From contig NZ_FNGS01000010.1 of assembly GCF_900103285.1 (NCBI RefSeq), forward strand, positions 1 to 64,000: DNA of 64,000 nucleotides. The letters run 5' to 3'. The position numbers were made by a program, and so were the translations under genes. The notes below the pieces were generated by a model. That model searched no databases. It had not been told where the DNA came from and was given only the letters and a program-made list of their open reading frames with translations. Numbering within the stretch: the first letter of the stretch is position 1; the number at the start of each line of letters is the position of its first letter. This stretch comes from Siphonobacter aquaeclarae. Lineage in GTDB: Bacteria; Bacteroidota; Bacteroidia; Cytophagales; Spirosomataceae. This document shows positions 1 through 64,000 of the stretch, piece by piece.

Positions 1-43
1 GATACTGGGTTCGCCCCCGGGAAAGTAGGTAATCGCCTCCCAT
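1..43 (+). rRNA. rrf: 3' end of 5S rRNA (partial)
   Basis: The first ~43 bases read as the 3' third of a bacterial 5S rRNA: the loop E/helix IV region (GATACTGGGTTCGCCCCCGG) followed by the near-universal GAAAGTAGGT and a 3' strand (AATCGCCTCC) that would close helix I. The 5' part lies outside the window, so the pairing cannot be checked. A strong terminator follows nine bases later, as expected at the end of an rrn operon. The exact 3' end is a guess. Confidence 0.75.
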
Positions 44-51
44 TAATGGAT

Positions 52-88
52 AGCAAAGCTCCTGTAACCGGGAGCTTTTGCTGTTTTT
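52..88 (+). terminator. Rho-independent terminator, end of rrn operon
   Basis: AGCAAAGCTCCTG pairs with CGGGAGCTTTTGCT around a TAAC loop, followed by GTTTTT. It sits directly after the 5S rRNA 3' end and probably ends the rRNA operon. Confidence 0.85.
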
Positions 89-290
89 AGGCAGTTGTCG
101 GCTGTCAGCTGTCGGCGATCGGCTGTCGACTTTTAAGCGGTAGGCTGTAAGCTATAGGCGGCAACACGCCCCTTGCGAATTACCCCAGGTGCTCCCCAAA
201 CGGAAGAGCGCCTTTTGCGTGATATACAGGTAGCTGCAACTACCGATATTACCCCCGAGCCCTGATTGCTTTAAGCTGACTGCCGAAATG
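89..290. repeat. Repeat-rich spacer, no gene seen
   Basis: This stretch has no credible ORF or RNA gene. It opens with degenerate copies of GCTGTCGGC/GCTGTCAGC (about 90-130) and later has a CTTTAAGCTGACTGCCGA unit (about 268-285). Similar TGACTGCCGA/TTACTGCCGA units recur at about 371, 386 and 426. These resemble the degenerate short intergenic repeats seen again at 12884-12930. I see no promoter. Confidence 0.5.
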
Positions 291-322
291 AAAAACGCCC
301 TCCAGACCGGAGAGCGTTTTTT
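291..322 (+). terminator. Second hairpin terminator
   Basis: AAAAACGCCCTCC / GGAGAGCGTTTTTT form a 10-bp stem with one mismatch around AGACC, flanked by A- and T-runs, so it could work in both directions. No gene is visible just upstream on +; it may be a back-up rrn terminator or end an unseen short RNA. Confidence 0.65.
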
Positions 323-445
323 GATGTAATACTGACACCGCGAGCAATAGCTTAAGGCCTAAAGCTTATTGCTTACTGCCGAAAATTGACCGCCGATCGT
401 TGCAGCTTTAAGCCAATCCCTGACTGCTGACTGCCGATCGCCCCC

Positions 446-453
446 TATCTTTC
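446..453 (+). promoter_or_regulatory. Near-consensus -7 element (TATCTTTC)
   Basis: Matches the Bacteroidota TAnnTTTG element except for the last base. It lies only four bases before the SDR start codon, so a transcript made from it would have almost no leader. Confidence 0.4.
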
Positions 454-457
454 CCAT

Positions 458-1246
458 ATGAATCTCGATCTTACCGGAAAAACAGCCCTTGTCTGCGGGA
501 GTACGCAGGGGCTTGGCTGGGCAACAGCCGTAGAACTGGCACAATTGGGTGCAACGGTTGTGCTATTGGCGCGTAACGAAGACCGGCTCAAAGCCCGTGT
601 CGCCGAGCTGAATCGGTCTGCCGGACAGGAGCACCATTACCTCGTTGCCGATTTTACTTCGCCGGAAAATGTAAAAGAGGCCATACAGACCTTTCTCAGG
701 CGGCATAACACGATCCACATCCTCGTCAACAATACAGGCGGCCCCGCGGGCGGTGCTATCCTCGATGCCGAGCCGGAAGCCTTCGCATCAGCTTTTAGCG
801 CCCATTTGCTCTGCAATCAGGTACTTGTTCAGGCTGTCGTGCCCGGAATGAAAGCTGCCGGTTTTGGACGTGTTGTCAATATCATTTCCACATCCGTTAA
901 AATGCCGCTGCCCGGCCTGGGTGTTTCCAATACCATCCGCGGAGCCGTTGCCAGTTGGTCCAAAACCCTGGCAGGCGAATTAGGCCCCTTTGGGATCACC
1001 GTAAACAATGTTCTTCCAGGATACACGGAAACAGCCCGGCTCGACTATGTCCTCGGGCAGCGTGCTGAACGCGAGTCCAGAAGCCTGGAAGACATCAAAA
1101 AGGAGGTTTCTAAAGATATCCCAGCCAGACGAATCGGTCAGCCAGAAGAGTTCGGCTCAGCAGCAGCGTTCCTCTGTACGCCCGCAGCGGCCTATATCAA
1201 CGGAATTAATCTGCCCGTCGATGGCGGAAGATTAGGTTGTTTGTAA
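458..1246 (+). CDS. SDR-family oxidoreductase lacking the YxxxK motif
   Basis: A 262-aa Rossmann-fold short-chain dehydrogenase, normal length for classical FabG-like SDRs. The nucleotide-binding motif GSTQGLG is at residues 14-20 and the NNxG motif appears as NNTGG at 91-95. A serine fits the catalytic Ser position (S144), but where Y-x3-K is expected the protein has SNTIR (157-161), so both the tyrosine acid/base and the lysine are missing. The C-terminus has the usual PGY..T and DGG endings. Such divergent SDRs exist as a family; substrate is unknown. It is followed nine bases later by an LD-carboxypeptidase gene, so the two are probably co-transcribed. The ATG at 458 is the only start ahead of the GxxxGxG motif. 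Confidence 0.85.
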   Translation: MNLDLTGKTALVCGSTQGLGWATAVELAQLGATVVLLARNEDRLKARVAELNRSAGQEHHYLVADFTSPENVKEAIQTFLRRHNTIHILVNNTGGPAGGAILDAEPEAFASAFSAHLLCNQVLVQAVVPGMKAAGFGRVVNIISTSVKMPLPGLGVSNTIRGAVASWSKTLAGELGPFGITVNNVLPGYTETARLDYVLGQRAERESRSLEDIKKEVSKDIPARRIGQPEEFGSAAAFLCTPAAAYINGINLPVDGGRLGCL

Positions 1247-1255
1247 TTTCACGAC

Positions 1256-2173
1256 ATGCATGTACCCATTCTTCGCCGGCCGGAAGCGCTGAAGCCGGGC
1301 GATACCGTGGCCCTGATGGCCCTGGCAAGTAAAATCGATTACGACAAAGTCATCCCACCGGCCATAGCCGTGCTGGAGAAATGGGGACTCAAGGTTGTCG
1401 AAGGACAATCTCTCAAAAGTCACTGGCATACTTTCGCCGGAACGGACGATATCCGCAGGGCCGATTACCAGCGGTTTCTGAACGACACATCGGTCAGGGC
1501 GATTATTTCAGCCCGTGGCGGGTATGGCAGTTCCCGTATCCTGGACCAGATTGACTATACGGCTTTTCAACAGCATCCGAAATGGGTGGCTGGCTTTTCT
1601 GATATCACAGCGGTATTATGCGACATCTACCGGCAGGGAATCGAAAGCCTGCATGCTACGATGCCCAAGCTGTTTTTTCAGGATGAAACCGGTTATTCCC
1701 TGGAATCACTCAGGAAGCTGCTGTTTGGAGAGGAAGTAATTTACCAGACCGTTCCCCAGGCCGATAACCGGTCGGGAACAGCCACAGGCACGCTCGTAGG
1801 CGGTAACCTCTGCCTGTTTGTTCATGTAGCGGGTTCACCGGCCGACGTGGATACGAAAGGCAAGATTCTCTTTCTTGAAGAAACAGAGGAATTTCACTAT
1901 TCCGTCGACCGGTATATGGTCCAGCTACGGCGGGCAGGAAAACTGGAGGGGCTCGCAGGATTGATTGTAGGAAGCTTTTCAGAGCTTCGGGACAAGCCGG
2001 AGGACTTCGGTATGTCTATCCGTGAAATTATTCAGTACTGGGTGAAAGACTACTCTTTTCCGGTGGTCTATGGCTTCCCGGTCGGTCACGAAGCCGGAAA
2101 CCTCGCGTTGCCGGTCGGTCGGAATGCCCGGCTGACGGTTGCTTCGGACGAAGTACGGCTCGAGTTTGTCTAA
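1256..2173 (+). CDS. ldcA: LD-carboxypeptidase, peptidase family S66
   Basis: A 305-aa protein that fits muramoyltetrapeptide carboxypeptidases, which remove the terminal D-Ala from L,D-linked murein tetrapeptides during peptidoglycan recycling. The serine nucleophile lies in GFSD (S115), with the partner Glu in FLEE (about 208-209) and His in VGHEAGN (H278), the S66 Ser-Glu-His triad. A glycine-rich SARGGYGSSR stretch (85-94) is also typical. No signal peptide, so it is expected to be cytoplasmic. It follows the SDR gene by nine bases; its last codons overlap by four bases the tail of the convergent prenyltransferase gene. Some S66 members act on other substrates (e.g. microcin C), but no immunity context is seen here. 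Confidence 0.9.
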   Translation: MHVPILRRPEALKPGDTVALMALASKIDYDKVIPPAIAVLEKWGLKVVEGQSLKSHWHTFAGTDDIRRADYQRFLNDTSVRAIISARGGYGSSRILDQIDYTAFQQHPKWVAGFSDITAVLCDIYRQGIESLHATMPKLFFQDETGYSLESLRKLLFGEEVIYQTVPQADNRSGTATGTLVGGNLCLFVHVAGSPADVDTKGKILFLEETEEFHYSVDRYMVQLRRAGKLEGLAGLIVGSFSELRDKPEDFGMSIREIIQYWVKDYSFPVVYGFPVGHEAGNLALPVGRNARLTVASDEVRLEFV

Positions 2174-3048
2174 ACAAATACCATCGTCAGGACGCCGGCC
2201 AGCATGATGATTTTGCAGAGCGTACTCAACCGGGCGAAATCCTGCTTGGTATCGGCATAGTAGAGCTGATAAGTCAGGTAGCCCACCGGAAAGAGGAGCC
2301 CGACAAAAACATACCGGAGCGTTTGATTCTGCAGGGGAGCCGTCATCGAGAAAAGGATGACAACAAACAACGCGATCAGCGTGTAGAGCAGGTACTTGGT
2401 CCGGGGAATGCCCCAGAGAATAGGCAATGTCTGACAGCCGAACGTCGCATCTCCCCGGACATCTTCCATATCCTTGATAATTTCCCGAATCAGGGAAATA
2501 CTGAAAGCGAACAGCGCGTAGATATAGACTTCTGTCTCATGGCGATGGTAATGAACCGCCATCACGACCAGCGAGAGGCCCGTCAGCAGCGAAACCATGA
2601 GGTTTCCCCAGAAGGGAAGCCGCTTCAGGTGATTTGAATAGAGCCAGAGAAAGAAAACGGCAAGTGTATTGAGGAGAAAGACTTTCCGGTCGACCAGCCA
2701 TCCCAGCGCTATTCCCGCAAAATTCAGAAAGAGATTGATACCCATGGCCCATCGCCGCTTCAGGTAGCGTCCGATGATGACCTTTTCGGGTTTGTTAATC
2801 AGGTCGATCTTGATGTCGTAGTAATCGTTGATGATGTAGCCGGCCGCGGCGATGCAGCTTGTTGCCAGGGCGAGCAGGAATACGTCCCGTTCCACCAGCA
2901 AGCGGTACCAGGGAATGGATTCTTCGCCGATCAGGGTAAAACGGACCAGGTATTGGGTAAACGCCAGGATCAGCAGGTTCGGCCAGCGGATCAGCCGGAA
3001 AAAACCGGTAACGATCTGACGGGCTGTCGGCTTGGGTTTATGGCGCAT
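2170..3048 (-). CDS. UbiA-family prenyltransferase (GGGP geranylgeranyltransferase-like)
   Basis: A multi-span membrane prenyltransferase of 292 aa. Both Asp-rich UbiA motifs are present: NDYYDIKID (about 74-82) and DMEDVRGD (192-199), which bind Mg-prenyl diphosphate. Bacteroidota homologues are usually annotated as geranylgeranylglycerol-phosphate geranylgeranyltransferase; chlorophyll, heme or menaquinone roles cannot be excluded from sequence alone. The reading frame extends 27 codons upstream (to 3129), but the ATG at 3048 puts the conserved RLIRWPNLL segment in the usual place near the N-terminus. A TAATTTTG promoter element lies 93 bases upstream. It is convergent with, and overlaps by four bases, the LD-carboxypeptidase gene. 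Confidence 0.82.
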   Translation of the reverse strand: MRHKPKPTARQIVTGFFRLIRWPNLLILAFTQYLVRFTLIGEESIPWYRLLVERDVFLLALATSCIAAAGYIINDYYDIKIDLINKPEKVIIGRYLKRRWAMGINLFLNFAGIALGWLVDRKVFLLNTLAVFFLWLYSNHLKRLPFWGNLMVSLLTGLSLVVMAVHYHRHETEVYIYALFAFSISLIREIIKDMEDVRGDATFGCQTLPILWGIPRTKYLLYTLIALFVVILFSMTAPLQNQTLRYVFVGLLFPVGYLTYQLYYADTKQDFARLSTLCKIIMLAGVLTMVFV

Positions 3049-3140
3049 GTAGTTACTTCTTTCGCAGGGAATACGTAAAATTACGGCAAGAAAAGCGAAC
3101 GAAAGGCATTTGCTGCCACCTCCGCCCATTTCTGTTCATC

Positions 3141-3148
3141 CAAAATTA
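3141..3148 (-). promoter_or_regulatory. -7 element for the prenyltransferase gene
   Basis: Reads TAATTTTG on the minus strand, a full match to TAnnTTTG, about 93 bases before the chosen ATG. No well-spaced -33 TTG was found. Confidence 0.45.
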
Positions 3149-3233
3149 ATAGACGAGTTACGGCCTGACCGAAACCAACCGAACAATAGTTCTGTTGTAC
3201 GGCAAACGGAAACGAATCATTCTGCATACATCG

Positions 3234-4388
3234 ATGAATATAGGCATAGTGTGCTACCCGACTTTTGGAGGTAGTGGAGTCGTCGCTACCGAGCTGGGCA
3301 AAGCATTGGCCAAAAATGGGCACCGTGTTCATTTTATCACGTACAGTCAGCCTACCCGGCTTGACTTTTTCAACGAAAACGTCTTTTACCACGAGGTTTT
3401 TATTCCATCGTATCCGTTGTTTCAGCACCCGCCGTATGAGCTCGCGCTGTCGAGCAAGATGGTGGAAGTGGTGAAAAACCATCAGCTGGATCTCCTGCAC
3501 GTGCATTATGCCATTCCGCATGCTTCAGCGGCCTACATGGCCAAGCAAATCCTCCGGACGCAGGGAATTACCATTCCGGTTATCACAACGCTGCACGGAA
3601 CGGATATTACACTGGTTGGAAAAGACCCGTCTTTCGAGCCGGTTGTTACTTTCAGCATCAACGCTTCTGACGGGGTAACGGCGGTATCCGAAAGCCTTCG
3701 CCGCGACACCTACGAACAGTTTGCCGTGGAGCGGGAAATCGAAGTAATTCCGAACTTCATTGACCTGGAGCGCTTTCAAAAGCAGAAAAAGGACCATTTC
3801 AAAATGGCCATTGCGCCGCTCGGGGAAAAAATACTGCTCCACATTTCCAATTTCCGGAAAGTGAAGCGGATCGAGGATATTCTTCGCATGTTTGCAATAC
3901 TCCGGAAGGAAATGTGTGTGAAGTTGCTCCTCATCGGCGACGGTCCCGAACGGGCCGGTCTCGAAAAAATGGCGCGGGAAATGGGCATCAGTCAGGATAT
4001 CCGTTTTCTCGGGAAGCTCGATGCGATTGAAGAAGTACTGTCGATTGCCGATCTTTTCGTCATGCCTTCCGAAAAAGAAAGCTTTGGACTGGCTGCACTG
4101 GAAGCAATGGCCTGTGAAGTACCCGTGATTTCATCCAACGCTGGAGGTATTCCGGAGGTAAATATTCAGGGAAAAACCGGGTTTATTTCGGAAGTAGGGG
4201 ATTACGAAGACATGGCCCGTAACGCTGCCTTTGTCCTCCAAGATGAGCAGCTGCCGGTTTTCCGGGCGCATGCGCTGGCCCGGGCCAAAGAGTTTGATAT
4301 CAACCTGATTTTACCGCGGTACGAGTTTTTCTATCAAAAGATTGTCGCGCAGAGCAAATCCGCGTTGCCCGACCTCGAAATAGCCTGA
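3234..4388 (+). CDS. bshA: N-acetyl-alpha-D-glucosaminyl L-malate synthase BshA
   Basis: A 384-aa GT4 glycosyltransferase that joins GlcNAc from UDP-GlcNAc to L-malate, first step of bacillithiol synthesis. The N-terminal MNIGIVCYPTFGGSGVVATE is characteristic of BshA. Further typical segments are HVHYAIPHASAAY, LHGTDITLVG and, in the C-terminal domain, the donor-binding EX7E motif in EKESFGLAALEAMA. Cytoplasmic, no signal peptide. The frame stays open 13 codons upstream, but the ATG at 3234 places the conserved N-terminus at residue 1. The NADH dehydrogenase gene begins 26 bases after its stop. No bshB or bshC gene is in the window. Confidence 0.93.
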   Translation: MNIGIVCYPTFGGSGVVATELGKALAKNGHRVHFITYSQPTRLDFFNENVFYHEVFIPSYPLFQHPPYELALSSKMVEVVKNHQLDLLHVHYAIPHASAAYMAKQILRTQGITIPVITTLHGTDITLVGKDPSFEPVVTFSINASDGVTAVSESLRRDTYEQFAVEREIEVIPNFIDLERFQKQKKDHFKMAIAPLGEKILLHISNFRKVKRIEDILRMFAILRKEMCVKLLLIGDGPERAGLEKMAREMGISQDIRFLGKLDAIEEVLSIADLFVMPSEKESFGLAALEAMACEVPVISSNAGGIPEVNIQGKTGFISEVGDYEDMARNAAFVLQDEQLPVFRAHALARAKEFDINLILPRYEFFYQKIVAQSKSALPDLEIA

Positions 4389-4414
4389 TCCATCATCCGC
4401 AGCGATCCTTCCCT

Positions 4415-5743
4415 ATGAACTCCAATATTCCGAAAACTTCGCAGAAACGTGTCGTCATCATCGGTGCCGGTTTCGGCGGACTTGCCCTGGCCCGGAAGCT
4501 CTCGGCATACCCCGAAATCCAGACGGTGCTGCTGGATAAAAACAACTTCCACCAGTTTCAGCCGCTTTTCTATCAGGTGGCGATGGCTGGTCTGGAGCCC
4601 AGCTCGATTTCGTTTCCGCTTCGCAAGGCGTTTCAGAATAAGCTGCACGTTCATATCCGGGTGACGGAAGTACTCCGGATTGATACGGACAAGCGGGAGG
4701 TCGTGACATCGACGATGGGCGGTATTTCGTACGACTACCTTGTCATTGCTGCCGGCGCCGGTACCAATTTCTTTGGTATGCAGAACATTATCGACCGGGC
4801 GCTGCCCATGAAGTCGGTAGGCGAGGCGCTGGCACTGCGAAACCGGATGCTCGAGAACTTCGAACGGGCGCTGATTGCCGACGATATCGAAGACCGGCAG
4901 GGGTTGATGAATGTTGTCGTGGTCGGTGGGGGGCCTACGGGAGTTGAGTTGTCTGGTACTTTAGCAGAGATGAAGGTGCATATTCTGCCGAAAGACTATC
5001 CTGAACTGGATTTCCGGCAGATGCAGATCTACCTCGTGGAAGCCGGCGCCGAATTGCTCGGGCCTATGTCGGTGGAGTCTCAGGTAAAATCAAAACAATA
5101 CCTGCAGAACCTTGGCGTGCATGTGTTGCTCAATTCACGGGTGACGGATTACGACGGACAGCACGTCCACCTGCTGGATGGCACCATACTCCGGACAGAT
5201 AACCTTGTCTGGGCGGCCGGTGTCAAAGCCAATACCTTCGAAGGTATTCCGGTAGAGAAACTGGGCCGTGGCGGCCGTCTGAAAGCCAATGAGTTCTGCC
5301 AGGTAGAAGGCTATGACAACATTTTCGCGATCGGAGACGTGGCGATTCTCAGCGGTGATGACAAGTTTCCCGGCGGGCATCCGCAGCTGGCGCAGCCGGC
5401 TATTCAGCAGGGAAAAATACTCGCTGAGAACCTGCTTCGGCTGATCCGCGGCGAGGAAATGAAAGGATTCCGGTACAAGGACCTGGGATCCATGGCGACT
5501 GTCGGGCGTAACCTGGCCGTTGTGGACCTCCCGTTCCTCAAGTTTCAGGGATTTCTGGCGTGGATGACGTGGATGTTCGTACACCTGATGTCGATTGTTG
5601 GCGTCAAAAACCGCCTGCTGATTTTCATCAACTGGATCTGGAGTTACATCACCTATGACCAGTCGCTCCGGTTGATCATACGGGCAAAGGAACCTAAGCT
5701 TAAGCCGGTTATCCACGAGTCTGTAGAAGTTAACCCATCCTGA
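4415..5743 (+). CDS. ndh: Type II NADH dehydrogenase (NDH-2) / FAD-dependent oxidoreductase
   Basis: A 442-aa two-dinucleotide-binding flavoprotein. FAD site GAGFGGLALARKL near residue 17; NAD(P)H site VVVGGGPTGVELSGTLAEM in the middle; second FAD contact NIFAIGDVA near 310-320; the AQPAIQQGK segment follows, typical of NDH-2. The last ~70 residues are hydrophobic/amphipathic (FLAWMTWMFVHLM, LLIFINWIWSYIT), fitting the membrane-binding C-terminus of NDH-2 enzymes that pass electrons from NADH to menaquinone without pumping protons. It starts 26 bases after bshA and may be co-transcribed with it. Confidence 0.9.
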   Translation: MNSNIPKTSQKRVVIIGAGFGGLALARKLSAYPEIQTVLLDKNNFHQFQPLFYQVAMAGLEPSSISFPLRKAFQNKLHVHIRVTEVLRIDTDKREVVTSTMGGISYDYLVIAAGAGTNFFGMQNIIDRALPMKSVGEALALRNRMLENFERALIADDIEDRQGLMNVVVVGGGPTGVELSGTLAEMKVHILPKDYPELDFRQMQIYLVEAGAELLGPMSVESQVKSKQYLQNLGVHVLLNSRVTDYDGQHVHLLDGTILRTDNLVWAAGVKANTFEGIPVEKLGRGGRLKANEFCQVEGYDNIFAIGDVAILSGDDKFPGGHPQLAQPAIQQGKILAENLLRLIRGEEMKGFRYKDLGSMATVGRNLAVVDLPFLKFQGFLAWMTWMFVHLMSIVGVKNRLLIFINWIWSYITYDQSLRLIIRAKEPKLKPVIHESVEVNPS

Positions 5744-5792
5744 TGCACGGGAACAATTGACAGAAGTCAGTCTTTCTTCCGTCTCTGATACG

Positions 5793-5800
5793 TATTTTTG
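5793..5800 (+). promoter_or_regulatory. -7 promoter element TATTTTTG
   Basis: Full match to TAnnTTTG, 28 bases before the hydroxylase ATG and after the end of the NADH dehydrogenase gene. Confidence 0.65.
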
Positions 5801-5828
5801 CACTTTCTACCGATAACCACGCGTAGCC

Positions 5829-6485
5829 ATGGAACCACAAAAACTCAGACCTAAAAACTCTGGAACCAAAAAACTATTCGACAACCCTGTACTCGAAGCA
5901 CTATCCCGGACACACATAGCCATCCCGGTGTCGATGTTTTTCATTGCGGGAGGCGCATTGGGGTGGTACGCATTCACGCATACGGATCTGACTAACTGGC
6001 TGATCGGCGTATTGTTCGTGGCGGGTGTCATCAGCTTCACGTTTGTAGAGTACTGGATGCACCGGAGCGTATATCACATTGAGCCGACGACCCCGGCCCG
6101 TGCCAAATTTCAATATACCACGCACGGTGTACACCACGAATATCCGAAAGACAAGAGCCGCCTGGCCATGCCTCCGCTGCTGGCGCTGATCATTGCGACG
6201 CTCCTCTTTACGATCTTTTTCGTGATCATGGGCGAAGCGGCCTACGCCTTCTTCCCGGGCTTTATCTGGGGCTACGCGGGCTACCTGCTGGTACACTACT
6301 GCGTGCATGCCTATCCCCCGCCGAAGAACTTCCTGAAGCATCTCTGGATCAATCACGCCATACACCACTACAAGGATGGCAACGTTGTTTTCGGCGTTTC
6401 GTCGCCCCTGTGGGACTACGTCTTCCAGACCATGGACGACAAGTCCAAGAAAAAAGAGACCGGAAAAGCGATGGAAACGCTCTGA
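5829..6485 (+). CDS. Sterol desaturase / fatty acid 2-hydroxylase family membrane enzyme
   Basis: A 218-aa membrane protein with about four hydrophobic spans and the eight-histidine di-iron motifs of this superfamily: EYWMHRSVYH, HGVHHEYPKD, HYCVHAY and WINHAIHHY. The HHxxP-type spacing and the short length are close to fatty acid 2-hydroxylases, which in Bacteroidota hydroxylate the acyl chain of sphingolipids; the exact substrate is inferred. It stands alone between its own -7 element and a strong hairpin, so it is probably monocistronic. Confidence 0.85.
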   Translation: MEPQKLRPKNSGTKKLFDNPVLEALSRTHIAIPVSMFFIAGGALGWYAFTHTDLTNWLIGVLFVAGVISFTFVEYWMHRSVYHIEPTTPARAKFQYTTHGVHHEYPKDKSRLAMPPLLALIIATLLFTIFFVIMGEAAYAFFPGFIWGYAGYLLVHYCVHAYPPPKNFLKHLWINHAIHHYKDGNVVFGVSSPLWDYVFQTMDDKSKKKETGKAMETL

Positions 6486-6508
6486 GGGCTTATTCCTGAC
6501 TCCCTGGC

Positions 6509-6545
6509 AACGGGCCGCCTGCTCCAGGCGGCCCGTTGTGTTTCA
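6509..6545 (+). terminator. Hairpin after hydroxylase gene
   Basis: A perfect 13-bp stem (AACGGGCCGCCTG / CAGGCGGCCCGTT) with a three-base loop, followed by a weak GTGTTT tract. Confidence 0.7.
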
Positions 6546-6592
6546 CGTTCTTAAAATTTCTGAAGGGTAGCCGTGCTGCCGCGTTTCTTCGT

Positions 6593-6599
6593 TATTTTG
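6593..6599 (+). promoter_or_regulatory. Near-consensus -7 element before recJ (TATTTTG)
   Basis: One T short of TAnnTTTG, five bases before the recJ ATG. A transcript from it would be nearly leaderless. Confidence 0.4.
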
Positions 6600-6604
6600 C
6601 AAGT

Positions 6605-8326
6605 ATGGTTGAGAAGCGTTGGACATATCAAATACCCCCCGAGACGCAGGAAGAAAAAGAACGGGTGGAAGAACTGGCGCAGGCCATTAACCTGAACCCG
6701 TTTCTGACGACTCTTCTCTGGCAACGGAACATTCGTTCCTTCGACGACGCAAAAGCTTTTTTCCGGCCTCAGTTGAATCAACTGCACGATCCCTTTCTGA
6801 TGAAAGACATGGACCGGGCGGTAGAACGGCTGAGCCATGCCCTCAAGGCTGGTGAGAAGATTCTTGTGTACGGAGATTATGACGTTGACGGAACGACATC
6901 CGTCGCGCTTTTCTACGGTTTTCTACGGACGTTTTACCCGTCACTGGAATTTTATATACCGGACCGGTACAAGGAAGGCTACGGCGTTCAGCAGCCGGGT
7001 ATTGACTATGCGTTGGCTAACGGCTTTACACTGATTGTGACACTTGACTGTGGAATTAAGTCCGTCGACCTGATCAACAGCGCCCGGGAGCAGGGTTTGG
7101 ATTTCATTATCTGCGATCACCACCGTCCGGGAGATCAGCTGCCCGATGCAGTTGCCGTGCTTGATCCCAAGCGGGAAGACTGTCAGTATCCGTTTAAAGA
7201 GCTGACAGGGTGCGGCGTAGGTTTCAAACTGCTGCAGGCTTACTGCCAGTATGAAGAGATCAGCCAGGAGCCCCTGCTGGAATACCTGGATCTCGTAGCG
7301 GTCAGCATCGCCGCGGATATCGTCCCGATTGTGGGCGAAAACCGGATACTGGCTTATTACGGGTTGAAGCAACTCAATGCGGCTCCCCGTATGGGCCTGA
7401 AAACCCTGATCCGGGCGGCGGGTATGAAGCCTCCGCTGGACATTACCAACGTTGTTTTCGGATTAAGTCCCCGGATCAATGCCGCCGGCCGTATCAAGCA
7501 TGCCTACGACGCGGTGAATCTCCTGCTTTGCGAAGATGAAGCGGAAGCGGAAGACTTCGCCCGTATCATCAACGTACACAACACCGATCGCCGGGAGTTC
7601 GATACGCGCATCACGCAGGAAGCCCTGGAGATGATTGAAGGGAACGACTGGCTTCGCTCGGCGAAAACGACCGTACTGTTCAAAAACGACTGGAACAAGG
7701 GCGTCGTCGGAATTGTAGCCAGCCGTTGCATAGAGCGGTATTACCGTCCGACGATCATTCTGACCGAATCAAACGAAAAAGCGGCCGGGTCGGCAAGGTC
7801 GGTACCGGGTTTTGATGTGTACGAAGCCATTGAAGCCTGCTCGGACCTGCTTGAACAGTTCGGCGGGCATATGTATGCGGCCGGTTTGACGCTTAAGGTA
7901 GAAAATGTACCTCTTTTTCAGCAGCGGTTTGAAGAGGTAGTCGCCCGGAAAATCCGCTCGGAAGATCTCACGCCGCAGATCGACATTGACATGAAGCTGC
8001 CGCTGACGACGATCAGCGACAAGTTCTTCAGCATTCTCAGCCAGATGGGGCCTTTCGGGCCGCAGAACATGACGCCGGTATTTGTAGCAGAGCAGGTATA
8101 TGTCTACGGAACACCCCGTATCCTCAAGGAAAAACATCTGAAGATGGACGTACGCCAGCAGGGTGGAGGCGTATTCCCCTGCATCGGTTTCGGCCTGGCG
8201 CACTTTTATGAACCCTTGCTGGAAGGGAAGCCGTTCGACCTTTGTTACCAGATCGAAATGAATGAGTTTCAGGGACGGCGGAACCTCCAGCTTCATATCA
8301 AAGACATTAAATTCCGGACAGCCTGA
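6605..8326 (+). CDS. recJ: Single-stranded-DNA-specific exonuclease RecJ
   Basis: A 573-aa 5'-3' ssDNA exonuclease of the DHH superfamily, acting in RecF-type recombination and mismatch repair. Metal-binding motifs are intact: DYDVDG (91-96), LDCG (148-150) and DHH (171-173). The DHHA1 part is recognisable by [12 protein letters not shown] and the [20 protein letters not shown] segments, followed by the C-terminal OB-fold. The frame extends upstream to 6536 but the ATG at 6605 gives the usual start and sits just behind a -7-like element. lptB starts 23 bases after its stop. Confidence 0.95.
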
Positions 8327-8349
8327 AGCGGCGCCGGAGCACGAATCGC

Positions 8350-9084
8350 ATGATTCTTCGTACCGAAAATCTGGTCAAGAAATATGGACAGCGCCTGGTC
8401 AATGACCACGTGAGCTATCAGGTGGCACAGGGCGAAATTGTCGGACTTCTCGGGCCCAACGGCGCGGGAAAGACGACGTCTTTCTACATGGCAACCGGGC
8501 TGGTGAAGCCCAACAGCGGCAAAGTATATCTCGACGACCAGGACGTAACCAACCTTCCGATGTTCAAGCGGGCCCGGTTGGGCGTGGGCTACCTGGCGCA
8601 GGAAGCCTCCGTTTTCCGGAGCCTGACAGTCGAAGAAAACATCCTGGCAGTACTGGAGCTCCGCGGCGGGATGAATAAGACCGAGCGCCGGGAGAAAATG
8701 GAGTCGCTGCTGGAGGAATTCAGCCTCACGCACGTCCGCAAAAACAAAGGACAGGTACTGTCGGGCGGGGAGCGCCGGCGCACGGAAATTGCCCGCAGCC
8801 TGGCTGTAGATCCGAAGTTTATCCTGCTGGATGAGCCGTTCGCCGGGGTGGATCCGATTGCCGTGGAAGAAATCCAGGGTATTGTCGCGAAGCTGAAATT
8901 CCGGAATATCGGCATCCTCATTACCGACCACAACGTGGACGAAACGCTGTCGATTACTGACCGCGCCTACCTGCTTTTTGAAGGAAAGATACTCCGTGCC
9001 GGCACGCCGGAAGAGCTCGCCGCCGATCCGGTTGTGCGTCGGGTATACCTGGGTACGCATTTCGAGTTGAAGCGGAAGATCTGA
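8350..9084 (+). CDS. lptB: LPS export ABC transporter ATP-binding protein LptB
   Basis: A 244-aa ABC ATPase that powers LPS extraction from the inner membrane with LptFG. Walker A GPNGAGKT (35-42), Q-loop in YLAQEASVF, signature [15 protein letters not shown] (137-151), Walker B FILLDEP, H-loop [10 protein letters not shown]. The [18 protein letters not shown] stretch is very characteristic of LptB. It follows recJ closely (23 bases), so both are probably in one transcript. The LptF/G/C/A partners are not in the window. Confidence 0.94.
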
Positions 9085-9148
9085 CAGCAGGGCGGGGTAT
9101 TCCGGAAAAGCGAGCGGAAAGACCGTCGCAAAATCCGGCGATTCGCCC

Positions 9149-9156
9149 TACCTTTG
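9149..9156 (+). promoter_or_regulatory. -7 promoter element TACCTTTG four bases before purM
   Basis: Full TAnnTTTG match ending four bases before the purM ATG; the predicted transcription start falls on or next to the start codon. Confidence 0.65.
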
Positions 9157-9160
9157 CACC

Positions 9161-10324
9161 ATGCAAGATCGCTATGCGCAACGGGGGGTATCTGCCTCCA
9201 AAGAAGACGTACACAAAGCCATCGCCGCTTTGGACAAGGGACTTTTCCCGAAAGCTTTTTGTAAGATCGTTCCCGATACCCTTGCCGGAGATCCGGAATA
9301 CTGCACGATTATGCACGCCGACGGGGCAGGTACAAAAACTTCCCTGGCGTATCTGTACTGGAAAGAAACCGGAGACCTGTCTGTTTGGAAAGGCATTGCG
9401 CAGGATTCCATCGTGATGAATACCGACGACCTGCTATGCGTCGGCTGCACCGGCCCGGTATTGCTTTCCAGCTCTATCGACCGGAATAAAAACCGGATTC
9501 CCGGAGAAGTAATCGCTGAAATCATCAACGGTACTGAAGAAGTCCTGGCCATGCTCCGCGAGCACGGCGTGGAAATCTACTCGACGGGTGGCGAAACGGC
9601 CGATGTAGGAGATCTGGTTCGTACCATTACGGTCAACAGTACCGTCGTGGCCCGTATGAAACGCTCCGACGTCATCTCCAACGACCGCATCGAGGCCGGT
9701 GACGTAGTCGTAGGCCTGGCCTCTTACGGACAGGCTGCATACGAATCTTCCTATAATGGTGGAATGGGCTCGAACGGACTTACCTCTGCCCGCCACGACG
9801 TGCTCGGTCATTACCTGGCGGCGCTGTACCCCGAGAGTTTTGATCCCGAAGTACCTTCTGATCTGGTATACAGCGGCTCGCGCCGCCTGACGGATCCGGT
9901 TGAAGGTACTCCGCTGAATGTGGGCCAGCTGGTTCTGTCTCCTACGCGGACCTATGCGCCGGTTGTCAAGGCGATTCTTTCCGAAATCCGCCCGCATGGG
10001 ATGGTACACTGCTCGGGAGGCGCACAGACGAAGGTGCTGCACTTTATCGATAATCTTCACGTCGTCAAAGACAACCTGTTTCCGATTCCTCCGCTGTTCC
10101 GCCTGATTCAGGAAGAAAGCGGTACGGCCTGGTCGGAAATGTACAAGGTCTTCAACATGGGCCATCGCCTGGAAGTGTACCTGCCCGAAGCGGAAGCGCA
10201 GCGGGTTATTGAAATTTCCCGGTCGTTCGGCATCGAGGCACAGGTAATTGGCCGGGTTGAAGCGTTTGAAGGCAAGCGGGTAACGGTCCGGAGCGAGTTC
10301 GGCGAATTTACGTACGGAGACTGA
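9161..10324 (+). CDS. purM: Phosphoribosylformylglycinamidine cyclo-ligase (AIR synthase)
   Basis: A 387-aa PurM-like protein that closes FGAM to AIR in purine synthesis. It shows AIR synthase features: YAQRGVSASKEDVHKAI at the start, HADGAGTKTSLAY, VMNTDDLLCVGC, the STGGETADVGDLV segment and the C-terminal HCSGGAQTKV and FNMGHRLEVYL. It is longer than E. coli PurM (345 aa), as is common for the Bacteroidota form. The next gene (DUF433) starts three bases after its stop. Confidence 0.88.
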   Translation: MQDRYAQRGVSASKEDVHKAIAALDKGLFPKAFCKIVPDTLAGDPEYCTIMHADGAGTKTSLAYLYWKETGDLSVWKGIAQDSIVMNTDDLLCVGCTGPVLLSSSIDRNKNRIPGEVIAEIINGTEEVLAMLREHGVEIYSTGGETADVGDLVRTITVNSTVVARMKRSDVISNDRIEAGDVVVGLASYGQAAYESSYNGGMGSNGLTSARHDVLGHYLAALYPESFDPEVPSDLVYSGSRRLTDPVEGTPLNVGQLVLSPTRTYAPVVKAILSEIRPHGMVHCSGGAQTKVLHFIDNLHVVKDNLFPIPPLFRLIQEESGTAWSEMYKVFNMGHRLEVYLPEAEAQRVIEISRSFGIEAQVIGRVEAFEGKRVTVRSEFGEFTYGD

Positions 10325-10327
10325 GGC

Positions 10328-11008
10328 ATGGGGGAAACGATCCAATCTGTTGAACCCGCGCTGGGAACGGGCGTATATACCGTTCCAGATGTCGCACATA
10401 TTCTCCTGCTGCCGCTGACGCGGGTCCGTCGCTGGCTGGATGAATTCTGGAACGGACGGCTGTCCGAAACGACCGGTATGACCTATTCCTGGGGAAAAGG
10501 CCGCGACCGCGTTGTCACATTCCAGACCCTGATTGAATTCTATGTATTCTTCAAGCTGCGGGAGCTCGGGATTTCGACGACCCGGATTTTGCAGGCCCAT
10601 GAAGTCAGTTCCCGGTTGTTGCAAACGCCGTTTCCGTTCGCGTCGTCGTTTTTGCTGACCGATAGTAAGACGTTATTTGTCGAAATCGGAAACGAAACGC
10701 TGATCACTGCCGATTCCCGGCTGCAGTATGAAATCCGTGAAGTCATGGAAGGCTTTTGCCGGAAAATCGAGTTCGACGCCGACAAGCTGGCGTCAAAATT
10801 CTGGCCATTGGGCAAGGACCGCTCCATCGTGATCGATCCGCACCGGCAGTTTGGTCAGGCAGTGATTCAGGGAACGTCTGTTCTGGCCGAAACCCTTCAC
10901 CGGATTCACCTCGGAGGAGAAGAAAAGGAAACGATTGCCAGCCTGTTTGCGGTAACGCCGGCACAGGTCGACGACGCCCTCTTCTTCGTTAACCGTTCTG
11001 CCTCATGA
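10328..11008 (+). CDS. DUF433 antitoxin, VapB45-like
   Basis: A 226-aa protein with an N-terminal MerR-like helix region (VYTVPDVAHILLLPLTRVRRW, about 17-37, with the second half starting VTFQTLIEFYVFFKLRELG) and a C-terminal DUF433 domain (IDPHRQFGQAVIQGT through TPAQVDDALFFV, about 168-220). This two-part build and length fit VapB45-type antitoxins, which bind DNA and a PIN-like toxin. The stop overlaps the next start by four bases (ATGA), and that next gene encodes a PIN-like protein: the usual antitoxin-toxin order. It sits three bases behind purM, so it would also be read from the purM promoter. Confidence 0.75.
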   Translation: MGETIQSVEPALGTGVYTVPDVAHILLLPLTRVRRWLDEFWNGRLSETTGMTYSWGKGRDRVVTFQTLIEFYVFFKLRELGISTTRILQAHEVSSRLLQTPFPFASSFLLTDSKTLFVEIGNETLITADSRLQYEIREVMEGFCRKIEFDADKLASKFWPLGKDRSIVIDPHRQFGQAVIQGTSVLAETLHRIHLGGEEKETIASLFAVTPAQVDDALFFVNRSAS

Positions 11009-11352
11009 AACTCTTTCTGGATACGAATCTGACACCTTTTTTTCCGGCAGCCCTGCAAAGCGCGCTGGGGATGCTTCCGTGGAAAGAGGGAGAGTTTTCA
11101 GGTAAGCGCGACGCCGTACTGCTGACTCCGGAACTGAATGTTCATCGGACGCCTTCCCACTGGGCCATTCTCCGGAAACTGGGCGTAAGCGTGATATTCG
11201 TTTCCCTGCCGCCAGAGGGCGTATGGTTTCTCGACGAAGCAGCTATCCGGCAGAAGCGCTGGGAAGACATACTTCGCAAATGCAACCGGCAGGAAACCCG
11301 CCCGTTTGCCTTTCGGTGCGACCTGAACGGCACGCGCCTCAAAGCGTTATGA
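11005..11352 (+). CDS. PIN-like protein, VapC45-type toxin candidate
   Basis: A 115-aa protein starting MKLFLDTNL, the first-strand motif of PIN-like nucleases with the acidic residue D6, followed later by W53 in PSHWAILRKLG and W86/I89 in RWEDIL, resembling the VapC45/DUF5615-type pattern. The acidic residue usually placed before the W (D..W) is absent here (TPSHW), and the later D of the ITxD strand is also not evident (IFVSLPPEG), so the nuclease site may be degraded. Shorter than Mycobacterium VapC45 (138 aa, from memory). Coupled by four-base overlaps to the DUF433 gene before and the DUF167 gene after. Confidence 0.6.
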   Translation: MKLFLDTNLTPFFPAALQSALGMLPWKEGEFSGKRDAVLLTPELNVHRTPSHWAILRKLGVSVIFVSLPPEGVWFLDEAAIRQKRWEDILRKCNRQETRPFAFRCDLNGTRLKAL

Positions 11353-11609
11353 CGCTCCATATCCGGGTAAAGCCCAACAGCAAGGTCGACGGACTCGCCT
11401 ATGACGACGCCGGAAATCTCACCGTTAAAATCAAGGCTCCGGCACAGGACGGTAAAGCCAACGACTACCTGGTGAAGTACCTGGCAGGCGTTTTCGGTAT
11501 TTCGAAGTCCAAAGTACAGCTCGTATCCGGCTTCACCAATCCCCATAAAAAGTTGGAAATTGACGCTGAAGAGGCAGAAATCAAGCAAATACTACAACAG
11601 CTTGTGTAG
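11349..11609 (+). CDS. DUF167/YggU family protein
   Basis: An 86-aa protein with the DUF167 pattern: IRVKPNSK near the N-terminus, VKIKAPAQDGKANDYLVKYLA in the middle, and the SKSKVQLVSG segment before the C-terminal K..EI strand. Widely conserved, function not established. The ATG at 11349 overlaps the PIN-like stop by four bases; the longer frame starting at 11223 lies inside that gene and is not used. The last 18 bases overlap the tail of the convergent HAD gene. Confidence 0.85.
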   Translation: MTLHIRVKPNSKVDGLAYDDAGNLTVKIKAPAQDGKANDYLVKYLAGVFGISKSKVQLVSGFTNPHKKLEIDAEEAEIKQILQQLV

Positions 11610-12293
11610 CTCCCGCAACTCGCTGATCTGATAGGTAGCATGCTCGTAAGCCGGGTAGTGCGATTGCTCCGGCCGGAAATACACCGCGTCCATGCCGACG
11701 CTCAAGGCTCCGGCGATATCCGTTTCGGGGTTATCGCCAATCATCAGTGATTCCGACACAGCAGCGCCGGTTAATTCCAGCGCAAAACGGAACATCTTCT
11801 CTTCCGGCTTCTGCGCACCTGCTCTGGAGACCGTAATCACTTCCCGGAAGTAGTCTGTAATACCACTGCTTGACATTTTAATGGCCTGTACCTCGTCAAA
11901 ACCGTTGGTCAGAATGTGCATTTCGTACTTCGGCGCGAGGTAGTCGAGCAACTCTTTCGTGCCGGGCAGGAGGTGGGGCTTGTAAGAACATTGCGCGAGG
12001 TACCATTCGCTGTATTCGTCACAATGCGGGTGCTCGTCACAACCCAGCGCGCTCATCACTTCCCGGAAGCGGCGGTGCCGCAATTCAGCTTTGGTAATGC
12101 GGTTGGTATCGTGCAGGTGCCAGAGCTGTGCATTAACCTGGCCGAATGTTTGCTGGAGGAGGCTTTTTCCGCTTACACCAAATGTTGCAAGTCCGAAATG
12201 ATCATACAAATCAGCCAGGGTTTCATTGGAGTTCCGTTCAAAATCCCACAGGGTATGGTCCAGGTCAAAAAAGAGATGTTTGTACGCCGGCAT
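11592..12293 (-). CDS. yjjG: HAD-family hydrolase, YjjG-type nucleotidase
   Basis: A 233-aa HAD phosphatase. Motif I is FFDLDHTLWDFERN (D10 nucleophile, D12 acid), motif II ILTNGF with T/S, motif III Lys in QKPEEKMF and motif IV GDNPETDIAGA. The DHTLWDFERNS extension is typical of the YjjG branch, which dephosphorylates non-canonical pyrimidine nucleotides. Its start overlaps the end of the upstream nuclease gene by 29 bases; motif I so close to the N-terminus makes a later start impossible, so the overlap is real. Confidence 0.88.
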   Translation of the reverse strand: MPAYKHLFFDLDHTLWDFERNSNETLADLYDHFGLATFGVSGKSLLQQTFGQVNAQLWHLHDTNRITKAELRHRRFREVMSALGCDEHPHCDEYSEWYLAQCSYKPHLLPGTKELLDYLAPKYEMHILTNGFDEVQAIKMSSSGITDYFREVITVSRAGAQKPEEKMFRFALELTGAAVSESLMIGDNPETDIAGALSVGMDAVYFRPEQSHYPAYEHATYQISELRELHKLL

Positions 12294-12882
12294 GATGGAA
12301 TATTTTCTTGTCCTTTATCTGTGGACGGTGTTTCTCGAGAAAATCGGTGAATAACTCCAGCTCGTCGAGCAGGGGTTGGAAATCATACGAATCGTAATGG
12401 TACGTTTCGAGGTAAACGTTCTGGAAATCGGTAATGAGGTAGTCCAGCTGACGAATATTCCATTGACGGAGACCCAGCAGATATAACGTCTGAAAGTGAT
12501 GGGCGAACTTCGGCGGCTGGTAAGAAGCCGTGGTTTTGATGTCTATGGCGCGGTTTCCGCCCACGATATCGACAAGCCCGTAGAACTCGACATGCCGGAT
12601 AGCCGTCCGCACATAAAACTGCGTTTTATACCGGAACGGCAGGTGACTCCGCATTTGCCGGATAATATCCGCGGAAAAAGCTTCTTCTCCCTTGCCGGTG
12701 ACGAGCGCCGTTTCGAAGTTCACGCCGCGTAGCTGAGCCTCTGTTTGCGGACGGGGTACACGATTGATCCGGTCGATCAGCTCCTGCTCACTCACGTAGA
12801 GGTCTCCTTCGCTGTTCCGGGCTTCGTGGTGAAACAGTGAAAAGGACTGAAGCAAAGAGGGATAGATGCGGTAGCGAAGCAT
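12265..12882 (-). CDS. RecB-like PD-(D/E)XK nuclease domain protein
   Basis: A 205-aa protein with the core of a PD-(D/E)XK nuclease: a Glu (E57) in the first helix, GLVDIV with D105, then AIDIKTT giving D114-x-K116, and the helix IV Q-type segment HHFQTLYLLGL. This resembles RecB-family/PDDEXK_1 nucleases, but no helicase part is present. Substrate unknown; a DNA repair or nucleic acid role is inferred. It overlaps the YjjG gene by 29 bases, implying co-transcription. Confidence 0.75.
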   Translation of the reverse strand: MLRYRIYPSLLQSFSLFHHEARNSEGDLYVSEQELIDRINRVPRPQTEAQLRGVNFETALVTGKGEEAFSADIIRQMRSHLPFRYKTQFYVRTAIRHVEFYGLVDIVGGNRAIDIKTTASYQPPKFAHHFQTLYLLGLRQWNIRQLDYLITDFQNVYLETYHYDSYDFQPLLDELELFTDFLEKHRPQIKDKKIFHHAGVQTSLF

Positions 12883-12883
12883 T

Positions 12884-12930
12884 TTAAGGGCTTTAAGCTA
12901 TATGCTGCAGGCTTTAAGCAAAAGGCTGTT
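12884..12930. repeat. GGCTTTAAGC-type short repeats
   Basis: Starting just after the nuclease start codon, GGGCTTTAAGCTATATGC and CAGGCTTTAAGCAAAAGGCTG are two degenerate copies of a GGCTTTAAGC unit, like the units at 270-440. Confidence 0.5.
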
Positions 12931-12951
12931 ACCAATGGTCTTCTTTTTAAC

Positions 12952-13021
12952 TTTCTGTGAATTCTGTGTTTTCTGTGAGAGATTTAATTTTTTCTCACAG
13001 AAAACACAGAATTCACAGAAA
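12952..13021. repeat. 29-bp perfect inverted repeat built from TTCTGTG units
   Basis: The arms 12952-12980 and 12993-13021 are exact reverse complements (29 of 29) around a 12-base AT-rich loop. Each arm holds three TTCTGTG heptamers spaced 9 and 8 bases apart. It lies between two divergently or independently placed minus-strand genes (valS end, nuclease start). Function unknown; it has no clean T-run and may be a mobile palindromic repeat. Confidence 0.85.
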
Positions 13022-13058
13022 AGGCTCGATGAGGGAACTGAACCGGTTACTATCCGAT

Positions 13059-13093
13059 TACAGCCTACAGCCTACAGCCTACAGCCTACAGCC
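13059..13093. repeat. Five tandem TACAGCC heptamers overlapping the valS stop
   Basis: Five exact TACAGCC copies in a row (13059-13093). The valS stop codon (complement of CTA at 13086-13088) lies within the junction of copies four and five, so the array has entered the end of the gene. Confidence 0.9.
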
Positions 13094-15722
13094 CGAGGCT
13101 CGTAAGCGCCTCGCGGAGCGCTTCAATCTTGCGTTCGGCGTCGGCTTTTTTCTGCCGTTCCTTCTCTACGATTTCCGGCTTGGCGTTGGCAACAAACCGT
13201 TCGTTGGAAAGCTTGGCGTCGACCGACTTCATAAAGCCTTCGTTGTATTCAATTTCTTTCGAGATACGTTCGCGTTCGGCTTCCACGTCGATCTTTTCAC
13301 CGAGTTCGATGAAGAGCTTGTCGACGTTGACGAGAAACGCCGTTGCACCGGCTACGTCTTCCTCAACTACACGGATCGGAGAGGTATTGGCGAGTTTCCG
13401 GACAATACCGTCAATCCGGTTGAAGCGTGCCGGCGCATCGGTCCGGACGGCCAGCGGCAACTCTTCCTTCGGCGAAAGGCCTTTGGAATTCCGCGTTTCC
13501 CGGATTTTCGTCACAATCTCAAACAGCGCGTCAAAATCGGCGAGCAGGGCGGCGTCAACCGCTCCGACCGTCGGATAGGCCGCCCGGCTCAGGCTTTCGC
13601 CTTCCCGCCGGTCGCGGAGATTCTGCCAGATTTCTTCGGTGATGAAGGGCATGAAGGGATGCATCAGCGCCATCAACTGATCGAAGAACGTCAGCGTCGC
13701 TTCATAGGTTTCCCGATCGATCGGCGTTTCGAAGGCCGGTTTGATGATCTCCAGGTAGTTCGAACAGAATTCGTCCCAAATCAGCTTATAGGCAGCATGC
13801 AGGGCGTCTGAAATCCGGAATTTGCTGAAGTGATCGAGGATTTCGGCCAGAGTCGTATTCAGCTTCGACTCAAACCAGGCTACTGCCAGGCGGTTTCCTT
13901 CCGGTGCGGGCTGATCTGAGATTTCCCAGCCTTTCAGCAGGCGGAAAGCATTCCAGACCTTGTTGCAGAAGTTACGGCCCTGCTCACATAGCTTTTCGTC
14001 AAACAGCAGGTCGTTACCGGCAGGAGCCGAAAACAGCAGGCCAGTCCGGACGCCGTCGGCGCCGAATTTCGCAATCAGGTCGAGCGGGTCAGGGGAGTTG
14101 CCGAGCTGTTTCGACATCTTCCGGCCTTTGGCGTCCCGTACGATTCCGGTGAGGTATACGTTTTTGAACGGCCGCTCGCCCATGAATTCATACCCGGCCA
14201 TGATCATCCGGGCTACCCAGAAGAAAAGGATATCCGGCCCCGTAACGAGGTCACTCGTGGGGTAGTAATACTTGATATCCTTATTTTCCGGATCCTGAAT
14301 GGCATCAAATACGCCGAACGGCCACAGCCAGGATGAAAACCAGGTATCGAGCACATCATGATCCTGTTCGAGATCCTGCTCGGTGAGGGCGAACAATTGC
14401 AGGTCGCGCTGCGCTTTCCGCAGGGCTTCCCGCTTGTTTTTCGCTACGATGATCGTGCCGTCTTTCAGGTAGAAGGCCGGAATCTGCTGGCCCCACCAGA
14501 GCTGGCGGGAAATACACCAGTCGTGGATGTTTTCCATCCACACCCGGTAGGTATTCTTGAATTTCGCCGGAATCAGGGCAACGTCGTCGTTCATGACGGC
14601 GTCCAGGGCCGGCTTCGCCAGGTCTTCCATTTTCAGCCACCATTGCATCGAGAGTTTGGGCTCGATGACGGCGCCGGTACGTTCGGAAGTCCCTACGTTC
14701 GACTTGTAATCTTCAATCTTTTCGAGGAAACCCTTTTCCTCGAGCTCCTTGATGATCGCCTTGCGGGCAGCAAAACGGTCGACACCAACGTAGATCTGCG
14801 CCTTTTCGTTGAGCGTGCCGTCGTCGTTGAGGATATCGAGTACCGGCAGACGGTGTTTCTGGCCAAGTTCGTAGTCGTTCAGGTCGTGTGCCGGCGTTAC
14901 TTTCAGCGCGCCGGTTCCGAAGTCCATCGTCACGTATTCATCAAGAATAACAGGGATTTCCCGGTCGATGAGCGGAATCCGGACTTTCTTTCCGTGGAGG
15001 TGGGTATACCGCTCGTCTTCCGGGTGAACGCAGATCGCGGCATCCGCCATGATCGTTTCCGGGCGGACGGTCGCGATGGTCACAAACGCACCATCTTCCC
15101 CAACCACAGGGTAGTTGATGTAAACCAGGCGGGATTGTACTTCCTTGAAGATTACTTCTTCGTCGGAAAGCGCCGTTTTGCCCTGGGGATCCCAGTTCAC
15201 CATCCGGACACCGCGGTAGATCAGCCCTTTGTTGTAGAGACGAACGAATACTTCGATGACCGAATCGTAATACGTTTCGTCCATCGTGAAGCGGGTGCGG
15301 TCCCAGTCGCAGGAAGCGCCGAGCTTTTTCAGCTGCTCCAGGATGATTCCGCCGTATTTTTCCTTCCACTCAAACGCGTAGGTGAGGAATTCTTCACGGG
15401 TGAGGTCGGTTTTAGCGATTCCCCGTTCCTTCAGCATGTTGACGACCTTGGCTTCGGTCGCAATGGAGGCGTGGTCGGTTCCCGGCACCCACAGTGCTTC
15501 CTTTCCTTCCATCCGGGCTTTGCGGATGAGGATATCCTGGATCGTGTTGTTCAGCATGTGTCCCATGTGCAGGATACCTGTCACGTTGGGAGGCGGAATC
15601 ACGATCGTATAGGGTTCTTTGGCGGGGTCCGGCTGAGAGGCGAAGACTTTGTGCTTCAACCAGTACGCGTACCACTTATCTTCAACTTCTGTGGGAGAAT
15701 ACGTTTTGGAAATCGAGCTCAT
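13086..15722 (-). CDS. valS: Valyl-tRNA synthetase
   Basis: An 878-aa class I synthetase charging tRNA-Val. The HIGH motif is HMGH (52-55) inside PPPNVTGILHMGH, and the KMSKS motif is KMSKQ in GRKMSKQLGNSPDPL. The CP1 editing domain contains PETIMADAAICVHPEDERY and TPAHDLNDYELG. The C-terminal ~70 residues form the coiled-coil arm typical of ValS (KIDVEAERERISKEIEYNEG onwards). The frame opens 22 codons earlier, but the ATG at 15722 fits the conserved N-terminus and lies 54 bases behind a perfect -7 element. Its last codons are part of a heptamer array. Confidence 0.97.
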   Translation of the reverse strand: MSSISKTYSPTEVEDKWYAYWLKHKVFASQPDPAKEPYTIVIPPPNVTGILHMGHMLNNTIQDILIRKARMEGKEALWVPGTDHASIATEAKVVNMLKERGIAKTDLTREEFLTYAFEWKEKYGGIILEQLKKLGASCDWDRTRFTMDETYYDSVIEVFVRLYNKGLIYRGVRMVNWDPQGKTALSDEEVIFKEVQSRLVYINYPVVGEDGAFVTIATVRPETIMADAAICVHPEDERYTHLHGKKVRIPLIDREIPVILDEYVTMDFGTGALKVTPAHDLNDYELGQKHRLPVLDILNDDGTLNEKAQIYVGVDRFAARKAIIKELEEKGFLEKIEDYKSNVGTSERTGAVIEPKLSMQWWLKMEDLAKPALDAVMNDDVALIPAKFKNTYRVWMENIHDWCISRQLWWGQQIPAFYLKDGTIIVAKNKREALRKAQRDLQLFALTEQDLEQDHDVLDTWFSSWLWPFGVFDAIQDPENKDIKYYYPTSDLVTGPDILFFWVARMIMAGYEFMGERPFKNVYLTGIVRDAKGRKMSKQLGNSPDPLDLIAKFGADGVRTGLLFSAPAGNDLLFDEKLCEQGRNFCNKVWNAFRLLKGWEISDQPAPEGNRLAVAWFESKLNTTLAEILDHFSKFRISDALHAAYKLIWDEFCSNYLEIIKPAFETPIDRETYEATLTFFDQLMALMHPFMPFITEEIWQNLRDRREGESLSRAAYPTVGAVDAALLADFDALFEIVTKIRETRNSKGLSPKEELPLAVRTDAPARFNRIDGIVRKLANTSPIRVVEEDVAGATAFLVNVDKLFIELGEKIDVEAERERISKEIEYNEGFMKSVDAKLSNERFVANAKPEIVEKERQKKADAERKIEALREALTSLGL

Positions 15723-15775
15723 GGAAACAGTAGTGATGGTCCGGAAAACCCCTTCCGGGACAGCATTTGGAAACA

Positions 15776-15783
15776 CAAAGATA
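15776..15783 (-). promoter_or_regulatory. -7 promoter element TATCTTTG for valS
   Basis: Full TAnnTTTG match on the minus strand, 53 bases before the valS ATG. This also argues against the longer valS reading frame that would start at 15788. Confidence 0.65.
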
Positions 15784-15881
15784 CGCATTCCGGCCCTGTG
15801 GGAGGAAATAATGTTGGGAGGGCATCCGGCCCGGTTCCGGACCGTCCGGCAGTACCTGCGCGGAGCAATGGCAAAAAAGGC

Positions 15882-15889
15882 TATTTTTG
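15882..15889 (+). promoter_or_regulatory. -7 promoter element TATTTTTG four bases before acyltransferase gene
   Basis: Full TAnnTTTG match ending four bases before the ATG at 15894, so the transcript is predicted to be leaderless or nearly so. Confidence 0.65.
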
Positions 15890-15893
15890 TTCC

Positions 15894-16679
15894 ATGAGGC
15901 GTATTTTACTGAGTCTGTATTCCGTTTGGGCAGCCTTCTGGTTTCTCTTCATCTTCCTGTTAATTTTCCCCTTCCAGTACCTGTTTCTGCAGAAAGAGTC
16001 CTGGAAACCGCTTGCACACCGCTGCAACCGCATCTGGGCGCAGTTGTTCTTTCCGTTGATCGGCATGCCTGTGTTTGTTCGTTTCGAGGGAGAAAAGCCG
16101 GATGAGCACCGGGCCTATGTTTTTGTCTCGAACCATTTTTCGTACCTCGACATCGCCGTATACATGCTTATCGTGAAGAATTATTTCGCGTTTATGGGAA
16201 AAAGCGTCCTGAAAAAAGCGCCTTTGTTCGGGTACATGTTTGCGAAACTGCATATTCAGGTAGACCGGAACGATCCGCAAAGCCGCTCCAAATCCCTCCA
16301 GCGGTCGTACCGGGCGCTGAGCCAGGGGCGAAGCATGGTTATTTACCCCGAAGGCGGTATCAAGGCGACGCATCCGCCGGCCATGTTTCCCAACTTCAAG
16401 GACGGCGCCTTCAAAATGGCCGTCAAACAGCAGGTACCTATTGTCCCGATTACGTTGCTGAACAACTACAAACGCCTTCCCGATAAGAAGAAAATAGGAA
16501 TATACCCCGGCGCTATCCGGGCGGTTATTCATCCGCCGATTGAAACAAAAGGGTTGGGAGAAGACGCCATTACGCGGCTGAAAGAAGACGTTTTCGCACT
16601 GATGCAAACGACGCTCGACGAGTACCACCGCGATCCAAAGGCCCATCGGGAGGCATACGAGCGGTTTACCGTTTTCTGA
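15894..16679 (+). CDS. plsC: 1-acyl-sn-glycerol-3-phosphate acyltransferase (PlsC-like)
   Basis: A 261-aa membrane-anchored acyltransferase for the second acylation of glycerol-3-phosphate. One N-terminal hydrophobic segment (ILLSLYSVWAAFWFLFIFLL) is followed by the catalytic NHxxxxD block (NHFSYLDI), a GKSVLKKAPLFGYMF segment, and the substrate motif YPEGGIKA (for the usual FPEGTRS). The frame runs open upstream to 14358, but that part is antisense to valS; the start is set by the N-terminal membrane segment and the promoter just ahead. gatC follows after 29 bases with its own -7-like element. Confidence 0.88.
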   Translation: MRRILLSLYSVWAAFWFLFIFLLIFPFQYLFLQKESWKPLAHRCNRIWAQLFFPLIGMPVFVRFEGEKPDEHRAYVFVSNHFSYLDIAVYMLIVKNYFAFMGKSVLKKAPLFGYMFAKLHIQVDRNDPQSRSKSLQRSYRALSQGRSMVIYPEGGIKATHPPAMFPNFKDGAFKMAVKQQVPIVPITLLNNYKRLPDKKKIGIYPGAIRAVIHPPIETKGLGEDAITRLKEDVFALMQTTLDEYHRDPKAHREAYERFTVF

Positions 16680-16695
16680 TCGCCGGAAAAATCAC

Positions 16696-16703
16696 GACCT
16701 TTG
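16696..16703 (+). promoter_or_regulatory. Near-consensus -7 element GACCTTTG before gatC
   Basis: Differs from TAnnTTTG only in the first base and ends five bases before the gatC ATG. Confidence 0.4.
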
Positions 16704-16708
16704 TCATT

Positions 16709-16996
16709 ATGCAGGTAGACAAAGACACCCTACAGAAGATCGCACAGCTCGCCCGCCTCGAAATTCAGCCGGGCGAAGAGGAATCGCTGAAAGCTACTCT
16801 CAGCAGCGTGCTGACATGGATGGAGCAACTCAACGAACTCGATACATCGGGCATCGAACCCCTAACGCACATGAGCGTGGAGGTGAATGCGTTCCGCCCG
16901 GACGTCGCGAAACAGACGCTGACTACTGAGCAGGGACTCCTCAACGCCCCCAAACGGGATGAGCAGTTTTTCCGGGTACCCAAAGTGCTGGAGTAG
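16709..16996 (+). CDS. gatC: Asp-tRNA(Asn)/Glu-tRNA(Gln) amidotransferase subunit C
   Basis: A 95-aa GatC, the small subunit that wraps around GatA in the amidotransferase making Gln-tRNA(Gln) or Asn-tRNA(Asn). Typical features: IAQLARLEIQPGEEESL at the N-terminus, LTWMEQLNELDTSGIEPL in the middle, and a C-terminal FFRVPKVLE. gatA and gatB are not adjacent. A strong terminator follows. Confidence 0.95.
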   Translation: MQVDKDTLQKIAQLARLEIQPGEEESLKATLSSVLTWMEQLNELDTSGIEPLTHMSVEVNAFRPDVAKQTLTTEQGLLNAPKRDEQFFRVPKVLE

Positions 16997-17017
16997 GTTC
17001 AATGAAAAGAATAGCCA

Positions 17018-17046
17018 GGCCGGTCGACTAACGACCGGCCTTTTTT
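17018..17046 (+). terminator. Terminator after gatC
   Basis: A perfect 9-bp stem GGCCGGTCG / CGACCGGCC, five-base loop, then TTTTTT. Confidence 0.9.
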
Positions 17047-17054
17047 ATTGCCCC

Positions 17055-17468
17055 TGTGGATAGTGGGGAAAAGAGTTATCCACATTCTGATTATTTCTGT
17101 GGATAATCACTTGTGAAAAATGGGGATGTCGGTATAAGTAGTTCACCTACAGGTACTTTATCTCAAAGTCGTCGGCATCCAGGTAGGCTGGAAAACCTTC
17201 CCGGAATGTGGATAAGTCTTCCTTGCTGAGGGAAACGGTGTGGACAAAAGCCGATTCCTGTGGAGAAGTAAGCCAGTTCCCCCGAAAATCGATTACGCCG
17301 GAAGATCCCTCGTGGAAAACCCCGTTTCCGTCGTTTCCGACACGGTTCACTCCGACGACATAGCTCTGATTTTCAATTGCCCGCGCCGTCAGCAGGCTCC
17401 GCCAGGCATAGTCCCGGGCGGCCGGCCAGTTGGCCACATACAGCAGAAGGTCGTATTCGTTATCCACA
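17055..17468. other. oriC: DnaA-box cluster, candidate replication origin
   Basis: Exact TTATCCACA boxes lie at 17076-17084 (+), 17098-17106 (-), 17207-17215 (-) and 17460-17468 (+). One-mismatch boxes lie at 17055-17063 (CTATCCACA, -), 17239-17247 (TTGTCCACA, -) and 17259-17267 (TTCTCCACA, -). The first three are in the 100-base spacer between the gatC terminator and the omega-amidase stop; the rest lie inside that gene. The spacer is AT-richer than its surroundings. Bacteroidota origins are often not next to dnaA, so this is a candidate oriC; a DnaA-titration or regulatory site is the alternative. Confidence 0.55.
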
Positions 17469-17929
17469 TTGCGGCTCCAGACCGGAAAACGCAGGTCGTA
17501 ACAGATCAGCGGACGGACCGTCCACCCGCGCCACGTACGCTGTACTTTCCGGGTACCGGCGGCGTAGACCTCGTGCTCGCCGCCCATCCGGAACAAATGA
17601 CGTTTGTCGTAATAATCGAATGAACCGTCCGGTTCCATCCAAAGCAGCCGGTTGACGTAGGAGGAGCCGTCCCGCACGATGAAACTACCGGTGACCGCGG
17701 CATCATACCGTGCGGCAATTTGCTGCATCCAGCGCGTAGTAGTCAGGTTCATTGGCTCGGCAACGGGCGCCGGGTTCATCGTAAAACCCGTCGTAAACAT
17801 CTCCGGCAGGACAATCAGATCGGTACCCGCTGTGATCGTCTCGAGGGTTTCTTCGAGCATGGACCGGTTGGCGATGGGGTTTTCCCAGTGCAACGGCGTT
17901 TGTACAAGCGTGACGCGGAGAGCATTCAT
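17147..17929 (-). CDS. Nitrilase-superfamily amidase (omega-amidase, YafV/Nit2-like)
   Basis: A 260-aa carbon-nitrogen hydrolase with an intact Glu-Lys-Cys triad: E in IVLPEMFTTGF (about 42), K in YYDKRHLF (about 116) and C in LICYDLRFPVW (about 150). The length and these segments fit omega-amidases, which hydrolyse alpha-ketoglutaramate or related amides. Cytoplasmic. Unusually, its coding sequence contains several DnaA boxes; one is spelled by codons Leu-Ser-Thr using TTA, a leucine codon that appears little used in neighbouring genes. A TACCTTCG element (near -7 consensus, 17949-17956 on -) lies 20 bases upstream. Confidence 0.88.
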   Translation of the reverse strand: MNALRVTLVQTPLHWENPIANRSMLEETLETITAGTDLIVLPEMFTTGFTMNPAPVAEPMNLTTTRWMQQIAARYDAAVTGSFIVRDGSSYVNRLLWMEPDGSFDYYDKRHLFRMGGEHEVYAAGTRKVQRTWRGWTVRPLICYDLRFPVWSRNVDNEYDLLLYVANWPAARDYAWRSLLTARAIENQSYVVGVNRVGNDGNGVFHEGSSGVIDFRGNWLTSPQESAFVHTVSLSKEDLSTFREGFPAYLDADDFEIKYL

Positions 17930-18002
17930 ACGAAATCAGTTTGATATACGAAGGTATCGGAAAAAGAAACAGGCGCCTATCGCCCCGGGTTTCCGGAACA
18001 GG

Positions 18003-18010
18003 TACTTTTG
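18003..18010 (+). promoter_or_regulatory. -7 promoter element TACTTTTG
   Basis: Full TAnnTTTG match, 16 bases before the ATG at 18027. Confidence 0.6.
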
Positions 18011-18026
18011 TGCCAACCTCTAAGAC

Positions 18027-19253
18027 ATGAAAAAACTACTCCTTGCGCTGCTGCTCACGCACGCGGCCTCCGCTCAAACCTATACCAACGTCAACGGCCT
18101 GGTCATGGCCGGGTACCAGGGATGGTTTTCCACGCCGGACGACGGCCTCGACCGGAGCTGGCACCACTACCAGAAGAAGGGAAAATTCGAACCGGGATAT
18201 GCTTCGGTGGATTTCTGGCCGGATGTGTCAGAATATGAAAAAACCTATGAAACCGCGTTTCTCCTTCCCGACGGTACCCGCGCCCGGGTGTATAGCCCGG
18301 CGGATGCCGGGACGGTCGACCGCCACTTTCACTGGATGAAACAATATGGCATCGACGGCGTATACCTGCAGCGGTTTGTTTCCGAAATCCGTCACGAAAA
18401 AGGAAAACGCCATTTCGATACAGTGCTTGAAAACGCCCTGCGTGCGGCCCGTACCTATGGCCGGGCTGTCAGTATTATGTACGACCTCAGCGGGTGTACT
18501 GCGGCCGATCTGGCTATTGTGGCGCAGGACTGGGTCGCTATCCGCCGCCGTTTCGGCCTGGACGACCCCGCCCGGAACCCGACGTATCTCCGCCACCGGA
18601 ACAAACCCCTGGTGGCCGTCTGGGGCGTGGGTTTCAACGACAACCGGAAGTATGCCACCGCCGATGTACAGCAATTAATAATAAAACTGAAAGAAACAGA
18701 GCTTTCCCTGCTCATCGGCGTTCCGTACTACTGGCGGACGCTGGATAAGGATACCCTTCCGGATACCCTGTTACATGATCTGATCCGAAGCTGCGACGTA
18801 GTCATGCCGTGGGCTGTAGGCCGGTACAACGGAGAAACCTATACAAAAACAGCTGCACCGGTACTCGAAGGAGACATCCGCTGGTGCCGGGAAAACGGCG
18901 TGGACTACATGCCGCTGGCCTTTCCGGGATTCAGCTGGGGGAATCTGAAAGACAGCCCGTCGGTATACAACCAGATTCCGCGGGAAAAAGGGGCTTTTTT
19001 CTGGAAGCAGGTGGCCGGCGCCCGGGCCGCGGGTGCACAGAGCCTGTATGTGGCCATGTTCGACGAAATCGACGAAGGAACGGCGATCTTCAAAACCCTC
19101 CGGGAAGGAGAAACCCCGCTCAACGGCTCAGGCCGGTTTATCGGCATTGAATCCGGACTTCCCACCGATTATTACCTCTGGCTTACGGGGCAGGCCGGGG
19201 ACTGGTTTCACGGAAAGCCGGGGTATGGACCGACGATGCCTTCGCGGCGCTGA
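18027..19253 (+). CDS. Secreted glycoside hydrolase-like protein (GH71/GH99-like)
   Basis: A 408-aa protein with a clear signal peptide (MKKLLLALLLTHAASA, cut about residue 16). The mature part begins GLVMAGYQGWFSTPDDG, the QGWF block typical of GH71/GH99-like domains, and continues with HFHWMKQYGIDGVYLQRF, KPLVAVWGVGF and YVAMFDEIDEGTAIFK, where acidic residues would lie in the active site. Bacteroides homologues are often labelled xylosidase/arabinosidase, but alpha-mannan substrates are known for GH99; the substrate cannot be fixed here. It is exported to the periplasm or surface. Its stop is adjacent to the stop of the convergent CHU_C gene. Confidence 0.75.
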   Translation: MKKLLLALLLTHAASAQTYTNVNGLVMAGYQGWFSTPDDGLDRSWHHYQKKGKFEPGYASVDFWPDVSEYEKTYETAFLLPDGTRARVYSPADAGTVDRHFHWMKQYGIDGVYLQRFVSEIRHEKGKRHFDTVLENALRAARTYGRAVSIMYDLSGCTAADLAIVAQDWVAIRRRFGLDDPARNPTYLRHRNKPLVAVWGVGFNDNRKYATADVQQLIIKLKETELSLLIGVPYYWRTLDKDTLPDTLLHDLIRSCDVVMPWAVGRYNGETYTKTAAPVLEGDIRWCRENGVDYMPLAFPGFSWGNLKDSPSVYNQIPREKGAFFWKQVAGARAAGAQSLYVAMFDEIDEGTAIFKTLREGETPLNGSGRFIGIESGLPTDYYLWLTGQAGDWFHGKPGYGPTMPSRR

Positions 19254-19255
19254 GG

Positions 19256-21637
19256 CTACAGGATAATGGTCAGACTGCCGCTGATGGTAGGCCGGCCGTT
19301 GTTCGGCTGGATGACGTAGTAGTAGGTCGCCGCAGGTAGCCGGGAGCCGTTCCGGTTGCCATCGAATGGCCGTGAATATCCTTTGGAATAGAAGAGTTCA
19401 CTTCCCCAGCGGTTAAAAATCCGTACTTCGGCATTTGGGTAGTGTTCAATACCGGGAAGCTCCCAGGTATCGTTTGTGCCGTCGCCGTTGGGGGTGATCC
19501 CGTTCGGAATCGTGATGCGTTCCCAGACCGTAACCGTTACATCGTCCGACGTTTGGCATCCTTCCGCGGAGGTACCGGTGAGTACATAGGTAGTGGTAAG
19601 CGCCGGCGATGCGGACGGGCGAATAACCTGCGTATTGCTCAGGCCTGCGGGCGGGCCCCATTCCAGTGTAATGCCTTCATCGGCAACGCCTTCCAGAGTT
19701 ACACTATCTCCCCGGACCATACCTTTATCCGGACCGGCGGATATTTTCGGCGAAAGCGTTACTACTGCTATTCGCGTAGCTACTGCCTTACAGCCATACT
19801 GATTCCTGACTGTGTACGTAATCGGAAATTTACCCGGCCCGGAGGCGACGGGGTTAAAGACTGATCCGACAACACCCTTTCCCGAAAAGGCTCCGCTCGC
19901 TGGCGTACCTACGAGCGTCACTGTTGCCAGGTGTGAACTGCATACCGCCGGGATGGAATCCAGGGCGGCGGTAGGAGACGGGTAGAGCGCCACGTTGAAG
20001 GTATCGGAAAGGGTACGGCAGTTACCGATCGACGCCTGGAACGAGTAGGTGCCAGACTGCCGGATGGTGTATTTACTACCCGTCGCGCCGGCTATCGGCT
20101 GGCCATTGAGCCTCCATTGAAAGGTATAGCCTACCGAATCGAAAGCAGCTAAGGCAACGGAATCTTCTCCGCAAAAGCTCCTTTTTGAAGGTACGGAGGT
20201 GAAAATAGCCTTGGGAATAGGGTTAATGGTGACGTCTTTCGTCGGAATGTAATAGCAACTGGTGGCTTTATCCTGCACCCGGACACTGTATTGGCCCGAT
20301 TTCGCAGCGGGCGTGGAGGCTGTCGTTTGTCCTTTCAGCGTATCGCTTTCGTATTTCCAGAGATAGGAATAGTTACCGGTGAGGGTAGAAAGTACGACTT
20401 TCTGGTTGGCGCACGCCGGCAACGGGACATTGGCCGTTATTTCTGCCTTGATGCCGGGAACCATGACGAGGGTAACCATCACCGACTTTTTCGATTCTGA
20501 ACATACTTTCGAAGAGCTGACAACCACCTGGTACTTACCCGGCGCTTCGGCCCGGTAACGATAGGAAGTAGCTCCGGGAATGTTAACGCCGTCTTTTTGC
20601 CACTGGTACGAAGCATCCGGCTGGTTTTGGGTGATCAGGTCGAGGTAGCCGTTTTCGCAGAAATTGGCGGTAACGATGCCTTTGTCGCGGTCTGCCTCCG
20701 GCGTGTCGTCCTTGTAAACGGTCGGGTCTTTCAGGGTATTGACAGGGCAATCGACTACGAGTAGCTGGAAATCCCGGCGAACGGTACCGATTTTCACTCC
20801 GTTTCGGTATTCATCTACCTGAACGGTAAAAACATGCAGCCCGAGCTGACTCGCAGTAACCGTCAGCAGACCGGTACCGGAACCGACCTGAAGCGGAGGG
20901 TTTCCGTTGATCTGGTGACCGGCGTCAAATCCGGAAGCCCATTGCACCAGGGGGTAATTGCTGCTCCCGGTTGGAAGATTGGGGTTAGGCTGGCCCTGTG
21001 TGGCATAGCCGGCGTAGGGTGTGACGAGTGAATAGCGCAGCTCATCGCCATCCTGATCCGTTGCCGCGAAAGAAAAGGAAAAAGGCTTGTTGACGCAGAT
21101 ATACTCCCCGTTGACCGACCCGAAAACAGGCGAGGAATCCAGAAAAGGCTGACCGTTTCGTAGCAGCGCCGGAAATTCGAGGTAAAACGTCATGCCTGCT
21201 GCTCCGGGGCTCACAATGTTATCAGCGCCGCTGTTCCGGCAGCACCGTTCCCAGGCGATGTAGTAGCCCTGGGGATCGTCGTAGTTCGCAACGGGCAGGT
21301 CTATTGGCGCCCAATACCGCAGCGTGGAAGTCTGAAGGCTGCGGGCGGTGGCGCAGGCCGGGTTGGCGTACTGCACCGGCGTGGTACTCTGGAGATTCAA
21401 CTGGATATTGAGCATCCGGCTGTTGTCTCTTTTCCGGAAGATGGAAACAGTAATCGACGGATCTTTGCGCGTATTTTTCCCGCCTATTTCGTCAAAAAAC
21501 AGGTTAAGGTACAGGTCGTAGGAGCCGGGTACGGCAGACTTGGCAACCATTTCCATGTTTCCTCCGACAATGTGGTTGGCTATTGCCTGCCCGCACAGAC
21601 AGAGGAAAACGCCCAGCAAACTGCATAGTTTTTTCAT
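19256..21637 (-). CDS. Large secreted protein with Ig-like repeats and gliding-motility C-terminal domain
   Basis: A 793-aa protein. Residues 1-20 form a signal peptide (ending GQAIANH). An N-terminal beta-rich part of ~270 residues contains FSFAATDQDGDEL and a VDEYRNGVKIGTVRRDF segment typical of Bacteroidota cell-surface proteins. Several Ig/PKD-like repeats follow (e.g. ASYQWQKDGVNIPGAT, YTFQWRLNGQPIAGAT). The last ~85 residues are the CHU_C/gliding motility-associated domain with IPNGITPNGDGTNDTW and VRIFNRWGSELF, a type IX secretion signal (type B). It is expected to be exported and surface-attached or released. No enzyme domain is visible; an adhesin role is inferred. Confidence 0.88.
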   Translation of the reverse strand: MKKLCSLLGVFLCLCGQAIANHIVGGNMEMVAKSAVPGSYDLYLNLFFDEIGGKNTRKDPSITVSIFRKRDNSRMLNIQLNLQSTTPVQYANPACATARSLQTSTLRYWAPIDLPVANYDDPQGYYIAWERCCRNSGADNIVSPGAAGMTFYLEFPALLRNGQPFLDSSPVFGSVNGEYICVNKPFSFSFAATDQDGDELRYSLVTPYAGYATQGQPNPNLPTGSSNYPLVQWASGFDAGHQINGNPPLQVGSGTGLLTVTASQLGLHVFTVQVDEYRNGVKIGTVRRDFQLLVVDCPVNTLKDPTVYKDDTPEADRDKGIVTANFCENGYLDLITQNQPDASYQWQKDGVNIPGATSYRYRAEAPGKYQVVVSSSKVCSESKKSVMVTLVMVPGIKAEITANVPLPACANQKVVLSTLTGNYSYLWKYESDTLKGQTTASTPAAKSGQYSVRVQDKATSCYYIPTKDVTINPIPKAIFTSVPSKRSFCGEDSVALAAFDSVGYTFQWRLNGQPIAGATGSKYTIRQSGTYSFQASIGNCRTLSDTFNVALYPSPTAALDSIPAVCSSHLATVTLVGTPASGAFSGKGVVGSVFNPVASGPGKFPITYTVRNQYGCKAVATRIAVVTLSPKISAGPDKGMVRGDSVTLEGVADEGITLEWGPPAGLSNTQVIRPSASPALTTTYVLTGTSAEGCQTSDDVTVTVWERITIPNGITPNGDGTNDTWELPGIEHYPNAEVRIFNRWGSELFYSKGYSRPFDGNRNGSRLPAATYYYVIQPNNGRPTISGSLTIIL

Positions 21638-21785
21638 TGCGCGAGTTCCGGCAGCAATCGGAAATCCTGATAAGAACGCTAAGCGAATGTAGAAATTTTA
21701 CGGGCTATTTCGGGAGATAAAATAGGCGCACGCTGCTTTCTTTCGGCGGAAGTACCGGTAAATTCGACGTATGGGGGAAGAATAC

Positions 21786-21793
21786 TATTTTTG
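21786..21793 (+). promoter_or_regulatory. -7 promoter element TATTTTTG for recG
   Basis: Full TAnnTTTG match, 39 bases before the recG ATG. Confidence 0.6.
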
Positions 21794-21832
21794 CCCGTAT
21801 TGATTCCTGTCTGACCGGGAGGCCATGAAGTA

Positions 21833-23932
21833 ATGATGGAGACGAACTTCTTCGATACAAAAATAGAGTTTCTGAAAGGAGTAGGTCCTCAGAAAGGAGA
21901 CCTGCTCAAGACCGAGCTGGGTATCTTCACCTTTGGCGATCTTCTCCAGCATTATCCCTTCCGGTACGAGGACCGCTCCCGGTTCTACCGCATTTCCGAA
22001 CTGCGGGAAGACCTCCCCGGCGCGCAGGTAAAAGGGCGCCTGCGGCAGCTGGAAGTAATCGGGGAGGGACCTAAGACACGCCTGATCGGTCAGTTCAGCG
22101 ACGGTACCGGTTCTATGGAGCTGGTTTGGTTTCAGGGAATCAGCTATGTACAAAAGAGCCTTTTCCGGGACCGGGAATACATTCTGTACGGAAAACCGAC
22201 CAGTTTCCAGGGACGGTTTCAGATGACGCACCCGGAAATGGAGCCCCTCACGCCGGAAAACGAGCGCGGAGGATACTGGCAGCCCGTCTACAACCTCACC
22301 GAGAAACTACGCCGCCGGTTTATCGACAGCCGGACCATTTCCCGTTGGCAGCGGCAGATCCTGGAGCTCGCCGGACGCCAGATCCGGGAAACGCTGCCCG
22401 ATAGTCTGATGGAAAAATACCGGCTGGCGACGAAGTTGCAGGCGCTCTGGGGCATTCATGTGCCGGGAAACGAACAACATATTCACCAGGCAAAGCGGCG
22501 GCTGAAGTTCGAAGAGCTGTTTTACAACCAGCTCCGGCTCATCAAGCAGAAAATTCTCCGCAAAACGGAATATCCCGGGCAGGTATTCGGGCGGGCGCAG
22601 CTCATCCGGACCTTTTACGACGAACACCTGCCGTTTGACCTCACCGGCGCGCAGAAGCGCGTGATCCGGGAGATTTTTGAAGACATGCGGTCCGGTAAGC
22701 AGATGAACCGCCTGCTGCAGGGCGACGTAGGATCCGGAAAGACCATCGTCGCCTTTATCTGCATGCTGCTGGCGATTGACAACGGCGCGCAGGCCTGCCT
22801 GATGGCGCCGACGGAAATCCTGTCGGACCAGCACTTTCAGGGACTTAGTGTTTTCGCGGAAATGCTGGGGCTGCGGATGGGCCGGCTGACCGGCTCGACG
22901 CCAAAGAAGGAGCGGAAAATCCTGCATGAAGGGTTGCTCGACGGGTCGATCCAGATCGTCGTTGGTACGCATGCCCTTCTGGAAGATATCGTACAGTTTC
23001 AGAACCTGGGGCTTGTCATTATTGATGAGCAGCACCGTTTCGGCGTCGCGCAGCGGGCCAAGCTCTGGCAAAAGAATGAAACGGTGTTTCCGCACGTACT
23101 GGTGATGACGGCGACGCCCATTCCCCGGACGCTGGCGATGACACTGTACGGCGACCTCGACCTGTCCCAGATCGACGAGCTGCCGCCCGGCCGGAAGCCC
23201 ATTGTCACCCGTTGGAAGTCAGACCAGCATCGCCTCGAAGTATTTGGTTTTGTGCGGCAGGAGCTGGCGAAAGGCCGCCAGGCCTACATCGTTTATCCGT
23301 TGATCGAAGAATCGGAGAAGCTGGATTTCAAAGACCTGATGGATGGCTACGAAAGCGTACAGCGGGCTTTTCCTGAATACCAGATCAGTATTGTCCACGG
23401 CAAAATGCCCGCGAAGGATAAAGACTATGAAATGCAGCGCTTCCTGAAGCAGGAAACGATGATTATGGTGGCGACGACGGTCATTGAAGTCGGTGTCAAC
23501 GTACCTAATGCGTCTGTCATGGTCATCGAAAGCGCCGAACGCTTCGGACTGTCGCAGCTGCACCAGCTGCGCGGGCGGGTAGGCCGGGGAGCCGACCAGA
23601 GCTATTGTATCCTCATGACCGGCCTGAAGCTGAGCACCGAAACCCGCATGCGGATGAAAGTCATGGCGGAAACAAACGACGGGTTTGTGATTGCCGATAC
23701 CGACCTGCGGCTGCGCGGCCCCGGAGACATGGCCGGTACCCAGCAGAGCGGGGTAGTAGACCTGCTTCTCGCTGATCTTTCGAAAGACGCGGAGGTACTC
23801 AAAGCTGCCCGGGAGTCTGCCATGCAGATACTGGAGGAAGACCCGGAGCTCGTCCTCCCGAAAAACCAGCCGATCCACAATCAGCTGCTGCATTTGCGTG
23901 AAAATGAGAGCAACTGGGCGCGGATAAGTTGA
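21833..23932 (+). CDS. recG: ATP-dependent DNA helicase RecG
   Basis: A 699-aa branch-migrating helicase that rescues stalled forks and processes Holliday junctions. N-terminal wedge/OB domain (FGDLLQHYPFRYEDR, about 43-57), then the SF2 core: Walker A GDVGSGKT, DEQH box in IIDEQHRFGV, motif III TATPIPRTLA, motif V VGVNVPNAS, and motif VI QLRGRVGRG. The C-terminal RLRGPGDMAGTQQSG is the RecG hook region. Two adjacent ATGs exist (21833 and 21836); either may be used. Confidence 0.96.
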   Translation: MMETNFFDTKIEFLKGVGPQKGDLLKTELGIFTFGDLLQHYPFRYEDRSRFYRISELREDLPGAQVKGRLRQLEVIGEGPKTRLIGQFSDGTGSMELVWFQGISYVQKSLFRDREYILYGKPTSFQGRFQMTHPEMEPLTPENERGGYWQPVYNLTEKLRRRFIDSRTISRWQRQILELAGRQIRETLPDSLMEKYRLATKLQALWGIHVPGNEQHIHQAKRRLKFEELFYNQLRLIKQKILRKTEYPGQVFGRAQLIRTFYDEHLPFDLTGAQKRVIREIFEDMRSGKQMNRLLQGDVGSGKTIVAFICMLLAIDNGAQACLMAPTEILSDQHFQGLSVFAEMLGLRMGRLTGSTPKKERKILHEGLLDGSIQIVVGTHALLEDIVQFQNLGLVIIDEQHRFGVAQRAKLWQKNETVFPHVLVMTATPIPRTLAMTLYGDLDLSQIDELPPGRKPIVTRWKSDQHRLEVFGFVRQELAKGRQAYIVYPLIEESEKLDFKDLMDGYESVQRAFPEYQISIVHGKMPAKDKDYEMQRFLKQETMIMVATTVIEVGVNVPNASVMVIESAERFGLSQLHQLRGRVGRGADQSYCILMTGLKLSTETRMRMKVMAETNDGFVIADTDLRLRGPGDMAGTQQSGVVDLLLADLSKDAEVLKAARESAMQILEEDPELVLPKNQPIHNQLLHLRENESNWARIS

Positions 23933-23974
23933 CGGTGGAGTAGCCGGTATCCCCGCCCTTTCCCCAAAAACTCC

Positions 23975-23982
23975 TACTTTTG
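23975..23982 (+). promoter_or_regulatory. -7 promoter element TACTTTTG for ileS
   Basis: Full TAnnTTTG match, giving a leader of roughly 80-85 bases before ileS. The leader contains GC-rich inverted segments but I do not recognise a T-box or other known element. Confidence 0.6.
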
Positions 23983-24069
23983 CATTTCGTTTAGCGGCCC
24001 TGACGGAACGACAGGCCGCCCGGCCGTGTTTTCCACGACAGGACTAATGATCCCATTTCTGATATCCTT

Positions 24070-27000
24070 ATGAATTTCCCCGAATACAAAAACCTCGATT
24101 ACGCCGCCGTTGCCGACGAAATTCTGCAATTCTGGAAAGAAAACCGGGTCTTTGAACAGTCGGTCGAAGGGCGGGAAGGAAAGCCCAGCTTTACCTTTTT
24201 CGAAGGTCCTCCGTCTGCCAACGGGACTCCGGGAATTCACCACGTCATGGCCCGGACCATCAAGGATATTTTCTGCCGCTACCAAACGCTGAAAGGCAAG
24301 CAGGTTAAACGAAAAGGCGGCTGGGATACCCACGGCCTGCCGATTGAACTGCAGGTGGAAAAGGAACTGGGCATTACGAAGGAAGACATCGGTACCAAAA
24401 TCAGCGTCGAAGAGTACAACCAGCGCTGCCGGGAGACCGTCATGCGGTTTACCGACCAGTGGAACGACCTGACCGAAAAAATGGGCTACTGGGTGGACCT
24501 CGAAAACCCCTATGTCACGTACCACAACGAATACATTGAGAGCATCTGGCACCTCCTCAAGAAACTTCACGAGAAGGGGCTGCTCTACAAAGGCTATACG
24601 ATTCAGCCGTACTCTCCGGCGGCGGGGACCGGACTCAGCTCCCATGAGCTGAACATGCCGGGCACGTACAAAGAAGTGAAGGACGTATCGATTGTCGCCC
24701 AGTTCAAAGTGAAACTGACCGGCAAATCGGCGTACCTGTTCGACGCGGCCGACAGCGACGATATCTACATCCTCGCCTGGACGACTACGCCCTGGACGCT
24801 TCCGTCGAACGCCGCCCTTACGGTCGGTAAAAACATTGATTACCAGCTCATCAAGACTTTTAACCCGTACACGCACCTGCCCGTCAACGTGGTATGCGCG
24901 CGGGACCGGGTGGCGGCGTATTTCCCGGAAAAAGGCAAAGACGCAGACTTTGGCGCCTATCAGGCGGGCGACAAGATCATTCCCTGGTCTGTCGTCATGG
25001 ATCTGAAGGGCGAGCACCTCGAAGGCATCGAATACGAGCAGCTAATGCCGTATGTGCAGCCGGAAATCAAGGCGTTCCGGGTGATTGCGGGTGATTTTGT
25101 CACGACGGAAGACGGTACCGGCGTGGTTCACACCGCGCCGACGTTCGGGGCGGACGATTTCCGGGTTGCCCAGCAAAATGGTATCCCCGCTATCATGGTC
25201 CAGGATGAAACGGGAAAGGATGTTCCGCTGGTAGACAAGCGCGGCCGCTTCGTGAAAGAAGTAACCGATTTTGCCCTCGAGTACGTCAAGGAACAATACC
25301 TAAATGACGAAGAGAAGGAAGCCGAACGCGAAAAACAGGGCCGGGATAAGTACCTCTCGGTCGACGAACGCATCGGTATCCTCCTCAAAACCGAAAACAA
25401 GGCATTCAACGTCCAGAAGTTTGACCACCCGTACCCGCACTGCTGGCGGACGGACAAACCGGTACTGTATTACCCGCTCGACAGCTGGTTTATCCGTACC
25501 ACGGCGAAAAAGGCCGAGCTGGTAGCCCTCAATAAAACCATCAACTGGAAGCCGGAAAGTACCGGTACCGGCCGCTTTGGCAACTGGCTGGAAAACCTGG
25601 TTGACTGGAACCTGAGCCGCAGCCGGTACTGGGGTACCCCGCTGCCGATCTGGCGCAGCGAAGACGGGGAAGAAGTATGTATCGGCTCTATCGCCGAACT
25701 CAAAGCAGCCCTGGAGCACGCACAGAAGGACAATGTACTGAACGACGAACAGCGGGCTGCTAACGAAAGCTTCCTGTCGAAACTCGGTACCGAAGCACTT
25801 GACCTGCACCGCCCGTATGTCGACGAAATCTATTTCGTTTCGGCTTCCGGAAAGGTAATGACGCGGGAAACGGACCTGATCGACGTCTGGTTCGACTCCG
25901 GCGCCATGCCCTATGCGCAGTGGCATTACCCCTTCGAAAACAAGGATATCTTCCAGAACAGCTACCCGGCCGATTTTATTTCGGAAGGCGTAGATCAGAC
26001 CCGCGGCTGGTTCTTCACGCTCCATGCCATCGCAGGGATGCTGTTTGATTCGGTAGCGTTCAAAAACGTCGTGTCGACAGGACTGGTACTCGACAAGGAC
26101 GGCGAAAAGATGTCGAAGCGGAAAGGCAACGTCATCAATCCGTTCGATGCGCTGGGCAAATACGGTACCGATCCGATCCGCTGGTACATGATTACCAATT
26201 CCAACCCGTGGGATAACCTGCGGTTTAACCTCGAAGCCGGGGTGACGGAGGTACGGAACAAGTTCTTCGGAACACTGACGAATACCTATAACTTCTTCGC
26301 GCTGTACGCCAACCTCGACGGATACGAGCTCAACGAGTTCGACCGCGTACCATACGAACAGCTCGGCGAGATGGACCGCTGGATTCTGTCCAAGCTCAAC
26401 TCGCTGGTGCGGGATGTAGATGGCTATTATGCAGATTATGAGCCGACAAAGGCCGGCCGAGCTATTCAGGATTTCGTATCGGATCACCTGTCCAATTGGT
26501 ATGTACGCCTGTCACGCCGGCGTTTCTGGAAAGGAGAACTGACCGACGACAAGCGTGCTGCGTTCGAAACGCTTCAGGAATGCCTGCTGACGATGGCACA
26601 ACTGATGTCGCCGATCGCTCCGTTCTATTCCGATTGGCTCTACCGGAACCTGACGGAAGGCGCACGGGAGAAAGCCGTTGCTGGCAATACGCCGTTGCGG
26701 TTTACGTCCGTCCACCTGACGGATTTCCATCCCGTTGAAACCTCGCGCATTGACCTGGAACTGGAAGCATCGATGGAACTGGCGCAGCGGGTATCCTCGC
26801 TCGTCCACTCCATCCGGAAAGTGAACAAGATCAAGGTACGGCAGCCGCTTTCGCGCGTGCTGGTACCCGTGCTGAATGAGTTTACGAAGCAGCGGCTCGC
26901 CCGTGTGGAAGAGCTCATCAAGGCGGAAGTAAACGTGAAGGCGGTGGAACTGCTCGACGATACGTCAGGCGTTCTCAACAAAAAGGTAAAACCGAACTTC

Positions 27001-27492
27001 AAGGCGCTGGGGCCCAAATTCGGTCCGAAAATGAAGGAAGTAGCCGCCCTGATTCAGGGAATGGATACGGCAACTATCGCTGCGCTGGAAAAAGCGTCAG
27101 CACTGGAACTGAACGGTTTTACGGTAGAACTTTCGGATGTGGAAATCCTCACCGAAGACCTGCCGGGTTACCTGACCGCTCAGGAAGGCGGTCTGACCGT
27201 GGCGCTCGACGTACATATCTCGGAAGAGCTGAAGTACGAAGGGATTGCCCGGGAATTCGTCAACCGGATTCAGAACCTCCGGAAAGACAGCGGGTTTGAA
27301 GTAGCAGACAAGATTGCGATTTCTGTTTCGACGTCGGAAGAGCTGATTCGTACTGCGCTTCAGGCCAACAGCGAATACATCTGTACCGAAACCCAGGCCC
27401 TGAGCCTGAACCTGCTGGATAGCCTGGCGGATGCCGTTTCGGTAGAAATGGATGAAGTGGCGCTGGATGTGAAAGTGGAGGTAGTCGCCTGA
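24070..27492 (+). CDS. ileS: Isoleucyl-tRNA synthetase
   Basis: A 1140-aa class I synthetase charging tRNA-Ile. The HIGH region reads SANGTPGIHHVMART and the second signature is KMSKR in GEKMSKRKGN. The editing domain has the WTTTPWTLPSN block and a GTGVVHTAPTFGADDF segment; catalytic Rossmann elements include GWDTHGLPIELQ and DVWFDSGAMPYAQWHYP. The anticodon-binding part has SRRRFWKGE. The long form and KMSKR resemble the eukaryote-like (type 2) IleS common in Bacteroidota, a class often naturally tolerant of mupirocin (family knowledge, not tested here). Confidence 0.96.
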   Translation: MNFPEYKNLDYAAVADEILQFWKENRVFEQSVEGREGKPSFTFFEGPPSANGTPGIHHVMARTIKDIFCRYQTLKGKQVKRKGGWDTHGLPIELQVEKELGITKEDIGTKISVEEYNQRCRETVMRFTDQWNDLTEKMGYWVDLENPYVTYHNEYIESIWHLLKKLHEKGLLYKGYTIQPYSPAAGTGLSSHELNMPGTYKEVKDVSIVAQFKVKLTGKSAYLFDAADSDDIYILAWTTTPWTLPSNAALTVGKNIDYQLIKTFNPYTHLPVNVVCARDRVAAYFPEKGKDADFGAYQAGDKIIPWSVVMDLKGEHLEGIEYEQLMPYVQPEIKAFRVIAGDFVTTEDGTGVVHTAPTFGADDFRVAQQNGIPAIMVQDETGKDVPLVDKRGRFVKEVTDFALEYVKEQYLNDEEKEAEREKQGRDKYLSVDERIGILLKTENKAFNVQKFDHPYPHCWRTDKPVLYYPLDSWFIRTTAKKAELVALNKTINWKPESTGTGRFGNWLENLVDWNLSRSRYWGTPLPIWRSEDGEEVCIGSIAELKAALEHAQKDNVLNDEQRAANESFLSKLGTEALDLHRPYVDEIYFVSASGKVMTRETDLIDVWFDSGAMPYAQWHYPFENKDIFQNSYPADFISEGVDQTRGWFFTLHAIAGMLFDSVAFKNVVSTGLVLDKDGEKMSKRKGNVINPFDALGKYGTDPIRWYMITNSNPWDNLRFNLEAGVTEVRNKFFGTLTNTYNFFALYANLDGYELNEFDRVPYEQLGEMDRWILSKLNSLVRDVDGYYADYEPTKAGRAIQDFVSDHLSNWYVRLSRRRFWKGELTDDKRAAFETLQECLLTMAQLMSPIAPFYSDWLYRNLTEGAREKAVAGNTPLRFTSVHLTDFHPVETSRIDLELEASMELAQRVSSLVHSIRKVNKIKVRQPLSRVLVPVLNEFTKQRLARVEELIKAEVNVKAVELLDDTSGVLNKKVKPNFKALGPKFGPKMKEVAALIQGMDTATIAALEKASALELNGFTVELSDVEILTEDLPGYLTAQEGGLTVALDVHISEELKYEGIAREFVNRIQNLRKDSGFEVADKIAISVSTSEELIRTALQANSEYICTETQALSLNLLDSLADAVSVEMDEVALDVKVEVVA

Positions 27493-27505
27493 TTATATTG
27501 GTAGT

Positions 27506-27553
27506 AAAAAAGGTGGCGCGGCCGGGCTTTGCCCGGCCGCGCCACCTTTTTTT
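27506..27553. terminator. Bidirectional terminator between ileS and PNGase-like gene
   Basis: A perfect 22-bp stem (27506-27527 with 27531-27552) and a three-base loop, with A-run and T-run ends. It serves ileS on + and the convergent secreted-protein gene on -. Confidence 0.95.
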
Positions 27554-27560
27554 AGGATAC

Positions 27561-29447
27561 TTACTGTCCGACGCGAATGCGTTTGTTATACTTCATTACT
27601 CCTTTGACAAAAACACGCAGGTAATACCGCTGCGGCTTCCGATAGGAGAGATCATACTCAAATACGCCTTCTTTCAGGTTTTCGTAGACATGCCGCTCGA
27701 CGAGCTGCGCGCCTTCGTCCGTACTAATCTGTACTTCCACCTGCTCCGGCTCGTTACCGAGGTAGTCGAGCGTGGTTTTGCCTTTCGTCCGCGTTGGAAA
27801 CAGGCCGATAGATGGCTCTGCTACTGCGATTTGCGGCGCGTCAGCCCGTACCTCAAAGGCATGGTAAACCGAACTGCCGAAGTCCGATTCGAAGGCCTTC
27901 AGCAAATGTCCCTTCGCATCCATCAGCATAAAGGTACCGCGGCCGCCGCGCACATTGTACCAGAATTCGAGGCCGTCGCCCGCCGTATCGGCCAGCGCCA
28001 GTTCATAGGCTCCCGGCTCCAGGCGGAGCGTATCGCGGTAATCGGTATTGTCTTTCAGGTTTTTTCGTTCGAAAACGACCTTCCCTTCGCTGTTTTTGAC
28101 GGAATAAAAGTTATGGCTGGCCTGTTTGTTGGTCCGCAGGGCCACTACTACCTGTTGCGGGTAAACCGGAACCTGGGTAAACGACGTGCGGAAGGTATTA
28201 TCGCCGGGCCAGGCGTCTTTTTTGCCGTTGGGAGACAACAGTGTTACCTCGAAGGAATTTTGCCCTGGACGACCGTCAATAGTGCCCGGCAGACGAACTT
28301 CTTCTGTCTGATTAAAGACCAGTTTCCCTTTCCAGGAAAACGTTTTCGCCGGATAACCCTTCGTACCATACCGGATCGTCAGCGAAGTAAGCGGGGCTGT
28401 GCCGAGGTTGCGGATCAGCACGCGCGGCCCGAATGAAACGGGATTATGCCGCGCGTGAACCTGCTTGTCAGTCGGCGCCAGGACGTCTGCAACCGCCGCG
28501 TCAACCGTTGCTTTTACAGGTCCATATTCAATCAGGTAGGCGGTGATTACTTCGTTGACATTCGGATCATCGGACTGGTATGGCTCCATGTCGATGTCGA
28601 CGGTATGCTTGCTCGACGGCGCGACAGTCAGGTCATAGGCGTCGGGCTGCTGGAGGTCGCCCGGGCACCAATAGGCTCTGTCCAGCACCCAGGTGCCTGC
28701 CTGTGGGTAGAGCGGATTATCGCCGCATTTCTTCCAGATATCCCGGCGGTCGATCAGGGCGCCGTCCATGCGAACGTCCCGGTACCGGCTGCAAAACTCG
28801 CCGCATCCGTTCTTGTCCATGCCGTGGCCGGTATGAAAAACCACCAGACGCATGCGGCGGGTAGCCTTCCCGACGGTGAGCGTATAGGGTTTGAGGTCTT
28901 CCTCAATGCTGCGGTCTTTGTTGCCGTAGCGGTAGGAGGCATCGTAGATTTTGTGGACGGCGAGCGGCTCGGCAACGGGCGTACCCTTTACAAATTCGAA
29001 TTCGACAGTAATCTTCCAGCCGCGGTCCTGATTGGGCTCATAGCCGGAATGGTAGTAGACAATTTCGGCTTCCCCACTGAGGAGGGAACGGAAGTCGGTG
29101 ATATCGGCAGTCCATTCAAACGACCAGTTTTTCCCGAAGGCGCCTCCGTATGGCGTCAGCATGCGGCCGATTTCATACTTCTCGTCAGTGCCTTTTTTCC
29201 TGAGGTAGATATGGTCGAGGTAGTCCCAGTCGGCGCAGCGCATGGAGTCCGGGCAGCCGAAGCGCACACGGAGCGTAACCTGGCGAAACGAGCCGGAGGG
29301 GAAGGAAACGGTCCCGGGATATTCCCGAAAACCTTTAGCGGGGTCTGTTACCACCACCGCCGCCTGATGAGATAGCACACGGAGGGTATCCTGCGCCTGA
29401 GCTGTAAATGACAGACAACCCAGGGCCAGCAAAAGTCGATGAAGCAT
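27561..29447 (-). CDS. Secreted PNGase F-like protein with type IX sorting domain
   Basis: A 628-aa exported protein: signal peptide at residues 1-18 (ending TAQA). Residues ~25-310 look like the double jelly-roll of peptide-N-glycosidase F: CADWDYLD (71-78), HTGHGMDKNGCGEFC (205-219) and WCPGD (260-264). In Elizabethkingia PNGase F, one Asp and two Glu drive removal of N-glycans from Asn; here D75 (or D73) and E217 are candidate equivalents. A C-terminal domain of ~80 residues ends YYLRVFVKGVMKYNKRIRVG, fitting a type IX secretion signal, so the protein is likely surface or extracellular. Whether it truly deglycosylates proteins is inferred. Confidence 0.75.
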   Translation of the reverse strand: MLHRLLLALGCLSFTAQAQDTLRVLSHQAAVVVTDPAKGFREYPGTVSFPSGSFRQVTLRVRFGCPDSMRCADWDYLDHIYLRKKGTDEKYEIGRMLTPYGGAFGKNWSFEWTADITDFRSLLSGEAEIVYYHSGYEPNQDRGWKITVEFEFVKGTPVAEPLAVHKIYDASYRYGNKDRSIEEDLKPYTLTVGKATRRMRLVVFHTGHGMDKNGCGEFCSRYRDVRMDGALIDRRDIWKKCGDNPLYPQAGTWVLDRAYWCPGDLQQPDAYDLTVAPSSKHTVDIDMEPYQSDDPNVNEVITAYLIEYGPVKATVDAAVADVLAPTDKQVHARHNPVSFGPRVLIRNLGTAPLTSLTIRYGTKGYPAKTFSWKGKLVFNQTEEVRLPGTIDGRPGQNSFEVTLLSPNGKKDAWPGDNTFRTSFTQVPVYPQQVVVALRTNKQASHNFYSVKNSEGKVVFERKNLKDNTDYRDTLRLEPGAYELALADTAGDGLEFWYNVRGGRGTFMLMDAKGHLLKAFESDFGSSVYHAFEVRADAPQIAVAEPSIGLFPTRTKGKTTLDYLGNEPEQVEVQISTDEGAQLVERHVYENLKEGVFEYDLSYRKPQRYYLRVFVKGVMKYNKRIRVGQ

Positions 29448-29473
29448 GAAATAAAAAATAGACGTCTCGGAGA

Positions 29474-29661
29474 GTTTTCCTTAACTACAGAAAGAAGCAG
29501 CAGCATGGATTATACCCGGGACCCGCTCTGTGATTCGAGGAGCCGTTCGGAACATCTCGAATAGCGTGTTTTCCTTAACTACAGAAAGAAGCAGCAGCAG
29601 GAATGATACCCTGGGCTGCTTTGCCACTCTTCGAGTTTTCCGCAGGACATCTCGAAGAACA
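29474..29661. repeat. Tandemly duplicated ~94-bp intergenic element
   Basis: An exact 32-base sequence occurs at 29474-29505 and again at 29568-29599 (it begins GTTTTCCTTAACTACAGAAA). Each copy is followed by a more divergent stretch and then a TTCGAG...CTCGAA inverted pair (29534-29561 and 29630-29656). Period 94 bases. It fills most of the space between the fadB terminator and the PNGase-like start. No gene is seen here; function unknown. Confidence 0.85.
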
Positions 29662-29666
29662 TAAAG

Positions 29667-29706
29667 AGCGAAAAAAGCCCCGCAGAACAGTATCTACGGG
29701 GCTTTT
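29667..29706 (-). terminator. Terminator of the fadAB operon
   Basis: On the minus strand, AAAAGCCCCG / CGGGGCTTTT form a 10-bp stem with a 14-base loop followed by a T-run; it lies 17 bases after the fadB stop. Confidence 0.88.
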
Positions 29707-29722
29707 GACAAAGACCATTTAC

Positions 29723-31831
29723 CTAAACCGGCCTGAAACGTTCTCCATAGGCTTCAGCGAGCCGGATAGCTTCTGCACGGAAGGCCTCTTCACCAACGGT
29801 GTCTTTCATCGACAACGCTCCGCCGAGATACGCCGGGAATCCCCAGGCCAGTATCGACCCGAGATCCGCGTCGAGCTTTGTCCGGATCACGCCTTCGTGA
29901 AAACAATGCTGAGCTTCCAGCGACTGACGATAAAGCAGTCTCTTCTTTACTTCTTCGAGCGAAGGCTGTTCCGCCGCAAGCGGGTACAGGTCGGCCAGTC
30001 CCGGCCACAGGTATTTCTTCGCCGGTGCTTCCGGATATTCATAGAAACCCGCTTTCGCTTTTTTGCCGAGCCGGCCATCTGACACCATCCTGCTGGCAGT
30101 GTCAAAGCTTGCGTCGTCAGGTGCCAGGGCGCCGTCTTTGATGCCCTGACCGGCAATTTTATAGATGAGATCGAGGGCTACTTCATCTGAAACCGCCAGC
30201 GGTCCTACCGGCATACCGGCCAGAACGCCTGCTTTTTCGATCAACTGCGGATCGACGCCTTCGCGCAGCAGCCGGATACCTTCGTCGGTATAGCTGCAGA
30301 AACAACGGGAAGTATAAAATCCCCAGCTGTCATTGACGACGATCGGCGTCTTCCGGATTTTCCGGACATAGTCCATCGCCAGGGCGAGGGCAGTATCCGA
30401 GGTTTGCTTGCCGAGGATGATTTCCACGAGCTGCATTTTATCCACCGGAGAAAAGAAATGCAATCCGATGAAGCGATCCGGATGAACCGCCGCCTCCGCG
30501 AGTCCGGTAATCGGCAGGGTAGAGGTATTGGAGGAAAAAACGCCTCCATCGCGCAAAAGCGGCTCAGCAGCGCGGGTTACTTCTGCCTTCAGTTCGCGGT
30601 TCTCAAAAACGGCCTCGATAATCAGGTCGCAATCCTTCAGATCATCATAATTTCCTGTTGCATGGATGAGCGAGAGCGTTGCGTCGGCTTTTTCACGCGT
30701 GGATTTACCCCGTTGGATGGCCTTTTCAAGCAGACCGGCAGAGTAGGCTTTTCCTTTTTCGGCTACTTCTGCCGAAACATCCTTCAATACCACCTGAATA
30801 CCTGCCAGCGCCGAAACGTAGGCAATACCCGAACCCATCATCCCGGCTCCGAGAATACCCACTTTCCGGATATCCGTAACAGGAATACCCGTTGGGCGGG
30901 AAGCGCCCTTATTCGCCTCGTTCTGACCAAAAAACAATGTCCCGATCAGGTTTTTGGCTACAGCAGATTGCGCTACTTTGACAAAGTGCCGGCTTTCCAC
31001 CGCCAGCGCCCGGTCGATATTGATGGATAATCCCTCGTAAACGCAACTCAGGATAGCCAGCGGCGCGGGGTAGTTGCCATGTGTTTTTTGCATGACCTGC
31101 GCCGCGCCGCCCATAAACAGAGGCGCCGTTTTGGGAGACTGCACGCCTCCTCCGGGTACGGAATAATGATCTTTTCCGACAATCGCGCCCTTTTTGTTGC
31201 GCTCGTCCCACGGTTGCAGAGGCGCCGGATTGGCCTTGATCCATGCGATTGCTTTGGCGAGCAAATCTTCCGGCGAGTCAGCCAGTTCATCGACGATACC
31301 GGCAGCATGCGCTTCTTCCGGCGACAGGCGCTTGCCTTCCAGCAGGTAGGGCGCCGCCGCGGCGATACCAATCAGGCGGGGGAGGCGCTGCGTCCCGCCG
31401 GCGCCGGGGAGCAAGCCCAGCGTTACTTCCGGCAGCCCGAGCTGCGCTTTCGGATTCCGGAGCGCGATGCGGCGATGGCAGGCCAGCGTGATTTCAAGCC
31501 CTCCGCCCAGCGCGGTGCCGTTAATAGCCGCGACTGTGGGTTTACCCGACGTTTCGATGCTGCGGAAGAGCCGCTGGAGATCCATCGAAAAGGCGAACAT
31601 ATCGGCTGCCGGTTTGTCGTTGAGCCGGAGGATCATTTTGAGGTCGGCTCCGGCGACAAACTCGTTTCGTTCCGATGTGACGATGATGCCCGTTACCCCG
31701 GGATCGTCAAAAGCCTTTTGGAGGGCCTCCCGGAAGGCCGGGATACTTTCGTCGTTGAGAACGTTCATCGGCTGGCTGGTCATGTTCCAGCTCAGGATGG
31801 CAATCTGGTCCTGTATGCGGTAGTGGATCAT
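29723..31831 (-). CDS. fadB: 3-hydroxyacyl-CoA dehydrogenase / enoyl-CoA hydratase (FadB/FadJ-like)
   Basis: A 702-aa bifunctional beta-oxidation enzyme. The N-terminal ~190 residues are a crotonase fold with the oxyanion-hole segment [20 protein letters not shown] and the second catalytic region [16 protein letters not shown], which carries a Glu. After a linker comes the dehydrogenase: NAD site [31 protein letters not shown] with the catalytic His, and the [10 protein letters not shown] segment. It pairs with the thiolase encoded just upstream (three bases between them), forming the usual two-subunit fatty acid oxidation complex. Length fits the family (about 700-730). Confidence 0.93.
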
Positions 31832-31834
31832 GGT

Positions 31835-33040
31835 TCAGAGTCGTTCGATGATGGTGGCAATACCCATTCCTCCGCCGATGCAAAGGCTGGCGAGGCCGGT
31901 CCCTTTACCTGTACGTTCGAGTTCGTCAAGCAGGGTCATCAGCAGGATGGCGCCCGTCGCTCCCAGCGGATGTCCAAGCGCAATCGCGCCGCCGTTTACA
32001 TTTACCTTAGCCGGATCGATACCCAGTTCTTCCATGAAAAGCAACGGAATCGCCGCAAAGGCTTCGTTGATTTCGAAAAGATCGATATCGGCGACCGACA
32101 TACCATTCCGGCTCAGCGCCTTGCGCGTAGCCGGAACCGGGCCGGTGAGCATAATCGTCGGTTCCGATCCGCAAACGGCATATCCGCGGATACGGGCGCG
32201 GGGCTTCAGGCCGAGTTTTTCGCCAATGGCTTTCGAGCCGATGAGGATACCGGCTGCGCCGTCTGTGATTTGAGAGGAATTCCCGGCGTGATGCACGTGG
32301 CGGATCGCCGGCAAGGCCGGATAATTGAGCAGGGCAAGCGCGTCCAGACCGGCCTGTCCGATGGCCTCGAAGGCGGGGTTCAGGCGGGCCAGGGATGCTT
32401 CGGTGGTATCGGTGCGGATACCCTCATCCCGGTCGAGCAATACCTGCCCGATTTCATCCAGCGCCGGAATGACGGAGCGCCCGAAACGGCCTTCCTGCCA
32501 CGCAATGGCCGCTTTCCGATGAGAATCTGCGGCAAAACGATCAAGCTGCTCCCGCGAGTACCCCCATTTGGTGGCAATCAGGTCAGCTGAAATGCCCTGC
32601 GGAACAATCCGGTGCCGGCTGATGATCTCGGGGTTGGTGAAGAGTGCTCCACCATCCGAACCCATCGGCACACGGCTCATGGATTCAACGCCTCCGGCGA
32701 TGAGGAGGTCTTCCTGGCCGGCCATGACCCGCGCAGCGGCGGTATTGACGGCCTCCAGCCCCGAGGAGCAGAAACGATTGAGCTGAACGCCCGCCACCTG
32801 CGGGTCATACCCTGCGGTCAGAACCGCGGTACGGGCGATGTCGGCGCCCTGCTCGCCAACTGGCGCGACACATCCCATGACGACGTCATCGACTAGGGAA
32901 GTATCAAGCGCGTTGCGCTCGCGAAGGGCTTTGAGAACAGAAGTCAGCAGGCGGACGGGCTGCTGATCGTACAGCGCACCGTCCGATTTGCCCCGCCCCC
33001 GGGGCGTACGAACGGCGTCGTAAAGAAATGCTTCAGCCAT
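31835..33040 (-). CDS. fadA: Acetyl-CoA C-acyltransferase (thiolase)
   Basis: A 401-aa thiolase that cleaves 3-ketoacyl-CoA with CoA, last step of beta-oxidation. Nucleophile Cys in LNRFCSSGLEAVN, thiolase signature 2 in NVNGGAIALGHPLGATGA with the catalytic His, and the second Cys in SLCIGGGMGIA. The frame runs 61 codons further upstream, but the ATG at 33040 gives the standard MAEAFLYDAVRTPRG start. It leads the fadAB operon and is separated from fadB by three bases. A palindrome overlaps the presumed promoter (33094-33107). Confidence 0.94.
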   Translation of the reverse strand: MAEAFLYDAVRTPRGRGKSDGALYDQQPVRLLTSVLKALRERNALDTSLVDDVVMGCVAPVGEQGADIARTAVLTAGYDPQVAGVQLNRFCSSGLEAVNTAAARVMAGQEDLLIAGGVESMSRVPMGSDGGALFTNPEIISRHRIVPQGISADLIATKWGYSREQLDRFAADSHRKAAIAWQEGRFGRSVIPALDEIGQVLLDRDEGIRTDTTEASLARLNPAFEAIGQAGLDALALLNYPALPAIRHVHHAGNSSQITDGAAGILIGSKAIGEKLGLKPRARIRGYAVCGSEPTIMLTGPVPATRKALSRNGMSVADIDLFEINEAFAAIPLLFMEELGIDPAKVNVNGGAIALGHPLGATGAILLMTLLDELERTGKGTGLASLCIGGGMGIATIIERL

Positions 33041-33093
33041 AATTGTCGAGAGGAAAGAATGATGGCAACGAGCGGCCAAGGTACATAAAAACA

Positions 33094-33107
33094 GTATGCA
33101 AGCATAC
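33094..33107. promoter_or_regulatory. Palindromic operator candidate upstream of fadAB
   Basis: GTATGC-AA-GCATAC is a perfect six-base inverted repeat with a two-base centre, 53 bases before the thiolase ATG. On the minus strand it contains TTG, 17 bases before a TACCTTGG element (near -7 consensus, about 33074-33081), so a bound repressor would cover the -33 region. A TetR-type fatty acid repressor is a plausible ligand, but none is encoded nearby. Confidence 0.45.
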
Positions 33108-33208
33108 ATTTTAAGGAAAAATGAAAGACGAAATAGGATTTGTAAAAGAAATCGGAGGCAGGTGAAAACGCTTTTATCCGTTTTTTGTTGAAAACTTCCG
33201 GGACCTAT

Positions 33209-33239
33209 TTGGCTGATAACCACTTAAAAGTTATCTTTG
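33209..33239 (+). promoter_or_regulatory. rpmB promoter, -33 TTG and -7 TATCTTTG
   Basis: TTG at 33209-33211, a 20-base spacer and TATCTTTG at 33232-33239: a full Bacteroidota promoter. It gives a leader of roughly 90 bases before rpmB that contains a small CCGG-TTT-CCGG hairpin. The region 33041-33335 holds no other gene. Confidence 0.78.
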
Positions 33240-33335
33240 CGACTCATTTTACAGAACAGTCCGGTTTACGAACTGATTCTCAAGAAATTAAAGCCGGTTT
33301 CCGGTTATTCCATAACGCATTAACTAGATAGAACA

Positions 33336-33563
33336 ATGGCACGGGTTTGTCAGATCACGGGCAAGAAAACGCAGACGGGTTGGAACGTCTCGCATGCCAA
33401 CAACAAAACGAAGCGGAAATTTTTCCCGAACCTGAAGACGAAGAAATTCTTCATCCCGACGACAGGTGAATGGGTAGAAATCAAACTTTCTACGCAGGCG
33501 ATCCGCACCATCAACAAGAAGGGCATCGAAGCCGTTCTGAAAGATGTAGGCGTACAACTGTAA
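33336..33563 (+). CDS. rpmB: 50S ribosomal protein L28
   Basis: A 75-aa L28: MARVCQITGKKTQTGWNVSH, then NNKTKRKFFPNL and the C-terminal STQAIRTINKKGIEAVL are diagnostic. Only one Cys is present, so this is the zinc-free form. In many Bacteroidota rpmB is followed by rpmG and a DUF4295 gene; here it is followed directly by a terminator, so it seems to be transcribed alone. Confidence 0.96.
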   Translation: MARVCQITGKKTQTGWNVSHANNKTKRKFFPNLKTKKFFIPTTGEWVEIKLSTQAIRTINKKGIEAVLKDVGVQL

Positions 33564-33583
33564 TAAAGCCTTTACTGGTAGTG

Positions 33584-33619
33584 AAAGAGGCCCTGGCAGG
33601 AATTTGTCAGGGCTTCTTT
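33584..33619 (+). terminator. Terminator after rpmB
   Basis: AAAGAGGCCCTG / CAGGGCTTCTTT, a 12-bp stem with one G-T pair and a 12-base loop, T-rich 3' side. Confidence 0.75.
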
Positions 33620-33624
33620 CGTTA

Positions 33625-34581
33625 ATGACTCCCATGCGCCGTTTTTTCGCTTACCTCACCGCTTTTATCCGGGAAGATTTCAACCTGCGCCTGTATGCGG
33701 GCACGGCAGCGTTCGTGGCAGCCATGACGGCGTTTAACTACGCCGTGGACCTGGAAGACGGTATCATCGACAAGCACCGGGGAGAGGTACTGCGGTTCTG
33801 GCTCTACGCGGGCCTGGACGCGTTTATGTATTACAGCGTGACGGTTTTCTGGCTTCTGGCCAACCGGCAACTGTCTATCCTGAAAACCGCCCGATTCTGG
33901 CTCTTCAGCCTGGCGGCAATAGGGGTACTCGCCTGGTGGCAGGATTACACGGGGTATTCGAAGGTCGTCGGACTGCCGGTTTTCGGCGAAATCTACAGCT
34001 TCGCGCACTATTGTTTCTCAAACCTGAGCTCAGCCCTTACCGTATGGGTGCCGTTTGCGGTATTTTATCTGTTGGTCGACCGGCAACCGTCTCATTTTTA
34101 CGGCTTTCGGCCCGACTGGCTCAGCCTGAAAATGTACGGTATCCTGCTGCTGCTCATGGTGCCGCTGATCGCGTGGGCGTCGTTTCAGCCCAGCTTCCTC
34201 CAGACCTACCCGATTTACAAGGGGTGGGGCGCCGCGCGGGCGCTGCATTGGCCGGAATGGATACCCGCCGTTATTTTTGAGCTGTGCTATGGGTTCGATT
34301 TTATTTCGACGGAGCTGATTTTCAGAGGTTTCCTGATTATCGGGATGATGCAGGTCGTCGGGCGCGGAGCGGTTCTCCCGATGGTGGCGGTATATGCCAC
34401 GGTACACTTCGGAAAGCCCCTCGGTGAGACAATCGGCTCGGTTTTCGGAGGGTATATTCTGGGCGTTCTGGCCTACCAGAGCCGTACGATATGGGGTGGA
34501 ATCGCCGTCCACCTCGGGGTTGCCTGGCTGATGGAGCTCGGGGCTTTTCTCCAATCATTCGTTCACTCTCCTGAAAAATGA
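33625..34581 (+). CDS. CPBP-family intramembrane protease-like protein
   Basis: A 318-aa multi-span membrane protein (about seven hydrophobic segments). The C-terminal half has the CPBP (Rce1/CAAX-like) pattern: STELIFRGFLI, where the usual EExxxR is TE-LIFR, and the two histidine blocks TVHFGKPLGE and GGIAVHLGVAWL. Such proteins are membrane glutamic proteases or have lost activity; the missing first Glu makes activity uncertain. A TTG start at 33604 is possible but lies in the rpmB terminator; ATG 33625 (or 33634) is preferred. Confidence 0.72.
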   Translation: MTPMRRFFAYLTAFIREDFNLRLYAGTAAFVAAMTAFNYAVDLEDGIIDKHRGEVLRFWLYAGLDAFMYYSVTVFWLLANRQLSILKTARFWLFSLAAIGVLAWWQDYTGYSKVVGLPVFGEIYSFAHYCFSNLSSALTVWVPFAVFYLLVDRQPSHFYGFRPDWLSLKMYGILLLLMVPLIAWASFQPSFLQTYPIYKGWGAARALHWPEWIPAVIFELCYGFDFISTELIFRGFLIIGMMQVVGRGAVLPMVAVYATVHFGKPLGETIGSVFGGYILGVLAYQSRTIWGGIAVHLGVAWLMELGAFLQSFVHSPEK

Positions 34582-34670
34582 TATTTTTATCTGTTTTTTG
34601 GAATGAGAAGTAAACTCTGCCCGCTTTTCCCCCTCAAAGGCAGAAGAATATTCTAACCGGATCGTTAAAA

Positions 34671-35807
34671 ATGTTAAAGCGAACAGTACTCGGCCTGGCA
34701 TGCACGCTGTTTCTGGCATGGGTGGTGTATGTCATTTGGGCGAATAAAGACCGCAATATGGGTCTTCCGCCCGCCGATGTCCAGTTCCGGAGTTTTACCG
34801 AAGTGGGCCGCGATTCCGGAAGGGGCAACCTGGTTGGTATTCAGCCCTATATGCTGCCGGTAGACTACTCCAGCGAGGAGGCATTTTTTCAGAAACTCAA
34901 CGGCTATTTTTCCGAAGCCCGCAAGAAGGGCTGGTTGAAAGCCAAGAGTATTGTCGTCCTGCCGGAATACCTCGGTACCTGGCTGGTGGTGGCAGGCGAG
35001 AAGAAAGAAGTCTATGCCACGCCACACCTCACCGAAGCCGTGAAGATGCTGGCTTACAGCAATTTCTTTACCTACATGTCATCGGTTATGCAGGCGCCGA
35101 AAGAAATCGGCGACCGCACCAGCTACGCCATCATGACCATGAAAGCCGGAGACATGGCCAATATCTACCAGCAAACGTTCTCCCGGCTGGCCGGCAACTA
35201 CGACGTCACCATTGTGGCGGGATCTATCGTCCTGCCGGAACCGACGGTGAAAGAACGGAAACTGGCGCTCGACAGCGGTCCGCTGTACAGCGTTTCCGGG
35301 GTTTTTACGCCGGACGGCAGTCTTTCCGGCCTCGTTCGCAAATCGTTTCTTTCGCCGAGGGAACAGCTCTTTATCGTTCCCGGAAAAGCAGACAATAATC
35401 CGGTCATCCACACTCCGGCGGGCAAACTGGCGGTACTTATCAACCAGGACTCCTGGTTTCCCCAATCCTATAAAAACATCCGCAAACAGCAGGCCAACCT
35501 GATTGCCGTTCCGGCCTACCTCAAGTATAAAAACCAGCTGGGCGTCACCTGGGATGGGTACGAAGGCCATCCGACTCCGGCCGATGCCGTTGCCGATGTC
35601 AATAAAATCACTGAAAAAGAGGCCTGGGACAAGTTCAGCTTCGGCACCCGCGGACCGGCCGAGGCGGAGGTTAAAAAAGGGATTGCGGTATTTCTCCGCG
35701 GAGACCTCTGGGACCTCGGTACCGACGGTTCTACCCTCATGCTGAGTGATTCGCTTTCCTACGGCAAGCGGAACGAGGGCGCCGGATTGTCCTGTATCTG
35801 GTTGTAA
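34671..35807 (+). CDS. Membrane-anchored nitrilase-fold protein lacking the catalytic cysteine
   Basis: A 378-aa protein with one N-terminal membrane segment (residues ~5-24, VLGLACTLFLAWVVYVIWA) and a periplasmic carbon-nitrogen hydrolase domain. The Glu and Lys of the triad are visible as VLPEYLGTW (E99) and VRKSFLSP (K224), but at the nucleophile position, where family members read LICxDxxFP, this protein reads LINQDSWFP (N258). It is therefore probably not a normal amidase or N-acyltransferase. Topology resembles the periplasmic domain of Lnt, but the many-span part of Lnt is absent. Stand-alone gene; function unknown. Confidence 0.7.
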   Translation: MLKRTVLGLACTLFLAWVVYVIWANKDRNMGLPPADVQFRSFTEVGRDSGRGNLVGIQPYMLPVDYSSEEAFFQKLNGYFSEARKKGWLKAKSIVVLPEYLGTWLVVAGEKKEVYATPHLTEAVKMLAYSNFFTYMSSVMQAPKEIGDRTSYAIMTMKAGDMANIYQQTFSRLAGNYDVTIVAGSIVLPEPTVKERKLALDSGPLYSVSGVFTPDGSLSGLVRKSFLSPREQLFIVPGKADNNPVIHTPAGKLAVLINQDSWFPQSYKNIRKQQANLIAVPAYLKYKNQLGVTWDGYEGHPTPADAVADVNKITEKEAWDKFSFGTRGPAEAEVKKGIAVFLRGDLWDLGTDGSTLMLSDSLSYGKRNEGAGLSCIWL

Positions 35808-35865
35808 TGCATCGATAAGCAGTCAGCTTTTGAGACGGATATCAGGAAAACTGCCTGTTGGACGT

Positions 35866-35873
35866 TACTTTTG
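35866..35873 (+). promoter_or_regulatory. -7 promoter element TACTTTTG
   Basis: Full TAnnTTTG match, 39 bases before the oxygenase ATG. Confidence 0.6.
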
Positions 35874-35912
35874 CACCGCTGAAATGTTTTCAAACCAGCC
35901 AACGTACATTCA

Positions 35913-36764
35913 ATGAATCCGACTGCCACTCGTCCGCTCGTCGACCTGGAAAAATGGAAGCAACAACTTCCGGAACTCAAAGCCAGGTACCAGACCGACC
36001 AGCCCTATCCGCATATTTCGGTCGATAACTTCCTGGAAGAATGGGCAGCCGAGAAGGCAATGGCGTCTTTTCCGGCCATTCAGGATGAAGGATGGATTCA
36101 CTATGTCCACGTCAATGAAAAGAAGCATGGACTGAATAAAATGGAACTGCTGCCGCCGTTCATTCAGGAGGTCATTACCTATCTCAACTCCCCCGAATTT
36201 GTGGCATTCATGAGCGAGCTGACGGGCATTCCCAACCTGAAGCCCGACGAAATGCTCGAAGGCGGCGGTCTGCACCAGTCCAAGCGCGGCGGTTTTCTCA
36301 ACGTACATGCCGATTTCACCGTTCACCCCCACAAACGGAACTGGAAGCGCCGGGTCAACCTGCTGGTGTACCTCAACAAAGACTGGAAGCCCGAGTACCG
36401 CGGCGATCTGGAACTGTGGGACCGGAATATGACCGGCGTTGTAGCTAAAATTGCGCCGATCTTCAACCGCATCGCCGTTTTCAATACCGACGACGATTCC
36501 TATCACGGACTTCCTGACCCGATCCAATGCCCGGAAGACATGACCCGGAAGTCTATCGCCCTGTATTATTTCACCGAAGAAAAGGAAACCCCGAAACTGC
36601 GCCCGACCAACTACCAGGCCCGGCCCGGAGACGGCATCAAATCCGTTGCGATCTGGCTTGATAAACAGGCGGTTGCAACCTATACCCGCGTGAAACGCAC
36701 GCTGGGTATCGACGATAAGATGGTCAGCAAAATCCTGAATATCTTCGGAGGAAAGAAAAAATAA
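35913..36764 (+). CDS. 2-oxoglutarate/Fe(II)-dependent oxygenase
   Basis: A 283-aa protein with the double-stranded beta-helix iron site: H132-A-D134 in FLNVHADFTVH, distal H198 in DDDSYHGLPDP, and R212 (TRKSIALYYF) for 2-oxoglutarate. The layout and the PYPHISVDNFL start match the prolyl-4-hydroxylase-like group of small bacterial 2OG oxygenases. Its substrate (protein, sugar or small molecule) cannot be told. It is followed 42 bases later by a GT39 glycosyltransferase gene, so a role in modifying a surface glycan or protein is possible. Confidence 0.85.
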   Translation: MNPTATRPLVDLEKWKQQLPELKARYQTDQPYPHISVDNFLEEWAAEKAMASFPAIQDEGWIHYVHVNEKKHGLNKMELLPPFIQEVITYLNSPEFVAFMSELTGIPNLKPDEMLEGGGLHQSKRGGFLNVHADFTVHPHKRNWKRRVNLLVYLNKDWKPEYRGDLELWDRNMTGVVAKIAPIFNRIAVFNTDDDSYHGLPDPIQCPEDMTRKSIALYYFTEEKETPKLRPTNYQARPGDGIKSVAIWLDKQAVATYTRVKRTLGIDDKMVSKILNIFGGKKK

Positions 36765-36806
36765 CCTATCTGCCAGCGGCCTTCCCGCCGGAAGGCGTAC
36801 CTGACC

Positions 36807-38465
36807 ATGAACCGACTTACCACTTCAGTACTGATCGCCCTCGTGGCGGGATTGTTCTTCATTCCCTTTCTGGGAGGCGTCCATTTGTTTGACTGGGACG
36901 AAATCAATTTTGCGGAAATCTCCCGCGAAATGATCGTACTGAAAGACTACCTGCGGGTCCACGTCGATTTCAAGCCGTTCTGGGAAAAACCGCCCTTCTT
37001 TTTCTGGCTGCAGGTTATCGCGATGAAGATTTTTGGTGTCGGAGAGTTTGCCGCCCGCTTTCCCAATGCCATTTGCGGAATTATTACGCTGATCCTTCTG
37101 TACCTGCTGGGCGAACGGCTTTTCAACCGCCGTTTCGGCCTGATCTGGGTGGCTACGTACCTGGGTTCCGTGCTGCCGCACCTCTATTTCCGGTCGGGAA
37201 TCATCGATCCCTGGTTTAACCTCTGGATTTTCATCGGGTTAAACGGCATCATTTTCTTCCGCTGGAAGAAAGATAAATTCGGTTTCAAGCTTCCGCAGAA
37301 CAAGTGGTTTTACCTGCTGCTCGGCGGTTTTCTGCTGGGGATGGGCGTGCTGACGAAAGGCCCGGTCGCCTTCCTCATCGTCTGTCTTGTATTAGGCGTA
37401 TATTTCCTGCTGAACGGTTTCCGCCTGTTTATCAGTCCGTTACATTTCTTGGTTTATGCGCTGATGACGTCGGTGGTGACGCTCTGCTGGTATGGCCTCG
37501 AAACGTGGCAGCACGGCCCTTGGTTTATCAACGAGTTCATCAAGTACAACTACCGGCTGTTTTCCACACCGGATGCCGGGCATGCCGGGTTCTTCGGGTA
37601 TCACTTTGTCATTCTGTTCTTCGGATGTTTTCCGGCAAGTACGTTTGCAATTCGCGCCCTGAGTTTCCGTTCTGAAACCGGCGAAACCGACTACCAGCGG
37701 GATTACCAGAAATGGATGGTTATTCTTTTCTGGGTAGTGCTTATTCTCTTCAGTATTGTGAAGTCGAAGATCGTGCATTACTCCTCGATGTGCTATTTCC
37801 CGCTGACGTACCTCGCGACGCTCACGATTTACCGCATGTGGACTGGAAAAGTCGTTTTCAACGGCTGGATGAAAGCCGGTGTAATCATTTCCGGAGGAGC
37901 ATTTGTGCTTGCTACCATCGGAATGCCGATTGCCTCGCACTGGATTGGCGCGATTCAGGCGGCCATTGCCCCGGATGATACATTCGCCGCCGCGAATCTG
38001 GACGCGAAGGTCCACTGGACCGGCTGGGAGGCCTTACCAGGCGTATTCCTGATCGGCGTGATTTTCCTCGGTGTACGGTTCCTTTCGCACCGGAACTACG
38101 AGCGGGGTATTGTGACGCTCTTTATCGGCACAGCCTTCTTCTCGACCTTTACGCTCTGGCTTTTCATCAACCGCATCGAAGGATATTCGCAGGAAGCGGC
38201 CATCCGGTTTTTCGAACAGCGTCAGGGTGAAGACTGCTACATTGTCACCTGGGCATACCGCAGTTATGCACCTTATTTCTACGCCCGTCAGCAACCGGAG
38301 CGTAACCCGAAGAGCTACGACAAGGATTGGGTCGTACGAAGCCCGGAAGTAGACCGGCCGGCGTACGTCATCGGTAAAAACTACGTGGAGGCTGAGCTCG
38401 ATACGATTCCGACTTTACAGAAAATCGGAAAGGAAAACGGGTTCGTCTTCTATAAGCGCAAATAA
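36807..38465 (+). CDS. Membrane glycosyltransferase, GT39/ArnT-like
   Basis: A 552-aa polytopic membrane enzyme. The first periplasmic loop carries the acidic DWDEINFAEISREM (about 32-45) typical of GT-C enzymes of the GT39/ArnT/PMT type, followed by KPPFFFWLQ, the conserved KPP(L/F) segment. About eleven hydrophobic spans follow, and a C-terminal periplasmic domain ends with a YIVTWAYRSYAPYF stretch. These enzymes move a sugar from a polyprenyl-phosphate carrier to lipid A, protein or another acceptor. Ends in a strong shared terminator. Confidence 0.83.
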   Translation: MNRLTTSVLIALVAGLFFIPFLGGVHLFDWDEINFAEISREMIVLKDYLRVHVDFKPFWEKPPFFFWLQVIAMKIFGVGEFAARFPNAICGIITLILLYLLGERLFNRRFGLIWVATYLGSVLPHLYFRSGIIDPWFNLWIFIGLNGIIFFRWKKDKFGFKLPQNKWFYLLLGGFLLGMGVLTKGPVAFLIVCLVLGVYFLLNGFRLFISPLHFLVYALMTSVVTLCWYGLETWQHGPWFINEFIKYNYRLFSTPDAGHAGFFGYHFVILFFGCFPASTFAIRALSFRSETGETDYQRDYQKWMVILFWVVLILFSIVKSKIVHYSSMCYFPLTYLATLTIYRMWTGKVVFNGWMKAGVIISGGAFVLATIGMPIASHWIGAIQAAIAPDDTFAAANLDAKVHWTGWEALPGVFLIGVIFLGVRFLSHRNYERGIVTLFIGTAFFSTFTLWLFINRIEGYSQEAAIRFFEQRQGEDCYIVTWAYRSYAPYFYARQQPERNPKSYDKDWVVRSPEVDRPAYVIGKNYVEAELDTIPTLQKIGKENGFVFYKRK

Positions 38466-38498
38466 AAAACCCCTCCGGTATGCCGGAGGGGTTTTTTT
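38464..38498. terminator. Bidirectional terminator
   Basis: A 15-bp stem AAAAAACCCCTCCGG / CCGGAGGGGTTTTTT with a TATG loop, between two convergent genes. Confidence 0.93.
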
Positions 38499-38508
38499 AT
38501 GGTCTTAT

Positions 38509-39273
38509 TTATCGGCTGACGGTTGCATTCTGCGCCGTCTTTTTCTTCAGATAATCGCCCCGGGAGAAAAACTTCTCGATCATGCAGTACAGCAGGATGA
38601 AGAAGTACCGGCTGCCCATTTCCTTAATCTTAAGCTTCGATTCGCCGTATTTCCGGTTGGTCCAGGAGTTGGGTACAATTTCGAAGGAATAACCCCGTAC
38701 GTACGCCTTGAGGGGCAATTCAACGGTCAGGTTAAAGTGCGGAGACAAAAACGGCTTGATACCTTCGATGGTTTCCCGCTTGTAGAGCTTGAATGCGTTG
38801 GTGGTATCGTTGTATTTGATGCCAATCATCACCCGGATGATGAGGTTGGCAACGCGGTTAATGGTTTTCTTCAGCGCCGGATAATCGATGACTTTGCCGC
38901 CTTTGACCCAGCGGGAACCGAATACGGCATCGGCATCGGTTTCCTGCATCTTACGGTAAAAGCGAACGAGATCTTCCGGGTCGTCTGACATATCGGCCAT
39001 CATCACCGCCACGCAATCGCCCGAAAAACGCTCCAGGCCGTACCGCACCGCATAGCCGAAGCCGTTGGGGCCTTTGTTGGTTTCGAAGTGCAACGTCGGA
39101 ATTTCGAGGGAAAGCTGCTGAAGTACCTGAAGGGTATTGTCTTTCGAGTTATCGTTGGTGACGAAAATCTCGTGTTCGATCCCTTCCCGGGTCAGTGTCT
39201 GGTGAAGGGACCGCAGGGTTTCCGGAATAGAGTCCTGTTCGTTGTAAGCGGGAATGACGACGCTTAGTTTCAT
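38509..39273 (-). CDS. Family 2 glycosyltransferase (DPM1-like)
   Basis: A 254-aa soluble GT2: MKLSVVIPAYNEQDSIPETL start, FVTNDNSKDNTL for nucleotide binding, and the acidic AVMMADMSDDPED for metal-sugar binding. The layout without C-terminal membrane spans resembles dolichyl-phosphate mannose synthase-type enzymes that charge a polyprenyl phosphate with a sugar. That would fit the neighbouring GT39 enzyme, which needs such a donor. The start at 39273 is chosen over the longer frame (39324) because of the conserved N-terminus and a -7 element at 39322-39329. Confidence 0.85.
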   Translation of the reverse strand: MKLSVVIPAYNEQDSIPETLRSLHQTLTREGIEHEIFVTNDNSKDNTLQVLQQLSLEIPTLHFETNKGPNGFGYAVRYGLERFSGDCVAVMMADMSDDPEDLVRFYRKMQETDADAVFGSRWVKGGKVIDYPALKKTINRVANLIIRVMIGIKYNDTTNAFKLYKRETIEGIKPFLSPHFNLTVELPLKAYVRGYSFEIVPNSWTNRKYGESKLKIKEMGSRYFFILLYCMIEKFFSRGDYLKKKTAQNATVSR

Positions 39274-39321
39274 ATGGGTTTCTGACAATAAGTCGAAGGG
39301 GCACGCGACCTTTCGGGAAGA

Positions 39322-39329
39322 CAAAGGTA
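39322..39329 (-). promoter_or_regulatory. -7 promoter element TACCTTTG for the GT2 gene
   Basis: Full TAnnTTTG match on the minus strand, 48 bases before the ATG at 39273. Confidence 0.6.
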
Positions 39330-39438
39330 AAATATTCTTTTTCTAATGAACGAATCCGGACGAACAAGATACAAAACTCACAGTGAGGAGATTAGCGTAT
39401 GGCAGAAAAAAACATACTTGTCTGATTCCGGGTAAGGC

Positions 39439-39470
39439 AAAAAAAAGACCACGGACTCTGCTCCGTGGTC
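39439..39470 (-). terminator. Terminator of the epimerase gene
   Basis: On -, GACCACGGA / TCCGTGGTC form a 9-bp stem followed by a run of eight T. Confidence 0.9.
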
Positions 39471-39489
39471 TTGTCTTCAGGTAGTTGTC

Positions 39490-40560
39490 TTATGCCAGGC
39501 GGAGGCGCTCGGCAATACCGTCGTGGATTTCAACCAGCGTAGCATGGATGTCATACGTCCAGTTCCACCCCGGATAATGGGCTTTGAACTTGGAGAGGTC
39601 AGACACGTACCAGATATGGTCTCCGATCCGGTTGGTATCGGAGTAGGTATAGTTCATTTTGTTGCCGGAGATCTCCTCGCAGAACTTGATGGCTTCCAGC
39701 ATGGAGACGTTGGCAAAACGGCCGCCGCCTGCGTTGTATACTTCACCGGCACGGGGAGCCTGGTAAAAATGCCAGAACATGTTGACGAGGTCATGCGCGT
39801 GGATGTTGTCGCGGACCTGCTTGCCCTTGTATCCGAAGATGGTATACTGGTTGCCGGTGATGGCACATTTCATCAGGTACGACAGGAAGCCATGCAGCTG
39901 GGCGCCGGAGTGGTTTGGGCCTGTGAGGCAGCCACCGCGGAAAATACCCGTCTTCATGCCGAAATACCGGCCATATTCCTGCACCAGAATATCTGCGGCC
40001 ACTTTCGAAGCGCCGAAGAGGGAGTGCTTGGTATGGTCGAGGCTGAGGTGCTCGTCGATTCCATTGGCGTAATACGCATGGTCTTCAGCGATTTCCCAGC
40101 GGTTTTCGAGCTCTACAAGGGGAAGGTAGTTCGGGTTGTCGCCGTATACTTTATTCGTCGACGTGAAGATGAAGACCGCTTCCGGGCAGTGCTGCCGGGT
40201 CATTTCCAGCAGGTTGAGCGTTCCGTTGGCGTTGACGGAGAAGTCCGTAAACGGCTCGCGTGCGGCCCAGTCGTGAGACGGCTGCGCAGCGGTGTGAACG
40301 ATCAGCTTCACATCGGCACCGTATTCTCTGAAAATCACATCCAGTTCTTCTACTGAGCGGATATCGGCTGAACGGTGTACGTAGTTAGAATACTTCTCCT
40401 GGATACGGTTCCGGTTCCATTCGGTATTGCCGTCTGTTCCGAAGAAATATTGCCGCATGTTGTTATCAATCCCGACTACCAGATCGAATTTGTCTGCAAA
40501 GAAGGCGACCGATTCGCTGCCGATCAGCCCGGCAGATCCGGTCACTAATGCGATATTCAT
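39490..40560 (-). CDS. NAD-dependent sugar epimerase, CDP-tyvelose epimerase-like
   Basis: A 356-aa extended SDR. NAD motif GSAGLIGS (8-15), a long insert after the first strand ([19 protein letters not shown]) and [20 protein letters not shown] match the RfbE-like CDP-paratose/CDP-tyvelose 2-epimerase group. The catalytic YxxxK reads FGASK (182-186): the tyrosine is a phenylalanine, while the lysine is kept. This group of environmental homologues may share the change (from memory), so reaction and substrate are uncertain. Expected role: a nucleotide-sugar for a surface glycan. Ends in a strong terminator. Confidence 0.78.
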
Positions 40561-40664
40561 GGAATAATAGCTTTGAAAAATGCAATAAAAGTTACGGGGA
40601 TGGTCCTATTTACTTCGAATAGTCACAAAGTAAGCCGCTAAATTAGACAGATTACCCTTAAACC

Positions 40665-40697
40665 AAAAAAGCGATACAAACTAAATCGTACCGCTTA
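40665..40697 (-). terminator. Terminator of the small lipoprotein gene
   Basis: On -, AAGCGGTAC / GTATCGCTT form a 9-bp stem (one G-T pair) with TTTTTT after it. Confidence 0.7.
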
Positions 40698-40722
40698 CTC
40701 AATATATCGGGAAAATGCCTGC

Positions 40723-40971
40723 TTAGTTGTGCGTAGCGCCTTGCAGGGAAAGGATCTTCAGACGAATGTCTTCCGCCCGTTGAGCCGTTCCTTCTTTGTC
40801 GGGCCAGGTGTTTTTCAGCTGTGCAGCTGCGCTGTCAGGAGAAACGCCGTAAACCAGTTTGTTACCTTTCCGATAGTCGGCCTGTTCGATTGTATTGGCC
40901 CGTTGGTATTGGCAGGAGGCCATCAGGCTACCCAGCAGAAGAACAGAAAACAGAATTTGTACGCGCTTCAT
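40723..40971 (-). CDS. Small lipoprotein, unknown function
   Basis: An 82-aa protein starting MKRVQILFSVLLLGSLMASC: a lipoprotein signal with lipobox LMASC, acylated Cys at residue 20. The remaining ~62 residues are polar (AQLKNTWPDKEGTAQRAEDI) with no recognised domain. The frame opens ten codons earlier (41001), but the ATG at 40971 gives a proper signal peptide and lies behind a complete promoter. It has its own promoter and terminator. Confidence 0.75.
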   Translation of the reverse strand: MKRVQILFSVLLLGSLMASCQYQRANTIEQADYRKGNKLVYGVSPDSAAAQLKNTWPDKEGTAQRAEDIRLKILSLQGATHN

Positions 40972-40998
40972 ATGCAGAATGATGTCAGGGACAGGGCG

Positions 40999-41029
40999 CA
41001 AAAATAGGCACCAATTCGTTTCAGGACAA
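40999..41029 (-). promoter_or_regulatory. Promoter of the small lipoprotein gene
   Basis: On -, TTG (41029-41027), a 20-base spacer and TATTTTTG (41006-40999): one of the best promoter matches in the window, 27 bases before the ATG. Confidence 0.75.
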
Positions 41030-41144
41030 CATAAAAATGGAAGTTATGAAGCATCGATCGCTCCGCCGGCTTCCGCCGCCGCTGATTTCGCCCGGGTACC
41101 GGAGGATTCCGGGCACGGAGAGCGCAACAGGACGGACAAAAAAC

Positions 41145-41152
41145 TATCTTTG
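41145..41152 (+). promoter_or_regulatory. -7 promoter element TATCTTTG
   Basis: Full TAnnTTTG match, 19 bases before the GT2 ATG at 41172. Confidence 0.62.
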
Positions 41153-41171
41153 AGCGAATCATCCGCCTCTT

Positions 41172-42350
41172 ATGATTGTCCTCGCCGCAGCCCTCTTCTG
41201 GCTTCTGATCTTCCTTGTTTTCTATACCTATCTCGGATATGGCATCCTGCTCTGGTTGTTGTTGAAATTCCGGAAAAAGCGGGTCATCCCTTCCCGGCCT
41301 GACTACCAGCCGGACGTCACGCTCGTGGTTCCGGCCTACAACGAAAAAGCCTTCCTCGAAGAAAAAGCAGCCAACTCCCTCGCCCAGACCTATCCGAAAC
41401 TCCGTGTATTATTTGTAACGGAAGGTTCGGACGACGGAAGTACGGAATGGATGGAAGACCGTTTTGCGGGTAATGACCGCGTAAGGATACTGGGCGGAAC
41501 GATTCGCCGTGGGAAAGTCGAAGCCATCAACGAAGCCATGAAATACGTGGATACGCCGCTCGTGATATTTACCGATGCGAATACAACCCTCAATGCCAAC
41601 GCCGTAGCAGAAATCGTGCGGCAGTTTTCGGACCCGGGTGTTGGTGCGGTTGCCGGTGAAAAACGCATTCAGACACACGATTCCGAAGCCGCCGCCGGTG
41701 CCGGCGAAGGATTGTACTGGAAATACGAATCCTTTCTCAAAAAACTGGATACAGAACTATACAGCGTGGTTGGCGCGGCAGGGGAGTTGTTTGCCATCCG
41801 CACCGAACTGTATGCGCACGTGGAAAAAGACACCCTGCTGGATGATTTCATGATTTCCCTGCGCATTGCCGCCGCCGGTCACCGCGTGGTATACGCGCCG
41901 GAGGCGTACGCGATCGAGCGGCCTTCTTTTTCCATCGGAGACGAAAAGAAACGGAAGGTACGCATCGCCGCCGGAGGCTTTCAATCGATGGCCCGGCTAC
42001 CGCACCTGCTCAATATTTTCCGGTATGGGTGGCTGTCCTTCCAGTATGTATCCCACCGGGCAATGCGCTGGGCGGTTGCGCCGTTTGCGTTGCCGCTGAT
42101 TTTCTTCCTGAATATCATCCTTGTAGCGCTGCGGGCCGGTATCCTGTATGACGCCCTGCTGATCGCACAGGTATTGTTTTACCTGGCCGCCTGGGCCGGA
42201 AACTGGCTCGAAAACCGGAAGCTCCGCGTCAAGGCGCTGTTTGTGCCGTACTATTTCACCTTTATGAATCTCTGCGCCATCCAGGGCTACTTCCGCTACC
42301 GGAGAAACCAGGAAACGGGGGTATGGGAGAAAGCGAGAAGGGCGGTGTGA
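41172..42350 (+). CDS. Membrane family 2 glycosyltransferase
   Basis: A 392-aa enzyme: one N-terminal hydrophobic span (residues ~2-30), a cytoplasmic GT2 domain and two or three C-terminal spans (about 290-350). Catalytic features: VTLVVPAYNEKAFLEEKAAN, the DxD-type FTDANTTLNANA, and LDDFMISLRIAAAGHRVVY where the acidic acceptor residue lies. This build is that of polysaccharide-synthesising GT2 enzymes (cellulose/hyaluronan synthase type), though the terminal QxxRW reads GGFQSMARL, so it may not be processive. It opens the polysaccharide region on +. Confidence 0.85.
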   Translation: MIVLAAALFWLLIFLVFYTYLGYGILLWLLLKFRKKRVIPSRPDYQPDVTLVVPAYNEKAFLEEKAANSLAQTYPKLRVLFVTEGSDDGSTEWMEDRFAGNDRVRILGGTIRRGKVEAINEAMKYVDTPLVIFTDANTTLNANAVAEIVRQFSDPGVGAVAGEKRIQTHDSEAAAGAGEGLYWKYESFLKKLDTELYSVVGAAGELFAIRTELYAHVEKDTLLDDFMISLRIAAAGHRVVYAPEAYAIERPSFSIGDEKKRKVRIAAGGFQSMARLPHLLNIFRYGWLSFQYVSHRAMRWAVAPFALPLIFFLNIILVALRAGILYDALLIAQVLFYLAAWAGNWLENRKLRVKALFVPYYFTFMNLCAIQGYFRYRRNQETGVWEKARRAV

Positions 42351-42353
42351 CGT

Positions 42354-42388
42354 GGGCATGGGGCCCGGTGTTCAACCCCATGCCCTTT
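42354..42388 (+). terminator. Hairpin after the GT2 gene
   Basis: GGGCATGGGG / CCCCATGCCC, a perfect 10-bp stem with a 12-base loop followed by a weak TTTG tract; it lies between convergent genes. Confidence 0.65.
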
Positions 42389-42395
42389 GCGTTTA

Positions 42396-45300
42396 CTATT
42401 CTTCTTCCTTCATAATTTTCTTAAACATCCGCACGTCGTCCTGAAGTACTTCCACGACATATAGTCCCTTGGGTAACCCGCTCAGGTCGATTTTTTCGCG
42501 GAGCAGCGTCGTTTCCTTCCGGAACGTAGACCGGCGATGAATACGCCCCAGGTTCGCGTCGTAGACCGATACCTTCACCGGACCGACGCGGTCGTTTTCC
42601 AGCGAAATCTTCAGGTCTTTTGCCGATGGGTTCGGGTATACCCGCAGGGTCAGGAGGGAAAGGTCGGCCGGTTTCTCGGCAGACGCTGTCCGACCGCCGG
42701 TAGCGGCCATCGGAACGATGAACACCGGTGTTTCCGAAACCGGTACGCTGACATGGCCGGAAACAGCCGTGAGCGTATCCACCCGCATGGAATCCGAGCC
42801 GGCGCGCAAGGTGTACCGCAGTGCAGCGCCCGCTCCGTCCAGGTCGAGTGAGTAGCTCGCGGTGCGACCGACTTCGTCGGGTACTACCAGCATGTAGACC
42901 GATTTTCCGTTGTAGCTGTAGCGGTCCACGATGGGATCGGCGTGGAGGGTTTCCTGCCAGGCATATTCCCCGAAATGATGTGTCGTCTGCTTGAGGTAAT
43001 CGGCCGATAGGCGGCGTGTCAGATTGGTATTGATGAATCCCATCGAGCCGAACTGGATCGGTACGGTCGGATTATCGTCATACAACTGATAGAAAAACAG
43101 CTTGTCGATACCGCCCCGGGCATAGGTCAGCGCCGTCCGGAGGAGCCAGTCGGCCTGCACCTGCTCCACGGTTTTGGTGCCGATGGCGATGGCTTTGAGG
43201 GGGCTGCCCTGGTTGAGGTCATACCCTGCTTCGGTTACCCATACCGGCATGTCATATGCCTTCGCATGAGCCAGTTCGCGGAATTCGATTGCCCGCTGAT
43301 AGGTCGGCGCGATCTCCGGTGCCGCGCCGCGGCCTGACGTGCCGCTTTGCGAAGAGCTGGTGTTATCCGAATAGAAGTGATAGTTGATCACGTCCCAGCA
43401 GAGGTTAACGCTGCTGTCCGGTTTGTAGCCCCGAAATTCCTTGCACCAGTCGATCATGCCGCGGATATAATCGGTACTTGCGGAGGCAAGTCCACCCATG
43501 ACGACAATCATCGTAGGGTCTGCGTTTTTGACACCTACACCGGGACCCATCGTATTTTTATGTCCATCGTAAAAAGCGGACATATTGGCGGCGTATTCCC
43601 GGCCCGTCTGGTAGGCGCGACGGCCTTTCCACCACTTGTCACGCTCGTTGTCACACTCGATGTACTTGATGAGGTTGAGGCCGATTTTTACGGTATTGAC
43701 CGGGTCGCCGGTCCATCGGATGGTCGTGTCCACGCTGAGCAGCGCGGGGTTGACATTGGTATTGGCGCCATACCGGGCGGCGTACTGGAAGGCGACTTTC
43801 GCCTGTTCGAGATAGGATTGCGGGTCAGAGAAGTCTTTTCCGTATTTCAGGGGAACGTTCTCCGCATCGCGCTGACCTTCGGGATAGGTCTGCTGCATCC
43901 AGCCGGGAATGGTTTTAAGGCAGGCGAGAACGGTCATACCGACTTCCTTGCAGCGCTGGTAAATGGCGTCATAGTTCCAGCTACCGCTGTGGACGGGGTT
44001 ATAGGTATACCGGCCCTCGTTTGATTCCAGCTTTTCCCAGTCCATGTAATGCCGGATACCGGTGAAGGCTCGGGCCGGTGCCAGTTTTGATTCCTGGACA
44101 TGGGAAGGATCGTTCGGATCTTCAAAGTCCCACTCAAAGGCATTTACGCCCATCATGTCTTTCAGTTTGGCATGTTTGGCAGGAAGTGCACCCGGAGAGG
44201 TAGCCGGAGGGGTATAGGTCCCGTAAAACTCTACTTCGTTCGGATACTGGTACCAGGCAGAAAGGACGATATACCGGGCATTGGTAATAGCGGTATCCAG
44301 CTTGAAAACCGATACACGGTCGGGGTAAGGTCCTACCCACTCGTTGTACCGGCTGCCGCTGAAGGTCGCAATCGTCTTGCGGTTCCATTGGGAGTCGATG
44401 ATGGAAATCGTCAGGGGGTAGTCGCCCAGCGAACCTTCTCCGTCGTAAAAACGAATACCCTGAATGGTCATGTTTTCTCCTTTTTCGAGCGGATAATACG
44501 CATCGAAATGAGGCAGGATTTTGCCATAGCCCGTGCTGACGGAAGCAGAGAGATTGCCATCAAAAAGGCCTTCCAGGCCATTGCTGACGTTGTTGAGCTG
44601 ATACCAGCGGGAGGCGGTGACAGGGATTTTCGTTCCCATCGCGGTGTCGGCAGGGAGGACGGTGAGGGCTATTCCTACGCTCTGGGCGGGGGCGAAATGA
44701 CTGTTGCCTGCCTGGGACGCCGTTAGCGTTACCGTACCCGCAGCCAAAACAGTGGCTTTCCAGGTACCGGTGGCGTTGGAGACGGTGATGACCGACGTGT
44801 TCGAGGAAGAAAACGTAACCGGTGTTTCGTTGTTGGTACTCGTTGCCGTCAGGTCAAACGGCGCATCGCCGACGGTTTTGTCCGGCAACGGGCCGAAATT
44901 GATCACAGAAGCCTGCAACGAACTCCGGTTCGCCTCGAACCAGTTGAAATTCCAGCCGCCCTGTTTGACATATACCCTGAGTACCTGTATGCCGGCGCTG
45001 AGGGGTACGGTTGTCGTGATCGTCGACCAGTTTTGCCAGCCGCCGGTAATCGGCACATCGATCCGCCCGAGAACGGAGTCGGTAGCCGCCGAGCGGACTT
45101 CGATTTTTCCATCGGCATACGCATTGGCAATCCGGAAAAGGAAGTTGTAGCTGCCGGAAGTATCGACCCGGACGCTGTAGTCGAGCCAGTCGCCGTCGTC
45201 AATCCAGCCGACGTTGTACCCGCCGCCGGTGTCGGACGTAGGGTCAACCTGGATACCCTTCATGCCGTCGTAGTCTTCCGCTTCGATTTTCCCGGAGAGG

Positions 45301-45773
45301 GCCCGGGGCGAGACCACGTCAAACCAGTTAAAATTCCAGGCACCGGATTTGACAAAGAGACGGAGGGTCTGGTCGCCGGCAGGGAGGGTTACCGGGGTGC
45401 TGATGGTTGTCCAGCTTTGCCATCCGCCGGTTTGCGGTACCGAGACAGTGCCGAGAACGGCGCCGGAGGCATTGCGGATTTCGATGATGCCGTTGCCATA
45501 GGTTTCGGCGGTACGGAAGCGCATGATGTACGTCCCCGCGGAGGATACGTGGACGTCGTAGTCGAGCCAGTCGTTGTCGTCTATCCAGCTCACATTCAAC
45601 CCTCCGCCGGTGTCGGAGGTGCTTTCTGTTTGAATACCGTACATAGCGGTGTACGATTCCGCCTCTATCCGTCCAGGGAGGGCCTGGTAGGATGACGGTT
45701 TGCCGGCCAAGGAGGGGGAGGCGGCAAACAGCGTTCCCACGGCGAAGAGGGAACTGAGTAAGGTGTGCTTCAT
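42396..45773 (-). CDS. Secreted multidomain glycoside hydrolase with two CBM6 modules and type IX sorting domain
   Basis: A 1125-aa exported protein. Signal peptide 1-23; two similar CBM6 modules (about 35-155 and 162-282), each with IEAE(S/D)Y and WIDD(N/G)DWLDY; an Ig-like region (about 291-375, INFGPLPDKTVGDAPF); a discoidin-like beta domain (about 380-520); a TIM-barrel-like catalytic part (about 535-960). Candidate acid/base E710 sits in CDNERDKWW and candidate nucleophile E848 in VWVTEAGYD, the clan GH-A arrangement; the GH family is not identified. The last ~75 residues (LRVYPNPSAKDLKISL ... GLYVVEVLQ) are a type IX secretion signal. It probably acts on a polysaccharide outside the cell, perhaps the one made by the surrounding genes. 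Start 45773 gives a clean signal peptide. Confidence 0.82.
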   Translation of the reverse strand: MKHTLLSSLFAVGTLFAASPSLAGKPSSYQALPGRIEAESYTAMYGIQTESTSDTGGGLNVSWIDDNDWLDYDVHVSSAGTYIMRFRTAETYGNGIIEIRNASGAVLGTVSVPQTGGWQSWTTISTPVTLPAGDQTLRLFVKSGAWNFNWFDVVSPRALSGKIEAEDYDGMKGIQVDPTSDTGGGYNVGWIDDGDWLDYSVRVDTSGSYNFLFRIANAYADGKIEVRSAATDSVLGRIDVPITGGWQNWSTITTTVPLSAGIQVLRVYVKQGGWNFNWFEANRSSLQASVINFGPLPDKTVGDAPFDLTATSTNNETPVTFSSSNTSVITVSNATGTWKATVLAAGTVTLTASQAGNSHFAPAQSVGIALTVLPADTAMGTKIPVTASRWYQLNNVSNGLEGLFDGNLSASVSTGYGKILPHFDAYYPLEKGENMTIQGIRFYDGEGSLGDYPLTISIIDSQWNRKTIATFSGSRYNEWVGPYPDRVSVFKLDTAITNARYIVLSAWYQYPNEVEFYGTYTPPATSPGALPAKHAKLKDMMGVNAFEWDFEDPNDPSHVQESKLAPARAFTGIRHYMDWEKLESNEGRYTYNPVHSGSWNYDAIYQRCKEVGMTVLACLKTIPGWMQQTYPEGQRDAENVPLKYGKDFSDPQSYLEQAKVAFQYAARYGANTNVNPALLSVDTTIRWTGDPVNTVKIGLNLIKYIECDNERDKWWKGRRAYQTGREYAANMSAFYDGHKNTMGPGVGVKNADPTMIVVMGGLASASTDYIRGMIDWCKEFRGYKPDSSVNLCWDVINYHFYSDNTSSSQSGTSGRGAAPEIAPTYQRAIEFRELAHAKAYDMPVWVTEAGYDLNQGSPLKAIAIGTKTVEQVQADWLLRTALTYARGGIDKLFFYQLYDDNPTVPIQFGSMGFINTNLTRRLSADYLKQTTHHFGEYAWQETLHADPIVDRYSYNGKSVYMLVVPDEVGRTASYSLDLDGAGAALRYTLRAGSDSMRVDTLTAVSGHVSVPVSETPVFIVPMAATGGRTASAEKPADLSLLTLRVYPNPSAKDLKISLENDRVGPVKVSVYDANLGRIHRRSTFRKETTLLREKIDLSGLPKGLYVVEVLQDDVRMFKKIMKEEE

Positions 45774-45874
45774 GAGTAGTAACTGCGGCGGACAATGATT
45801 ATTCCGAAACAATACCAAGTTAACTAAAACCAGCGCGTACTTTCACCGAAAAGGATAATTATCATCAATCCAAT

Positions 45875-45901
45875 TTGTAACTGGTCACTACTATACGTTT
45901 G
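45875..45901 (+). promoter_or_regulatory. Promoter of the GT2-GT2-GT14 operon
   Basis: TTG (45875-45877), a 16-base spacer and TACGTTTG (45894-45901), 47 bases before the first ATG. The spacer is a little short. Confidence 0.55.
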
Positions 45902-45948
45902 CAGGTTCTTTAGAACTTTCCTATCATGCAGGAAATTTCATAACTGTC

Positions 45949-46791
45949 ATGTTCAGCATTCCCGCCAGGCTGTCGCGACACCGGTTCCGCTACGATCCTC
46001 AGGCTATTTCTCCCGCTCTTCTGGAAGATCTCCGGAAGCGTCTTTCTGTGTTTCGCGTTGAAAATCCGGAGGTTACGATAGCCATCCCTGCCTATAATGA
46101 GGAAAAGAACCTGTTGAATACCCTGTCCTCTCTGGCGGATATACAAACCCGTTTCCGGACGGAGCTGATCATCGCCAACAACAATTCCAAAGACCGTACC
46201 CAGGAAATCCTGGACGCCTGCGGCGTGCGTTCCGTTCTGGTAACGGACCAGGGTATAGGTTACGCGCGGCAGGCCGCTTTACTGCAGGCGAAGGGGACAT
46301 ACGTCCTCAACGCTGACTGCGATTGCCTCTATCCGACAACCTGGGTCGACGCCCTCGTGACGCCCCTCGAAACCGGGGAGGCCTCCTGTACCTACGGCAC
46401 GTATTCTTTTCTCCCGAGCGAGCTCAACTCCCGGACGGCGCTGGCGTTTCACGAACTGATTTCCCGCATCGGCTTTCGGTTGCGGATCTGGAAAGGGCTG
46501 GAGTTTATCAACGTACTCGGCTTTAATTTTGCCTTCCGGCGGGCGGATGGACTTGCAGTGGGCGGCTTCCGGGTGGATGCCGGCCACCAGGGGACCGTCT
46601 CGGCGCAGGGCGTCTGCGAAGACGGCTGGATGGCGATGAGCCTGCTCGACAAGGGTAAAATCGTCCATGTGACCAAAGGAGCGCATGTCTGGACGGACGA
46701 CCGCGTACTCAACCGCGACGGCGGCGTCTGGAAAGCCTTCCGTAAACGTATCCGGGTCGAGATGTCCCGCGTGCTGAAAAAGCCAGCCTGA
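45949..46791 (+). CDS. Family 2 glycosyltransferase
   Basis: A 280-aa soluble GT2. Nucleotide-sugar domain with VTIAIPAYNEEKNLLNTL, the IIANNNSKDRTQEI block, the DxD-type NADCDCLYPTTW and a C-terminal EDGWMAMSLLDKG acceptor site. No membrane spans. First gene of a three-gene + operon; the next starts three bases after its stop. Donor sugar unknown. Confidence 0.85.
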   Translation: MFSIPARLSRHRFRYDPQAISPALLEDLRKRLSVFRVENPEVTIAIPAYNEEKNLLNTLSSLADIQTRFRTELIIANNNSKDRTQEILDACGVRSVLVTDQGIGYARQAALLQAKGTYVLNADCDCLYPTTWVDALVTPLETGEASCTYGTYSFLPSELNSRTALAFHELISRIGFRLRIWKGLEFINVLGFNFAFRRADGLAVGGFRVDAGHQGTVSAQGVCEDGWMAMSLLDKGKIVHVTKGAHVWTDDRVLNRDGGVWKAFRKRIRVEMSRVLKKPA

Positions 46792-46794
46792 CCT

Positions 46795-47688
46795 ATGGAC
46801 CTTGTTTCGATCGTTACCATCAACTATAACCAGCCGGAAATTACCCGCCAGTTTCTGGATGCCTGCCGGTCGCTGACCTATCCGGATCTGGAGATCATCG
46901 TCGTGGATAATGCCTCCCGGGAGCGTCTGTCCGATCTGATCGACATTCGCGCCTATCCCAACGCGAAGATTGTCCGCAGCGAAACCAATCTCGGCTTTAC
47001 CGGGGGCAATAACCTGGGGATGGAGCATGCTTCAGGCTCGTACTATTTTATCGTCAACAACGACACCGAGCCGCAGGGAAATCTCATTGAGACCCTGCTG
47101 GAGCCCTTTGCCAAAGACCCGTCGATCGGCGTAACCTGCCCGAAAATCAAGTTTTTTGATCAGCCGGATACCGTTCAATATGCAGGGTATAATCCGATGA
47201 ATCTCTATACCGGAACGGCTACGCCCGTCGGATTATATGAGAAAGACGGCCCGCAGTTCGATACGCCCGGATTCACCCATTTCGCGCACGGATGTGCGAT
47301 GCTGGTGAAAAAAGAGGTAGTGGAGAAGGTAGGACGGTTTGCAGAGCGGTTCTTTCTGTATTATGAAGAATTGGACTGGTCGCAACGTATCCTCGACGGC
47401 GGATTCAAAATCTGGTACCAGCCTTCGGCGTTGATTCTGCACAAGGAATCGGTGTCGGTCGGGCCGAATAATCCCCTGAAAACCTATTACCTGACCCGTA
47501 ACCGTATTCTGTACATGCGCCGGCATGGTTCGGCCGGTCAGCAAGCATTTTTCTTTCTGTTCTTTTTGATCGGCGTACTGCCGAAGCACCTGCTGACCTA
47601 TGTCCTGACGGGTCGTTTCGCGCATGCGAAGGCGTTTCTGCGAGGCGCCTGGTGGAACCTGACCTCTCCCAGCACGTCTCCCGTATAG
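46795..47688 (+). CDS. Family 2 glycosyltransferase (rhamnosyltransferase-like)
   Basis: A 297-aa GT2 with VSIVTINYNQPEITRQFLDA, VDNASRERLSDLID, TNLGFTGGNNLGMEHA and VNNDTEPQGNL, the WbbL-type pattern found in many rhamnosyl- and galactofuranosyltransferases. The acceptor site appears as YEELDWSQRILDGG. A C-terminal hydrophobic stretch (QQAFFFLFFLIGVLPKHLLT) may tie it to the membrane. Middle gene of the + operon; the next ATG is two bases after its stop. Confidence 0.87.
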   Translation: MDLVSIVTINYNQPEITRQFLDACRSLTYPDLEIIVVDNASRERLSDLIDIRAYPNAKIVRSETNLGFTGGNNLGMEHASGSYYFIVNNDTEPQGNLIETLLEPFAKDPSIGVTCPKIKFFDQPDTVQYAGYNPMNLYTGTATPVGLYEKDGPQFDTPGFTHFAHGCAMLVKKEVVEKVGRFAERFFLYYEELDWSQRILDGGFKIWYQPSALILHKESVSVGPNNPLKTYYLTRNRILYMRRHGSAGQQAFFFLFFLIGVLPKHLLTYVLTGRFAHAKAFLRGAWWNLTSPSTSPV

Positions 47689-47690
47689 CT

Positions 47691-48530
47691 ATGTTTGCCT
47701 ACCTGATACTGGCTCACGCCCATCCGCAACAACTGGCACGGCTCGTCCGGGCGCTGCGCCATCCAGATGCGCATTTTTATATCCATCTCGATGCAAAAAC
47801 ACCGGAAGAACCTTTCAGGGAAGCGGTTTCGGGAGAAGATATAACGTACATCGGCCACCGGGAAAAGGTAGCCTGGGGCGCCTATAGCCTTGTGCAGGCA
47901 ACGCTGAATGGCTTTGCGGAAATTATCCGGTCACAGCGACCGTATTCCTACGTTCATTTACTGAGCGGGCAGGACTATCCCCTCGTATCGCATGAGACGA
48001 TGGCGTCCTTTTTTGAAGCGAATCCGGGAAAGCAATACATGGAATTTTACCCTGTGGAAGGCGTCTGGACGGAAGCGATTCCGCGAATCCGGAAGTACCA
48101 TTTCGTGAATTTTGATTTTCCGGGGAAGTTCATGGCCGAGCGTATGGTAAACGCCGTTATGCCGGCACGGAAGATGCCCGACGAGCTCACCGCGGTAGGC
48201 CGCTCCCAGTGGTTCAGCATTACGCCCGAAGCCATCCGGTACATACAGGGGTACCTCGGGCGGCATCCGGAAGTGGTACGTTTCTTCCGGTTGACCTGGG
48301 GTGTCGACGAGCTTATTTTTCAGACCCTTCTCTATAATTCACCCTTCCGGGATTCGCTGGTCAATGACAATCTCCGGTACATCGACTGGTCGGAAGGGAA
48401 GGCCAGCCCGAAAACGCTGACGCAGGCCGACTGGCCGGCGATGCAGGCTTCCGGTAAGTTTTTTGCGCGGAAATTCACCGAAAACGACGAAGTACTCGAC
48501 CGGATTGATCAATCAAAGCTTCACCCATGA
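47691..48530 (+). CDS. GT14 (core-2/I-branching type) glycosyltransferase
   Basis: A 279-aa enzyme of the beta-1,6-N-acetylglucosaminyltransferase family (GT14, xylosyltransferase-like in bacteria): AYLILAHAHPQQLARLVRAL start, FYIHLDAKT, YVHLLSGQDYPLVS and WGVDELIFQTLL. GT14 enzymes do not need a DxD metal site. In bacteria they often add branches to capsule or exopolysaccharide. The ATG at 47691 is preferred to the earlier frame start (47652), which lies inside the GT2 gene. Its last 18 bases overlap the convergent fucosyltransferase gene. Confidence 0.87.
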   Translation: MFAYLILAHAHPQQLARLVRALRHPDAHFYIHLDAKTPEEPFREAVSGEDITYIGHREKVAWGAYSLVQATLNGFAEIIRSQRPYSYVHLLSGQDYPLVSHETMASFFEANPGKQYMEFYPVEGVWTEAIPRIRKYHFVNFDFPGKFMAERMVNAVMPARKMPDELTAVGRSQWFSITPEAIRYIQGYLGRHPEVVRFFRLTWGVDELIFQTLLYNSPFRDSLVNDNLRYIDWSEGKASPKTLTQADWPAMQASGKFFARKFTENDEVLDRIDQSKLHP

Positions 48531-49385
48531 AGCCGGTATAAGGTCTTTGGTGTCGAGTTCGGGTTTGTTGCGGAACCATTGCGCCGGCGCGATGACGTAT
48601 TTGTCAGGCCGTTCGTTGAGCCACGCTCCCCACCAGCTGAAGGAGCTGTTGGCGATGATGTGGTGCCGGCAGGTGCGCATCAGCATAAGATCGGCCAGGT
48701 CGCTGTCTGCACCTTCATTCTGTACGAAAACGGCGTCGTCCCCGATGCGGAAATGCTCGGCTACCCACGGGTGATCATCCGTAAAAACAAAGAAACGACT
48801 ATTCGGAAAGCGCTCCCGTATCCGGGCGATAGCCCGTTCGTAATACTCCATTCCGACAAAACCGAAAGTCTGACTGAACGACGTGTTGTGTACATAGTCG
48901 CCCCGCCGTATGTGCACAGAAACAGACACCGGTGTAGCAGCGATCTGATCGCGGTAAGCGGTGTAGACGGGTCCGAGGTCTTTTTTTACCGTCAGTTCTT
49001 TCCGGAGTAAGCCCCCGATGCCGGAAAAATACCGTTCGGATTGCCAGAAGCCGTCGAGCGTTACCATCAGCGCCCGGGTTTCGAACGGCTGCGGATTGTA
49101 CGCAAAGCCTTCCTCTTTCACCAGCTTGAAAAAAGGCCGGAAACTGCGGTTCGGAAAGAGCTTGGTTGCTTTCGAGACGTAGAGGAGCGGCGAGGTATTG
49201 AGGATGTTGTAGTCGACATCGAAATGATGCAGCTTGAATTCCCGCGGCGTATCGGATTCATAAAATTGCCGGTAGTAGGCGAGGTCTACATACAGCGCTG
49301 TGTCCGACCGAATAGACAAATGCCGTGCTATGGCATACTGAAAAAGCTGGTTACCAAGGCCGTGGGTAATTTTGGTGACGATCAT
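48513..49385 (-). CDS. Alpha-1,2-fucosyltransferase-like GT11
   Basis: A 290-aa enzyme of family GT11: IVTKITHGLGNQLFQYAIARHL start, VHIRRGDYV (the HxRRxDY GDP-fucose motif), YYERAIARIRERFP, FVFTDDHPWV and ANSSFSWWGAWLN. Such enzymes add fucose in alpha-1,2 linkage to glycans; other GT11 acceptors exist. Last gene of the large - operon; it starts within the end of the polymerase gene (four-base overlap), so they are translationally coupled. GDP-fucose genes are not in the window. Confidence 0.9.
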   Translation of the reverse strand: MIVTKITHGLGNQLFQYAIARHLSIRSDTALYVDLAYYRQFYESDTPREFKLHHFDVDYNILNTSPLLYVSKATKLFPNRSFRPFFKLVKEEGFAYNPQPFETRALMVTLDGFWQSERYFSGIGGLLRKELTVKKDLGPVYTAYRDQIAATPVSVSVHIRRGDYVHNTSFSQTFGFVGMEYYERAIARIRERFPNSRFFVFTDDHPWVAEHFRIGDDAVFVQNEGADSDLADLMLMRTCRHHIIANSSFSWWGAWLNERPDKYVIAPAQWFRNKPELDTKDLIPASWVKL

Positions 49386-50830
49386 GTGAGTCTTTTTCGG
49401 TCGATGGAATAGGTAACGTCAATGAGCGCGGCCATCAGGTAGAAATAGATACTCGAGGGAAACTGGACCAGCGCTTCCTGCGGATAATTACCGATGTTGA
49501 GTACGAATACGGCCAGCAGCATCGCCAGGCAGTAGGCCTTGAGCTCCCGGTCCTGTATCCGGTAATAGTTGGTGATGCCTGTCTTCAGAATAAGGAACAT
49601 CATACTGCAAAAGAGCAGGAGGCCTACCCAGCCCATTTCTACCGCCACCCGCGTATAGCCGCTGTCGGGAGGGAAATTGGCCAGGAAAGAGTGCGGTGCA
49701 AAGCGCTGGCCCCATGCGCCGGTAGCGCCGAGGCCGCCGCCGATAGGGTGTGTCAGAATATAGGGCTGAATCCGTTTCTGGTTGGCTTTCCGGACGTTGA
49801 ATGACGCGTCGTCGGAAGGGCGGAACGCCGTCTGAAAACGGTAAAGCGTCGGATTGGAGGTCGGAATGAAAATCAGTATCGTCAGCGCGAAGCCGGCTAT
49901 CACTGAAAACAGCAGCACATACCGGTTGTAATTCAGGATCGCAAACAAAACCAGCCCTGCGGGTACCAGTACATACGCCCCCCGCGTCCCGGAATACAGC
50001 ATCGACAGCAGGAAAACCAGCGCCAGAATACCCAGTATGAGTTTCTTCCAGATGGCGCGGCAGCCGACGATCAGCGCCAGGCAGATCATACTGCCAACGA
50101 CCATGTTATAGGAAAAGGCGACCGGGTCCGAAAAGATCGAATATTTCCGCCAGTGCCCGTTGATGAGGAGGAGACTGGCGATGGTCGGATCGGAATGAAG
50201 CCATTCTTCTTCCGCTGCCGAAAAGCCGATGTATTCCTGCTTCAGCCCATATAAAGCCGCAAACAAGGCGAGGCCCAGCCAGATTTTGAAAATGGTACGG
50301 ATGAGGGTTACCGTCCGGATCTGGAAACGGAAAATGAAGTACATCAGTGTCACGACCGCCACCGAGCGGACCGTGTACACCCATGCCAGCCGGGATTCGG
50401 CGACGGGGTTGAGTACTTCCAGAAAGTTATAGGCAATCCAGATGAGGATCATCCGGCTGACCGGACCTTTGAAGATACTCCAGTCCTGCCGCCGCCGCTG
50501 GTATACAAAAAAACCGAGGATGAGGAGCCCCTGAATGCCGTCCATGAGCGTACCCATCGGGAAGTGAATCCCGAAGCGCATCATGTAAAACAGCAGGTAG
50601 GCAAATACAAGTAACGTAACGACGCCGAAGGAAGGATAGGCGACGATCGCATAGATAACCGGCAGGGCGATCATGCCCGCGATCATACCTGCGCCGGCCG
50701 TCACACCGAAATGTACCGTCAGGATCCCCAGCCCGAGCGAGGCGGTCAGCAGCACAAGCAGACCGGGCCACGACGCAAAAAAGCGGGTCCAGTCGGTTTG
50801 GGCAAGCCTGTTTCGGAGGGATTCAATCAT
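49382..50830 (-). CDS. O-antigen ligase / polymerase family membrane protein
   Basis: A 482-aa membrane protein with about twelve hydrophobic spans and a long periplasmic loop in the C-terminal half (IFIPTSNPTLYRFQTAFRPS to PPDSGYTRVAVEMGWVGLLL), where Wzy_C enzymes carry catalytic residues; the loop motif GGLGATGAWGQRFAPHSF fits. In an operon lacking another polymerase this is the best Wzy candidate, polymerising lipid-linked repeat units; a WaaL-type ligase is the alternative. Its start codon shares one base with the stop of a 47-aa membrane protein gene just upstream, and its end overlaps the GT11 gene by four bases. Confidence 0.82.
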   Translation of the reverse strand: MIESLRNRLAQTDWTRFFASWPGLLVLLTASLGLGILTVHFGVTAGAGMIAGMIALPVIYAIVAYPSFGVVTLLVFAYLLFYMMRFGIHFPMGTLMDGIQGLLILGFFVYQRRRQDWSIFKGPVSRMILIWIAYNFLEVLNPVAESRLAWVYTVRSVAVVTLMYFIFRFQIRTVTLIRTIFKIWLGLALFAALYGLKQEYIGFSAAEEEWLHSDPTIASLLLINGHWRKYSIFSDPVAFSYNMVVGSMICLALIVGCRAIWKKLILGILALVFLLSMLYSGTRGAYVLVPAGLVLFAILNYNRYVLLFSVIAGFALTILIFIPTSNPTLYRFQTAFRPSDDASFNVRKANQKRIQPYILTHPIGGGLGATGAWGQRFAPHSFLANFPPDSGYTRVAVEMGWVGLLLFCSMMFLILKTGITNYYRIQDRELKAYCLAMLLAVFVLNIGNYPQEALVQFPSSIYFYLMAALIDVTYSIDRKRLT

Positions 50831-50973
50831 CAGAAAAACAACAGTTTAAAAAAGAAAACAAATACGCTGCCGAAAGCCACCCACAGCGCAACCAGGCGCG
50901 CCATGCGCTGGACACGGGGAAGATCGTCTTCCGGCGTCCGTTGTTTTACCTTCGTTTGTGGCAGCACTTTCAT
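50830..50973 (-). CDS. 47-aa single-span membrane protein coupled to polymerase gene
   Basis: A small gene: ATG at 50973, TGA at 50830-50832, 47 codons. Residues 1-23 are polar and basic (MKVLPQTKVKQRTPEDDLPR), residues 24-47 are one hydrophobic helix ending FVFFFKLLFF. It begins four bases after the stop of the GT2 gene, and its TGA shares one base with the polymerase ATG (TGATG), so three genes are tightly coupled and the intergenic space would be empty without it. N-terminus is predicted to be cytoplasmic. A partner or assembly factor for the polymerase or the GT2 is inferred; no homologue is known to me. Confidence 0.65.
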   Translation of the reverse strand: MKVLPQTKVKQRTPEDDLPRVQRMARLVALWVAFGSVFVFFFKLLFF

Positions 50974-50977
50974 GGCG

Positions 50978-52141
50978 TCAGGATTTTTCGGAACCGTGCC
51001 GGGTAGCAACGGAAATGGTATTGGCTTTTTTCGCCTTGACCAGCGCCATCAGCTGAAACCCGATAAACCGGGGAATGTTGATGAGCGAACGGTAGATGCG
51101 GGGATCTGTCGGCGAAGCGAGCAGAGCCAGCAGAAATCCCGCCGCAAACAAAAACAGCGCTGCAAGCCAAATCAGCCCCTGCGACGGCAGCCAGATCAGA
51201 TCCACCGCCATCATCAACACAGACAGCAGCAGGAAAATAAACAGGGGCGGGCGGAGGAGGACCAGGCCGAAAACCGTCTGATTCCAGCTGAACCGTCGCA
51301 CGCCCGTCAGCAGCAGGTCAAACCCGAAAAAGAAGTACTTAAACCAGGTATTGATCCACCGGGCGCGCTGCTTGACGAGCTGATCAGACTTGGCCGTTTT
51401 TTCGTCGTACACAATCGCTTTATCCGTAAAAGCGATCCGTTTACCGCGCTTGACGATGGCGTGCTGCAGGACTTTGTCGAAACCGGCGCCGGTAACATCG
51501 AGGTGTTCCAGGCACTCCCGGTACAACGCCGCCGTAAAGGCCATACCCGAGCCGGCCAGCGTGGCCGAGGACCCCAGGCCGTACAGTACTTTGCCATCGT
51601 AAAAATGGTAGTAGATGTCCCGGGCAGCATCGAGGCAGGCAAAGGTACTGTTCAGGTTTTTCGCCTCCCGGATACCCTGTACAGCTTCGAAACCCTGGTC
51701 GAAGTAGCGGTTCAGTTCATTGAGGTATTCCGGATCGACGAGGTTGTCGCTGTCGATAATCGTCAGCCGCTCGTGCGGGCGGGCAAAATGCCGGATCGCG
51801 TAGAAGTGTGAGCGGGTATTGCTGGCGAGGACGGTCTCCGGCCGTAACAGATGAACCCGGGAATCGTCAAAATGCAGATGCGAGATATCGCATTTGTCGG
51901 CCACGATGTAGATCAGGTATCGCTCGTAATGCAGCTTCAGCAGCGACCCTACTACCTGCGGCAGAAGATCGGTCTGTTCATACGCGGTTACGATAATGGC
52001 ATAGTCTGCCTGCTCCGCACGGGCGGGGCCGGGTTGCTTCCTTCCCCGGACGAGGTACAGCAGCAACAGCAGGAGCGGCAGTACAAGATTATAGCCAATC
52101 AATACCTGCACCAGTATCCACAAGGCAGACAGTAGTTCCAT
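50978..52141 (-). CDS. Processive family 2 glycosyltransferase
   Basis: A 387-aa enzyme: one N-terminal span (residues ~1-32), a GT2 domain and two or three C-terminal spans. Motifs: YAIIVTAYEQTDLLPQVVGS, YIVADKCD, the acidic TIIDSDNLV, TGAGFDKVLQHAIVKRG, and QRARWINTWFKYF, the QxxRW motif of processive synthases. It is a candidate backbone-forming enzyme of the exopolysaccharide. It starts four bases after the stop of the Wzc-like gene. Confidence 0.87.
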   Translation of the reverse strand: MELLSALWILVQVLIGYNLVLPLLLLLLYLVRGRKQPGPARAEQADYAIIVTAYEQTDLLPQVVGSLLKLHYERYLIYIVADKCDISHLHFDDSRVHLLRPETVLASNTRSHFYAIRHFARPHERLTIIDSDNLVDPEYLNELNRYFDQGFEAVQGIREAKNLNSTFACLDAARDIYYHFYDGKVLYGLGSSATLAGSGMAFTAALYRECLEHLDVTGAGFDKVLQHAIVKRGKRIAFTDKAIVYDEKTAKSDQLVKQRARWINTWFKYFFFGFDLLLTGVRRFSWNQTVFGLVLLRPPLFIFLLLSVLMMAVDLIWLPSQGLIWLAALFLFAAGFLLALLASPTDPRIYRSLINIPRFIGFQLMALVKAKKANTISVATRHGSEKS

Positions 52142-52145
52142 TGTA

Positions 52146-54278
52146 TCAGGTAGTTACCTTGGTGAGTACCCAGCCGGCAAACGTATCTCCGAGCCCTTTG
52201 AGGTAGGCGACGGCCGGTTTCCGGCGGGCTTTGATACTATGCCCCGCCTCGAATACGGCTACTACCCGATCGGCCAGTGCCAGCCACTCCTTGGTTTTGT
52301 TCAGTGCGGTAAGCGACGGCGTTTCAATCAGCAGAATATCGTATTCTGCAGAAAGTGCCTGAAGATACCGGCGGACAACAGGCTCTCCGGCCAGCTCAAA
52401 CAGCGAAGTATCGCCGCCGCGGTTGCCCAGCACCGTAATCAGCCCGGCAGATGGCGTCAGCGGTGATCCCTGGAGTACTTCTTCCAGGTACCCGTCCGGT
52501 TTCAGCTCGCGGGAGATGGCCGGAGCGTCGAAGTTCCCGTCGATGAGCAATACGCGTTTCCCGACCCGCGTAAAGGCATGCGCCAGACTGACGATGGTCT
52601 GCGTTTTTCCTTCCCCGTGTACCAGGCTGGTGAGAGCGGCGATCTGTTTGGTGCCGAGCTCGCGCTCCAGCTCGAAACGAATGGAGCGGACCCAGTTGCG
52701 GTAGCTCTGTGCGGCGGTCGACGAAGCCTCATGCTCCCAGAACGAACGCTGGTCGGTATCCAGCGACAGGCGCACCAGGTGCCCGAGTACCTGTGTTTGC
52801 GTGGCGTCGGCCAGTTCCTGCGGCGTGCGGATAGACCGGTCTAGGTAGAAAAGGATGAAGAAAATCAGCAGGCAGAAAACAAAGCTGACAACGCCGGCCA
52901 ACAGGACCAGAATCATCTTCTTCGACGGAGAAATCACCCCCGGAGCGGCCTTTTCGATAACGTGCAGCTGCATCGTTGAATGCACCCGCATCTTCGCCTC
53001 GTTGTACCGTTGCAGCGCCTCGATGTACTCTTTCGACGCGACATCGATGCTCGTTTCGTACTCCTGAATGCGGGCTTCGTTCGGAACGAGCTTGTCGAGC
53101 CGCAGATTAAGGCGGTTCAGTTCTTTCTGAATGGATTCGATGGAATTGCGGGCCAGCTCGAGGGAAATCTCCAGGTTCATCTTCTGCGTGACGAGATCCG
53201 TTTTCGCGACGAGCGGGTTGTAAATGTACTTATCGGTCGATTCGTTGATCTCGGACGTCAGCCGGTTCTGAAGGGAATCAATCGCGCCTTTGTATTTCGG
53301 GTCGAAGTTGCTCCGGTAATAGGCATCGTTGACGGCCCGTAAATGCTGTTTCGTGACCACAATCCGCTGGTTGATAGCCGTCATCGAGCTTTCGAGGTAG
53401 CGGCGGTCGGCGGGATCGAACTTGTTGTCAATATTCTTCAGTGCGGCAGTATAGGCAATGACGTCTTTCAGTGCTGTTTCTTTCCGTCCTTCGAAATCAA
53501 CCAGCTGGCCGTACAATGCCCGCGCCTGTTCGTTGAGGTTCAGGACGCGGTTTTCGATCTTGTACATCTTCAGCTGATCCATCCGCCCGTTGAGGACCGC
53601 CAGCTTTTCGTTCATGAACCTCTCCAGAAATTCGATGGACCGGTCGTTGCTGAGCTTCAACCGGTAAGAGAAATTGGTGATGAACTCTTCCGCCAGGGTA
53701 TTGACAGCGAAGGCGGTCAGCTGCGGATGTTCCCCCTCAAACTCCAGGTTGATGTAATCGCTGTCGCTGAGGCGGTAGATACTGAAGCTTTTCGCGAGAG
53801 AGGTGTTGTCGTATTTGACCGATTCCAGGAGCTGAATCAGTTTGTTTTCCGCCGGATTCCAGGGAGACAGCTCCGTGACAGTCCGGTGCTTTTGCGTGAA
53901 AATCGCAATAGCCTGCGCCTTTTCCTGCGCAGACAGGCTTTCGATCTGCTTGCTGGGCTTCCGGAAGCTGCCCTTTTCCCCGGCTTTGAGGTCATGCAGA
54001 ATCAGTTGGTAGGCAACCTGATCCAGCGTCTTTTTCAGGTAGAGGTTCTGAATGATATTTTCAAACTTCTGGTTGATTTCAGACGCCTGTTCGCTGCCGC
54101 CGAAACTGAATCCCTGATCGGTTTTGTCGACAAGACCCGTCGAAATCCGGGCCTGAGAGCGGTACTGGTCGGGCAATTGTTTGACCAGGAAGTATGCGGC
54201 TACAGCCGTAAGCACCGGCACAAGGATAAGCGTGAGCCGGTTTCGGTTGAGCAGTTGCAGAAAGCGGAGTAAATCCAT
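52146..54278 (-). CDS. Wzc-like polysaccharide co-polymerase with degenerate kinase domain
   Basis: A 710-aa inner-membrane protein: N-terminal span (residues ~15-32), a long periplasmic coiled-coil region (about 190-430) with a GNVR-like end, a second span (about 455-480) and a cytoplasmic BY-kinase-like domain. Walker A survives as HGEGKT (about 554-559), but the A' motif reads LLIDGNFDAP, where kinases have DxDxR, and Walker B reads LLIETPS with E for D. The protein ends GWVLTKVTT with no tyrosine cluster. Probably a chain-length/export factor without normal autophosphorylation. It lies between the half-TolC and GT2 genes with two- and four-base gaps. Confidence 0.82.
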   Translation of the reverse strand: MDLLRFLQLLNRNRLTLILVPVLTAVAAYFLVKQLPDQYRSQARISTGLVDKTDQGFSFGGSEQASEINQKFENIIQNLYLKKTLDQVAYQLILHDLKAGEKGSFRKPSKQIESLSAQEKAQAIAIFTQKHRTVTELSPWNPAENKLIQLLESVKYDNTSLAKSFSIYRLSDSDYINLEFEGEHPQLTAFAVNTLAEEFITNFSYRLKLSNDRSIEFLERFMNEKLAVLNGRMDQLKMYKIENRVLNLNEQARALYGQLVDFEGRKETALKDVIAYTAALKNIDNKFDPADRRYLESSMTAINQRIVVTKQHLRAVNDAYYRSNFDPKYKGAIDSLQNRLTSEINESTDKYIYNPLVAKTDLVTQKMNLEISLELARNSIESIQKELNRLNLRLDKLVPNEARIQEYETSIDVASKEYIEALQRYNEAKMRVHSTMQLHVIEKAAPGVISPSKKMILVLLAGVVSFVFCLLIFFILFYLDRSIRTPQELADATQTQVLGHLVRLSLDTDQRSFWEHEASSTAAQSYRNWVRSIRFELERELGTKQIAALTSLVHGEGKTQTIVSLAHAFTRVGKRVLLIDGNFDAPAISRELKPDGYLEEVLQGSPLTPSAGLITVLGNRGGDTSLFELAGEPVVRRYLQALSAEYDILLIETPSLTALNKTKEWLALADRVVAVFEAGHSIKARRKPAVAYLKGLGDTFAGWVLTKVTT

Positions 54279-54280
54279 GG

Positions 54281-54961
54281 TCAGTTTACCTTGATATTTT
54301 CGAGTTTCTCGCCGAGGAGTTCTTCCAGGCGGGCTTTGGCGTTGAGGACATCGCCTTCCGCGATGATTTTGCCCTGGTTATGGTCGGAAAACATGACCAG
54401 TACCTTGTTGTAGGACTCCAGCGTTTCCTCGCCTTTTTCGTATTTGTAGCGGACCTGCTTGAGCATACTTTCAACGTCGAGCAGTGCCTGCCGCTTGATC
54501 CGGAGCAGTGCCTGCTGCTGCATATAGGTGAAGTACCGCTGCTTGACGTCGGCTTCAAGGTTCAGGTCAAACGCTTCCTTTTCATGGACGGCAACTTTCT
54601 GCTCCTCCCGCGCCTGTTTGAGCAGTATGGGTTTCTGGAGGACGGCCCCGAGGTTGAGCAGCAGCCCGAACTGGTACCCGTTCAGCAGGTTGGGATTCAC
54701 GATGGTCGTGGTGTTCCGCGGACTATACAGGTAGGAAAAGGACAGCGCGTCGAAATACCCGCGCTTCGCTTTTTCTATGGCCGTATTGGCAACCGAAATA
54801 CGGGCGTTGTATGCCTTGACCTTGGGGTAGTTGGCCTTGGCTACTTCGATCAGTTTTTCGAGATAAGGATAGGATACATCGGGCAGCATCGATTCGTGCT
54901 GGTCCTGAGCCAGGGCAGAGACGCTGCAGAGTATCAGTAGGATAAGTATTCGTAACATCAT
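54281..54961 (-). CDS. Half-length TolC-family protein
   Basis: A 226-aa exported protein: signal peptide 1-18 (ending SALAQ), then the TolC-like pattern with long alpha-helical, heptad-rich stretches (YPYLEKLIEVAKANYPKVKA; QKVAVHEKEAFDLNLEADVK; LKQVRYKYEKGEETLESYNK) and a short beta segment (YQFGLLLNLGAVL). TolC-family proteins are normally 400-480 aa with two such repeats; this has only one. It may form a six-subunit barrel or act as a periplasmic partner. It sits nine bases after the sugar transferase gene and two before the Wzc-like gene, so an export role in the polysaccharide system is inferred. Confidence 0.72.
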   Translation of the reverse strand: MMLRILILLILCSVSALAQDQHESMLPDVSYPYLEKLIEVAKANYPKVKAYNARISVANTAIEKAKRGYFDALSFSYLYSPRNTTTIVNPNLLNGYQFGLLLNLGAVLQKPILLKQAREEQKVAVHEKEAFDLNLEADVKQRYFTYMQQQALLRIKRQALLDVESMLKQVRYKYEKGEETLESYNKVLVMFSDHNQGKIIAEGDVLNAKARLEELLGEKLENIKVN

Positions 54962-54969
54962 GGATCGTA

Positions 54970-56139
54970 TCAGACGTTTTCGCTTTGAAACAGCGCGGGG
55001 AACGTCTTGAGAATAATTTTCATGTCCATCCCGAATGAGAAATTCCGGGCGTATTCAATATCCAGCTGGAGCCGTTCTTCCTCCGACATATCTTTCTTGC
55101 CCTTGCCGCGCTTGGTTACCTGCCAGAGGCCGGTGAGGCCGGCCGGACCGGCAAACCGGGCAATCGACTCATCCGATGTCAGCTTTTCCGCTTCATACAG
55201 CGGCAGGGGCCGGTTGCCCACAAGCGACATATCTCCCCGGAGAATATTGATCAGCTGGGGAAGTTCGTCAATGCTGGTATTGCGCAGAAACCGCCCGATC
55301 CGCGTGATACGGGGATCGTTGCCGAATTTCATAAATGCCGCTTTGTTGTGCTTCCGCTGAAGGTAAATCTTCTCGCAAAGGTGCTCGTTGTCAAGGTACA
55401 GCATCTTCTGGCAGTGCCCTGCACTCTGGCATTCTGAACAAAGCGCAAAGTTCGACTGTACGACGGCCTGCTCCTCATCCCGGTTATACATATTGAACGC
55501 CGCCATATCCTTCACCATCTTGTCGGCGTCGGTTCGCATGGTTCTGAATTTCAGCAGATTGAAGACACGGTATCCCGAACCTACACGCCTGGAGCGGTAG
55601 ATAATCGGGCCCTTGGAATCCAGGCGGATAAGCAGGGCAACGGCAAGCAGGATCGGAGACAGGATGAGCAGTGCGGTGCCGGTCGTCGCGATATCCAGCG
55701 CCCGCTTCCACCAGGGGATACGCACCTCAAAACGGGGAGTTTCGGTAGGCTGAAGGGCCTTGAGCTGTTGCTTCCGCAGAAAATACTGAAGCCGGACCAC
55801 GATATCTCCCCGCCGGAAGTCCCGGGGGAATACGTCACTTGCGCCGGCGTCCTTCGCTTCGCGGAGTATTTCCGGCGTCAGTTTGTCGACCGTCAGGATA
55901 AACGGCAGCGTTTTCAGCCAGCTTACGGCCCTGATGCGCCGGAGCAGCTCCATGCCGCCGCTCTGCCCGCTGGCGATCACGGCGTCGGCCGGGTAATAAT
56001 CCTGCAGCGCCTGATAGATCTCGTCAGTCGTATCAAGCGGCTTGATATTCAGTTGATGGCCGAACGTTTTGATAAATTCAAGGTTCGCGTCCGGATCATC
56101 TTCCACATAGAGGATTCGCAACGGCGGTATTTCGGACAT
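54970..56139 (-). CDS. Pseudo-receiver fused to bacterial sugar transferase with four-Cys insert
   Basis: A 389-aa fusion. Residues ~7-125 are a response-regulator receiver fold: the acidic pocket EDD (13-15) remains, but the phosphoryl-acceptor Asp is a serine (S57 in DAVIASG) and the conserved Lys is an arginine (R106 in DVFPRDF). After a linker comes one hydrophobic segment (about 150-171) and the phosphoglycosyl transferase domain (WWKRALDI, LLKFRTMRTDA, DPRITRIGRFLRNTSIDELP, GDMSLVGNRPL), which starts synthesis by loading a sugar phosphate on undecaprenyl phosphate. Between FRTM and DPRITR is an insert with C234, C237, C243 and C255 (C-x2-C-x5-C-x11-C), a possible metal or redox site. 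Follows the CheY-like gene by 30 bases. Confidence 0.86.
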   Translation of the reverse strand: MSEIPPLRILYVEDDPDANLEFIKTFGHQLNIKPLDTTDEIYQALQDYYPADAVIASGQSGGMELLRRIRAVSWLKTLPFILTVDKLTPEILREAKDAGASDVFPRDFRRGDIVVRLQYFLRKQQLKALQPTETPRFEVRIPWWKRALDIATTGTALLILSPILLAVALLIRLDSKGPIIYRSRRVGSGYRVFNLLKFRTMRTDADKMVKDMAAFNMYNRDEEQAVVQSNFALCSECQSAGHCQKMLYLDNEHLCEKIYLQRKHNKAAFMKFGNDPRITRIGRFLRNTSIDELPQLINILRGDMSLVGNRPLPLYEAEKLTSDESIARFAGPAGLTGLWQVTKRGKGKKDMSEEERLQLDIEYARNFSFGMDMKIILKTFPALFQSENV

Positions 56140-56169
56140 GGCGGAGTCGGTTAGGGGTGATGGCTCCGG

Positions 56170-56568
56170 TTATCGCCGCGACCGCCTGAGGACGGCTTTT
56201 ACCTTGGCAATAACTTCCTGAGGGTTAAACGGTTTGGTCATAAAATCGTCCGCGCCGAGCTCCAGGCATTGAATGCGCTCGTTGCTTTCTTCGCTTCCCG
56301 AAAGAATAATCACGGGAAGGTCTCCGTAGAGGTTACTGGACCGGAGAACAGACAAAAATTCCTTGCCATTGAGGTGCGGCATATGCAGGTCAGCCAGTAC
56401 CAGGTCTACCGGCGCGCCGCTCTCAATCCAGGCCATTCCGGCCATGCCGTCGTCTTTCATGACGACGCCAAAGTCCTTTTCCAGACAGAGCTGAAGAATT
56501 TTCCGGGTCATGGGCTCATCGTCCATGACCAATATGTTCGGTTGATGAGTAGTTGCTGGCGGAGTCAT
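56170..56568 (-). CDS. CheY-like single-domain response regulator
   Basis: A 132-aa receiver domain without an output domain. Acidic residues MDDEP, phosphoacceptor Asp in LVLADLHMP, Thr/Ser in ILSGSEE and Lys in DDFMTKPFNP are all present, so it should be phosphorylatable. It ends in a basic tail (LRRSRR). No histidine kinase gene is in the window. The frame allows a TTG start at 56583, but the ATG at 56568 is preferred. First gene of the large - strand polysaccharide operon, 30 bases ahead of the pseudo-receiver fusion. Confidence 0.9.
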   Translation of the reverse strand: MTPPATTHQPNILVMDDEPMTRKILQLCLEKDFGVVMKDDGMAGMAWIESGAPVDLVLADLHMPHLNGKEFLSVLRSSNLYGDLPVIILSGSEESNERIQCLELGADDFMTKPFNPQEVIAKVKAVLRRSRR

Positions 56569-56944
56569 ATGTTTTAACGACAATCTGAAAGGAGTTCCGG
56601 GATAATGTACGCAATCAATGGAAAAATCGTCGATCCGCCGGCCGGATTCTGTCGCGGACGAATGAGCGGAGCAGGAAAGGGATCTATCGGGCAGTCAAAA
56701 CCGCTCCTCCGCAGGGAGGCAGGGTGGTCCAGTGGTTTCATGTACGATCGAACTAATGGCGGATCGGGCTAAAGGTCAGGTGGTAGTCTCCCGAGAGGCA
56801 CCGCCCGAAAAGTGATGCCCGTTACAAAAATAAGACAAAATTACACGGGCTGCAGTACCGGCGAGTACAATTTATTCGGGGGTAACTACGTGAATGACAG
56901 TACGTTTCACGGAAAAATATAATTCGATTCGGAAATTCCCCTGC
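56569..56944. other. Non-coding gap / leader of the polysaccharide operon
   Basis: No credible gene in ~375 bases. On -, two -7 elements (56825-56843) imply a leader of about 250 bases before the response regulator ATG. The leader includes small hairpins such as CCTCC-GCA-GGGAGG (about 56709-56722). No terminator with a T-run is evident for the operon that ends at 56945. Confidence 0.5.
56825..56843 (-). promoter_or_regulatory. Two adjacent -7 elements for the polysaccharide operon
   Basis: On -, TAATTTTG (56843-56836) and TATTTTTG (56832-56825) both match TAnnTTTG, three bases apart. A TTG lies 25 bases before the first, longer than usual spacing. Confidence 0.5.
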
Positions 56945-57568
56945 TCAGAGGGCGGCAGGGCGCTCCCAGTTGCCCGTTTCCCGGTTCAGCTGCTTCAGAA
57001 TGCGGGCGGGGTTTCCTCCCACAACGGAGTAAGGAGGCACATCTTTCGTGACGACGCTTCCGCCCGCTACCACCGAATGCCGGCCGATCCGGACGCCGGC
57101 CGTCACGACGACGTTGGCGCCGAGCCAGCATTCTGCTTCAATGACAATCGGAGCAGTAGTAACCGGCTGGTTATGAATCGGTTGGGAGATGTCTTCGTAG
57201 GAATGGTTCAGGCCGGAAAGGACCACGTGCTGCGCCAGAATAACGTCCGACTGAATTTCCACAGGGCCGATCACCACGGAAGAAATCCCGATCGTGCAGC
57301 GGTCGCCGATATGGACGTCTCCAACGCCGTTGTTGACAACCGAAAAGGACTCGACCACACTCCATTCTCCCAGCGAAAACTGCCGGAAAGGAAGTACATC
57401 CATCCGGGCTGACCGCCTTACTTTCGATCGCCGGTGCCGCTTATGGACGAAAGGATTGACAAACCAGCTTACCCAGCGCCGTGGCCGCGCCTCATGGGCC
57501 GGTACCAGCATCCAGTGAATCAGTTTTTTCAGCCCCGGCCGCTTGTCGAGTTGTTCGGAAAGGCTCAT
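56945..57568 (-). CDS. WcaF-like hexapeptide acetyltransferase
   Basis: A 207-aa left-handed beta-helix acyltransferase. Hexapeptide repeats run from VHIGDRCTIG to IGRHSVVAGGSVVTKDVP, with the catalytic-type His in LSGLNHSYED and the CoA-binding tail YSVVGGNPARIL. The N-terminal ~60 residues (ARPRRWVSWFVNPFVHKR, FRQFSLGEWSVVESF) match the colanic acid acetyltransferase WcaF group. It likely O-acetylates a sugar of the exopolysaccharide. It overlaps the upstream glycosyltransferase gene by four bases and ends the - operon. Confidence 0.86.
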   Translation of the reverse strand: MSLSEQLDKRPGLKKLIHWMLVPAHEARPRRWVSWFVNPFVHKRHRRSKVRRSARMDVLPFRQFSLGEWSVVESFSVVNNGVGDVHIGDRCTIGISSVVIGPVEIQSDVILAQHVVLSGLNHSYEDISQPIHNQPVTTAPIVIEAECWLGANVVVTAGVRIGRHSVVAGGSVVTKDVPPYSVVGGNPARILKQLNRETGNWERPAAL

Positions 57569-58758
57569 GCGTTTGATTGGGTTTGTCGGATCGCGTCCAG
57601 TAAAAGACCTACGGAGTTTTCCCAGGTATGCTCCAGGGCAAATCCGATACGCTCCTGCGGGGTTGAAAGCTCTTTTCCGGCGAGGGCCTCGCCGATCGCT
57701 TCCACAAAAGCATCGGTACCTTCCGCCAGGAAAACATGGTCGCGGAACAGTTCCATTGTTTCTGTACGAACAGCTACCACGGGTTTTCCCATAGCCAGGT
57801 ATTCGTCGATCTTGCGGGGATAGTTTCCGATGGTTACTTCATTGAAAACCTGAGGATTAATCAGTACATCCATGCCGGCGAGATAGGCCGGAACAGTGGC
57901 CGGTGGCCTGGAGCCCAGGAAGGTGATATTGGGCAGTGATTGCAGCCGGTCGATCGGAAAGGAATCATCCGTATTTCCCACCAGTACTACCTGCCAATCC
58001 GGGCGCCGGAGCGCAACGGCTTCGATCAGGTCGGCGTCGAGGCGGAGGGTCGTCAGCGCACCCGTATACCCGATGCGCGGGGATGGAATGGCCAGCAGGT
58101 CTTCGGGAATCGCCGAAACAAGCTCCGGGTTAAAGAGCGTCAGGTCACATCCCTGCCCGACGTACACCGACGCCGGGTTATGCTTCGCGGCCTGTGCCGC
58201 CAGGTACAGGGAATTACTGGCGATGAGGTCCGCCTTTTTCATCAGTGCCGGTTCGAGCCGGGTACCGTGTTTGCGCCAGTAGTCAACCGCGAGGAAATTA
58301 TCCCGCAGGTAGTACACGTATACCGACGGCCGGAGCAATTCCTTCAGGTAAAATCCCTGCACCATATCGTTATCATTGAGTACGACGAAATCCGTCCAGC
58401 GGAGTTCTTTCAGGGCATCCTGTATGGTGGCGGTCAGTTTCCGGCCGTTTTGTTTGTTGCACCAGTCGTATATGGCGCCATCCGGCAGCCAGTTATAGGA
58501 GCCGAGGACTGTCGGCGGGGAGAGCACCCACAGGTTTGGCTCGACCTCGCTGAGGGTTTTCCCTCCTTGAGCATCAATGAATTTCCGGCGTTCGGCGAGG
58601 CGTTCGGAGTTTTTCCGGAGGAGCGCCGCCCAGTCCAGCGGCTGGTTGACAAACAGTACCTGATGCCCGCCGGCGGCCAGGGTCCGGGCCATATCCCGGA
58701 TGTTGCTGCCCATGTTTTTCTCTTCCCAGGGCTGTCGGGCGATGATGACGAGGTGCAT
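57565..58758 (-). CDS. GT-B glycosyltransferase (GT4/GT1-like)
   Basis: A 397-aa two-domain glycosyltransferase. N-terminal domain starts LVIIARQPWEEKNMGSNIRD; the C-terminal nucleotide-binding domain starts at PRIGYTGALTTLRLD and includes NITFLGSRP, VLINPQVFNEVTIGNYPRKIDEYLAMGKPVVA, resembling the family GT4 acidic donor motif region. Bacteroidota homologues are common in exopolysaccharide loci. The upstream GT2 gene ends three bases before its start, and it overlaps the acetyltransferase gene by four bases. Confidence 0.82.
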   Translation of the reverse strand: MHLVIIARQPWEEKNMGSNIRDMARTLAAGGHQVLFVNQPLDWAALLRKNSERLAERRKFIDAQGGKTLSEVEPNLWVLSPPTVLGSYNWLPDGAIYDWCNKQNGRKLTATIQDALKELRWTDFVVLNDNDMVQGFYLKELLRPSVYVYYLRDNFLAVDYWRKHGTRLEPALMKKADLIASNSLYLAAQAAKHNPASVYVGQGCDLTLFNPELVSAIPEDLLAIPSPRIGYTGALTTLRLDADLIEAVALRRPDWQVVLVGNTDDSFPIDRLQSLPNITFLGSRPPATVPAYLAGMDVLINPQVFNEVTIGNYPRKIDEYLAMGKPVVAVRTETMELFRDHVFLAEGTDAFVEAIGEALAGKELSTPQERIGFALEHTWENSVGLLLDAIRQTQSNA

Positions 58759-58761
58759 AGG

Positions 58762-59535
58762 TCAGGGCTGTCGGGAAAAATGGATGTCAAAATTGTATTT
58801 CACCTGCCGGTACACATCCCGGAGGAAAGCGACAAACCGGTTTCCGCTCTGGGTCCATGCGCTGCGGGTCATGGTACTGGGCTCCGCTTCGGGGTTGATC
58901 TGTTCGAGAAGGCTTTTGAAATCATCGTAAAACAGGCCCTTGCCTTTGTGCTGGATGAAAGAAAGGCACATGTTGTATTCCATGCGGTCCCCTTTGATGC
59001 CTTCGCCATACCTTCCGAATTTTTGGAAGAAGGTCGTCCGCCGCAGGTGCGGGTGATCACTATAGGCGTAAATTTTTGTATAGTCGAGGCCCCATGCGGG
59101 CGTATACATTTCTGAAAAGCCCTCGCCATACGGTTTCCGGTAAGGATAGGGGATGTAGGCGTAAAACCGGACATAGTCCAGTGCCGGATCGTTCTCCATG
59201 AACCGCAGCGCCGCCGAAAGCTTCTCCGGAAAAATTGCCGCCGGCTGGAAATCTTCCTGTATATACAGCGTATAGGGCGTCCGGACGGCGTCCTGGCCTT
59301 TGTTGATGTTATTTCCGAGCCCCCGGTTTCGCTCGGTCGTGATGAGGCGGAAGGGGTAGGTGGCCTGTAATTGCTTCAGTGCGTCGAGGTGTTCCGGGCG
59401 ACTGCCGTCGTCCGACACCACAATATCCCCGAATGTACAGGAAAGGGCTCCGAAAGACCGCAGCAGGTTTTCGAGCGAGCGGCTCCGGTTGTAATGCGTG
59501 ACCAGGAGCGTGACGGTTTCGAATGCATGCGCCAT
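58762..59535 (-). CDS. Family 2 glycosyltransferase, paralogue A
   Basis: A 257-aa GT2 with VTLLVTHYNRSRSLENLLRS, VVSDDGSRPEHLD and RGLGNNINKGQDAVRTPYTL, then YIQEDFQPA holding the acidic site. It is clearly similar along its whole length to the product of the next gene upstream (59540-60328), so they are tandem duplicates. Separated by four bases from it and by three from the GT-B gene. Confidence 0.86.
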   Translation of the reverse strand: MAHAFETVTLLVTHYNRSRSLENLLRSFGALSCTFGDIVVSDDGSRPEHLDALKQLQATYPFRLITTERNRGLGNNINKGQDAVRTPYTLYIQEDFQPAAIFPEKLSAALRFMENDPALDYVRFYAYIPYPYRKPYGEGFSEMYTPAWGLDYTKIYAYSDHPHLRRTTFFQKFGRYGEGIKGDRMEYNMCLSFIQHKGKGLFYDDFKSLLEQINPEAEPSTMTRSAWTQSGNRFVAFLRDVYRQVKYNFDIHFSRQP

Positions 59536-59539
59536 GACC

Positions 59540-60328
59540 TTAACGGAAAAACAGAAGCTGAAACGTGTTTTTGAGGAAGCGGAACTTCAGGTACAGCCAC
59601 CGCAGCAGCAGCGTCAGCGGGTCCTGCCGCTGCTTCCAGTCCGACCGGAACGTCGCCGTACTCGGCTCCACCGATGAATTTACCTGGTCAAAGACCTTCG
59701 TAAACTCATCGTAAAAAAGCCCCTTACCCTTGTGTTTCAAGACGGAGAGGCACATCGTGAACTCGGCGATATCGCTGTTTGTACCTTCTACATACCGCCC
59801 GAAACGATCAAAAAAGGTACTTCTCCGCAAATGCGGGTGGTCGCTGTAAAAATAGAATTTCAGGTGATTGGCATACCAGAGCTGGGGCCGGAAGATCATC
59901 CGCGAAAACCCGCCTCCGGCATCTTCGCGGTAGGGGTAGGGGAAATAGGCATACAGCCGTACCAGGTCGAGGGAAGAGTCTTCCTGCATGCGCGACAACG
60001 CCGCTTCGAGGACTTCCGGCGCGCGTTCGAGCGGCACAAAATCTTCCTGAACGTATAAGGTATAGGGCGTCCGGACGGCATCCTGACCCTTGTTGATGTT
60101 GTTTCCCAGGCCTTTGTTTTTCGGCGTTGTGACGAGGTCAAACCCGTATTCTTTGCGGAGCGATTCCAGGACGGTCCGGTGCTCGGGGCGGCTGCCGTCG
60201 TCCGAAACCACAATTCCTCCAAACCGGCATCCCCGCTCCCGGAAGGTCTGCAGCAGGTTGGCCAGCGACTGGCTCCGGTTGTAGTGGGTCACGAGCAGGG
60301 TGACGTCCGGGAAATGAGCTTCTTTCAT
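59540..60328 (-). CDS. Family 2 glycosyltransferase, paralogue B
   Basis: A 262-aa GT2: VTLLVTHYNRSQSLANLLQT, VVSDDGSRPEHRT, KGLGNNINKGQDAVRTPYTL and YVQEDFVPL match paralogue A nearly word for word; the C-terminal part (HPHLRRSTFFDRFGRY versus HPHLRRTTFFQKFGRY) is also alike. The ATG at 60328 overlaps the stop of the acyltransferase gene by four bases; the longer frame to 60394 lies inside that gene. Confidence 0.86.
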   Translation of the reverse strand: MKEAHFPDVTLLVTHYNRSQSLANLLQTFRERGCRFGGIVVSDDGSRPEHRTVLESLRKEYGFDLVTTPKNKGLGNNINKGQDAVRTPYTLYVQEDFVPLERAPEVLEAALSRMQEDSSLDLVRLYAYFPYPYREDAGGGFSRMIFRPQLWYANHLKFYFYSDHPHLRRSTFFDRFGRYVEGTNSDIAEFTMCLSVLKHKGKGLFYDEFTKVFDQVNSSVEPSTATFRSDWKQRQDPLTLLLRWLYLKFRFLKNTFQLLFFR

Positions 60329-61416
60329 ACGCGTTGAGAAAGGAAGGGAAGCCGCCCGTCCTTGAATTTCAGTTCGATGTGGTGGTATGTCCACCGCGCG
60401 ACGAAGTATATCACGACAAAATTCAGAAATACCAGGTAGCTGTAGGACGCCGGTGAGAACTTCAGAATCCGGACAAAGAGAATATTAAACAGGCTGAGCG
60501 TCAGCGGATGTGTCAGGTAAATGGAGTAGCTGTAGGTTCCGACGCGGTGGAGGAGGGTACTCTTTTTCAACGTGGAAGAGCAGATCCCTTTTTCAAACGA
60601 AAACACGAAAATGGCCGCGAGAAATACGAATTCATACAAAAGCCCGATATGCTTCAGGGCTTCCCCGAAAGAAATCGATACCACAATCAGGGCCAGCATC
60701 AATACCTCCAGTATGGAAAACAGCCCGCCCGGCAGCGCCCGCACGCGGTCGTACGCCGCTGAAAACAGGGTAAAGCAGAATGCGCCTGCGAAAAAGCCCG
60801 TCAATCCCCGTAGAAAACCATAGTCAAAGCTGTAGTTGAGCTCCATTTTGCCGGTGACTGCCACGAGAGTTGCTGCGGCGCCGACCGACAGCGCCAGAAA
60901 AGCAGGCGCTTTCCACCGGGGGGCGATTAGCCGCATCGCCAGCCCGTACACTACGTAAGCGATCATTTCGGCGCTGATCGACCAGCTCGGAATATTCCAG
61001 CTTACGTCTGTTACGCCGAATAGTTTCACGGAATTGAGGAGCAGCAGGGAGGTCAGAAATGTATAAACATTATTATTCGGATTGTCCGGCTGGTTGATAT
61101 GGACATAGTCCGAAAGGGAATTCTTCGTCAGTTCAACAAACAACACCGCCAGCAGCATCACGAAATGGAGCGGGTAAATGCGCCAGAACCGCCGCGTCAG
61201 AAAGCGTTGCAGTTTCCGGGATGTTTCGAACTGCGGGTAGCTGTAGGCGATGACGAATCCGCTCAGGACAAAGAAAAAATCCACAAACATATCTGCATTC
61301 CGAACCAGCCGGTTGTTGATCAGCGGCGTATCGGTGAAGAAAGCCATGTGAAACAGCACCACCATCGAGGCGAAAAGCCCGCGGAAAATATCGAGGACGT
61401 CAAACCGGTGTTTCAT
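60325..61416 (-). CDS. Acyltransferase 3 family membrane protein (OafA-like)
   Basis: A 363-aa protein with about ten membrane spans and the family signature at the N-terminus (FDVLDIFRGLFASMVVLFHMAF: the R-x10-H pair) and DMFVDFFFVLSGFVIAY. These enzymes carry acetyl or other acyl groups across the membrane onto O-antigen or exopolysaccharide sugars. It is followed with a four-base overlap by the paired GT2 genes and starts three bases after the flippase stop. Confidence 0.87.
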   Translation of the reverse strand: MKHRFDVLDIFRGLFASMVVLFHMAFFTDTPLINNRLVRNADMFVDFFFVLSGFVIAYSYPQFETSRKLQRFLTRRFWRIYPLHFVMLLAVLFVELTKNSLSDYVHINQPDNPNNNVYTFLTSLLLLNSVKLFGVTDVSWNIPSWSISAEMIAYVVYGLAMRLIAPRWKAPAFLALSVGAAATLVAVTGKMELNYSFDYGFLRGLTGFFAGAFCFTLFSAAYDRVRALPGGLFSILEVLMLALIVVSISFGEALKHIGLLYEFVFLAAIFVFSFEKGICSSTLKKSTLLHRVGTYSYSIYLTHPLTLSLFNILFVRILKFSPASYSYLVFLNFVVIYFVARWTYHHIELKFKDGRLPFLSQRV

Positions 61417-61419
61417 ACG

Positions 61420-62856
61420 TCAGGCAGATTTGCGGAGAGCGAGTATCTCCCGGACGGACATCTTGAAACGGTGCGTCAGCAGCAGGTAAATCCCCCCGCC
61501 GATGAGGACCTGCGCGGCTGCGTGGATAATGCCCTCATTCCCAATGGTATATTTATACAGCACAATAGCCGCAACCATGACGGCGCAAAACGCGACCGGC
61601 TTGCTGAACATCGTCAGGAACTGCCGCATAAACGGCCCGACCAGCTGGTGTACCGTATAAAAATTCATCAACAGATTCAGGAACATACTGATCAAAAAGG
61701 CCAGCGCAATACCCGTCACCTGGTAGCGCGCACCGAGGAAATAGAGCAAGGGTACTTTCAACGCGAGCGTCGCCAGGTTGATGTAAAACAGCAGGTTCGG
61801 CTTTCCTTTCGTAAAGGCCAGGGTGAAAAGCGGGTTCGAGAGGCAGTAGAAAATGCTGACGAAGGTGAAGATACGAATGAGGGGAATAGTCGGCTCCCAG
61901 CCCGGACCGTACAGCAAGGGTACGACGACGTCGGCCGTCACAAACAACCCCGCTACCAACGGCATGTTCAGGAAACTGACCAGATCGAGGATGTTGAGGT
62001 ACGACTTCTTCAGCTCCTCGTTATTGTCCTTCATCTTCGCCAGAATCGGGAAGGCTACCTGGAGAATAATCGGATTCAGCTTCGTAATCGGGAAGATGGC
62101 GAGCTGATAGGCAATGGTATAAAAACCCAGCGCCTTGACGCCGAGGAGACCGCCCACGATGATGTTATCGGAGTTGCCCTGAATGAAGCCCAGCAGGCCG
62201 TCGCCCACGTTGTAAATCCCGAAGCGTAAATGTTCTTTGATCGATCCGATGTTGAGATACAGCATCGGCCGGAAGAGCTTTCGCCCATAAAATACCTGCA
62301 GGGCCGTCCGGACAATGTGCATCGCCAACTGCCCGAAAATCAGCGAAAGTTCTTCAAAACCGCTATAGGCAAGGGATACGGCGACGACCATACCTGTCGC
62401 CGCTCCGATGATTTCCATGATGGCGATCGACTTAAACCGGAGCTCTTTCTGCAACAGAAACAGGTACACCTGCCCGAAGTAGATAATCACGAAATAGAGG
62501 GATGCCAGCTTGATAACCCGGTCGAGTTTCGGCTCCTTGTAATAGGCCACCACCAGCGGCGAACTGAAGTAGACGATCAGGAATATCCCGAAACCCAGTA
62601 GCAGACTGACGAAATACAGGCTGGAAAGTACTTTCCGGTCGGTCTCCTGCTTGTAAATAATGGAGTTCGAAAACCCGAGGTTACTGAAGATATAAAACAG
62701 GTTGATAATCAGGGTACTGACGCTGATTACCCCAAAAACGGACGGATCGAGGATACGCGCGAGTATCGTGACCTGCACGAACTGAAAAACGGTGGAGATG
62801 ACGGTGGAAATAGTGATCCATTTCCCGCCGTCGATGGCGTTTTGCTTGTGGCTCAT
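61420..62856 (-). CDS. wzx: Polysaccharide flippase (Wzx/PST family)
   Basis: A 478-aa protein with 12-14 hydrophobic spans, the PST/Wzx type (WITISTVISTVFQFVQVTIL and FGVISVSTLIINLFYIFSNL near the N-terminus; NPIILQVAFPILAKM in the middle). It would flip undecaprenyl-linked repeat units across the inner membrane for polymerisation. It is the only flippase candidate in the window. It lies between the outer-membrane barrel gene and the acyltransferase gene in the second - operon. Confidence 0.88.
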   Translation of the reverse strand: MSHKQNAIDGGKWITISTVISTVFQFVQVTILARILDPSVFGVISVSTLIINLFYIFSNLGFSNSIIYKQETDRKVLSSLYFVSLLLGFGIFLIVYFSSPLVVAYYKEPKLDRVIKLASLYFVIIYFGQVYLFLLQKELRFKSIAIMEIIGAATGMVVAVSLAYSGFEELSLIFGQLAMHIVRTALQVFYGRKLFRPMLYLNIGSIKEHLRFGIYNVGDGLLGFIQGNSDNIIVGGLLGVKALGFYTIAYQLAIFPITKLNPIILQVAFPILAKMKDNNEELKKSYLNILDLVSFLNMPLVAGLFVTADVVVPLLYGPGWEPTIPLIRIFTFVSIFYCLSNPLFTLAFTKGKPNLLFYINLATLALKVPLLYFLGARYQVTGIALAFLISMFLNLLMNFYTVHQLVGPFMRQFLTMFSKPVAFCAVMVAAIVLYKYTIGNEGIIHAAAQVLIGGGIYLLLTHRFKMSVREILALRKSA

Positions 62857-63020
62857 GCAGGAATACGTTTCAGGGCAGCCGTCTGCGGGGCAGCGGACCG
62901 ACCGGCGGACAGGCAGGTACAGGTACTCGGGTAAAGGACCCGTAGGTAATCACACGGCAGGGTCATTATCAAATGGCGGTTTGATCGATGCTCAGGAAGT
63001 TCCCGAAAAGTAGTGCAATG

Positions 63021-64000
63021 TCAGAAGGCCAGCAAGCGTTGCGCGGAATTAATTCGGACCGAAAACGAGGAGAATACCGTCTGCCGGTCGAACTGATCCA
63101 GCACCGAATTCTGATTCCGGACGACCTGGCGGAAGTCCAGAAATACGTTGTGGCGGATCTGATAGGTTGCGGCAAATTCCCCGTAAAGCAGGCTCGTTCC
63201 GACGCCCTGACCGATGTAATTGCCGTATTCCCGGTCCTGCGGACGGGTATTGTAGCTCAGCAACGGGTTGCCGCCGAAGTTACGTCCGGCGAAGTCGAGG
63301 CCGTAGTTAGCGCCGACAAACGTACCCGTCAGCGTCAGGCGGGGCAGGGGCTGGTACCGCACAATGCCGACGAACTCCTTGAAGTTGCCGCCGAACGGGT
63401 GGGCCATCGCCTGATTGAAGTTGACGTAGTTGGTTTTGTCTGATACGTGCTGGAAGGTATAGGGTCGGGCCAGGTTGAATTCGGCCTGAATATCGAGGTT
63501 TTCGACGCCCAGTACATCTACGTATTTGGCGCCGATCTGAGCGGCGATCTTGTTGCCCCACCAGCCGGTACCTGCCCGGAGTTTGTTGAGGTTGAATTCG
63601 TCGAGGTTCAGCTGGCCGTATACCTGAAACCGGCGGAGGAAGTTCCAGCGGAAGTCCACCCCCAGCATGGAGTTATCGGCACTGTATTTCTGTGCTTCAA
63701 TAGCCCGGTAGAAGATCACAGGGTTCATGTAGCCGAGATCAAAATATCCCTGTGATTTGTCGCGGCTATGGACGATGGCTTCAAAAACGCCGACGTTCAG
63801 GTTTTTACCAATATTGACGCCGAGGTGGTGGAGCGCCAGGAATTTCTTCGGCGGGAGATCACCGTATGCCAGGTTATTCTGGGCATTGTTGATTTCGGCA
63901 AAGAGGTTCATGTACTGAACGCGCCCGATGCGTGTCGTCAGTTTCAGAAACAGAAAGGGGCCGCTGTTGTCTGACAGAATAACGGATCGGAAACCGTTCC
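63021..64000 (-). CDS. Outer-membrane beta-barrel, Wzi/RemB-like (partial)
   Basis: Reading frame open to the window edge, so the N-terminus is missing; 326 C-terminal codons are visible. Alternating strands with aromatic girdles (DLGYMNPVIFYRAIE, LRRFQVYGQLNLDEF, WWGNKIAAQIGAKYVD, NLDIQAEFNLARPYTF) match the capsule-assembly Wzi fold, a group that includes RemB, a gliding motility protein of Flavobacterium. Expected in the outer membrane, holding or exporting the polysaccharide. A start at 63911 is possible but truncates the barrel, and the upstream frame (NGFRSVILSDNSGPFLFLKL) looks coding. The 160-base gap to the flippase gene holds no other gene. Confidence 0.75.
   Translation of the reverse strand, partial: NGFRSVILSDNSGPFLFLKLTTRIGRVQYMNLFAEINNAQNNLAYGDLPPKKFLALHHLGVNIGKNLNVGVFEAIVHSRDKSQGYFDLGYMNPVIFYRAIEAQKYSADNSMLGVDFRWNFLRRFQVYGQLNLDEFNLNKLRAGTGWWGNKIAAQIGAKYVDVLGVENLDIQAEFNLARPYTFQHVSDKTNYVNFNQAMAHPFGGNFKEFVGIVRYQPLPRLTLTGTFVGANYGLDFAGRNFGGNPLLSYNTRPQDREYGNYIGQGVGTSLLYGEFAATYQIRHNVFLDFRQVVRNQNSVLDQFDRQTVFSSFSVRINSAQRLLAF

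Follow-up and report, generated by a model that had tools for sequence, protein, structure and literature searches.

Genes and DnaA boxes at the locus

The window analyzed here is a 64-kb stretch that forms the beginning of contig C19 (236 kb) of Siphonobacter aquaeclarae, the host, whose genome of 6.19 Mb is assembled in 19 contigs. Near 17 kb, gatC and an omega-amidase gene converge on a 150-bp spacer, and a group of DnaA boxes begins in this spacer and continues into the amidase coding sequence. The gene identities given in the initial annotation agreed with Pfam matches (PF02686 and PF00795), and the gatC terminator was recovered by a terminator scan. The motif scan of the whole window returned the four exact TTATCCACA boxes and the three one-mismatch boxes at the positions originally described, in both orientations and within 414 bp. 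The features of the locus are as follows.

16709 to 16996, plus strand: gatC (Glu-tRNA(Gln) amidotransferase subunit C); Pfam PF02686, ORF
17017 to 17041, plus strand: intrinsic terminator of gatC, 10-pair stem and T tail; terminator scan, folding
17055 to 17063, minus strand: DnaA box with one mismatch (CTATCCACA), spacer; motif scan
17076 to 17084, plus strand: exact DnaA box, spacer, convergent with the 17098 box across a 13-bp gap; motif scan
17098 to 17106, minus strand: exact DnaA box, spacer; motif scan
17112 to 17120, minus strand: further box, TTTTTCACA, spacer, fits TTWTNCACA; consensus scan
17147 to 17929, minus strand: omega-amidase-like carbon-nitrogen hydrolase, convergent with gatC, four boxes in its 3' half; Pfam PF00795, ORF
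17207 to 17215, minus strand: exact DnaA box, amidase coding sequence (Leu-TTA Ser-TCC Thr-ACA); perfect in five of the six genus genomes, G002 having one mismatch
17239 to 17247, minus strand: DnaA box, amidase coding sequence, one mismatch in the host (TTGTCCACA); exact in the 5 other genus genomes
17259 to 17267, minus strand: DnaA box, amidase coding sequence, one mismatch in the host (TTCTCCACA); exact in the 5 other genus genomes
17460 to 17468, plus strand: exact DnaA box, amidase coding sequence (Asn-Val-Asp-Asn); exact in all six genus genomes

Of the seven boxes, the spacer holds three and the amidase coding sequence four, and outside the cluster the window held no perfect box, both as first noted. 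The additional box at 17112 was found with the wider E. coli consensus. Matches with at most one mismatch numbered 17 in the window against 9.4 expected, and 17 was reached in 2 of 100 shuffles, showing that the clustering rather than the window total is the striking feature. The host genome contained 76 perfect boxes compared with 27 copies of the reversed-motif control; a Poisson estimate from these 76 boxes gave approximately 1.4e-6 expected occurrences of four exact boxes within 393 bp. A single group in the host was denser, with five perfect boxes upstream of thrC (C18:280,054-280,338). When groups were ranked by perfect boxes in the five genomes with genome-wide box listings, the amidase group came first in G001, G003 and G005 and second in the host, and in G002 it was tied (three). 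In 45 long ORFs of the window, 41 of 1967 leucine codons (2.1%) were TTA, the codon that lies within the 17207 box and was earlier described as seemingly rare.

The GGRDH motif of DnaA domain IV reads the DnaA box. Domain IV of the host DnaA could be aligned with the solved domains of E. coli and B. subtilis over approximately 80 residues, this motif included, and its box-reading domain thus appears normal-looking. For the rrn operon that the initial annotation placed at the start of the window, the sign was by eye: about the first 40 positions resemble the closing part of a 5S rRNA gene, and Rfam returned no match for so short a piece.

Position of the replication origin

The initial annotation had proposed that the cluster is the replication origin, at which DnaA would assemble on the boxes and open the spacer. 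Several boxes within a few hundred base pairs, dense and in both orientations, are what an oriC would have. Further, dnaA was located at C11:146,513 (L255) and the likely oriC described below lies on another contig, so that dnaA need not mark the origin in the host. However, skew, synteny and composition all rejected the window cluster as oriC, and we now consider this reading hardly credible.

The cumulative GC-skew minimum of C18:1-320,000 fell at 64,703, inside a box-bearing spacer (C18:64,201-64,741; L087:4201-4741) upstream of a TPR-repeat gene whose host orthologue occupies C18:64,742-66,562. The 20-kb pieces of C18 before 60 kb had skews of -0.038, -0.035 and -0.017. Beyond 60 kb, 26 of the 31 pieces up to the contig end were positive (560-769 kb sampled in part), the others being -0.000 (160 kb), -0.001 (260 kb), -0.014 (340 kb), -0.007 (360 kb) and -0.018 (700 kb). 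On the contig of the window, the cumulative skew climbed from about 1 kb to 164 kb and two later samples were positive; the GC-skew check suggested for the window therefore gave a rise with no switch at 17 kb. A terminus-type site was likewise rejected, since C19:1-164,000 contained no plus-to-minus switch. Skew was negative in 14 of 15 samples of C7 and positive in 7 of 7 samples of C14, all from the first 420 of its 969 kb. The remaining contigs were sampled over at most their first 20 kb, so the whole-genome skew curve is incomplete.

The C18 spacer carried two perfect boxes, further near-boxes and an AT-rich end, with counterparts recognized by eye in G001 and G003. Its AT-richest 60 bp reached 77% AT; the best 60 bp within approximately 300 bp of the window cluster reached 67%, and no AT-rich unwinding element was found there.

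The same arrangement was observed across the family. In G009, a relative assembled as one contig, the 20-kb samples were positive in 6 of 6 cases at 0.2-2.7 Mb and negative in 8 of 8 at 3.2-6.5 Mb. The skew was still negative at 6.61 Mb and positive at 6.70 Mb (a piece at 6.9 Mb, -0.014, ran against the trend), and at this switch lay a box cluster (6,622,261-6,624,333) adjoining the TPR-repeat gene and thrC. In G030, also one contig, the densest box cluster was directly upstream of the same TPR gene. This gene was present in 45 of 49 genomes, host included. When 30 loci were fetched, 27 had full flanks, and 26 of these, including the host and five sister genomes, had at least three boxes (at most one mismatch) in the 800 bp upstream of the gene, compared with 0.15-0.33 in shuffles; the sole exception, G039, had none. 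Two perfect boxes 20 bp apart were matched in 56 of 222 family genomes, and 19 of the first 20 fetched loci (three genera) lay at the TPR gene. In the five sister genomes this tandem pattern occurred in the amidase (5 of 5) and in two other places; the host is without the 20-bp tandem perfect pair because two of its boxes carry one mismatch. By contrast, no exact box was found in the amidase coding sequence of 24 loci from outside the genus, although gatC adjoins the amidase in several of them, so that the related genera had no syntenic box-bearing counterpart of the window cluster.

The spacer C18:64,201-64,741 is the likely oriC of the host. It shares its box sequence with the window cluster but differs in lying at the skew minimum, in its AT-rich end and in its presence throughout the family, none of which holds for the cluster. 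Our literature search found no paper on a Siphonobacter replication origin, and no title on a Cytophagales origin was among the matches listed. The placement of oriC upstream of the TPR gene should help to annotate genomes of this family, whose origin is not necessarily marked by dnaA. In an order-level relative (L036; G056:C1:3,016,995), seven perfect boxes within less than 500 bp lay in what looks like a canonical AT-rich origin.

Conservation of the boxes in Siphonobacter

Of 39 genomes, host included, 36 had the amidase, and 30 loci were read. Boxes were present inside its coding sequence in all six genus genomes (2-5 perfect boxes each), in which the sister proteins were only 68-71% identical to that of the host. 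The boxes occupied homologous positions at columns 464, 665, 685 and 717 of the codon alignment; the box at column 464 was perfect in 6 of 6 genomes and those at columns 665, 685 and 717 in 5 of 6 each. G001 and G004 alone shared a fifth box (column 388). Among the 24 non-genus loci, L073 and L084 had one perfect box elsewhere in the locus, and L077 had no box in the whole amidase locus. Two named Siphonobacter loci (69% and 71% identity), whose boxes are spaced as in the sister genomes, were the only ones with at least two perfect boxes in the fetched DNA of the best 80 of 574 relatives. From these matches the genus of the six genomes is taken to be Siphonobacter. The 222-genome family set includes six genus genomes, and all six were analyzed.

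The expectation in the initial annotation that close relatives would share the boxes was thus correct at the DNA level for the six genus genomes; the 24 amidase genes beyond them had no exact box. The suggested comparison of gatC-amidase synteny did not favor an origin, as the two genes remain neighbors in several other genera and have no boxes there, indicating that the boxes are probably younger than the neighborhood. In the host, two boxes of the coding sequence are at one mismatch and perfect in the five sisters, and the spacer boxes are absent from those sisters. This pattern resembles a turnover of individual sites while the cluster itself persists.

Selection on synonymous sites

Shuffling of synonymous codons yielded a mean of 0.02-0.29 perfect boxes per amidase gene, and the observed 2-5 boxes were reached in 0 of 1000 shuffles in each of the six genomes. 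At codons with an identical residue in all six genomes, 8 of 9 synonymous sites within shared boxes were invariant compared with 26 of 138 outside (Fisher P 3e-5). With one genome per lineage, the proportions were 9 of 9 and 44 of 142 (P 5e-5). The synonymous-site test is biased upward because its boxes were picked as common to at least four genomes; the codon-shuffle test is free of this bias. Within the genus, the same nine bases were also produced from differing residues, namely Ser-Tyr-Pro-His or Ser-Tyr-Pro-Gln at one box and Leu-Ile-His-Thr or Phe-Ile-His-Ser at another. As far as these codon comparisons reach, the cluster is under selection at the DNA rather than the protein level.

It might be argued that the coding boxes are a by-product of protein conservation and codon habits and that the spacer pair is a mere terminator hairpin. 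The 17460 box encodes a conserved Asn-Val-Asp-Asn (NVDN), the convergent spacer pair can be folded (-16.8 kcal/mol, z -2.5), and convergent pairs lie between genes in five family loci. However, protein and codon habits never reached the observed box count in the shuffles, the 17207 box uses the rare leucine codon, and identical nine-base boxes arise from Tyr-Pro-His and Tyr-Pro-Gln and from Leu-Ile-His and Phe-Ile-His. The scan did not call the spacer pair a terminator, although a loop of 13 bases would have escaped it, since it allows at most 8. We regard this by-product explanation as quite improbable.

A search for convergent pairs gave matches in 19 of 59 genomes, host included; the gatC-amidase site was not reached outside the host in these 59 genomes. 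At L050-L054 (five of six inspected loci), convergent TTATCCACA pairs 6-7 bases apart lay between genes and could form hairpins, as if DnaA boxes doubled as terminator stems; the sixth inspected locus, in G056, is the canonical-looking origin mentioned above.

Other loci with DnaA boxes

Four sister genomes carried a one-sided array of perfect boxes on the TPR-gene side of oriC, at the following positions.

G002:C29:48.9-71.0 kb, 23 perfect boxes
G003:C8:78.5-99.8 kb, 22 perfect boxes
G005:C49:62.7-84.0 kb, 23 perfect boxes
G001:C8:63.8-87.5 kb, 15 perfect boxes

The first three arrays covered 21-22 kb, with many matching spacings, and the array of G001 covered 24 kb. No perfect box was found in the corresponding 25 kb beside the oriC of the host. 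The 80-kb stretch around oriC was compared with 200 synonymous shuffles of mechanically called ORFs in G003, G001 and the host. Coding sequences held 25 perfect boxes in G003 (2.2 in shuffles, maximum 6) and 12 in G001 (1.5, maximum 5); the two boxes of the host did not differ significantly from its shuffles (0.6, maximum 3). Boxes with at most one mismatch were nevertheless raised around the host oriC, with 9-11 per 20 kb at 20-80 kb compared with 1-4 for the reversed motif.

The 1.5-kb region upstream of thrC contained 2-5 perfect boxes in 6 of 6 genus genomes, and two of the five in the host cluster (L001/L002) abut. This cluster first looked like the best oriC, as the TPR-gene origin of G008, G009 and G030 has thrC next to it. 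It was rejected as oriC, since the skew minimum and the TPR gene of the host are approximately 215 kb away on the same contig. Because thrC adjoins oriC in other genera and lies this far off here, the cluster may be a displaced piece of the old origin neighborhood. Two further candidates for thrC-upstream sites (G001:C1:354292 and G003:C2:414003) were discarded, as by eye they lie downstream of purH.

One more gene had 2-3 perfect boxes in its coding sequence in three genus genomes (host C18:31,406-31,978, L085; G003:C8:45,590-46,171; G001:C8:30,541-31,137). By eye we take this gene and its counterparts to be 5-formyltetrahydrofolate cyclo-ligase.

Proposed role in DnaA titration

We favor, with some reservation, the reading that the window site is not oriC and is instead an ectopic, coding-embedded DnaA-titrating cluster with 7-8 boxes of the high-affinity type in approximately 410 bp. 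This had been the fallback of the initial annotation, and the conservation of the boxes at the DNA level in close relatives appears to support it indirectly. The cluster would act as a sink for DnaA and may help to limit the timing of replication start. DnaA would occupy the boxes of the cluster before the weaker boxes of oriC; passage of the fork would then double the sink sites, free DnaA would drop and re-initiation would be delayed. Titration models, as set out in the available portions of two papers (PMC5835720, PMC12371093), need a sink that is filled ahead of a weak-box origin. The window cluster has four perfect boxes compared with 0-2 in the 800-bp oriC region of the genus (4-10 with at most one mismatch), and a strong cluster set against a weak-box oriC gives the order of strength that titration requires. 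This order is not general, because other genera hold up to seven perfect boxes upstream of the TPR gene.

Several observations weigh against this reading. With four of the 76 perfect boxes of the genome, one cluster may have a small effect, and sink capacity would not be constant in the genus since the host is without the ori-side perfect-box array of four sisters. The amidase lies 160 kb from the TPR-gene origin in G009, 173 kb in G008, 294 kb in G040, 764 kb in G030 and 1.28 Mb in G006, so its position relative to the origin varies among these five relatives. A site inside rplB of B. subtilis was bound by DnaA in vitro and was undetectable in vivo, perhaps due to transcription, according to an excerpt of PMC4447404.

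Control of amidase or gatC transcription by DnaA through the boxes seems very unlikely. DnaA is described as a transcription factor in part of PMC8203912, and three weak promoter-like matches lie across the spacer boxes. However, the two convergent genes have their 3' ends at the cluster, a position that speaks against promoter control; the coding boxes lie approximately 460-720 bases into the amidase gene; and the three promoter-like matches, compared with 0.9 (sd 1.0) in shuffles, are partly formed by the boxes themselves.

The site could also be an equivalent of datA or DARS, that is, a nucleoprotein site that alters the nucleotide state of DnaA (ATP hydrolysis or exchange) with a DNA-bending protein and is not a passive sink. 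The E. coli datA locus resembles the cluster as a single locus away from oriC that holds roughly five or six DnaA boxes, part of them perfect (passages of PMC5835720 and PMC5295017). Box number and density are similar, datA having two consensus boxes and four with one misfit in the sections of PMC5835720 at hand, and the 13-bp gap of the convergent pair and the 201-bp step between two conserved coding boxes would give a bending protein room. In contrast, datA is reported as non-coding (PMC4585315, in part) and works by IHF-dependent hydrolysis of DnaA-ATP, whereas four boxes of the window cluster are coding; the spacer boxes of the host are also not common to the five sisters. We therefore hold a datA- or DARS-like function to be unlikely.

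The titrating cluster that we favor is comparable to the DnaA-box clusters (DBCs) of B. subtilis, being likewise a cluster of high-affinity-type boxes outside oriC. The DBCs are thought to keep DnaA from oriC, and loss of all six leads to early initiation, a strong effect being seen only then; elsewhere the same review assigns the clusters no significant role (all from the consulted sections of PMC5295017). Unlike the DBCs, the boxes of the window are kept at homologous codons of a protein gene across a genus of another phylum.

More speculatively, Siphonobacter may write its DnaA sink into protein-coding genes, with the amidase used in six genomes and the ori-side array in four sisters. Titration rather than nucleotide switching would then be a main brake on initiation, with positions that turn over while the sink persists; we find this broader view possible and somewhat doubtful. 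DnaA titration by chromosomal boxes is an old idea, for which direct evidence comes from E. coli and B. subtilis in the sources as far as available. Selection on silent codon positions would add evolutionary evidence, from another phylum, that boxes outside the origin matter. Boxes in a coding sequence can moreover be recoded silently with the protein unaltered, which offers a clean test of titration.

The sister arrays can be compared with the origin-proximal box enrichment of E. coli, where the chromosomal excess of boxes is argued to be selected and to serve titration (PMC12371093, in part). In E. coli the boxes are counted with looser motifs and the excess extends over centisomes, whereas the sister arrays comprise 15-23 perfect boxes within 21-24 kb on one side of oriC. 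The window cluster differs further in being a site separate from the ori-side array.
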